The position numbers and the translations under genes were made by a program. The notes under the pieces are model-generated. The model searched no databases. It worked only from the letters and a program-made list of their open reading frames with translations, and was not told the origin of the DNA. A stretch of 34,406 bases of DNA, taken from Acidimicrobiia bacterium. GTDB lineage: Bacteria > Actinomycetota > Acidimicrobiia > ATN3 > PSLF01. Positions 1-34,406 of this stretch are shown here, piece by piece. Each line of letters begins with the position of its first letter. Positions within the stretch are counted from its first letter, which is position 1. The stretch covers positions 1-34,406 of the forward strand of contig PSLF01000016.1 of NCBI GenBank assembly GCA_040289475.1, given 5' to 3'.

Positions 1-963
1 GTAAAGCTGGAAGCCAGGGCGCAAAGATCCCTCCGTGCACACCCCTACAAGATCCGGGTTGCCGAACTTGTCCGCAAACTCGTCTAGTGTGTGGTCTACA
101 ACAACAGAGACGTTGTTGGAGTTGAGATTTGTCACATAGACCCTGTTGGTCTGGGGGTTGGTGGCGACTCCTTGGGGGCGAGACCCTACAGCAACCGTAG
201 CTATTACGGTATTGGAAGAGCCATCTATGACAGAGACGTTGTCGGAGCTGAAATTTGTCACATAGACCCTGTTGGTCTGGGGGTTGGTGGCGACTCCTAC
301 AGGGCCAGACCCTACACCAACCGTAGCTATTACGGTATTGGAAGAGCCATCTATGACAGAGACGTTGTTGGAGCCGTAATTTGCCACATAGACCCTGTTG
401 GTCTGGGGGTTGGTGGCGACTCCGTAAGGGCTGGTCCCTACAGCAACCGTAGCTATTACGGTATTGGAAGAGCCATCTATGACAGAGACGTTGTTGGAGC
501 TGTAATTTGCCACATAGACCCTGTTGGTCTGGGGGTTGGTGGCGACTCCTCGGGGGCTAGACCCTACACCAACCGTAGTTATTACGGTATTGGAAGAGCC
601 ATCTATGACAGAGACCTTGTCGGAGTTGAGATTTGTCACATAGACCCTGTTGGTCTGGGGGTTGGTGGCGACTCCGTAAGGGTTGGTCCCTACAGCAACC
701 GTAGCTATTACGGCATTGGAAGAGCCATCTATGACAGAGACGTTGTTGGAGCTTGAATTTGCCACATAGACCCTGTTGGTCTGGGGGTTGGTGGCGACTC
801 CTACAGGGCCAGACCCTACAGATATCTGTGTCTCTAGGGTCGCTGCCTGTGCGCTCTGGATCCTCTGGGTTGAGAGCGGAAAGAGCAAGAGAGCCGCTGC
901 TGTGGCAAAGAAGACGAGTCGAGCTCTTTTAGTAGGAGTTAGAGAAAAGCGCCGCCCGGTCAT
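1..963 (-). CDS. Secreted YVTN-family beta-propeller repeat protein, partial (3' end beyond window)
   Basis: The minus strand is open for 321 codons from the ATG at 963 to the window edge. AGGAGG lies five bases before the ATG. Residues 1-40 look like a Sec signal peptide: a basic start, a hydrophobic run and an AQA/A cleavage site. The mature part is a chain of 42-residue repeats, each with V-Y-V-(T/A)-N, N-V-S-V-I-D-G and a G-V-A-T-N-P-Q-T-N-R turn, the signature of YVTN beta-propeller repeats. Six V-Y-V-(T/A)-N motifs are visible, exactly 126 bases apart. The last 30 or so residues before the edge leave the consensus. Such proteins are exported and fold into propellers, often on the cell surface; ligand and exact role cannot be told. 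A long frame on the opposite strand (91-756) is only the antisense of the repeats. Confidence 0.9.
   Translation of the reverse strand, partial: MTGRRFSLTPTKRARLVFFATAAALLLFPLSTQRIQSAQAATLETQISVGSGPVGVATNPQTNRVYVANSSSNNVSVIDGSSNAVIATVAVGTNPYGVATNPQTNRVYVTNLNSDKVSVIDGSSNTVITTVGVGSSPRGVATNPQTNRVYVANYSSNNVSVIDGSSNTVIATVAVGTSPYGVATNPQTNRVYVANYGSNNVSVIDGSSNTVIATVGVGSGPVGVATNPQTNRVYVTNFSSDNVSVIDGSSNTVIATVAVGSRPQGVATNPQTNRVYVTNLNSNNVSVVVDHTLDEFADKFGNPDLVGVCTEGSLRPGFQLY
100..815. repeat. Tandem 126-bp repeats coding for 42-residue YVTN units
   Basis: The octamer CACATAGA, antisense of the V-Y-V codons, occurs at 133, 259, 385, 511, 637 and 763, so the period is exactly 126 bases (42 codons). ATTGGAAGAG (ATTGGAAGAG at 211, 337, 463, 589, 715) has the same period. 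Units are nearly identical at the DNA level, including silent positions. Variant positions are mosaic: the A-V-A/G-V-G difference alternates between neighbours, while the block before the 133 motif matches the one before 637, four units away. This points to recent expansion with exchange between units. Confidence 0.92.
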
Positions 964-1095
964 TGTGTCCTCCTTTTTCCGGCCTTACGCCTTGAGCTAT
1001 TCCGCCCTCAGGAGTCAGGACCTAGAAAAAAGGAGGGGCCAAGCCCAGCTTTTCCCTTAATCGAGCTCCAAAGTCCTTGGGTGATCTAGCCCAAT
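964..1095 (-). promoter_or_regulatory. Possible structured 5' leader of the YVTN gene that can sequester its ribosome binding site
   Basis: Read on the minus strand, CCTCCTTTTTTC (1036 to 1025) is complementary to GGAAAAAGGAGG (980 to 969), which contains the Shine-Dalgarno sequence. Pairing would give ten Watson-Crick pairs, one G-U and a final G-C pair, closing a 44-base loop. A short GGGC/GCCC hairpin just upstream of the T run (about 1037-1047) could act as a weak terminator. Nothing matched a riboswitch class I know. Regulation of translation by leader folding is inference. Confidence 0.4.
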
Positions 1096-1101
1096 CAGGC
1101 C

Positions 1102-1129
1102 ATTTTACACGAAAGCAATCTCAGCGCAA
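1102..1129 (-). promoter_or_regulatory. Candidate sigma-70-type promoter for the YVTN gene
   Basis: On the minus strand TTGCGC (1129 to 1124) and TAAAAT (1107 to 1102) are separated by 16 bases, a fair match to -35 and -10 boxes. Transcription would start near 1095 and give a leader of about 130 bases. No experimental support; hexamers like these also occur by chance. Confidence 0.35.
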
Positions 1130-1260
1130 GACTTGGCCGGTTAACGCGCGTGCTGAGGCTCGATGTGAAGATAAGTTTCCGCCTATTTCTTCACAATAGG
1201 GCCTACATTTGGCTCAGCAGAAACTCGAAGAAACATGCCGTCGATAATGCTTTCTTTTGT

Positions 1261-2622
1261 TTAACTGAGGGGAGCACGTGTATCCTCAAGCTGAAAGTTG
1301 TTATCACTGGCAGTAAAGTGGTACGCGACAAGGGCGCACAATCCTGCGGAAGCTGCTCCAATAGCACCAGTCATAAGACCAGCTTTTGGACCAAAGTGTT
1401 CCGATATCCAACCTATTAACGGTCCACCTAATGGCGTCGACCCCAAAAAAGCAACAGAAAACAGTGCCAGCACTCTCCCTCGCATCTCAGGTGCCGCGGT
1501 GACTTGAAGCATCGAGTTCGAAACGGCCAAAAACGCTGCCGCGCCAGCACCTACCAAAAGCGCAACGATCGTCGCCGCCCTGAATCCCGGGGCAATCGAA
1601 AAAACCCCTAAAACCACGCCAAGCACTATAGATGAGGCAATGAGATGTTGCCTTTTAGGTCTTGATATAGATGCTACCAACAGTCCACCTGCCAAAGATC
1701 CAATACCTGACATGGCAATTAGCCCGCCAAACGAACCCGGTCCTCTCCCAAATTCATCGCGCACAAGAAGGGGTATAATGACTTGAAAATTGAACGCCAG
1801 TGTACCTACAACTCCGATCATTGCTAGGGGTATCCACAAATCTGGAACTGATACGACATAACGGACCCCTTCACGCAACTGGCCTCTCTTTTGCCCCACC
1901 GGTTCAACACGCTCTAGCTCGGATGGACGCATCCTAAGGTAAGCAACAAACGCAGCCACGTATGACACAGCATTGAAGAAAAAACATATTGAAGCACCCG
2001 ACCTTGCAAGAAGAAAACCAGCTAGAGCGGGCCCTAGAACCCGGGTGGTGTTGATCATCACCGTGTTAAGACTAACGGCATTGGTGGCCTTTTCTACCCC
2101 CACCATCTCAGTAATGAAGCTCTGCCGCACGGGATTATCAAACGACTGAGCCAGTCCAAGTACAAATACTAGCGCGTACACATTAGCCAAACTCGCCTTG
2201 CCAACAGATGCAATGATTCCCATCATTGTGGCTGCAAATATTGCAAGCAGCTGTACTTTCATTAATAGCCTTCGCTTGTCCGTTCGATCAGCTACAACTC
2301 CTGCGTATGGTGCTAGCAGCATCATTGGAACAAATTGCAAAGCAAAAATACCACCCACTGCAGTACCAGAATGCGTGATATCCAAAATAAGCCAAGCTTG
2401 AGCGACAAGCTGCATCCAGGTTCCCGTAAATGAAATTGTCTGGCCTATAAGAAATAAGCGGTAATTGCGATTTTGAAGAGATACTAATAATGAGCTCCTG
2501 CTCTTTTGTTTGCTTTTAAAAATCACGGCATGTTTGTTCTCGACGATACTAGGGTCATCTTTTGCTTGACGAACGTGCTGCACAACATAGTCTGCATTCG
2601 GCACAGAACACTTCAGTTCCAC
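1261..2622 (-). CDS. MFS transporter, MFS_3 (EntS-like) type
   Basis: An integral membrane transporter of about 453 residues, the usual size for a 12-helix MFS exporter. The first helix follows an S-L-Q-N-R-N-Y-R-L-F motif typical of MFS_3 proteins, and the loop after helix 2 has the G-V-V-A-D-R-T-D-K-R-R pattern of MFS motif A. The frame opens at a GTG at 2643, but the GTG at 2622 has GGAGG seven bases upstream and is preferred. It overlaps the end of the upstream esterase gene by 10 bases, so the two are probably translated together. The N-terminal 45 or so residues before helix 1 are longer than usual and charged. Substrate unknown; relatives export siderophores, drugs and other small molecules. 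Confidence 0.85.
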   Translation of the reverse strand: MELKCSVPNADYVVQHVRQAKDDPSIVENKHAVIFKSKQKSRSSLLVSLQNRNYRLFLIGQTISFTGTWMQLVAQAWLILDITHSGTAVGGIFALQFVPMMLLAPYAGVVADRTDKRRLLMKVQLLAIFAATMMGIIASVGKASLANVYALVFVLGLAQSFDNPVRQSFITEMVGVEKATNAVSLNTVMINTTRVLGPALAGFLLARSGASICFFFNAVSYVAAFVAYLRMRPSELERVEPVGQKRGQLREGVRYVVSVPDLWIPLAMIGVVGTLAFNFQVIIPLLVRDEFGRGPGSFGGLIAMSGIGSLAGGLLVASISRPKRQHLIASSIVLGVVLGVFSIAPGFRAATIVALLVGAGAAAFLAVSNSMLQVTAAPEMRGRVLALFSVAFLGSTPLGGPLIGWISEHFGPKAGLMTGAIGAASAGLCALVAYHFTASDNNFQLEDTRAPLS

Positions 2623-3569
2623 CGAGCGGCCTCCGACAGCCACATAGGTAACTCCGAATAAATAAAATCCTTAGCTTCTTTAAGCATCGGCTCGAAATAA
2701 GGAAACATATGTGGCATTCGCTTCCACTCTACAAGTTCCGTATTTACACCAGCCACATCAAGTTTTTCTGCGAGCCGAACCGAGTCGTCTCTTAAGGTAT
2801 CGATTTCTGCAGCATCCAGGCGAACAGGAGGAAGGCCTGCTAAATCGGCATAAAGTGGGCTTAACCTGGGATGGCCTCTTGGCTCGTCTCTAACATACGC
2901 TGATGCAAATGCCTCTGTAAGGGAAGGGTTGAGTATGGGGTCCTCGCCTGCTATTTGTTGCTGAGACGGGGAACTGTTAGTCAAATCGTACCACCCAGTT
3001 ATGCCAAATGCAGCCCGTACTCGCTCGAAAACAATGTCGCTTGAGTCTTTCAAATGGACGACAGCAGATATAGCAAGATTAGCTCCAGCGGAGGTACCGC
3101 CTACGACGATTGACGTCACTGGGCCAAGCAGTCTCTCAGCATCCGCAGTTAGACACCACTTAACAGCATCTACAGCGTCGTCGTGCGCAGCCGGATAGGG
3201 GTGCTGCGGGGCAAGTCTGTAATCGGAAACTACCACTGGAGCCCGCAATGCGTCGGACAGTCGCAGACTCAGACCGCGTTCCGACTTGGATGACCCAATA
3301 CAAAAACCTCCACCGTGAAAGTAAACGAGCACCCTCCCTCGCTGCGCATTTCGGGGGATTCGCACCACGGCAGTGTGTGCCCGGACCTTTATGACTTCCT
3401 CGTGGCATGGAGCTGGTGCGCCAGATCCGAAGAGAGAGTCTGCCGCCTCCAGGGCGGCACGCTGTTGTTCGAAATTCATCTCTTCAGTCTTGGCAATTGC
3501 TAGCGTCTCAAACAATTGCCTTATGGTCTCCTCGTCTGACATTGGCTCCTTTTGATATCTCTTAAACAT
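2613..3569 (-). CDS. Alpha/beta-hydrolase esterase, hormone-sensitive lipase (family IV) type
   Basis: A cytoplasmic carboxylesterase-type enzyme of 318 residues, normal for the family. The oxyanion motif H-G-G-G-F is at 85-89 and the nucleophile elbow G-T-S-A-G at 158-162 (Ser160; most relatives have G-D-S-A-G). Asp257 and His287 fit the other two triad positions. D-Y-R-L-A-P at 116-121 is another family hallmark. The ATG at 3569 has GGAG six bases upstream; a second ATG at 3542 follows AAAGGAG with very short spacing and is an alternative. It is followed with a 10-base overlap by an MFS transporter gene, so ester hydrolysis and transport of a product may be linked. Substrate cannot be predicted. 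Confidence 0.88.
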   Translation of the reverse strand: MFKRYQKEPMSDEETIRQLFETLAIAKTEEMNFEQQRAALEAADSLFGSGAPAPCHEEVIKVRAHTAVVRIPRNAQRGRVLVYFHGGGFCIGSSKSERGLSLRLSDALRAPVVVSDYRLAPQHPYPAAHDDAVDAVKWCLTADAERLLGPVTSIVVGGTSAGANLAISAVVHLKDSSDIVFERVRAAFGITGWYDLTNSSPSQQQIAGEDPILNPSLTEAFASAYVRDEPRGHPRLSPLYADLAGLPPVRLDAAEIDTLRDDSVRLAEKLDVAGVNTELVEWKRMPHMFPYFEPMLKEAKDFIYSELPMWLSEAARWN

Positions 3570-3667
3570 TGAAATCTCCGATTGCTATGAAATCTGAATC
3601 GTCGCCGCTACGAATTGCAGATTGGCTCCACGATGCCATGACCGAGTAAGGGGCCCGGCAGCAGGTT

Positions 3668-4984
3668 CTACGTTTCTCCAGACTGTACTTCTCCCTGGTT
3701 TCGCACAGACTTTGCAGTCTGAGTCTGCTCAATATCACTACTTTTTATGCGAGTAATGACCCTGGCCTGTTCGAGACTCATCAGCGCCGCGATTCCTGCA
3801 AAAGCAAAAAAACAACTTATAAAGCCAAGTCTGTCAAGACCAACCTTGGCCACAACTGGCCCCGTTGTCTGGCCGAGCCTAGCCGATGAAACGAACATCG
3901 CCACTGACGTTCCTCTCAGTCCAGGGGGTGCCACCTCCGTTGCCCGGGCTTGCAAGGCAACAATGGACATTCCTTCTCCAGCTCCGCACATTGCGATTGC
4001 CGCAAGAGCTAAAAGTCTGCTACCCGCCTCCGATGCTATCGCCAAGCCCAACATTCCAGCCGAGTACGCTAAGAAGCCCATAAGTAGGATGTTTACGAAC
4101 CCCACCCTCTGCTGAAGGCGCCCTCCATTACTCGACATGATCATGGAGAGCACAGAGCCTGCTGTTAGGAAAGCGCCTATCGTGAGAGCGCTAGCATGGA
4201 AACGCTCCTTGAGCATTACTGGGACTGCCGCCATAATCCCGCCGAATATTAAAAGGAAAAGCACGAAGCCGCGAAGCATGAGCCGCCTAAGGGCCGGCAA
4301 TGAGAGAACCTCGGCAACGTTTGCAATAAAACCCTTCGGGAAGGACTCTCGTTTCCTAGATTCACCCATAAGCGACCCGTTCCTCTGGACTGTCGGCGAG
4401 GATCGAATGGATCCTTTCGTGTTAGGGAGAAGTACTGCGATACCTAGAGCCACCCCCAGAACACCCCAGTACGGAAGATATGCATGTCGCCAGTTTCTCG
4501 ATGCCAACATCCCACCCAGAGTCGGAAAGCTTGTCGTTCCAACGGTGAGCACGGCAGCGTTGTACCCGATATAGCGGGTTCGCGTTATGCCTTCGAGTAG
4601 GTCTCCAAGCGTTACCACGACGAGATTTACCAAGCCTGCTGAGCCAATTCCCTGCAAAAGCCTGAGCATAAGGAGGATCTTGAAGTCCGGGGCAAACATG
4701 CAAGCCCCACCGGCCAACCCATGCAGGACGAGTGCTGGCGTCATAACCGCTTTGCGTCCATAACGATCCGCCAGATAGCCGATTACCGGCGCCGCTATGA
4801 CTCCGGGAAGCGTGTAGATCGAGAGAATCAGGGCGCCGGAAGTAGGTGATACTCCCAACGATTCCGACATAGAGGGAATCGAAGGTGGAACCAGAGTCGG
4901 TCCGGATACACCTGCAAGCGTCACAGAGAATAAAAGGAAAAGTTGGGAGCGAGAAAGTCTTGGAGCGTTCGGGCGACAGGCCAC
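3668..4984 (-). CDS. MFS transporter, drug/sugar-efflux-like
   Basis: A 438-residue membrane protein with about 12 hydrophobic segments and a clear motif A, G-Y-L-A-D-R-Y-G-R-K (about residues 68-77). A charged cytoplasmic loop lies between the sixth and seventh helices (about 190-220), as in many MFS proteins. The start is a GTG at 4984 behind a GGGGTGAAG stretch; no ATG lies early enough in frame. It begins 18 bases after the acyl-CoA dehydrogenase gene, so the two are probably cotranscribed; the esterase gene follows after 98 bases. A long overlapping minus frame at 4422-4997 is a shadow of this gene. Substrate unknown. Confidence 0.85.
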   Translation of the reverse strand: MACRPNAPRLSRSQLFLLFSVTLAGVSGPTLVPPSIPSMSESLGVSPTSGALILSIYTLPGVIAAPVIGYLADRYGRKAVMTPALVLHGLAGGACMFAPDFKILLMLRLLQGIGSAGLVNLVVVTLGDLLEGITRTRYIGYNAAVLTVGTTSFPTLGGMLASRNWRHAYLPYWGVLGVALGIAVLLPNTKGSIRSSPTVQRNGSLMGESRKRESFPKGFIANVAEVLSLPALRRLMLRGFVLFLLIFGGIMAAVPVMLKERFHASALTIGAFLTAGSVLSMIMSSNGGRLQQRVGFVNILLMGFLAYSAGMLGLAIASEAGSRLLALAAIAMCGAGEGMSIVALQARATEVAPPGLRGTSVAMFVSSARLGQTTGPVVAKVGLDRLGFISCFFAFAGIAALMSLEQARVITRIKSSDIEQTQTAKSVRNQGEVQSGET

Positions 4985-5002
4985 TAAGCGTCTTCACCCC
5001 GT

Positions 5003-6232
5003 CTAACGCGTGCCTCCAGCTATGCTGCGAGTAGCCCGTGCCTCCTCTAGCAACGACCGGGCAATCGACATTCTGTGAACCTCTGAAGGTCCGTCGTAAA
5101 TTCGAAACGCACGCACGTCGGCGTAGAACGCTCCAACCGGTGTATACCTTGTTATCCCTAAACCTCCGAGAATTTGAACTGCTCTATCGATCACCCTTCC
5201 AACTGCCTCAGCGACGTACACCTTGCACATAGAGGTCTCCCTTCGAGCCTGATCCCCCTGTGACAATCGCCACGCAGCATGGATGGTCATAAGTCGGGCT
5301 GCGTGCAAATCAATCCAGGAGTCTGCGAGCATCCACTGCACGGCCTGAAAATCACCAATGGGATGGCCGAATGCTTCGCGTTCTACTGCCCTCCGTGCGG
5401 CAATCTCGTAGCAACGTTGCGCTGCGCCGATCCACCTCATGCAGTGTGTGAGCCGTGCCGGGCCGAGTCTGAACTGCATGAGGGCAAATCCCTTGCCTCG
5501 CTCGCCCAACATTGCAGCTCGGGGAACGCGGCACTCCTCGAGGTCGACTTCGCAGTGGCCCCCCTGACCTACCGAGCCCACCACAGGAATCTTGCGCTTG
5601 ACTACAAAGCCAGGGTTGTCTGAGTCGACTAAAAACAGACTAGTGCGGTCATGCGGTGGAGCACTTGGATCGGTCACGGCAGCAACAATCGCAAACGACG
5701 CTCCATAAGCTCCCGTGGTAAACCACTTCCTCCCTTGAATTACCCAATCGTCGCCGTCTTGCACCGCTATCGTTTGCATCATTGTCGGATCGGCGCCCGC
5801 TCCCGGCGCAGGCTCGGTCATCGCAAAGCAAGATCTCACTCGTCCCTCGACCAACGGAAGAAGGTAGCGTTGCTTCTGGTCTTCAGTCCCCCAGTGAAGA
5901 AGGAGGTGCATGTTTCCCTCGTCTGGTGCAGCACAGTGGAGGGCGAGTGGCCCAATGGGACTCCGCCCTGCCTCCTCGAAAAGGGCGCACATTCCGATAA
6001 ATCCCATACCTTGGCCGCCGTACTCTTTCGGCATATGAGGAAGGTACAGACCTCTTTTTTTGGCTTCTGCTCGCAATCGATCAACAATTCGAGCCGTCGT
6101 ATTTTCCTCCTCCTCCACGCCTCGTAGCGCTGCCTCTAACACTTCAGTTTCAGCTGGAATGACCGACTCCTCCACGAACGCGCGAACACGGTTCTTTAGC
6201 TCTCGAATCTCGGGGTCAAAATAAAAGTCCAT
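5003..6232 (-). CDS. Acyl-CoA dehydrogenase, ACAD10/11-like
   Basis: An FAD flavoenzyme of 409 residues that introduces a 2,3-double bond into an acyl-CoA, passing electrons to an electron transfer flavoprotein. C-F-A-M-T-E-P (about 135-141) is the flavin-contact signature, and Q-I-L-G-G-L-G-I-T in the C-terminal half is a family hallmark. The catalytic base lies in R-I-Y-D-G-P-S-E-V-H-R: Asp380 stands where medium-chain enzymes have Glu, as is usual in the ACAD10/11 branch. The ATG follows GGAGG at five bases. It is first in a minus-strand set with an MFS gene 18 bases on, and diverges from an AGPS-like oxidase. Chain length preference unknown. Confidence 0.92.
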   Translation of the reverse strand: MDFYFDPEIRELKNRVRAFVEESVIPAETEVLEAALRGVEEEENTTARIVDRLRAEAKKRGLYLPHMPKEYGGQGMGFIGMCALFEEAGRSPIGPLALHCAAPDEGNMHLLLHWGTEDQKQRYLLPLVEGRVRSCFAMTEPAPGAGADPTMMQTIAVQDGDDWVIQGRKWFTTGAYGASFAIVAAVTDPSAPPHDRTSLFLVDSDNPGFVVKRKIPVVGSVGQGGHCEVDLEECRVPRAAMLGERGKGFALMQFRLGPARLTHCMRWIGAAQRCYEIAARRAVEREAFGHPIGDFQAVQWMLADSWIDLHAARLMTIHAAWRLSQGDQARRETSMCKVYVAEAVGRVIDRAVQILGGLGITRYTPVGAFYADVRAFRIYDGPSEVHRMSIARSLLEEARATRSIAGGTR

Positions 6233-6470
6233 GCGCTCCTCCGATCAGCGACTATCCCAGAATGGTCCTATCTCAAAAGGCGAATCCGACTGAACCTATT
6301 GTTGCTTCGGACACAGAAGCCAGGGAAAGTTAGGATGTATGCCAACTAGTTAGTCGCGTCGCGCGGTGCGCTCGTGTTCGCATCGCGGCTTGACTCCGAC
6401 AGTCAGTCCCGAACCATTTCCAACTGCCTAAATACTCCAAAATGGATCCTGGCATGCCGCATACAAAAAC
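6233..6470. promoter_or_regulatory. Divergent promoter region between acyl-CoA dehydrogenase and AGPS-like genes
   Basis: These 238 bases must hold promoters for both directions. TTGACT at 6390-6395 is a good -35 candidate for the plus gene, but only weak -10 sequences follow (ACCATT at 17 bases; TAAATA further on). No operator or terminator was recognised. Confidence 0.35.
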
Positions 6471-8129
6471 ATGAAGTCTGCGAAACGGAAGAGCTTTTGG
6501 GGATGGGGGTGGGAGGATTTTGCGCTCAACGACGATCAAGCGGGAAACATTGCCGCGGCTGCCTACGCGCGGATGCAAAAACGAAGCGGTGGCGAGAAGC
6601 CAGCCATCCTCCCGATCCCTAGACTCGAGGATATACGGCTACGTCCGCCTAGAATATCCCCACCCGAAAATCTTGCCCACCTCTTCACCGCCGATTTATA
6701 CCAGCGAGCGTCTCACACATACGGGAAGTCCTTCAGGGATGTACTGAGGGCACTAGTAGGCAACTTTGAGCACGCCCCCGATTACGTCGCCATACCACGT
6801 AAAGATGCGTATGAAAAAGACCTCTTTGCAATCCTCGAGTGGTGTTCGCAAGCCCGTGTTGCGGCGATCCCATATGGGGGAGGCTCATCGGTAGTCGGCG
6901 GAGTTGAGCCTCTTGTATCGGAAGATTACGCTGGCACTGTCTCGATCGACTTGCGACTGCTTTCCGGGGTCGATGAGATCGACCACAAATCACGTGCGGC
7001 CTGCATACGAGCTGGGTCGCTGGGACCGGATATCGAGGATCGGCTAAGACCTCATGGACTCACCCTCCGACACTTCCCCCAGTCTTTTGAGTTTTCCACC
7101 CTAGGAGGGTGGATCGCGACTCGATCGGGAGGACACTACGCCACCCTTTACACTCACATCGACGAATTCGTAGAGGCCCTCGAAGTACTCACACCTCGTG
7201 GACTCGTAGTAACCCGAAGGCTACCCGGATCCGGAGCCGGGCCTAGCCCAGACCGCATGTTCATCGGGTCTGAGGGAACACTGGGGATAGTCACAAAAGC
7301 GTGGATGCGACTGCAAAGGCGCCCGACGTTCAGAGCTGCGGCAGACGTACGATTCAACGACTTCGGTCAGGGGGTGGAGGCAGTCCGTGTGATCTCTCAG
7401 TCGGGTTTGTATCCCTCGAACTGCCGGCTTTTAGATCCACTTGAAGCACTTCTTGGGGGCGGTGACGGAAAAGTATCGATTCTCGTGCTCGCGTTCGAGT
7501 CCGCTGATCATCCAGTGGAAGGACTCTTGCACCGCGCTATCGAGATCGCAAAAGAACACGGAGGCAAGTGTCCGCACGAAGCCGTCCGCATCCAACGTCC
7601 CGGCGACGAGTCGTCCGCAGCTACTGGTGGGGCCGCAGGCAGCTGGAGGACAGCCTTTTTACGAGCGCCCTACGGCCGAGACGCGCTCGTCCGCGCTGGA
7701 TTTGTTACGGAAACATTCGAAACAGCTGTCACCTGGCAGAGCTTCTGGCAGATGCACGAGGCAATTATGGCGGCGGTGCAGGCTACAATCGATGAGGTCT
7801 GCGGGGATGGATGGATCGCTTGTCGATTTACTCATGTCTACCCAGATGGCCCAGCCCCCTACTACACAGTGGTTGCTACCGGACACGTGGACCCAATGTC
7901 ACGCCTGTCTCAGTGGAAAGAGATAAAAGAGGCGGCCTCCGAGGCAATCCTCTCATTTGGAGGAACAATTTCGCACCATCACGCCGTCGGGCGCGACCAC
8001 AGACGCTGGTACGAGATCCAGTCGCCGCTCCTGTATCGAGAGGCGCTTCGGGCTGCCAAAGCAGCTCTGGACCCCTCTGGCATCCTTAATCCAGGCGCAC
8101 TAATAGATCCTTTGCCTTCTTCTGCGTAG
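6471..8129 (+). CDS. FAD-linked oxidase, alkyldihydroxyacetonephosphate synthase (AGPS)-like
   Basis: A 552-residue FAD-binding type 4 oxidase. P-Y-G-G-G-S-S (134-140) matches the flavin pyrophosphate loop of the AGPS/glycolate oxidase family, G-S-E-G-T-L-G-I-V is the next conserved block, and H-H-H-A-V-G (502-507) corresponds to the triple-His active-site segment of AGPS. The N-terminal W-G-W-G-W-E-D is common in bacterial AGPS-like proteins and supports the ATG at 6471, although no Shine-Dalgarno sequence precedes it. True AGPS replaces the acyl group of acyl-DHAP with a fatty alcohol to make ether lipids; whether this enzyme does so is unproven. Its stop is only 3 bases from the stop of the convergent addA gene. 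Confidence 0.82.
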   Translation: MKSAKRKSFWGWGWEDFALNDDQAGNIAAAAYARMQKRSGGEKPAILPIPRLEDIRLRPPRISPPENLAHLFTADLYQRASHTYGKSFRDVLRALVGNFEHAPDYVAIPRKDAYEKDLFAILEWCSQARVAAIPYGGGSSVVGGVEPLVSEDYAGTVSIDLRLLSGVDEIDHKSRAACIRAGSLGPDIEDRLRPHGLTLRHFPQSFEFSTLGGWIATRSGGHYATLYTHIDEFVEALEVLTPRGLVVTRRLPGSGAGPSPDRMFIGSEGTLGIVTKAWMRLQRRPTFRAAADVRFNDFGQGVEAVRVISQSGLYPSNCRLLDPLEALLGGGDGKVSILVLAFESADHPVEGLLHRAIEIAKEHGGKCPHEAVRIQRPGDESSAATGGAAGSWRTAFLRAPYGRDALVRAGFVTETFETAVTWQSFWQMHEAIMAAVQATIDEVCGDGWIACRFTHVYPDGPAPYYTVVATGHVDPMSRLSQWKEIKEAASEAILSFGGTISHHHAVGRDHRRWYEIQSPLLYREALRAAKAALDPSGILNPGALIDPLPSSA

Positions 8130-8132
8130 CCT

Positions 8133-11100
8133 TCATCCTCTAGACAGAGGAGCCGCAGACTGCAACTCCTTTAGGATCCGATTCCGCTCATCTAAAAGCT
8201 CGATTGCTTTACCCCCAATCTCCTTCATTCGCTCATTTACATTGTCAATGTCAATCTCGGATGGGTCGTTGTCTCCCAAGAACAAAAGAGAGCATCTGAC
8301 GACAGGGCGCCCAGTAGCGCGCCATAGGGCAAGCGCATATGCCGAGACCTGATAGCTGTAGTGCAAAACGAGCGTTTCTCGATCTCTGGCAGATTGGAGC
8401 GAGTCAGTCTTGTAGTCGGCAACGACGAGTCCGTCGTCTCTTTCGAGCACTAAGTCGGCATATCCCTCTATTGCCACGGCTTCATCGATCGGAGAACAGA
8501 CGTAGACTTCCTTGAAATGCCGGCAAAACGCTGCCTCCTTGGGTGTGCGGAGTTGCAAAGCCTTTGTGACCAGATCAATAACCAATGACTGGGGAGGAGC
8601 TTGGGAGCCAAGAGTAAAGAGGGTCTCAGAAACGGCAGACAAAATCGCTCTTTCGGGAGCCGCCAAATCAGCGGTCAGATCGAGTCTAGCAAGCGCCTCG
8701 TGGACCGCCCTTCCAACGGCCAACGGGTCAACATGTCCCCGAGTTCCTGAACGTGTTCGACTGGAGCTTCCAAAATCATAGGGCGCCAAGAGCTGAGCCA
8801 CCTCGGTAGCGGAGAAAATAGGGGGTCGCAGGGCAAGACCTCCTTGGACCCTGGGGAGAATTTGCAATGCGAGAGGTGTTGCTCGACGTCGATCATGTGA
8901 GGTGGAATCTCCATCTACCACATCGAGGGGGGGCTCCTCGGAACTGCTGTGTCTAGGACGATTCTCATACTTCATAGATGACGCAACAGCCAGAGAAACA
9001 CGATCCCTGTCGGCGCGGTCCGCTTTTGTCGGAGTAAACGTTGGTTCCCACCGTAGACGGCCCCAAGAACGTTCTTCGTAGACTGGGTCTCCCTTCGCAA
9101 CTTCGCTTTCTTCTATTCGTGGGAGCAGTTCAGCGATGGCTCGATCGACAGAGAAGCTTGATGGCTTTTTGTTTTTCTTGTAGCCCTTTGCATAACGGCT
9201 CACCACCAGATAGTCACGCGCTCGAGTAAAGGCAACATAAGCGAGGCGGACCTCCTCTTGAGCAGTTTGATCCTGCTTTGCTATTTGCAGCGAGGAAAAG
9301 CCTTCGGTCTCTATGCCAAGATCTTTTGCGCCAAGCCTCAGCTCGACAAAGTTGTCGCCACCAACGAGAACGTGCTGGGGCGGGACGCCAGAAGTCTTTA
9401 TCGCCGTACCAATGGCAAAAACGATCGGAAATTCAAGGCCCTTGGCCCCATGAATAGTAAGCACTCGGACAGCATTCTCGTCGGGTCCTGCGAAGACATT
9501 CTTTCCTACCTCACTTCCTTCTTCCCGCATGATCTCCATCCAACGCAGATACTCCCGGATCGACCGGCCGCCTTCTTCGAAAAACCTACGGGCGTCGTCT
9601 ATAAGTAGCCGGTAGCGTCGCCAGCGCTCCCTATAAGCCTTATCGAGGAGCGCTCCTTCCAAAATCCGTTGCGCCCTAAGAATCCGCTCTAGAAGTCGGG
9701 GCAGCGGGGTGTATCGGGACTCTTCGTGAAGGGACCTGATCATATCCATGCACGCGGCTACATACGCTTTACCTGTTGGCTTTCGACTAGCGTGACCGTC
9801 ATTGTCAGATCCCGTAGAAGTTCTTGAGGGTTCTAGCCCAGATGTGTACTGCCAGCAACGGTCCGTATTACCGCAAGCTACGTAGTACTCCAGTAAATCT
9901 TGGTCGCTGCAAGCGAAGATCGAGGACTTGAGCGCTGCCACGACTGAAACCGCGTCGAACGGATCCTCTATGCACGCAAGAATAGTCGAGATGTCATGTG
10001 CTTCCTGTGTCGAGTACAGCAGCTCTCCTGTCTCCAGACGGTACGGGATCTCGTATTCCTCGAAACTCCTCTCGAGAGCTGCCAGCCAGGTCCTGCCCCT
10101 AATCAAGACAGCTATGTCGCTAAATCTTGGGTGATCCACAAAACCACGACCATCCGAAGCAATCCTCTCTACACGCCAGCCCCCTTGCCCGTCAGCCCCT
10201 GTCGCCTCCAGAATAAGCGAGGCGACATGAGACATCTCTTCGTCTCTCACGTGTTCTGCAGAGCCAAATCTAGGGCCGCCGATTACTATCACTCGGGGAG
10301 CGGTCACTGGCTCCAAAAGAGTGTCTGTGGACTGCTCCACTTCCTTTGCCACAGTTCTCGCTGCTAGAAGCGGGACGAACTTCACAAGGTTCTCAACGCC
10401 TGCGGGACTGAGTCCGCCGTGTTGACCGTCATTGTCACTCTTATCGGGTTGGCCTTCTGATCCCGTGTATTGCTGAGGGTTCATCTTTCCAGAGAAAGCA
10501 GTTGCAAAGACTTCGTTTACGAACCCCACGATCTCGGGATGACACCTAAAGTTCGCTTGGAGCTGGCGGACGTAGCTTGACCACCTATCGGAGATCCGCT
10601 TCAGCACCGCTGGCTCGGCGCCCCTAAACGCATAGATCGATTGCTTTATATCGCCCACCACAACGAGCCGCCCGTCAGGAGGATCGGGCATATGCTGGTG
10701 GGATAGAACGCACTCGTCACTGGTCCGACTCCCACCTGTCATTACGCCGGAACACAGCCCCATGAGCGAAAAAATGAGTAATACCTGCAAAGAGTCGGTG
10801 TCCTGGAACTCATCGACAAGAAAGTAAGAGTATCGGCTGGGGAGCCGTTGTCTAATGTCGGGGCGGGTTTCCACAAGCTCAAGAGATATCGCCAGAAGGT
10901 CGTCGTAGGTAAGCTCACCAGTAGCCCTCCTGCTACGCGCTTCCTCTGCTGCAAAGCGGGCCAGGATTCCGAGAAATGACTGCGCACAGCGCTGGCCGAC
11001 TTGTCTGACCGCCTTATCTACGCACTCGGCGATATCCGCTACAGCAGTAGCTTGCGCTCCGGTACACCTCGATGTCCCCACGCTGTTCTTCAGTTTTTTT

Positions 11101-11984
11101 GTCAATTTGCTGAGCGCTCGCGCGTCAGCTATCAGCCTGTACAGCAAATCCTCAGATGGCTCTTCAGCCAATCCGTGCCGCAGTCGCTCACTGATGCGAA
11201 TACAGGCAAGTGCAGCCGGTTGCGCGGTTGTTGGAAGTAGCAATTGGATATCGTCGTGCTCTAGAGCGGCGACTGCATCGATTGCTGTGTTCAAAATCCG
11301 CTTGATTTCATCGAGAACTGGGGCTAGACGTCCCTCACTGAACTTCCAGAGTGCATCTGCTTGCCATTCTCGGGGATCACCGTCGCCCCTAGAAGAGCCA
11401 AGTTGCTTGGGAAGTAAAAGGAGGGCCCAGCTCCGTAGCAACTGGCGAACAAGAGACGACGATTTATAGAAAGGATCGTAGCCGAGACCCAAGAGGATCG
11501 CATGGAGCACTCGCCCACTCTCAGTTGTCAGCACTTGAGTAAGATACTCTTTCCACCTCTCCAAAGCTCCCGCCAGATAAATAGCGGGGTCTTGTACGCG
11601 AAAGGCGACTGGCACGCCAGCTTGGAGCGGAAACTCGGTTAGAATAGACTGTGCAAAACTATGGATCGTTGAAATCTTCGCAGAATCCAGCCGAGCCAGT
11701 ACGCTCTCTAATCGACGGCGTTTGGCAGCGTTGCTTGTCGCGCTGGCTTCGGCTGCTTTCAGAAGATTCTCTCGGAGCCGTTCTTTTAGTTCAAAGGCGG
11801 CCGCTTCGGTGAAGGTGATGGCGACCAAATTTTCGGGCTCGATTCTTTCCTCTATCAAACCGGTAGTGATCCGATCGACCACCAGCTGAGTCTTGCCGGT
11901 CCCAGCCCCAGCCATAACAACGTAGCTACGCTCTAAGCTCTCGGCGATCTCTAGCCGTATGTCGTGGTCCGGCGGCTGCGTCAT
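8133..11984 (-). CDS. addA: AddA-like ATP-dependent helicase/nuclease subunit A (UvrD/RecB family)
   Basis: The motor and 5'- or 3'-strand nuclease subunit of a RecBCD-type enzyme that resects double-strand breaks for RecA-dependent repair. All superfamily 1A motifs are present in 1283 residues: Walker A A-G-A-G-T-G-K-T 25-32, T-I-H-S-F 106-110, V-D-E-F-Q-D-T-D 390-397, G-D-I-K-Q-S-I-Y-A-F-R-G 444-455, N-F-R-C-H-P 478-483, T-I-H-G-A-K-G-L-E-F-P 843-853 and Y-V-A-F-T-R-A-R 916-923. A C-terminal PD-(D/E)XK nuclease follows: G-R-A-V-H 1091-1095, D-Y-K-T-D 1190-1194 and Q-V-S-A-Y 1212-1216. Its ATG overlaps the addB stop as ATGA, so translation is coupled. Two Ser/Asp/Gly-rich loops near 505-525 and 718-732 share DNA sequence and look like insertions. 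Confidence 0.93.
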   Translation of the reverse strand: MTQPPDHDIRLEIAESLERSYVVMAGAGTGKTQLVVDRITTGLIEERIEPENLVAITFTEAAAFELKERLRENLLKAAEASATSNAAKRRRLESVLARLDSAKISTIHSFAQSILTEFPLQAGVPVAFRVQDPAIYLAGALERWKEYLTQVLTTESGRVLHAILLGLGYDPFYKSSSLVRQLLRSWALLLLPKQLGSSRGDGDPREWQADALWKFSEGRLAPVLDEIKRILNTAIDAVAALEHDDIQLLLPTTAQPAALACIRISERLRHGLAEEPSEDLLYRLIADARALSKLTKKLKNSVGTSRCTGAQATAVADIAECVDKAVRQVGQRCAQSFLGILARFAAEEARSRRATGELTYDDLLAISLELVETRPDIRQRLPSRYSYFLVDEFQDTDSLQVLLIFSLMGLCSGVMTGGSRTSDECVLSHQHMPDPPDGRLVVVGDIKQSIYAFRGAEPAVLKRISDRWSSYVRQLQANFRCHPEIVGFVNEVFATAFSGKMNPQQYTGSEGQPDKSDNDGQHGGLSPAGVENLVKFVPLLAARTVAKEVEQSTDTLLEPVTAPRVIVIGGPRFGSAEHVRDEEMSHVASLILEATGADGQGGWRVERIASDGRGFVDHPRFSDIAVLIRGRTWLAALERSFEEYEIPYRLETGELLYSTQEAHDISTILACIEDPFDAVSVVAALKSSIFACSDQDLLEYYVACGNTDRCWQYTSGLEPSRTSTGSDNDGHASRKPTGKAYVAACMDMIRSLHEESRYTPLPRLLERILRAQRILEGALLDKAYRERWRRYRLLIDDARRFFEEGGRSIREYLRWMEIMREEGSEVGKNVFAGPDENAVRVLTIHGAKGLEFPIVFAIGTAIKTSGVPPQHVLVGGDNFVELRLGAKDLGIETEGFSSLQIAKQDQTAQEEVRLAYVAFTRARDYLVVSRYAKGYKKNKKPSSFSVDRAIAELLPRIEESEVAKGDPVYEERSWGRLRWEPTFTPTKADRADRDRVSLAVASSMKYENRPRHSSSEEPPLDVVDGDSTSHDRRRATPLALQILPRVQGGLALRPPIFSATEVAQLLAPYDFGSSSRTRSGTRGHVDPLAVGRAVHEALARLDLTADLAAPERAILSAVSETLFTLGSQAPPQSLVIDLVTKALQLRTPKEAAFCRHFKEVYVCSPIDEAVAIEGYADLVLERDDGLVVADYKTDSLQSARDRETLVLHYSYQVSAYALALWRATGRPVVRCSLLFLGDNDPSEIDIDNVNERMKEIGGKAIELLDERNRILKELQSAAPLSRG

Positions 11985-14900
11985 TTGTCTTGCTCCGGTA
12001 CAGTTGTGAGCTGGGTGTACCTGACAAATACTGGATCGTTCTCTTTCCTCTTGGCGATGCGTGCCCGGTCTTGAGTACAGACACGGTTGAAGTCGCAGGA
12101 ATCGCAGTTTTCACCGGGGGAACGGTAACTTTCGGGACCAGGATTCGGAACGAACAGCCCGAAACGGATGCAGTCCACCATCTCCGCTAGAAAGTACTTG
12201 ACTGCCTCGAGATCGGAGACATCAACACTTCCGGCGTATACGGTGTTCGCCGCCGAGGACAAGTCAATCTGCCAAATCATGCCCCGCATGCGTTTTGGTT
12301 GACAATCTTCGAGACGTGCCGAACACAACATGTATAGGGGAATCTGGAGGAATTTACCGCCAGCAAGCAGATCATTGATTTTCACCCCCTCAACGTCTTC
12401 GACCTCCTCGGGTTCTAAGGCATCCGACGCTTCGGTAACCTTGTGAAGAACCTTGCCGTACAAATTATGTTTATTAGAGGCGGACCGAGTGGACTTGAAG
12501 TCGACGACTACCAGCTCTTCGCCGTGCCCTACGCGGTCGATTCGGTCTGCTCGTCCCCTCACATGAACTTCGTGCCCGTCACGACCCACCACGATTTTCT
12601 CGTCAAAGGCGTACTCAAACTTCCAGGGTCGCTGGCCGAAGTTCATCTCGAGGCACTCCTGTACAGCAACAGCGTTTTCAAGGGCACGGAGCAGTTGAGG
12701 TTTGATCCTTTCGAGCGAAAAAAAGCCTCCCCCGGGTGCCGCATCCGAAAAGTATTCCTCGAAAACTTCGTCGATAATCTCGCCAAGGCTAGTAAGTCTC
12801 TCATCTAACCCTTGGGGACTCTTTTCGTCTGAAGCAAACAATCTATGCAGGACCTCGTGGATAGCACTTCCCAAGTCTTTGCCTTGCACTTCGGAGATGT
12901 CTTCGGGTCTGTCCAGGGAGGAGACTGAGAGCACCTGGCCGAGGAAAAACCTGTACGGACAGACAGCCCAGTGCTCAAGAGACGTTGGGCGTACTACATC
13001 GGTGTTCGGCACTCCGCCATTTACAGCGACAATGCCCCACCACTCGTTCACATCCCGAGACTCGAGAGCCTCGTGTCGGAGAGCGCGCCTTGCGAGAGAT
13101 GGCTCGGAAGAGAAAAGGCTGCAGCGGGCAATGGGCACCCCATCTTCCAACTCTTCCAAGATCTCCAATAGGTTGGCTTCTTGCGCTTCGGCCGCTCCCA
13201 GCTGTTTTATCCCCGCCTCAAGCGAAGGAACGTACAGATGCCAGTCACCACATTTGCCAGAGTTTAAGTCCTCATTTCGAAGAAGGCGGGGCTCTCGCTT
13301 ATTTTCGGTAACAGATTCTCCTTCCTCACTGACCTTTGCACGGGCATTGGCCATATCGAGGACCCACCATGAAGCATGTGCGAAGCGAGACTGACGCAAA
13401 TCGACTATCGGATAACAAAGCACTCTGCGGCGGGCACTCGCCAGAAGCGTATACAGGCGAAGCCGTTGCTCTTGCGGGCTCGGCCCTCGCCTGGAAACCT
13501 CGGGCCGACCCAGAACCGCTGCTGCGGGGCGCAACAAGGAATCTTCCGATTCGGGTACAGGAAGTGCGCCCTCTTGCGCACCCACAACTACAACATGGCT
13601 CATTGCAGTCCCGGCGAGGTTGTGAAGGGGCCCGACGCCCAGACCTCTTGGCTTTTCTCCTCTATCCCACGGTTCCTCGAGCACTTCTTTGACTTCGGAT
13701 ACAAAGTCATCGAGCGTGACTTGGCCTCCTACCGCATCGAGCCGCGAAAGCGATGTCAATGCCGATACCACAGGTGTCAGGCCATCAACATCCCTCCCCA
13801 GCACAAGCGCTGCTCCTTCACGCGTGCCCGCCGCCGGAGCAAGAAGTTTGGTTACCAAATGAGCGATGGCGTCGACCGCCTCTGACCACGAAGGGAGCGA
13901 TGGATCGTTCGGCTCCTGCGGCGGGGAGAAGCTTTTCGTCTCGAGAAATGCTGCGGGAACCGATGAACACAACATCTCGACGAAGGCGTGGGCAGCCTCG
14001 ATTGCTGTTTCTCTTCTTGAGCCAGAGTTTATTGATTTTGCTCTGGAGGCCGAAGAATCTCGATCCTTCTCCAACCGTTCCATCCAGACACCAGGACCTG
14101 CAACAATCCCTTTCTCTCTGGAGAGCGCATCCCAGTACTCGGGTGTTATCGCGAAGCTTTGTCCGTTGAACTCGAAACGCCGAGCGCTGGGTGGCACGGC
14201 AGCGGCAAGAGAAATCACGGCATCCCGCCTAAAACCTGATTCCAAGACGAGAAGCAGCCTTTCGAGAACAGCTCCCGCGACTGTCTCGGAAAGCTTGGTT
14301 CGCTCAGAAGCCCAAAACTCGACTTCTGCCTCCTTCAAATAGTCGAACAGCATCTGTTCGTACGGTGAAATAGATGCGTAGGCAATGGCTATCTTGCTGG
14401 GATCCACTCCCTTCCTGACCCAACCCTGTGCTATCCGGATTGAGCTCCTGATCTCCTCCTCGGCATCAAAGGAGGTGCAAATTTCGACCAGGGGAGCAGA
14501 AGGGGGACTCGTACTGAAGTCATATTTTTCGACACAGGAAATTGCCTCGAGTCCTGCGATGCGATCGAGCACCGTCTCCAAGTAGCTATCTGCGTCAGGA
14601 TCCCCCGTCGTGCCAGCTATCACATACTGAGGAGAAACTCTAGAAAGCGAGGCGATAAGTCTTTCTTCTCTGTAGCTGAGACCCATTGGTAAGTACCAGA
14701 TAGGCACAGGTATATCTGTCACTGCCTTATCCTCGAGGGCCTTTTGGGCGGAGACAAATAAGTCAGCCGGAGAGAGATATTCAGCAGCTAAAGCTCGCTT
14801 GTACTCAAGAAATGCTTCGATCACCATCACGGTGTCATAGGGAATGCCATGGATCGCCGCGGCACTCACTAGATTTGTAAGTTCTTCTCTGTCGGCATAC

Positions 14901-15319
14901 TCGTCTAGTCGCCTGAAGCTCTCCACAAGCGCGTCGATGCTTCGAGGGGACCGGAGCATCTCGGTCTGATCTACTCCCAGAAAACCGCTAAATCTTGATG
15001 GCCTCGCTCGCGATACTTCGTCGACTGCTTTCCTAGCGAACCACCGGCTCGTAGAGGTATCGAGGGTACGTCTCGATCCAGTGAGTCCGGCCATTCCAGC
15101 GAGGTGTGAGGCAAGGCGAAGCGACGTACCGAACATTACGTTGACGAACCCCCTCCGCGTTCCGATTGCCAACGCGCGACGAATAGAAATCTCTGCTTCT
15201 CTGGAGGGAGCAACGACGAAGACCGGACGAAATGCGTCATCATCCTTGCATTGCGCGATAACCAATGCCAGCGCTTCGAGGGACTTAGGTCCTACTGAGC
15301 ACTTAATAATCTTTATCAC
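11981..15319 (-). CDS. addB: AddB-like helicase/nuclease subunit B with 4Fe-4S nuclease domain
   Basis: Partner of AddA in double-strand-break resection. The 1112-residue product resembles AddB/RecC scaffolds: a degenerate helicase fold with no Walker A visible near the N-terminus, the V-V-V-V-G-A-Q-E-G-A-L-P block in the middle, and a C-terminal PD-(D/E)XK nuclease (G-R-A-D-R-I-D-R then V-V-V-D-F-K-S-T). Cys787 and the C-terminal Cys1072, Cys1075 and Cys1081 fit the four ligands of the iron-sulfur staple known in AddB. The GTG at 15319 is chosen because AAAGGAG lies seven bases upstream; an adjacent in-frame TTG at 15322 is too close to it. Actinobacteria often use AdnAB, whose both subunits have motor motifs; the absence here of a second motor fits AddAB better. 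Confidence 0.88.
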   Translation of the reverse strand: MIKIIKCSVGPKSLEALALVIAQCKDDDAFRPVFVVAPSREAEISIRRALAIGTRRGFVNVMFGTSLRLASHLAGMAGLTGSRRTLDTSTSRWFARKAVDEVSRARPSRFSGFLGVDQTEMLRSPRSIDALVESFRRLDEYADREELTNLVSAAAIHGIPYDTVMVIEAFLEYKRALAAEYLSPADLFVSAQKALEDKAVTDIPVPIWYLPMGLSYREERLIASLSRVSPQYVIAGTTGDPDADSYLETVLDRIAGLEAISCVEKYDFSTSPPSAPLVEICTSFDAEEEIRSSIRIAQGWVRKGVDPSKIAIAYASISPYEQMLFDYLKEAEVEFWASERTKLSETVAGAVLERLLLVLESGFRRDAVISLAAAVPPSARRFEFNGQSFAITPEYWDALSREKGIVAGPGVWMERLEKDRDSSASRAKSINSGSRRETAIEAAHAFVEMLCSSVPAAFLETKSFSPPQEPNDPSLPSWSEAVDAIAHLVTKLLAPAAGTREGAALVLGRDVDGLTPVVSALTSLSRLDAVGGQVTLDDFVSEVKEVLEEPWDRGEKPRGLGVGPLHNLAGTAMSHVVVVGAQEGALPVPESEDSLLRPAAAVLGRPEVSRRGPSPQEQRLRLYTLLASARRRVLCYPIVDLRQSRFAHASWWVLDMANARAKVSEEGESVTENKREPRLLRNEDLNSGKCGDWHLYVPSLEAGIKQLGAAEAQEANLLEILEELEDGVPIARCSLFSSEPSLARRALRHEALESRDVNEWWGIVAVNGGVPNTDVVRPTSLEHWAVCPYRFFLGQVLSVSSLDRPEDISEVQGKDLGSAIHEVLHRLFASDEKSPQGLDERLTSLGEIIDEVFEEYFSDAAPGGGFFSLERIKPQLLRALENAVAVQECLEMNFGQRPWKFEYAFDEKIVVGRDGHEVHVRGRADRIDRVGHGEELVVVDFKSTRSASNKHNLYGKVLHKVTEASDALEPEEVEDVEGVKINDLLAGGKFLQIPLYMLCSARLEDCQPKRMRGMIWQIDLSSAANTVYAGSVDVSDLEAVKYFLAEMVDCIRFGLFVPNPGPESYRSPGENCDSCDFNRVCTQDRARIAKRKENDPVFVRYTQLTTVPEQDK

Positions 15320-15440
15320 CAACGCGCTCCTTTGTTGGTAGGCGGGCTATCATCATGTTCTCGTGCTCAATCCTATGCAAGGGGTACGACAAATCCAGAC
15401 GAGTCCCGGCTGAGGAAATGAAACGATCGGGCAAAGCATT

Positions 15441-16259
15441 GTGACGCGAGGAGACATCCTCGCTGTGTATGCACATCCAGACGACGAGTCGTGGTCGTGC
15501 GCGGGCCTCTTTTCTTACTATGGCCTACGAGGCCTAGAGTCCCGCCTGCTCACGGCAACATACGGCGAAGCTGGATTCCAGCCTGAAATCGTCGAACGCA
15601 CTCCAGAACATCAACGGAAAGCGACAAGGGAAGCCGAGCTTGGAGAGGCCGCCCGGATTGTGGGATTGGCAGGATTCGAGATTATAGGCTTTCCCGACGG
15701 AGTCCTCGAGAGTTGCCTCGCTGCTTTAGAGCAAGCGGTAGCAGAGAGAATGCTGCGTTACCGTCCTCGGATAGTAATCACCTTTGACGAAACAGGGGTT
15801 ACCGGTCATCGGGACCACATTGCGGTACACGCTGCTACCACTGCTGCCTTTGCCAAGGTAGCTCCGCCAGGATCCCGCCTCCTCTACAACATTCTTCCCG
15901 AGCGAGTCAATGCTGTGGTCACAGCGGCCGTTGGTTCAGAGAGCCCGGGGAATCCGGTAGAAAGGTTTGTTATCAAAAAGTGGAACGGGCCTCCTCCCCA
16001 AAAAGATGGCTCGGCAGGAGCATTTTGCGTACCAGACGACCGCATTGCCGTCGTCCTTGATGTCAGGGCTTTTGTAGATGCAAAGCGAGATGCGATTCTC
16101 GCTCACCGATCGCAGGTCGCAGGATCGTCATTCTTATCGCAACTCCCCAAAGGTGTACTAGAGGCCTTCCTGGGATGGGAGTACTTTCAACTAGGCGCTG
16201 GTCCTGCCTACCCCAAGCTGCCGGCTCGAGATGTCTTTGAAGGAATGGATCTAGACTGA
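15441..16259 (+). CDS. PIG-L/LmbE-family zinc deacetylase
   Basis: A 272-residue metal-dependent N-deacetylase. A-H-P-D-D-E at 11-16 supplies two zinc ligands (His12, Asp15) and the general base (Asp14) by analogy with MshB; T-G-H-R-D-H in mid-protein supplies the remaining active-site histidines. In Actinobacteria such proteins include the mycothiol enzymes MshB and Mca, but other members act on other N-acetylated or amide sugars, and the sequence does not separate these. The start is a GTG without a good Shine-Dalgarno sequence; a nine-codon frame just upstream (15418-15444) ends overlapping it as GTGA. The gene diverges from addB and converges with a DUF3105 gene. Confidence 0.85.
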   Translation: MTRGDILAVYAHPDDESWSCAGLFSYYGLRGLESRLLTATYGEAGFQPEIVERTPEHQRKATREAELGEAARIVGLAGFEIIGFPDGVLESCLAALEQAVAERMLRYRPRIVITFDETGVTGHRDHIAVHAATTAAFAKVAPPGSRLLYNILPERVNAVVTAAVGSESPGNPVERFVIKKWNGPPPQKDGSAGAFCVPDDRIAVVLDVRAFVDAKRDAILAHRSQVAGSSFLSQLPKGVLEAFLGWEYFQLGAGPAYPKLPARDVFEGMDLD

Positions 16260-16323
16260 GCCTCGGCAACAGGGCGGTCACTTCGCAGACGGCAAAAGAG
16301 CGCATCCACGCTTAAACCTTTTG

Positions 16324-16352
16324 TGCCGGGGAGTCAGCCGCACCCCGGGGCA
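16324..16352. terminator. GC-rich hairpin between convergent genes, candidate bidirectional terminator
   Basis: TGCCGGGG (16324-16331) can pair with CCCC and GGCA (16343-16352, with two unpaired G) around an 11-base loop. It lies 3 bases beyond the stop of the DUF3105 gene and about 65 beyond the deacetylase stop. There is no T run on either side, so intrinsic termination is uncertain. Confidence 0.35.
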
Positions 16353-16355
16353 GCC

Positions 16356-17045
16356 TCAACCCATCCTGACTTTCTCGGGTCCCTTGTTCTTGAAAGCGTC
16401 CTGGAACTGACGGAGCGCTTGCAGGTCGAAGTTTCGGCAAGTCTGGCTCCGACCCCAAGCGGTGATCACCATGCGGGCACCACCCGGCAGGGGCTCCGAA
16501 CGAGGAACAGCCACCATGAATGACTTCTTCTCGGAAATCGCATCCTTGAGCCGCTCGGCAACCTCTTGGTCTCCCTCGTTGTACCAAATCACGATCTGTC
16601 CATGCTCCAAACTGTGAGTCGTGAGCTCTTTTGGAATCTCCGTGGTATAGAAGCCATCGTCTGGCGGAGGCGGAGTTCCCCAGTGCTTGCCACCCGCGGG
16701 AGGATCTTGAGGATACGAGATGGGTTGGCCTTCGGGTACGTGCTCCCGGTCGTCTACCTGAAAAGTCTTGATAGGATCGCAATTCTCGGTAGCCCCGTCG
16801 TTAGGAAGCGTAATCTCGCCTCGAGGCTTGTTTATGGCAACTATAACGATGACTCCTAAGATCACCAGAGCAACGACCACTGCGCCAGTAATGGCATTTT
16901 TCCGAACCTTCTGACGCCTCTCTAGCTCCTGTTGCAGCCGCTTTTGAGCCTTGCGCTCGGCCTTGGAAAGCTGTCTCGACCGAGGGTTTGAATTTGCCTT
17001 CGTGGCTTGCCCCGAGTTTTTAGCTTCTTTAGTTACCTTTGCCAA
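16356..17045 (-). CDS. DUF3105 membrane-anchored protein
   Basis: A 229-residue protein of unknown function. Residues 1-50 are highly basic and probably cytoplasmic, one membrane helix spans about 51-72, and the rest should be outside the membrane. That domain has the DUF3105 hallmarks: H-W-G (121-123), a proline-rich Y-P-Q-D-P-P...P-P-P-P stretch, and H-S-L-E-H-G (144-149) followed by V-I-W-Y. Two cysteines in the outer domain (Cys89 and one near 203) could form a disulfide. The start is TTG at 17045, supported by GGAGG seven bases upstream. The patatin-like gene ends 52 bases upstream, so the two may be cotranscribed. The conserved histidines suggest metal or cofactor binding, but that is inference. 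Confidence 0.8.
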   Translation of the reverse strand: MAKVTKEAKNSGQATKANSNPRSRQLSKAERKAQKRLQQELERRQKVRKNAITGAVVVALVILGVIVIVAINKPRGEITLPNDGATENCDPIKTFQVDDREHVPEGQPISYPQDPPAGGKHWGTPPPPDDGFYTTEIPKELTTHSLEHGQIVIWYNEGDQEVAERLKDAISEKKSFMVAVPRSEPLPGGARMVITAWGRSQTCRNFDLQALRQFQDAFKNKGPEKVRMG

Positions 17046-17097
17046 TTTCTTTCCTCCGAGAGTCCTAAGGGCAAATCCTAAGGAAAGAATCCGTTTC

Positions 17098-17913
17098 TCA
17101 CGCCGCGGCCCGCTCCAGGTACTCTTTGGACATTCTGTACGCTTCCTCTATTAGCTCATCACTCTTGGTGAACTCGTCGAACGCCAAGCCTGGGTAATCG
17201 GGTTTCGGTAAAACAACCACTCGAGGATCTTCAGAGTACTTCTTGACCTCGCTGAGCCAGCGCTGGCTCTTAGCTATAGAGAAAGCTTGATACATTACGT
17301 CCCACGCCGATCTGATGCGACCAGCTTCGACCTCCGAAGAGACATTCAATACGAAAATGCGCCTCACCCCTTTCTCGTCAGCCACTGAGATTGGGACGTT
17401 GTCGACGACCCCGCCATCTATAAGCCTCCTGCCCTCGTAATAGACAGGAGGAAATGCTCCGGGCAGTGCGGTGCTGGCCAGTAGTGCTGGTCTTAGTGGG
17501 CCTCTGGAAAAGACCACCTCTTCTCCGGTGTCTAGGTCACAGGCGACTACCTTTAGGCGAACTGGCAAGTCCTCAATACGCTCGAACACGAGGTTAGAGT
17601 CGATTAGCTTCTCTAGGCCATCCCGCGCATAGAGATGGTCCTGGCGCAACCCTAGGAGTAGACGGACAAGTCGGTTGCCAGAAAAAATGTGGGCATCAGT
17701 ACTTCCGCCCCACGTTCTAATCAACCTACCGAGGCCCTGCGGTCCCGGCCATTGGCAAAGAACTGCGCCATTGAGGGCGCCAACGGAACATCCCACGACA
17801 AGATCGGGGTAGATCTCTCTCTCATACAGTGCCCGTATCATGCCCACCTGCAAGGCGCCGAAGACGCCACCTCCTGAGAGAACAAATGCAGTCAAGCCGC
17901 GCTTTTTTCCCAA
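17098..17913 (-). CDS. Patatin-like phospholipase (RssA-like)
   Basis: A serine lipid acyl hydrolase of 271 residues. The oxyanion loop S-G-G-G-V-F-G is at 13-19, the nucleophile motif G-C-S-V-G at 41-45 (Ser43) and the catalytic D-G-G at 166-168, giving the patatin Ser-Asp dyad. No signal peptide or membrane segment is seen, so it is probably cytoplasmic or peripheral. The start is the TTG at 17913, chosen because the product begins just before the first conserved strand; upstream GGTGGGG is a modest ribosome binding site, so the exact start is uncertain. It diverges from the nuo cluster and precedes the DUF3105 gene. Substrate lipid unknown. Confidence 0.87.
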   Translation of the reverse strand: MGKKRGLTAFVLSGGGVFGALQVGMIRALYEREIYPDLVVGCSVGALNGAVLCQWPGPQGLGRLIRTWGGSTDAHIFSGNRLVRLLLGLRQDHLYARDGLEKLIDSNLVFERIEDLPVRLKVVACDLDTGEEVVFSRGPLRPALLASTALPGAFPPVYYEGRRLIDGGVVDNVPISVADEKGVRRIFVLNVSSEVEAGRIRSAWDVMYQAFSIAKSQRWLSEVKKYSEDPRVVVLPKPDYPGLAFDEFTKSDELIEEAYRMSKEYLERAAA

Positions 17914-18260
17914 AAGAACCCCACCAATGAGTCGCTCTTTCCGATGCTAGAAGACATCTTGTGTTTGAGATATGGCGTGAGCGCTTTGGGCGATATAAAT
18001 AGACGGCCAAGCAGCACTCACCCCCAACTAGGATAGCGACAAAATCGAGCACTCTCGTACGACCTACCCGCCAAGTTGGAGCAGGCATCGGTTCTCGAGA
18101 AATCGCACAAGTCCCTCTCGAGAGTTGGTTTTCACGTCGCCTATCGCACATATGGCTTTGAAACGTTACGAGTAGCTATACTCCGCCTTTGGCACTGGCT
18201 TTTTGCCGGCTCTTGCTACATAGTTCACCAAAGCGCCTCGAGTATCGGACGTATAGAGCT
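17914..18260. other. Intergenic region upstream of the nuo cluster
   Basis: The 347 bases separate the divergent patatin and nuoA genes and should contain both promoters. TATACT at 18177-18182 with TGGCTT 18 bases upstream is a weak candidate promoter for nuo. Two palindromes lie at 18092-18101 and 18115-18124. No conserved coding sequence was seen; an in-frame extension of nuoA to 18189 has no family similarity. Confidence 0.5.
18092..18124. promoter_or_regulatory. Paired palindromes TTCTCGAGAA and CTCTCGAGAG, possible operator
   Basis: TTCTCGAGAA (18092-18101) and CTCTCGAGAG (18115-18124) share the core TCTCGAGA, with centres 23 bases apart, about two helical turns. This arrangement suits a dimeric regulator binding both sites on one DNA face. 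They sit about 140-170 bases before nuoA. No known regulator is assigned. Confidence 0.25.
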
Positions 18261-18626
18261 ATGGAAGACTTTTACCAGCAGTACATCACAGTAGCCGCCG
18301 TCGCGGCAGCCGCCGTCGGTATGTTCGGCCTCATGCTGGGCCTGGCTTGGCTTCTACGGCCTTCCAATCCCACAAGGGAGAAACTTCTCACCTATGAATG
18401 TGGAGTAGATCCGGTAGGTGAAGACTGGAACCAAGCGCACGTGCGGTACTACTTGTACGCGTTATTGTTCGTTGTCTTCGATGTAGAGGCTGTATTTATT
18501 TTCCCCTGGGCCATTGTGCTGAGACAGCTAGGCGTATTTGCACTAGTAGAGATGGTAATTTTCGTGGGAATTCTCGCAGCTGCTCTTCTTTACGCGTATC
18601 GCAAGGGGGTCCTGTCGTGGGGTTAA
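18261..18626 (+). CDS. nuoA: NADH-quinone oxidoreductase subunit A
   Basis: Small membrane subunit of complex I at the junction of the quinone site and proton channel E. The 121-residue product has three hydrophobic segments and the conserved Y-E-C-G-V-D-P loop carrying the mobile-loop Cys, followed by the F-D-V-E-A-V-F segment with its conserved acidic residues. The ATG at 18261 is chosen because it gives the usual length; the frame could extend to 18189 but that part is unlike the family. The ribosome binding site is weak. First gene of the nuo cluster; its stop overlaps the nuoB start by 10 bases. Confidence 0.93.
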
Positions 18627-19132
18627 TCGACAGGTTTGGAGCGCCTAAGCCGCTCTCCTGGCTGCTCAACTGGTCGCGCAGCTACTCCTTGTGGCTTTTT
18701 CAGTTTGGTCTAGCATGCTGCGCAATAGAGATGATCGCGGCGGCCTCACCCAGGTACGACTTGATGCGTTTCGGAGTGATTCCGTTCCCGGCATCTCCCC
18801 GTCAAAGCGACCTGATGGTAGTAGCTGGCACTGTAACCGACAAGATGGCACCCGCTATCCGTCGTGTATACGAGCAAATGCCCGATCCCAAGTACGTCAT
18901 CTCAATGGGATCGTGTTCCAACTGTGGAGGACCTTACTGGGATTCGTACTCCGTCACCAAAGGCGTCGACCAGATCATTCCAGTAGACGTCTATGTTCCT
19001 GGCTGTCCACCAAGACCGGAGGCGCTGCTCCAAGGCATCGTAGAGCTTCAGAAAAAAATTCGCTCGGAAGATCCAAAGGTCCGTTGGACGGAGGGTCCAC
19101 GTGGTCGCCGGCCAGCCGGTTCACGCACCTAA
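18617..19132 (+). CDS. nuoB: NADH-quinone oxidoreductase subunit B
   Basis: Carries the terminal 4Fe-4S cluster N2 that reduces quinone in complex I. The four ligands are visible: the tandem pair Cys34-Cys35, Cys100 in G-S-C-S-N-C-G-G and Cys130 in [10 protein letters not shown]. Length, 171 residues, is normal. The start is GTG behind a GGGGG stretch about eight bases upstream, inside the end of nuoA. Its last 32 bases overlap nuoC, which indicates tight translational coupling. The C-terminal tail is basic. Confidence 0.96.
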
Positions 19133-19964
19133 GCCCTCACCAGAGGAGATAGTGGCCCACTTACGCCGTGGGCTGGGGGACGCGTTGGAGTACGCGTTCA
19201 TTGATAACGATAGGGTAGTTTGCCGGGTGCACAAAGATGCTTGGTTGGATGCAGTTCGCTTCGTTCGAGAAGACCCTGCGTTGGGATGCACTTTCTTTTC
19301 ATGGCTGTCAGCGATCGACTGGACTCAAGTAGAACTTGCTGACGCGGAGGCCGAGCCGGCAACAGAAAGTAGTGTCGAAGATGATAGCTCCGATTCTTCC
19401 GGAATGAGTAATCCTCAAGGAGTAGACAACAGCGCATCCGAAGGCGCGGTTGGGTCCGAGAATTCGACGTCTCCCTCTACAGTGGCCCCCTCACGAGAAG
19501 ACACGTCAGATTCGGCAACCAAGTCAGGCGGCGAGTCAAGCCACGAGAAAGGGCTAGTCGCTCCGCAACCCGACAGTCGAGGAATTGTTTCGTACTACCA
19601 ACCTGCAGGCGAGTTGTTCGAGGTGTGTTGCCACTTATCTGCTCCCCAACGCGGATTCGGCATAACTCTCAAAACTGCCGTAGACAAAGAAAACCCTACG
19701 ATTCCCTCTCTCGTGCCAGCGATAAAGGGTGCTGACTGGCATGAGCGAGAGTGTCACGAGATGTTCGGGATTGTCTTCGAGGGACATCCGAACCTAGCAA
19801 AGCTGTATTTGCCCGAGGAGTTCGAAGGCCATCCTCTTCGCAAGTCATATTTGTTGGGTGCACGGGTTGTAAAACCGTGGCCTGGTCTCGTCGATGTCGA
19901 AGAAATTCCACCCGAATTGGAACCCCAGCTTGATGCTGTCGCCAGAGGGAAAAACGAAGAGTGA
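19101..19964 (+). CDS. nuoC: NADH-quinone oxidoreductase subunit C with acidic serine-rich insert
   Basis: Peripheral-arm subunit (30-kDa family) that scaffolds NuoD and NuoI. The family signature [15 protein letters not shown] is at about 210-224, followed by G-H-P-L-R-K-S-Y (243-250). The product is 287 residues against about 200 for common NuoC. The excess is one block, roughly residues 80-160, rich in Ser, Glu, Asp, Thr and Gly and lacking hydrophobic runs, inserted between the D-W of the N-terminal fold and the S-Y-Y-Q-P-A-G strand. It is probably a disordered loop on the surface. The GTG start has GGAGGG five bases upstream. The gene overlaps nuoB by 32 bases and nuoD by four (GTGA). 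Confidence 0.94.
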
Positions 19965-21139
19965 GTACCGAGAGCCTCACTGGAGACTTGGCGCAACAAG
20001 CTCGGGTCGCGGCCCACGTAGCCGACACCAAGGTGAGCATCGACATCCGAGCAGGCGAAATGACTTTGAACATCGGTCCGCAGCATCCCGCTACGCATGG
20101 TGTTCTGCGCCTCGTCGTCACCTTGGATGGCGAGAAAGTTGAGTCATGCGAGCCTGTCTTGGGCTACATGCATCGCGGATACGAAAAACTTGCAGAAGTA
20201 CGTACGTATCCACAGATCACAACGCTGGTAAACCGCATCGACTGGGTCTCTGGCTTCGCCAACGAAATCCCGTTGGTACTCGCCGCCGAGACGCTTCTCG
20301 GAATCGATGCTCCTCCTAGGGCCCAGTACATCCGAACGCTGCTAGCGGAAATGCAACGTATCGCAAGCCACCTTGTATTCTTCGGGGCCTATCCGCTGGA
20401 GGTCGGGGCCATCACTCCGATGTTTCACAGCTTCAGAGAGCGAGAGCGGGTCTTGGACCTGATCGAGTCCGTTACCGGTGGGAGATTTCACCCCAACTAC
20501 AACCGAGTCGGTGGACTGAAAGAAGACCTACCTGCCGGCTTCAAGAAGGCAACCGCCGAAGCTATGGAGTCAGTTCGAAAAGTGGCATCGGATCTGGAAG
20601 ACCTTCTACTGGGCAACGATATTTTTGCTGAGCGGACCAAAGGGGTTGGGGTCCTACCCGCCACTCTTGCCTGCGAACTCGGTGTATCGGGGCCCAACCT
20701 TCGAGCATCTGGGATAGCCGAGGATATTCGGCGCAGCGAGCCTTACTTGGTCTATGACGAGCTTGAATTCAATGTCATTACTCAAAACGAGGGGGACGCC
20801 TACGCTCGCACGGTCGTAAGGCTGAAAGAGCTCGTTGAAAGTACCTACATCGTGGACCAGTGCCTCGACTCGATGCCATCTGGCCCGATCATGGCGAAAG
20901 TGCCTAGGGTCATAAAAATTCCGGAGGGCGAAGTCTACGTTCGAGCAGAGAACCCTCGCGGCGAGATGGGGTACTACTTAGTATCCAGAGGCGGAACCCG
21001 GCCCTATCGACTAAAAATCAGATCGGCTTCTTTTTCCAATATTTCGTGTCTTCCGTACTTGCTCAAAGGCGTCTACGTAGCCGACATAATTGCCATCCTC
21101 GGAAGCTTGGACTTTGTACTAGGCGATGTAGATCGCTAG
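19961..21139 (+). CDS. nuoD: NADH-quinone oxidoreductase subunit D
   Basis: The 49-kDa-type subunit that forms the quinone pocket with NuoB. G-P-Q-H-P-A-T-H-G (39-47) is the diagnostic quinone-binding loop, and G-Y-M-H-R-G-Y-E-K (68-76) and the N-R-I-D-W block follow as in all NuoD. It is 392 residues and separate from NuoC, unlike the fused NuoCD of E. coli. The GTG start overlaps the nuoC stop as GTGA. Its mitochondrial homologue NDUFS2 is the methylation target of NDUFAF7, a relative of which is encoded at the end of this cluster. The next gene is nuoH; nuoE, nuoF and nuoG, which follow nuoD in many genomes, are absent. Confidence 0.96.
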   Translation: MSTESLTGDLAQQARVAAHVADTKVSIDIRAGEMTLNIGPQHPATHGVLRLVVTLDGEKVESCEPVLGYMHRGYEKLAEVRTYPQITTLVNRIDWVSGFANEIPLVLAAETLLGIDAPPRAQYIRTLLAEMQRIASHLVFFGAYPLEVGAITPMFHSFRERERVLDLIESVTGGRFHPNYNRVGGLKEDLPAGFKKATAEAMESVRKVASDLEDLLLGNDIFAERTKGVGVLPATLACELGVSGPNLRASGIAEDIRRSEPYLVYDELEFNVITQNEGDAYARTVVRLKELVESTYIVDQCLDSMPSGPIMAKVPRVIKIPEGEVYVRAENPRGEMGYYLVSRGGTRPYRLKIRSASFSNISCLPYLLKGVYVADIIAILGSLDFVLGDVDR

Positions 21140-21149
21140 GGGATACTTG

Positions 21150-22166
21150 ATGAGCTTGCAGTTTCTCATAGAGATTGTCGTAAAACTGCTGGCCATTATG
21201 GTCATAGTGCCAGGAGCTGGGCTCGTGCTGGGCTACACCGAGCTTAAAGTAATGGCTCACATGCAGTCTCGCTTGGGTCCCATGGAAGCCGGGCGGTTTC
21301 ACGGGTGGGCACAGCTAATCGCTGACGGGCTCAAGTTTTTACAGAAAGAGGATGTCGTACCTGAAGCAGCAGATAAGCGTGTCTTCAAAATTGCACCAGC
21401 CGTGGTCTTGGTGAGTACCTTTCTTCTTTTGGTAGTCATCCCGTTCGGCCCAGATCGACGACTCTGGATAGAAAACTTGAGTATCGGCTTGTTTTATGCG
21501 CTGGCAGTTGGTGCGCTGGGCGTGCTTGGCGTGTTGATGGCAGGGTGGGCATCTAACAACAAGTACTCACTAATTGGAGCGCTAAGAGCGGCGGCCCAGC
21601 TTATCGCCTATGAACTTCCCCTCGTCCTTTCGGCCGTCGCCGTTGCAATTCAGGCCCAAAGCTTGTCTTTGGTGGACATCGTCAATGCGCAAGCTGCGTT
21701 CAAAATTGCTGGCCTTCCGGTACCCTACGTAGTCCCCCAGTTCTTGGGGTTCGTCATTTTCGTGACGGCATCGGTGGCCGAGCTCAGCCGCACCCCCTTT
21801 GACATGCCTATAGCCGAGAGCGAGTTGGTCACGGGGCCCTATACCGAGTACACAGGGTTTCGGTTTCTCTTCTTCTTTCTAGCCGAGTACGCAGGAATGT
21901 TCGCGCTCTCCGCAATTGCAGCCACAATCTACCTCGGTGGATACTGGGTTCCCGGCGTCCCCCCGCAAATGGCGACTTTTATAGGTCCCATTGCACTGTT
22001 CGTCAAGACGGGAATCGTTGCATTCATCATGATGTGGATTAGATCGACCTTTCCGCGCCTGAGAGAGGATCAGCTCCAGCAGCTAGCCTGGAAATACTTA
22101 ATCCCGCTCTCTCTTTTGAACATTTTTTTGGTCGGTACCGGCGTTGCTTTAGTAGCGGCACGCTGA
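21150..22166 (+). CDS. nuoH: NADH-quinone oxidoreductase subunit H
   Basis: Membrane subunit that links the quinone cavity to the proton-pumping arm. About eight hydrophobic helices are present, with the conserved R-L-G-P-M-E-A-G...Q-L-I-A-D-G-L-K loop near the N-terminus and the S-R-T-P-F-D-M-P-I-A-E-S-E-L-V-T-G loop that lines the quinone channel. The ATG at 21150 is preferred: AGGGG is seven bases upstream, while the in-frame TTG one codon earlier is too close. Product 338 residues, normal length. Nine bases or so separate it from nuoD. Confidence 0.96.
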   Translation: MSLQFLIEIVVKLLAIMVIVPGAGLVLGYTELKVMAHMQSRLGPMEAGRFHGWAQLIADGLKFLQKEDVVPEAADKRVFKIAPAVVLVSTFLLLVVIPFGPDRRLWIENLSIGLFYALAVGALGVLGVLMAGWASNNKYSLIGALRAAAQLIAYELPLVLSAVAVAIQAQSLSLVDIVNAQAAFKIAGLPVPYVVPQFLGFVIFVTASVAELSRTPFDMPIAESELVTGPYTEYTGFRFLFFFLAEYAGMFALSAIAATIYLGGYWVPGVPPQMATFIGPIALFVKTGIVAFIMMWIRSTFPRLREDQLQQLAWKYLIPLSLLNIFLVGTGVALVAAR

Positions 22167-22197
22167 GCCAGCCTGAGAAGTCTGGAGAGACACCAAC

Positions 22198-22671
22198 ATG
22201 TCTGCACCAATCGTAGGACTTGCTAAAGGAATGGCCGTGACGCTGAGAACCATGTTGTCGCGCTCCGTCACGGTTCAGTATCCGCACGAAAAAGAGGCGC
22301 CCCACCCCCGGGCTCGGGGCGTTATAGCTCTCAAGGAAGAAAACTGCACTGTATGCATGCTATGTGCAAGATCATGTCCTGACTGGTGCATATACATAGA
22401 AGGACACAAAGTAAAAGCTCCCCCGAGGAGGCCAGGGGGTCGACCTCGTACCATCAACTTACTCGATCGTTTCGATATCGATTATGCCCTCTGCATGTAC
22501 TGTGGAATATGCGTGGAGGTGTGTCCCTTCGATGCCCTGTTTTGGAGCCCGGAGTATGAGTACGCGGAAACTTCGATAGCTAACCTGCTGCATGACAAAG
22601 AGAAGCTTGGACAGTGGATGGAGACTGTCCCTGAGCCACCGGCGTTGGAGGAAGGGGCGTCCCAACGATGA
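22198..22671 (+). CDS. nuoI: NADH-quinone oxidoreductase subunit I
   Basis: Carries clusters N6a and N6b that pass electrons toward NuoB. Two ferredoxin-type motifs are intact: [12 protein letters not shown] in the first and [12 protein letters not shown] in the second. At 157 residues it is of usual length, with an amphipathic N-terminal stretch that would sit on the membrane. GGAGAG lies roughly ten bases upstream of the ATG. Its stop overlaps the nuoJ start as ATGA. Confidence 0.95.
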
Positions 22672-23180
22672 ATGGTACCAACCCCTTCCTCGTTACTACT
22701 TTTATCGCCGTCGCTGCGGTGATGTTGTGGAGCGCTATTGGCGTAGTAACTGTACGAAACGTAGTACACGCCGCCTTGTACCTTGTACTGACCCTTGGAT
22801 CTACTGCTGTCTTATACGTCATTCTCGCGGCCGAATTTATTGCATGGGTCCAAGTCCTCGTATACGTGGGTGCCATAGTAGTCTTGTTCTTGTTTGGAAT
22901 TATGTTGACCCATGCGCCCATCGGAAAATCTCAGTTCCTTACAAATAACAAGATGGTCCTATATGGCATACTCGCAGCTGCCATATTTGGAGGCGTGATG
23001 TTATATACCATCGGAGCAGCCTTTGGAAGGTCCCAGTTGTTTACTCCGGTGCAGCAGGGAGCCGGAATCGCACAAGTCGGATCTGACCTTATGACGACCT
23101 GGGTCGTTCCTTTCGAAGCTGTTTCGATGGTTTTGCTTGCCGCTTTAATTGGTGCCCTCGCAGTAGCCAGAAAGGACTGA
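22668..23180 (+). CDS. nuoJ: NADH-quinone oxidoreductase subunit J
   Basis: Membrane-arm subunit near the quinone module. Five hydrophobic segments occur in 170 residues, including the conserved [12 protein letters not shown] helix whose pi-bulge is important for coupling in other species. The ATG overlaps the nuoI stop by four bases. nuoK begins six bases after its TGA. Confidence 0.94.
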
Positions 23181-23186
23181 GAAGCC

Positions 23187-23495
23187 GTGAAGGTTTTTGC
23201 GCTTCTCGCTGTTTCCACAGCTCTATTTTCGATAGGAATCTATGGTGTATTGGTTCGCAGGAACGCTGTTTTGGTATTAATGAGTATTGAGCTCATGCTC
23301 AACGCAGTAGCCATCAATTTCATTACTTTTGGATCACAACTCACTGGCTCGGGCGCTGTCACTGCCCAAACCTTTGTGCTTTTCATAATAGCCATCGCAG
23401 CAGCTGAGGTTGGTATTGGAATTGCACTGGTCATAGCTTTGTACAGAGCCAAGGCAAACATAAACATTGATGAAGCGGATGCTCTCAAGTGGTAG
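23187..23495 (+). CDS. nuoK: NADH-quinone oxidoreductase subunit K
   Basis: Small three-helix proton-channel subunit of 102 residues, the usual size. The two buried glutamates essential in E. coli NuoK are present: Glu35 in M-S-I-E-L-M-L-N-A-V and Glu74 in A-A-A-E-V-G-I-G. Start is GTG six bases after nuoJ. Its TAG stop overlaps an AGGA motif that could serve a mini-frame leading into nuoL. Confidence 0.95.
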   Translation: MKVFALLAVSTALFSIGIYGVLVRRNAVLVLMSIELMLNAVAINFITFGSQLTGSGAVTAQTFVLFIIAIAAAEVGIGIALVIALYRAKANINIDEADALKW

Positions 23496-23503
23496 GAAAA
23501 GTA

Positions 23504-23530
23504 ATGCCTGAAGGGATGTCATATAGATGA
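23504..23530 (+). CDS. Candidate eight-residue mini-ORF coupling nuoK to nuoL
   Basis: ATG at 23504 opens a frame of eight codons (M-P-E-G-M-S-Y-R) ending in TGA at 23528-23530, which overlaps the nuoL ATG as ATGA. AGGA at 23494-23497 is six bases before the mini-ORF start. nuoL itself has only a distant AGGG upstream. The mini-ORF may therefore deliver ribosomes to nuoL by termination-reinitiation. Could be chance in a 31-base gap. Confidence 0.3.
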   Translation: MPEGMSYR

Positions 23531-25524
23531 TTATCGCCGCTGAGGCAGCGACACAACTTGCAGATGTCGGGCTCTTCAAGCTCGCCTGGATCATAGTTGT
23601 TGTCCCATTTATTTCTTGGCTTCTCACCCTTTTTTTTGGGAAGCGATCGCCCATGGACGGTGCAATTTACGGGATCATAGCGGTAGGGTTTGATCTTCTA
23701 CTGTCAGTAGTCATCTTCGTGCAAAATGCTTTGGGTACGCCTCCTTACAATCAACGAATCAATGCAATGCAGCTAGGACGGTTTGAAATAGAGTTTGGCC
23801 TTCACATAGATGGACTCGCGTCGATGATGCTCTTGGTGGTGACTCTTATTTCATTCCTTGTACATGTTTACTCCCTCGGATACATGAAAGGAGAGCCCCG
23901 GTACACCTTCTACTTTGCAACACTCTCCTTATTCACAGGCTCAATGCTCATTCTTGTGACCGCAGACAATCTTTTGCAGCTACTAGTTGGCTGGGAGCTT
24001 GTGGGTCTGTGCTCTTACCTTTTGATCGGCCATTATTGGGAGAAAAAGGAGAACTCAAACGCTGCTATCAAGGCATTTATAACGACCCGCGTGGGCGACG
24101 TGGGGATGATCTTCGGAATTGTGGTGCTCTTTTCGGCCTTGGGATCCTTCGACATCGCGAAGCTAAACGAGGCTGCATCATCCGGTGCCATTGCAAGAGG
24201 CGCTTTGACTGTTGGAGCTGCGCTTCTGTTCTGTGGAGCGGTCGGTAAATCTGCCCAGTTCCCTCTCCATGTGTGGTTGCCGGACGCAATGGCAGGCCCG
24301 ACTCCAGTCTCAGCGCTTATTCACGCAGCCACTATGGTCGTAGCGGGAGTGTATTTAGTAGCTCGAACCTTTGGTGTCTTTGAGCGCGCCTTCCACATAG
24401 GAGAGGCAGGCCCTCTGAACATCGTCGCCATCATTGGGACAATCACCATGCTCATGGCAGCTTTGTTGGCCCTCGTTCAAGATGACATAAAGCGAGTCCT
24501 CGCCTACTCCACAGTGAGCCAGCTCGGCTACATGATCGCGGCGCTAGGGGTAGGAGCCTGGACTGGCGCGGTGTTTCACCTTTTCACTCATGCAATGTTC
24601 AAGGCGCTTCTTTTCCTCGGAGCTGGATCGGTAATACACGCTGTGCACTCGAACAATATGTCTGATATGGGTGGATTGCGAAAGTATATGCCTCAGACGT
24701 TCTACACGTTTCTCATCGGGTCTGCTGCCCTAGCCGGTGTGCCTGGTCTGGCCGGATTTTTCTCAAAGGACGAAATTCTACATGGCGCCTTGAAAAACCA
24801 GTATTACCTGGTTTTTGGAGTCGGACTGCTAACAGCAGGCTTGACTGCCCTTTATATGACTCGCTGCGTCTACCTTACGTTTTTTAGCGAGTACAGAGGA
24901 CACGGACACCCCCACGAGTCTCCCCGTGTAATGACACTCCCCCTTATCACCCTAGCGGTCCTATCCATCTCAGTAGGTTATCTCAACTTCTGGGGTGTAA
25001 AAGGGTTCGGGACCTGGATTACCTTTGAAGGACATGGAGAAGTAGCAGCATTCGACCCGGTTGCTCTCTCGATGTCTGTGGCCGCCGCAGCAGGAGGTAT
25101 TCTAATTGGCTTACTTATTTATCACTGGAAACTTGGCCCACGCGGAGCCGTAGAACGAAGCACCATTTTAAGAGGACTACACAGATTTTTACTGAATCGC
25201 TACTACATTGACGAGTTGTACATAAAAGTTATTGTTCGACCTATACAGTACTCGCTCTCCAGAGCGGCTTACTGGATTAACCAAAACGTTATAGATGCCG
25301 TCGTCAATTCAGCGGGCATTCTCACTGCTAGAGGGTTAGCGCGCCTGGCTTACTGGTTCGACCAGAACGTCGTGGACTCTGTGGTGAATGCAGCAGCTGA
25401 GGAAACGGCAGAGACAGGTGGGGTTCTGCGGCACATTCAGACAGGAAAAGTACAGCAGTACGCAGCCGTAGTGATCGTTGCTTCTGCACTCTTGGGAATC
25501 ATGCTCGTTGTGTTCTTGCGATAG
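23527..25524 (+). CDS. nuoL: NADH-quinone oxidoreductase subunit L
   Basis: Distal antiporter-like proton-pumping subunit, 665 residues. The core shows W-E-L-V-G-L-C-S-Y-L-L-I (conserved Glu), F-P-L-H-V-W-L-P-D-A-M-A-G-P-T-P-V-S-A-L-I-H split across the helix-7/8 region, and F-S-K-D-E-I in the C-terminal half. After the core comes the extension that in other species forms the long lateral helix and last transmembrane helix. That extension contains a 27-residue tandem duplication: A-Y-W-(I/F)-(N/D)-Q-N-V-(I/V)-D starts at about residue 581 and again at 608. The ATG at 23527 has no good ribosome binding site and may depend on the mini-ORF just before it. Confidence 0.96.
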   Translation: MIIAAEAATQLADVGLFKLAWIIVVVPFISWLLTLFFGKRSPMDGAIYGIIAVGFDLLLSVVIFVQNALGTPPYNQRINAMQLGRFEIEFGLHIDGLASMMLLVVTLISFLVHVYSLGYMKGEPRYTFYFATLSLFTGSMLILVTADNLLQLLVGWELVGLCSYLLIGHYWEKKENSNAAIKAFITTRVGDVGMIFGIVVLFSALGSFDIAKLNEAASSGAIARGALTVGAALLFCGAVGKSAQFPLHVWLPDAMAGPTPVSALIHAATMVVAGVYLVARTFGVFERAFHIGEAGPLNIVAIIGTITMLMAALLALVQDDIKRVLAYSTVSQLGYMIAALGVGAWTGAVFHLFTHAMFKALLFLGAGSVIHAVHSNNMSDMGGLRKYMPQTFYTFLIGSAALAGVPGLAGFFSKDEILHGALKNQYYLVFGVGLLTAGLTALYMTRCVYLTFFSEYRGHGHPHESPRVMTLPLITLAVLSISVGYLNFWGVKGFGTWITFEGHGEVAAFDPVALSMSVAAAAGGILIGLLIYHWKLGPRGAVERSTILRGLHRFLLNRYYIDELYIKVIVRPIQYSLSRAAYWINQNVIDAVVNSAGILTARGLARLAYWFDQNVVDSVVNAAAEETAETGGVLRHIQTGKVQQYAAVVIVASALLGIMLVVFLR

Positions 25525-25537
25525 GAGGTAGGTGAGC

Positions 25538-27058
25538 GTGGAAGCTCTCGATAGATGGCTAGTTACCTTAGCAGTATTTCTTCCAGCCGCAGGCGTTGTA
25601 TTTTTACTTTTTATCCCCAAACAATATGATCTCCCGGCAAAAGTGACTGCTTTGATAGCCTCTGGATTAGCTCTGCTTGCAGGCATAGGAATCCTTTGGC
25701 GATTCGATTTCTCCCGATCGCACGAGGTACAGCTGGCGGTAAAAGCATCCTGGATTCCTCAGATAGATGTCAATTATCACGTTGGCGTTGACGGAATCAG
25801 TCTTCCATTACTTCTGCTCTCAGTATTCATCACATTCCTATGCGTTATATACACGTTTGACCACCTTCCCGAACCTGCCAATGCGAAAGCGTTTCTTTCG
25901 CTAGTACTGTTGTTAGAAACCGGGATGTCTGGAACATTTGTAGCGTTCGATCTTATTTTGTTTTTTATTTTTTGGGAGCTAGTACTTCTACCCATGTATT
26001 TCATAATCGGACTTTGGGGAGGCCCAAGGAAAGAGTATGCGGCGATCAAGTTCTTTCTTTACACGCTGTTTGGATCAGCTTTTATGCTTCTCGCGTTTCT
26101 GGCACTTTATTTCAAGGCCGGTACATTTGACATTTTGGAGCTTTCGACCGGTCTGGCCCAATTCTCAAAAGGGGCAGCACTTACTGTGTTCGCTGGCCTC
26201 TTCTTAGGCTTTGCAATAAAAGTGCCAATGTTTCCCTTTCATACATGGCTACCCGACGCTCACACCGAAGCTCCAACGGTTGGATCTGTACTGCTAGCAG
26301 CTGTATTGCTGAAGATGGGAACCTATGGCTTCGTAAGAATCGCACTTCCTGTCCTTCCCGATGCAGCTCGATCCTGGGCACCCGTTATTGGAATTCTTGG
26401 AGCGATCGGGATCGTTTACGCGGCGTTGTGTTGCATGGCTCAGTCAGACCTCAAGCGATTGGTAGCGTTTAGCTCAGTGGGACACATGGGATTCGTCATG
26501 CTTGGGATAGCCACCCTCACCCCGATCGGAATCAACGCCGCAATTTTCGGCATGCTGGCTCACGGAGTCATCACCGGGATGCTATTTTTTCTCGCTGGGT
26601 CGATACATGAGCGATACCACACGCGCGAGATCCCCGAACTGGGCGGTGGAATGTTAAAGAAAATACCGATCATCGCTTCACTGCTAGCGTTTACCTCTTT
26701 TGCCAGCTTGGGACTGCCAGGACTTGCTGGATTCTGGGGAGAGTTTCCGGCCTTATTAGCGAGCTACCAACCCGCACCTGGCCTTCCCGAGGCAACTTTT
26801 AGAGCTCTGATGGTCGCTGGAGGAGTTGGAACTGTTTTGGTAGCAGGGTATTTTTTGTGGATGCTTCAGCGGGTGAACTTGGGAGAGGTGCCGGCGCGCT
26901 GGGCTAGCCTACAAGCCCATGACATAAATCCCTACGAACTGCTCTCCTGGGTACCTCTTGTTGTACTCACCGTCGTTATGGGCATATACCCCAAGTTGGT
27001 ATTTGGAATTACCAACGGAGCAGTGGAGTCCCTGGCCCGGCTATTCGCATCAGGATAG
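25538..27058 (+). CDS. nuoM: NADH-quinone oxidoreductase subunit M
   Basis: Antiporter-like proton-pumping subunit, 506 residues. Typical blocks are F-W-E-L-V-L-L-P-M-Y with the conserved Glu of helix 5, F-P-F-H-T-W-L-P-D-A-H-T-E-A-P-T in the helix-7 region, and L-K-M-G-T-Y-G. The GTG at 25538 is preferred since AGGAGG ends nine bases before it; an in-frame GTG at 25532 is only three bases away. The Shine-Dalgarno sequence overlaps the nuoL stop. Confidence 0.95.
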   Translation: MEALDRWLVTLAVFLPAAGVVFLLFIPKQYDLPAKVTALIASGLALLAGIGILWRFDFSRSHEVQLAVKASWIPQIDVNYHVGVDGISLPLLLLSVFITFLCVIYTFDHLPEPANAKAFLSLVLLLETGMSGTFVAFDLILFFIFWELVLLPMYFIIGLWGGPRKEYAAIKFFLYTLFGSAFMLLAFLALYFKAGTFDILELSTGLAQFSKGAALTVFAGLFLGFAIKVPMFPFHTWLPDAHTEAPTVGSVLLAAVLLKMGTYGFVRIALPVLPDAARSWAPVIGILGAIGIVYAALCCMAQSDLKRLVAFSSVGHMGFVMLGIATLTPIGINAAIFGMLAHGVITGMLFFLAGSIHERYHTREIPELGGGMLKKIPIIASLLAFTSFASLGLPGLAGFWGEFPALLASYQPAPGLPEATFRALMVAGGVGTVLVAGYFLWMLQRVNLGEVPARWASLQAHDINPYELLSWVPLVVLTVVMGIYPKLVFGITNGAVESLARLFASG

Positions 27059-27086
27059 GGTTGGCGTACACCCAGAAAGGTTGGAG

Positions 27087-28568
27087 ATGCCAAACTTTGA
27101 TTATCACGCACTTGCTCCCGAATCGATCCTAACAGGAATAGCACTTATCGTTCTTCTCGTAGATCTTTTTCTACCGAGGCAATGGAAGTGGCTAACCGCT
27201 ACGCTTGCCGGTGCTGGGGTTCTAGCTGCGCTAGTCCCTGTTCTAACTCTGTGGGTGACACCAGGCCCGAGGGAACTCTTTGGGGGCAGCTTTGTTGTCG
27301 ATCGCTTTTCCCTTGTTTTGAAAGCACTGTTTTTGGGTTCTTCTTTTATTACATTGCTTCTTGCCTTCCGTTACATAGAAGATGGATCTTACAAAGAAGG
27401 CGAGTTTTATTTTCTGCTCCTCTCCTCGGTCCTAGGAATGCTCGTCATTTCTTCGGCACGGGATCTTATTACTTTGTTTATCGCTATTGAGCTAGTTTCT
27501 TCTCCTACTTACTTGCTAGCTGGATGGAGAAAAACGGACCCTAATTCCATTGAGGGCGCGCTTAAATACTTCTTGATCGGTGTTCTGTCGATAGCGGTTT
27601 CACTGTATGGGATGTCTTTGATTTTCGGCATTACCGGCGGTAGTCTTCGGTTTCAGACGATTTCTTCGTTCTTTGCTTCCGGGCCCCCCCACGACGTCGC
27701 AGTACTCGGCGCAGTCGCCGTAGTATTGGTACTGGTAGGGTTCGCATTCAAAATCTCCGCCGTGCCATTTCACTTCTGGGCTCCAGATGCTTATCAGGGG
27801 GCCCCAACCCCGGTGACGGCCTTTTTGTCCGTCGCATCAAAAGCCGCGGGATTTGTCGGAATCTACTCGCTGATCCTGGTGGCGTTCCCGGCTCAAGTCA
27901 ATGTGTGGCGGCCTGTAATATATGGACTTGCAGTTGCCACGATGACCGTCGGCAATTTGATCGCTCTCCGACAAACCAATGTTGTTAGGCTTTTGGCTTA
28001 TTCATCTATTGCTCACGCCGGATACATCCTCGCTCCACTTGCAGCTATAGGCTCCGACGGACGTATCTCGGGCTCGTCCCTCTCTGCCTCCATTAGCTAT
28101 CTCTTCGTGTACGCCGTTATGAACCTCGGTGCCTTCGGAGCCGTCATAGCAATCGCTCAAACAACTAAATCCGCCGAAGTATCGACGTGGACGGGGTTAG
28201 TGAAACGAGCACCCTGGCTCACGCTTACCACCGTATTCTTTTTGTTTTCCCTTGCAGGGGTCCCCCCAGCGGCCGGGATCTGGGCCAAGTTCCTTGTATT
28301 TAGGGCAATAGTGAAAGCGGGGGGAGGTACAAACCTTGCCCTTGCTGCTATCGTAGCGCTCAATTCAGTGATCGCGGTGTTCTACTACGCCAATGTTGCT
28401 AAAAAAATGATTTTCGATTCCGCTTCTAGCGAGCTTGATGCGACCGAAAATGTTCCCGTTCCGTCCACCGTGGCGTCTGCATTGGGGATTCTGGCAGGTA
28501 TCACTTTGCTATGGTTCATCCTTCCAAATTTCGTGTTTCACCTCGGTGCGACAGGGGTGTTTCAATAG
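27087..28568 (+). CDS. nuoN: NADH-quinone oxidoreductase subunit N
   Basis: Third antiporter-like subunit, 493 residues. I-E-L-V-S-S-P-T-Y-L-L-A-G carries the conserved Glu of helix 5, and V-P-F-H-F-W-A-P-D-A-Y-Q-G-A-P-T-P-V is the NuoN form of the helix-7 signature. The ATG at 27087 has AAAGG at the right distance and gives the usual N-terminus; the open frame extends back to 26958 inside nuoM but that part is not NuoN-like. Last complex I subunit gene of the cluster; its final 58 bases overlap the methyltransferase gene. Confidence 0.95.
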   Translation: MPNFDYHALAPESILTGIALIVLLVDLFLPRQWKWLTATLAGAGVLAALVPVLTLWVTPGPRELFGGSFVVDRFSLVLKALFLGSSFITLLLAFRYIEDGSYKEGEFYFLLLSSVLGMLVISSARDLITLFIAIELVSSPTYLLAGWRKTDPNSIEGALKYFLIGVLSIAVSLYGMSLIFGITGGSLRFQTISSFFASGPPHDVAVLGAVAVVLVLVGFAFKISAVPFHFWAPDAYQGAPTPVTAFLSVASKAAGFVGIYSLILVAFPAQVNVWRPVIYGLAVATMTVGNLIALRQTNVVRLLAYSSIAHAGYILAPLAAIGSDGRISGSSLSASISYLFVYAVMNLGAFGAVIAIAQTTKSAEVSTWTGLVKRAPWLTLTTVFFLFSLAGVPPAAGIWAKFLVFRAIVKAGGGTNLALAAIVALNSVIAVFYYANVAKKMIFDSASSELDATENVPVPSTVASALGILAGITLLWFILPNFVFHLGATGVFQ

Positions 28569-29911
28569 GGCCACTCCTCTCTCGTATACGCACAGAGATA
28601 GAGGAGCATGGGCCGATCACTTTCGCTCGTTACATGCAGTTGGCTCTTTATGACTCCACATACGGCTTTTACGCAAAAAGTAATCACCGGGGCTCGAGAG
28701 TTGATTTTGTTACATCTCCGGAGATATCTCCACTTTTCGGCTACTTCATAGCAGCACATGCCCTTCAGGCTTGCAATGATGCGCTGAATTTATCTGGATC
28801 GAAGCCGTTTCTGCAAATTGTTGAGTTTGGCGGCGCCAGAGGAACTCTTGTCTCCCAAATCGCGTCATTTTTTGGCTTCGCACCACCAAAAACCGAATCG
28901 TTTCCAAGAGTCGACGTAGCCGCCAGGCTTGTCCAAGAACTTCGCGTGGCTATGGGCGTAGATGTCACTACAGATTTCGAGGTCTCGGCCGTTTACTACT
29001 GTGTAGTCGATCCAGGATTAAAAACGGAGAGCACCGCAGAGGACATGTTTGCATTGGATTGGATCCCAATTCCTGGTATACCTCCGTTGGCTTCTTCTGT
29101 ACACGTAGAATTTTATAGCACTCCAGATTATGCTTTGAAAAAGACAATGCCACATCGGGAAGTATCTTCGTACAAACTGGTGTTGGCCAACGAAGTATTC
29201 GATAATCTTCCCTCGCATCTGTACGTCAAAGATGGTATCGAAGTCCGCGAGCTGTTAGTCAACATCTACCACGATCGCTTAGTTCTTTATGCACCGCGAA
29301 ATTCGCTTCTGGATATCCCTGAATATCTTATGGATGAGGTCGCGTGGCGCCCATTATCGGATCTTCCAGCAGGGCTAGCACAGGCAATTCATCCAGATAC
29401 AGCTTGTTCTTTGACCGAAAAAGCTGCTATAGCAGTTGTTTCTCCAAACCAAGAACGGCTAGCAGCCCTGATGTGCGAGATGGCTACATCGGGGAGTGCT
29501 GGGGGTGTTCTCATATTCGATCTCTCCAAAAACCCTTACGAATCCCCTGTCATCGCATACTCTCGGCACCAACAGTTGCTAGACCCGTTTACCTCCCCTG
29601 GGGAAATCGACATTATGGTCCCAGTTCAGTGGAAGCGTGTTTTAGAGCAGATTGAGCGGCGTGGACTAAAGTCATCTCCCCTGAGAAAACAAGGCGAGTG
29701 GTTAGAAAAGCGGGGGTTGGGCAAAGTCTTGAAGATCCTTGCTGCAGCGTGCTCCTTTTGGGATCCGTCTGTTGCGAGCCCCTTGGATGAACTTCAAGCA
29801 CGCTCGCTTTTGGTGTCGGCTCATGCTTTATCCGATCCCACGGGACTAGGGAGCTTCACCGTCTTAGAAGCGAGTAAAAATGTCGATCCCCTCGCGGCGT
29901 CCTCAAGATAG
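28511..29911 (+). CDS. MidA/NDUFAF7-type SAM-dependent methyltransferase (DUF185 family)
   Basis: A 466-residue protein of the class I methyltransferase family that includes human NDUFAF7 and Dictyostelium MidA, which methylate an arginine of the NuoD homologue during complex I assembly. The N-terminal family block is clear: Y-M-Q-L-A-L-Y-D-S-T-Y-G-F-Y (41-54) and D-F-V-T-S-P-E-I-S-P-L-F-G (65-77). SAM motif I reads E-F-G-G-A-R-G-T-L (105-113), whereas E-I-G-P-G-R-G-T-L is usual, so one glycine is alanine. A-N-E-V-F-D-N-L-P (226-234) is the second hallmark, separated from motif I by about 110 residues, more than in typical members. No alternative start codon lies before the conserved block, so the ATG inside nuoN is used. 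The 58-base overlap ties its expression to nuoN. Confidence 0.85.
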   Translation: MVHPSKFRVSPRCDRGVSIGPLLSRIRTEIEEHGPITFARYMQLALYDSTYGFYAKSNHRGSRVDFVTSPEISPLFGYFIAAHALQACNDALNLSGSKPFLQIVEFGGARGTLVSQIASFFGFAPPKTESFPRVDVAARLVQELRVAMGVDVTTDFEVSAVYYCVVDPGLKTESTAEDMFALDWIPIPGIPPLASSVHVEFYSTPDYALKKTMPHREVSSYKLVLANEVFDNLPSHLYVKDGIEVRELLVNIYHDRLVLYAPRNSLLDIPEYLMDEVAWRPLSDLPAGLAQAIHPDTACSLTEKAAIAVVSPNQERLAALMCEMATSGSAGGVLIFDLSKNPYESPVIAYSRHQQLLDPFTSPGEIDIMVPVQWKRVLEQIERRGLKSSPLRKQGEWLEKRGLGKVLKILAAACSFWDPSVASPLDELQARSLLVSAHALSDPTGLGSFTVLEASKNVDPLAASSR

Positions 29912-30078
29912 CTTGGCGAGCTCATTCGGACGTCGCTGTTGCGACTACAACGCTGGAAAACTCGGCAGCCTGAAGGACAACTGCTGCTCTGTTACTGCTT
30001 GCTTTGCTTTTATTCCAAAAGCTGACCTCTGCTACTATTTATCGGCACTGCCTTTGTAGCAGAGATCTAACTCAGCCA

Positions 30079-31290
30079 ATGAACTCATCAATCCTAACAC
30101 CGACACGCTCCAACAAGTCCTCGTTGTTGCTGTGTACAGCAGCGTCATTGGCTTCGATCTTGCTTTTCGTTCAATTCGCTTCAGTTTCTTCGCCAGGTTT
30201 AGCTCAGACCAATGCCAATCGTATAAAAGACCTCAAAAGACAGATCGATGAGGCATCCCAAAAAGCCCAAGCAGAGCTGGACGCAGTAGCGGCATCCGAC
30301 CAGCGTCTCAACGAAGTAAACCAGCTAATTGCAGCCCTCGAAGTTCAAGTGCGAGATGCTCGCCTGCGTGTTGCTGAGGCACAAGAGGTGCTGAATGTCG
30401 CTGTGCTCAACCTCCATCGAGCCGAAGTCAGGCTTGGTGAAGCACAAGTAAGGTTCGCAGGGGCCAAGGAAGTACTTAGGAGACGTGTCGTCGAGCTTTA
30501 CAAGTACGGGCGCCTCGACCAAGCCGAGGCAATCCTGGACGCCTCGAGTTTTGAAGACGCCGTCTTGCAAAACAAATACAACGAGTCGGTCAGACAGCGA
30601 AACGATGCCGATGCACGAGCTATTGCTTCCGCAGTCCAAGACCTCGAAGAGACTAGAGCCGAACTGGACAAGGCCCGTCAAGAGGCAGAGGCGCGCAGGG
30701 ATCAGCTCCGAGTCGAGCAATCGAGACTCGAGGATGCACTTCAAGAGCAGCAACAACTTCAGCTCGCTCTACAGCGAGAGATCGAAACCCATCAAAAGAT
30801 TCTTGCAGGAATAGAAGCCGACAAAGCCAAGCTAGAGCGAGCCCTTGATGAGCTGGAAAATCAAAGTCGACGTGTCGCGGGTCTCGTCCTCTCTAGAGGA
30901 AGCGGTAGCGGTAAGCTTATCTGGCCAGCTACCGGACCTGTAGTAAGTGGTTTCGGAATGCGCGTCCATCCGGTTTTGGGGTATGCCCGCATGCACACCG
31001 GCGTCGACATCGGAGCCCCGATGGGGGCTCCGGTCTCGTCTGCTGCGTCAGGTATCGTTGCTTATGCGGGCTGGTCTGGCGGGTACGGAAATCTCATCGT
31101 TGTGGACCACGGCGACGGATTAGCTACTGCATACGCCCACTTATCCAGCATAGAGGTATCGCAGGGGCAATCGGTCTCGCAAGGACAAGAGATCGGAAAA
31201 GTGGGATCTACTGGCTTATCGACGGGCCCTCATCTCCACTTCGAGGTCCGTGTCAACGGGCAACCAGTAGATCCGATGCAGTACTTCTGA
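30079..31290 (+). CDS. Secreted M23-family peptidoglycan endopeptidase with coiled coil (EnvC/RipC-like)
   Basis: A cell-wall hydrolase or hydrolase activator of 403 residues. An N-terminal signal peptide with a hydrophobic run ends near S-P-G-L-A (about 43). Residues 50-280 are a long Ala/Glu/Arg/Gln-rich coiled coil. The C-terminal lysostaphin-type domain keeps its zinc ligands His306 and Asp310 (H-T-G-V-D) and His387 (H-L-H), and the catalytic His354 and His385, so it should be active rather than a degenerate activator. It starts at the ATG at 30079, directly before the signal peptide; the frame is open from 30004 but adds a stretch unlike a leader. Expected role: septal or side-wall peptidoglycan cleavage in cell division. 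No strong Shine-Dalgarno sequence. Confidence 0.9.
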   Translation: MNSSILTPTRSNKSSLLLCTAASLASILLFVQFASVSSPGLAQTNANRIKDLKRQIDEASQKAQAELDAVAASDQRLNEVNQLIAALEVQVRDARLRVAEAQEVLNVAVLNLHRAEVRLGEAQVRFAGAKEVLRRRVVELYKYGRLDQAEAILDASSFEDAVLQNKYNESVRQRNDADARAIASAVQDLEETRAELDKARQEAEARRDQLRVEQSRLEDALQEQQQLQLALQREIETHQKILAGIEADKAKLERALDELENQSRRVAGLVLSRGSGSGKLIWPATGPVVSGFGMRVHPVLGYARMHTGVDIGAPMGAPVSSAASGIVAYAGWSGGYGNLIVVDHGDGLATAYAHLSSIEVSQGQSVSQGQEIGKVGSTGLSTGPHLHFEVRVNGQPVDPMQYF

Positions 31291-31448
31291 AACAAAAATT
31301 GCCTCCGCGCCAGCGCTAGCATCGACGCTCGCCGAGCCTTGACGAAAGGCATCGAATGTCTTGGCCGGTTATCGGAACAGTGAGCGAGGCGCGCAATCGA
31401 TCTCGATAACTCACAACAAGAAAAAAAACAGGATAGAAAGGAAATTGC

Positions 31449-32228
31449 ATGAAGGCGGAGAATCATACAGCGGTTGTGACCGGGGGCGCATCAGGCTTGG
31501 GCGAGGCTACTGTCCGAAAGCTCGTAGTGGCAGGGGCCAAGGTCGCAATCCTAGACAGAGATAGGACCAAGGGCGAGACGCTAGCCAATGAGCTTGCGCC
31601 TTCGACCGTGTTCTGTGAATGCGACGTCACCGACGAGCAGTCGGTAGTGACGGCGCTGGATCGTGCTGGAATCCTGGGCCCCGTCCGTATTGCAGTCAAC
31701 TGCGCAGGGGTCGGATGGGCTCAAAGAGTCGTGGACAAGACGGGCAATCCACACTCCTTGGACGCCTTTCGAAAAGTTGTAGAAATCAACCTAGTGGGAA
31801 CCTTCAACGTCTTGCGTCTAGCGGCATCAGCAATGGCACGGCTAGATCCTGTCGACTCCGAAAACGCGGGTGAGCGGGGAGTGATCGTCAACACGGCCTC
31901 CGTTGCGGCATACGAAGGGCAGATTGGCCAGATCGCATATGCGGCGTCGAAAGGTGGGGTTGTGTCTTTGACGCTACCAGCCGCCAGGGACTTGGCGTCG
32001 TTGGGAATCAGAGTAGTCACAATAGCTCCGGGCACTTTCGACACTCCTATGCTGGCCCTTCTTCCCCAGCATGCCAGAGACGCTCTAGTAGCTCACATTC
32101 CCTTCCCTAAACGCCTCGGGAGTCCGGTAGAGTTCGCCGAGCTGGTAGCGCACATAGTAGAAAATCCCTACCTGAACGGAGAGACCATCCGCCTCGATGG
32201 AGCCTTGCGAATGCCTCCGAAGAACTGA
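31449..32228 (+). CDS. Short-chain dehydrogenase, 3-hydroxyacyl-CoA dehydrogenase type II (HSD10)-like
   Basis: A 259-residue NAD(P)-dependent oxidoreductase with a Rossmann fold. T-G-G-A-S-G-L-G (11-18) is the cofactor loop, and Asp36 after the second strand favours NAD. N-C-A-G (84-87) replaces the common N-N-A-G. Ser151, Tyr164 and Lys168 (Y-A-A-S-K) form the catalytic triad. The overall sequence pattern, including the P-F-P-K-R-L-G-S-P segment near the C-terminus, resembles HSD10-type 3-hydroxy-2-methylbutyryl-CoA/3-hydroxyacyl-CoA dehydrogenases of fatty acid and isoleucine breakdown. AAAGGA lies six bases before the ATG. Possibly linked in pathway to the acyl-CoA dehydrogenase near 5-6 kb. 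Confidence 0.88.
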   Translation: MKAENHTAVVTGGASGLGEATVRKLVVAGAKVAILDRDRTKGETLANELAPSTVFCECDVTDEQSVVTALDRAGILGPVRIAVNCAGVGWAQRVVDKTGNPHSLDAFRKVVEINLVGTFNVLRLAASAMARLDPVDSENAGERGVIVNTASVAAYEGQIGQIAYAASKGGVVSLTLPAARDLASLGIRVVTIAPGTFDTPMLALLPQHARDALVAHIPFPKRLGSPVEFAELVAHIVENPYLNGETIRLDGALRMPPKN

Positions 32229-32298
32229 TTGCTAGGACGCCAAGGGATCTGGCTCTCCAACCAAACGGGGAACACGATTTAGCAAGAGGCAGTCTAAC

Positions 32299-33003
32299 TT
32301 ATCCGACCTCTTCTAAAATCTGCTCCAGCGGCTTTCTGATCCCAACGACAAACGGTGTGTCAAGCTTGGTAAAGCGCCTTGCTTCTGCGTCACGAAGGCG
32401 CCTGATGCAATCGACGATTTTGATAAGGTCGTCCGACTCGAAAGCCAGTATCCACTCCCAGTCACCAAGTCCGAATCCAGAAGTTGTATTGGTCAGTACC
32501 TCAGGAAACTCGCGCCCCATCTGCCCGTGCTCCCTCAACAACTCCGCACGCCGTGCCGAGTCCATGAGATACCATTCTGCAGTCCTCACGAACGGGTACA
32601 CACATATATAACGGCGAGGCGGTTCACCCTTTGCAAAAGCCGGCATGTGATCAGGGTTGAACTCGGGAGGTCTGACCACGCCCAAAAAGATGTGAGATGG
32701 CTCTAGGGCTGCTCCAGTAAACGTCTTGCGAAGCGACACGTAGGTGCTTTGAAGAGCCTCGACACTGCGAGATGTCATCCACAATAAAAGGTCTACATCG
32801 GGTCTGAAGCCTTCGCAGTTGTACGAGCCCCGGAGCTCTACGCTGCCGTCACTCTTCGCCAACACTTCCGGGAGCACGGTACCTAGATCCCCGCTTGCGA
32901 CGGGCGGTAGCGAACCTTCGCCAACCCATAAAGCTTCATTTCTTCTCGGGATAGACACCCTGCGGAAGGCTACATAGTGTGCAAAAAGCGCCTCATCACT
33001 CAT
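32299..33003 (-). CDS. hemQ: HemQ coproheme decarboxylase (chlorite dismutase-like family)
   Basis: The last enzyme of the coproporphyrin-dependent heme pathway, converting coproheme III to heme b with peroxide. The 234-residue product has the family's C-terminal core: Y-P-F-V-R-T-A-E-W-Y (136-145) with the tyrosine expected at the reacting propionate, E-H-G-Q-M-G-R (158-164) whose His159 is the likely proximal heme ligand, and S-G-F-G-L-G-D-W-E-W (175-184). The E-H-G-x-x-G-R form and the pathway itself are typical of Actinobacteria and Firmicutes. True chlorite dismutases keep a distal arginine in a different setting, so HemQ is the better call. Divergent from the YajQ gene; no other heme genes are in the window. 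Confidence 0.9.
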   Translation of the reverse strand: MSDEALFAHYVAFRRVSIPRRNEALWVGEGSLPPVASGDLGTVLPEVLAKSDGSVELRGSYNCEGFRPDVDLLLWMTSRSVEALQSTYVSLRKTFTGAALEPSHIFLGVVRPPEFNPDHMPAFAKGEPPRRYICVYPFVRTAEWYLMDSARRAELLREHGQMGREFPEVLTNTTSGFGLGDWEWILAFESDDLIKIVDCIRRLRDAEARRFTKLDTPFVVGIRKPLEQILEEVG

Positions 33004-33164
33004 ATTTAGATCATATCGGAATCGCCGGTAATCGGACGAAAAATCGGCAAACCGAATTCCTCATCCGGCAGATCTCTGAGATTTTTATTTACGCTAACAT
33101 CCCAATAGTGGTGTCCGATGAGAACCGATCGGGTTGCATCTAGTGCCGCAAAATGGAGGAGAGT

Positions 33165-33656
33165 ATGCCAGACCCTAGCTTCAATGTCGTGTCGGAAGTC
33201 GATCTGCAGGAAGTCAAAAATGCCGTCCACCAAGCGACAAAAGAAATCGCTACTCGATTTGACTTCAAAGGCACAGGAACCGAGATCGTATTAATCGCGC
33301 CAGACCTCTTAGAAATCCGTTCGGAAACCGAGCAACGGTTACGTGCAGCAGTCGAAGTCTTAGAAGAGAAACTCGTAAGGAGAAAAGTATCCCTCAAGGC
33401 ATTGGAGCGAGGGCGCATTGAGGAAGCGGCCCGGTCCACTTACAAACAACAAATTCGCATAGTACACGGGATATCCAAAGAAAAAGCAAAAGAAATAATC
33501 AAAGCTGTAAAAGATATGCGTCTAAAAGTACAAGCAAGCGCACACGGGAATGTCGTAAGAGTTACTGGCAAGAAAAAGGACGATCTTCAACGGGTAATAC
33601 AGCATCTCAAAACAGCCGACTTCGGAGTTCCATTGCAGTTTACAAATTACAGGTGA
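33165..33656 (+). CDS. YajQ-family nucleotide-binding protein
   Basis: A 163-residue cytoplasmic protein of the UPF0234/YajQ family, made of two small alpha-beta domains; members bind nucleic acids or cyclic di-GMP. F-N-V-V-S-E-V-D near the start, T-R-F-D-F-K-G in the first domain, and V-R-V-T-G-K-K-K-D-D-L-Q and F-G-V-P-L-Q-F-T-N-Y-R at the end are the conserved blocks. The ATG at 33165 is chosen since GGAGGA lies four to nine bases before it; an in-frame ATG at 33153 overlaps that Shine-Dalgarno sequence. It is transcribed away from hemQ. Molecular role in this organism unknown. Confidence 0.92.
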   Translation: MPDPSFNVVSEVDLQEVKNAVHQATKEIATRFDFKGTGTEIVLIAPDLLEIRSETEQRLRAAVEVLEEKLVRRKVSLKALERGRIEEAARSTYKQQIRIVHGISKEKAKEIIKAVKDMRLKVQASAHGNVVRVTGKKKDDLQRVIQHLKTADFGVPLQFTNYR

Positions 33657-33946
33657 GTTTCCAGGCTCGCTCCATACGTAAATACAGTCGATGGCTACCT
33701 CGCCGCCGCAGTCGACCATAGAAGATAGATTTCAGGCAAAACCAGCTGGTGCTCTCCGGGGGAGGTTTTGGGATCGTAGAAATTCCATAGCAGGAGCGTT
33801 TCGAAAACTCCTCGGCCACTGTGAAGTATTGACTCGTATTCTTTCGTCCGTGCCCGTCGAGACGCGACAAGCTCCAGGCTTAGCGTTGCCCGGCGAGCCC
33901 CATGGTCTCCAAACAATCAAGGCGAACCATGTAATTTCCCTTTTAC
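33657..33946. other. Gap between the YajQ gene and tRNA-Tyr
   Basis: These 290 bases hold no convincing gene. A plus frame at 33691-33984 runs into the tRNA and has no ribosome binding site or family features. The tRNA promoter should be here, but no clear -35/-10 pair was found. Confidence 0.5.
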
Positions 33947-34029
33947 GGGGGGATGCCCGAGTGGACAAAGGGAGCAGGCTGTAAACCTGCCGGCGTATGC
34001 CTTCGGGGGTTCGAATCCTCCTCCCCCCA
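33947..34029 (+). tRNA. tRNA-Tyr (anticodon GTA)
   Basis: The cloverleaf folds completely. The acceptor stem is GGGGGGA (33947-33953) with TCCCCCC (34022-34028) and discriminator A34029. The D stem is CCC/GGG, the anticodon stem GCAGG/CCTGC with loop CTGTAAA, placing anticodon GTA at 33981-33983. The T arm is GGGGG-TTCGAAT-CCTCC. A long variable arm of about 14 bases makes it a class II tRNA, as expected for bacterial tRNA-Tyr. The CCA end is not encoded. Confidence 0.97.
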
Positions 34030-34058
34030 CGTAGGTAGCTCCAGAGCGAACTAGATGG

Positions 34059-34093
34059 CTCGGGGGTGGCCGATGACTAGCCCGGCCCCAGAG
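34059..34093. terminator. Stem-loop downstream of tRNA-Tyr, possible terminator
   Basis: CTCGGGG (34059-34065) can pair with CCCC and GAG (34086-34093, one bulged A), and GGC/GCC inside it extends the structure. It begins 30 bases after the tRNA. There is no T run, so termination is uncertain. Confidence 0.25.
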
Positions 34094-34155
34094 TAGATTG
34101 TACCCGGACAAACACATCCTGGACTCCTGAGGGATGACTTCAGGTAAAAACTAGA

Positions 34156-34186
34156 GGGGAACCACCCTAGAGAAAGGAGGTTCCCC
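34156..34186 (+). promoter_or_regulatory. Hairpin that hides the transposase ribosome binding site
   Basis: GGGGAACCACC (34156-34166) pairs with GGAGGTTCCCC (34176-34186): ten pairs around one A-A mismatch, closing a 9-base loop. The GGAGG Shine-Dalgarno sequence (34176-34180) lies wholly in the stem. Several IS elements use such hairpins to stop translation from transcripts that enter from outside; a similar role here is inference. Confidence 0.55.
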
Positions 34187-34189
34187 AAG

Positions 34190-34406
34190 GTGAAGATTAC
34201 CACAGTTGGCAAGGTGGTCTTCAGAGCAGCTAAACAGGCCCAGCACCTCCAGGAAGCCGGTAGCAACAACCCAGAGGTGGCTGAACGGCTCAAAAAGATC
34301 CGGCTGGTAGAGACCCTTCGGAAGGCAAAAAGGGACTGGAAAGAGATCAAGGAGCTGGTAGGTATCTCCCGCAGCACCTACTACGAATGGAAGAAAAGGC
34401 TAGAGA
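34190..34406 (+). CDS. Helix-turn-helix N-terminus of a transposase, partial
   Basis: A GTG start nine bases after AAAGGAGG opens 72 codons to the window edge. The visible part is strongly basic and alpha-helical. W-K-E-I-K-E-L-V-G-I-S-R-S-T-Y-Y-E-W (about 54-71) is a classic helix-turn-helix of the kind at the N-terminus of IS3/IS481-type and other DDE transposases. The DDE catalytic domain would lie beyond the window, so activity and family cannot be settled. Placement just after a tRNA gene and the regulatory hairpin at its start support a mobile element. Confidence 0.6.
   Translation, partial: MKITTVGKVVFRAAKQAQHLQEAGSNNPEVAERLKKIRLVETLRKAKRDWKEIKELVGISRSTYYEWKKRLE

Follow-up and report, generated by a model that had tools for sequence, protein, structure and literature searches.

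Linkage of a MidA/NDUFAF7-family methyltransferase gene with an 11-subunit complex I operon in Acidimicrobiia and co-occurrence of MidA with arginine-type NuoD in Actinomycetota

Organization of the nuo-midA locus

The analyzed stretch of DNA (hereafter the window) comprises 34,406 nucleotides of an Acidimicrobiia bacterium (contig PSLF01000016.1, positions 1 to 34,406) and carries a cluster of nuo genes followed by a methyltransferase gene on the same strand. The relevant features are as follows.

18189-28568 (+): nuo cluster of an 11-subunit complex I (nuoA, B, C, D, H, I, J, K, L, M and N), without nuoEFG
18617-19132 (+): nuoB of the 11-subunit complex, with threonine at the switch position, as in mitochondrial-type enzymes
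19961-21139 (+): nuoD of the 11-subunit complex (TIGR01962, 461.6 bits), encoding the predicted substrate
20174-20176 (+): codon CGC of NuoD Arg72, the predicted site of symmetric dimethylation (GYMHRGYEK, aligned with bovine NDUFS2 Arg85)
27087-28568 (+): nuoN (TIGR01770, 382 bits), likely ATG at 27087, the final 58 bases shared with midA
28511-29911 (+): midA, a SAM-dependent methyltransferase of the MidA/NDUFAF7 family (PF02636, DUF185/COG1565), assigned by its PF02636 match and by sequence and fold matches in the PDB

The midA ORF begins with an ATG and encodes 466 amino acids. The initial annotation had placed a MidA/NDUFAF7-type gene at this position, with an overlap of 58 bases with nuoN, and both statements were confirmed: the product has a PF02636 match and a MidA fold, and the nuoN stop codon occupies positions 28566-28568. 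In related proteins, the start is mostly located 16-24 residues upstream of a conserved F-x-x-[YF]-M landmark, compared with 37 residues for the ATG at 28511. A later start that would remove the overlap was ruled out, since no in-frame ATG, GTG or TTG occurs between 28511 and the landmark; unless translation begins at a non-standard codon, the overlap is therefore retained. In relatives, the overlaps between the two genes are shorter or lacking altogether, but the two genes are as a rule adjacent. The nuo genes and midA share one strand, separated by overlaps or short gaps, and consensus scans of this region for terminator-like sites gave no excess over shuffled sequence. From their arrangement, the nuo genes and midA are presumably co-transcribed. 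Further downstream, a gene of the chlorite dismutase family on the opposite strand (32299-33003; PF06778, 194 bits) probably encodes the haem synthesis enzyme HemQ.

Family membership and predicted fold of the MidA protein

The match of the 466-residue protein to PF02636 (Methyltransf_28) scored 58.8 bits (E 7.5e-16; gathering cut-off 23.3), and solved MidA/DUF185 chains (1ZKD, 4F3N and 5ZTZ) were matched in sequence with E-values of 3e-11 to 2e-9, while an NCBIfam search of the protein yielded no matches. In the genome, 1.97 Mb in size, midA is the sole PF02636 copy. An AlphaFold2 model was built with 44 relatives (pLDDT 83.3, pTM 0.87). The top six PDB fold matches of this model were all MidA/DUF185 structures (among them 5ZTZ, 1ZKD, 5ZU0, 4F3N and 4G67; E about 1e-18), and the next kind of methyltransferase appeared at E 3e-4.

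The window protein is a divergent member of the family, with 23-33% identity to its relatives in the alignments and a longer central region. It was entered in these alignments 16 residues short at the N-terminus, which leaves the conserved region unaffected. Its motif I reads GGARGTL, and FDLS appears in place of the DYG of relatives. These two changes (DYG to DLS, and motif I to GGARG) would suit a protein that has lost its activity in this lineage and serves NuoD as a non-catalytic assembly chaperone. Such a loss is considered improbable, given that the predicted fold is intact and that the alignment-invariant residues are kept (D49, F50, T52, E55, G95, E212, D215, N216, D321 and D351 in alignment numbering), including the ANExxDN motif and G95 of motif I.

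Two forms of complex I in a single genome

The genome encodes a single NuoF, which lies on another contig (G000:C1) beside another NuoD, and a gap of 5.7 kb between nuoD and nuoH on that contig fits nuoEFG. Since nuoEFG are absent from the window cluster, and NuoF lies in a separate cluster with its own NuoD, the cell has two forms of complex I, one of 14 and one of 11 subunits; midA is part of the operon for the latter. The link with complex I proposed in the initial annotation is supported, although the linked form is the 11-subunit complex rather than the canonical 14-subunit enzyme, and the canonical NuoD of the same genome lacks the arginine. A complex related to [NiFe] hydrogenases was ruled out, as the large subunit matches the TIGR01962 NuoD model with 461.6 bits versus only about 20-25 bits for hydrogenase models.

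NDUFAF7 is known to methylate the HRGxE arginine of NDUFS2, Arg85 (PMC3829151, PMC3750175, PMC8042128), and the position of the bovine Arg85 within this motif has been documented (PMC3750175, PMC8042128). The cognate arginine is present in the window NuoD (GYMHRGYEK) as Arg72. Among the Acidimicrobiia, the NuoD of the 11-subunit complex carried arginine at this position (HRGYEK in the window) in all 52 readable cases, two others being gapped, and the NuoD of the 14-subunit complex carried threonine (HTGMEK or HTGMER) in 30 of 30. In NuoB the arrangement is reversed: threonine was found in 50 of 50 proteins of the 11-subunit complex, and arginine in 26 of 27 of the 14-subunit complex (the remaining one was unread). 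The 14-subunit NuoB encoded in the window's own genome has arginine. Another position of NuoB also differs between the two forms, namely that of the arginine that is hydroxylated in the FRASPRQ motif of mammalian NDUFS7. It is occupied by proline (FPASPRQ) in the 11-subunit NuoB of Acidimicrobiia and by arginine in the 14-subunit NuoB. The inter-subunit switch between NuoD and NuoB has been described between Yarrowia and Thermus (PMC8042128); judging from the sequences, the same switch is represented here by two enzymes of one cell.

Recurrent linkage of midA with nuo genes

The position of midA was further analyzed in 59 genomes of Acidimicrobiia (mostly one per genus). In 39 of these, the gene comes directly after nuoN on the same strand, and in another 10 it is found on that strand at a greater distance downstream, such that 49 of the 59 are linked; the other 10 were unlinked or broken by contig ends. 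In a collection search, nuoN was located directly before midA in 57 of 80 loci, but not in the alphaproteobacterial and heliobacterial loci of that collection. Outside the Acidimicrobiia, 24 of 53 MidA-positive genomes carry midA no more than 12 kb away from an arginine-type nuoD. A lack of recurrent nuo linkage, which the initial annotation had named, together with a lack of NuoD methylation, as speaking against its proposal, was thus not observed, either within the Acidimicrobiia or outside them.

Distribution of MidA and arginine-type NuoD

Among 99 sampled genomes of Acidimicrobiia, NuoD was present in all and MidA in 86. Eight of the 13 MidA-negative genomes (G013, G035, G046, G054, G058, G062, G066 and G097) contain only threonine-type NuoD; a second NuoD-like match in G058 is a distant protein, 30% identical. 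The other five (G020, G024, G038, G080 and G095) possess an 11-subunit cluster, the contig of which ends before the midA slot, and were rejected as true losses of MidA for this reason. Within a single genus (G035 versus G094), the type of NuoD and the presence of MidA differ together.

At the level of the phylum, 296 actinobacterial genomes were analyzed, using degenerate DNA patterns for the arginine and threonine motifs together with PF02636. MidA was detected in 75 of 118 genomes with arginine-type NuoD and in 3 of 60 with the threonine type only (Fisher p 2.7e-15 for these two rows, shared ancestry ignored, as it is in all of the counts of MidA and NuoD). It was detected in none of the 118 genomes with neither pattern, some of which may hide unusual motifs because the re-reading covered MidA-positive genomes only. 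Ten MidA-positive genomes with unusual flanking residues were read singly, and all proved to carry the arginine (HRAAEK, HRSVEK, HRSLEK, HHRGAEK). Matches to the arginine pattern in families f48 and f61 (mostly GF[IV]HRGLE), which are hydrogenase-like, were left out of the counts; the two examples read were only 32-33% identical to NuoD. Contrasts also occur within families: G150, G132, G122 and G220 possess only threonine-type NuoD and lack MidA, whereas their relatives in f30, f35, f39 and f59 combine arginine-type NuoD with MidA. Families f39 and f59 also include arginine-positive relatives without MidA (G108 and G331). In view of the threonine-type genomes that lack MidA, the notion that MidA serves every complex I was rejected.

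In 43 genomes of the phylum sample, an arginine-type NuoD-like match was found and MidA was not detected, which indicates that the arginine does not require MidA. In E. coli the arginine is present but unmodified (PMC3750175), which shows that the residue can function without the modification. The motif HRGFEK occurs in 31 of these 43 genomes versus 1 of the 75 with MidA (hand count), a difference that may reflect either the clades to which these genomes belong or a rule of substrate recognition. Conversely, three genomes with threonine-type NuoD only (G180, G277 and G318) carry MidA. Several copies of MidA were observed in families f62 and f65 (G252, G208 and G243), and some paralogues of MidA may have another role.

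A function of MidA in the methylation of DNA or other targets has been proposed for the Wolbachia protein, for which preliminary DNA methylation upon expression in E. coli has been reported (PMC12455994), and the proximity to nuo genes would then be incidental. The distribution described above disfavours a DNA methylation role, with MidA lacking in all 118 genomes in which neither NuoD pattern was detected, and almost lacking in those with the threonine type only; in addition, the linkage with nuoD recurs in several different arrangements. This explanation is considered highly improbable.

The detached nuoD-midA pair

A second nuo cluster of the order A-B-C-H-I-J-K-L-M-N, from which nuoD is absent, was observed in the Streptomyces-like genomes (7-10 Mb in size) as well as in families f35, f36, f59 and f74 (in f74, nuoA and nuoN were not seen either, and there are further gaps). 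The single arginine-type nuoD of these genomes is found at another locus, at a distance of 1-9 kb from midA, and no further full set of nuo genes was recognised close by. Where the genome is complete, this pair lies about 185-290 kb away from the remainder of the second nuo cluster. The loci are as follows.

L251, L252, L255, L256, L258 and L259: nuoD-midA pairs
L263, L264, L266, L268, L269 and L270: second nuo clusters without nuoD

The same pair was found in Nonomuraea gerenzanensis (L250), where the search covered the pair only. In one other complete genome (G154, L253), an arginine-type nuoD and midA are 3 kb apart, and a second, complete nuoH of the 11-subunit type was not found; this pair is possibly a relic, or its NuoD may be reused with another complex. 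The separation of nuoD2 in Streptomyces has been noted before (PMC3765725, PMC8388888); the neighbouring midA is not mentioned in the passages of those papers that were consulted.

The detached pairs bear on the question of which partner MidA serves. Within the Acidimicrobiia, the effect of the arginine cannot be separated at all from that of the 11-subunit form, so that the arginine could be a mere marker of the type of complex and MidA could act on another subunit or protein of the 11-subunit enzyme. The Streptomyces-like genomes and several other families, however, keep nuoD and midA together, away from the other nuo genes, and the same pairing exists in mitochondria and alphaproteobacteria with a complex of the 14-subunit type (PMC3829151, PMC3750175). 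Action on another subunit or protein is thus judged unlikely. That a nuoD removed from its operon is found with midA suggests that the partner is NuoD itself, and argues that it is NuoD that MidA modifies.

More tentatively, arginine-type nuoD and midA may represent a co-inherited maturation pair across the Actinomycetota, able to move out of the nuo operon jointly. In that case, methylation might label NuoD2 as a component of the second complex I and help to keep its parts separate from those of the threonine-type 14-subunit complex in the same cell.

Proposed function of MidA

With good confidence, the product of midA is predicted to be a protein arginine methyltransferase acting for the 11-subunit complex I of its own operon, most likely by dimethylation of NuoD Arg72. 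A role shared with the human enzyme is very likely. The proposal in the initial annotation, that a bacterial MidA also serves complex I, is supported in that the presence of MidA tracks the target arginine and the linkage with nuo genes recurs. Its remark that this role has been little tested in bacteria is justified: the dimethylated arginine of NuoD has been measured in Paracoccus (PMC3750175, PMC11522691), and methyl-arginine on complex I, known from mitochondria, is unreported for other bacteria (PMC11522691).

In the proposed mechanism, MidA would dimethylate Arg72 (the HRGxE arginine, bovine Arg85) of newly made NuoD, probably in symmetric form, before or during the joining of NuoD to NuoB. 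The modified side chain would pack beside the iron-sulphur cluster N2 and may contribute to the formation or tuning of the quinone site. No methylation step would be needed by the 14-subunit complex of the same cell, which carries threonine in NuoD and arginine in NuoB at these positions. The catalysis, the residue, its symmetric dimethylation, the timing and the effect on N2 are inferred, while the family and fold of MidA, its place in the operon, the target arginine and the recurrent association with arginine-type nuoD are observed.

Neither the enzyme family nor its chemistry in mitochondria and Paracoccus is new; what appears to be novel is the evidence from actinobacteria and the pairing of nuoD with midA. 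The comparative evidence suggests that the pairing of enzyme and substrate extends to the Actinomycetota and to the 11-subunit complex. Cells with both arginine- and threonine-type NuoD offer a built-in control, and Streptomyces, which is genetically tractable and has a separated nuoD2, would allow a direct bacterial test of the effect of the modification.

Comparison with known systems

The window protein belongs to the same Pfam family as the NDUFAF7/MidA proteins of human and Dictyostelium (5ZTZ, 5ZU0), which include its best fold match (E 5.4e-19), and the HRGxE substrate motif is likewise present in its cognate NuoD. Within the aligned fold, the sequence identity is about 19%. In contrast to those proteins, the window protein is encoded by a gene embedded in a nuo operon and associated with a bacterial 11-subunit complex, and its activity is predicted. 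Family and fold are also shared with the proteobacterial DUF185 proteins of Rhodopseudomonas (1ZKD) and Burkholderia (4F3N/4G67), although the alphaproteobacterial midA loci that were fetched have no nuo genes nearby, unlike the window.

The Thermus complex I resembles the 14-subunit complex of the window genome, with threonine in NuoD and arginine in NuoB (PMC8042128). The 11-subunit complex of the window shows the opposite arrangement, and has MidA. A further parallel is nuo2 of Streptomyces (PMC3765725, PMC8388888), which is likewise a second complex I without the NADH module and with an arginine-type NuoD; nuoD2 is located outside that cluster, whereas the nuoD of the window lies inside its own.
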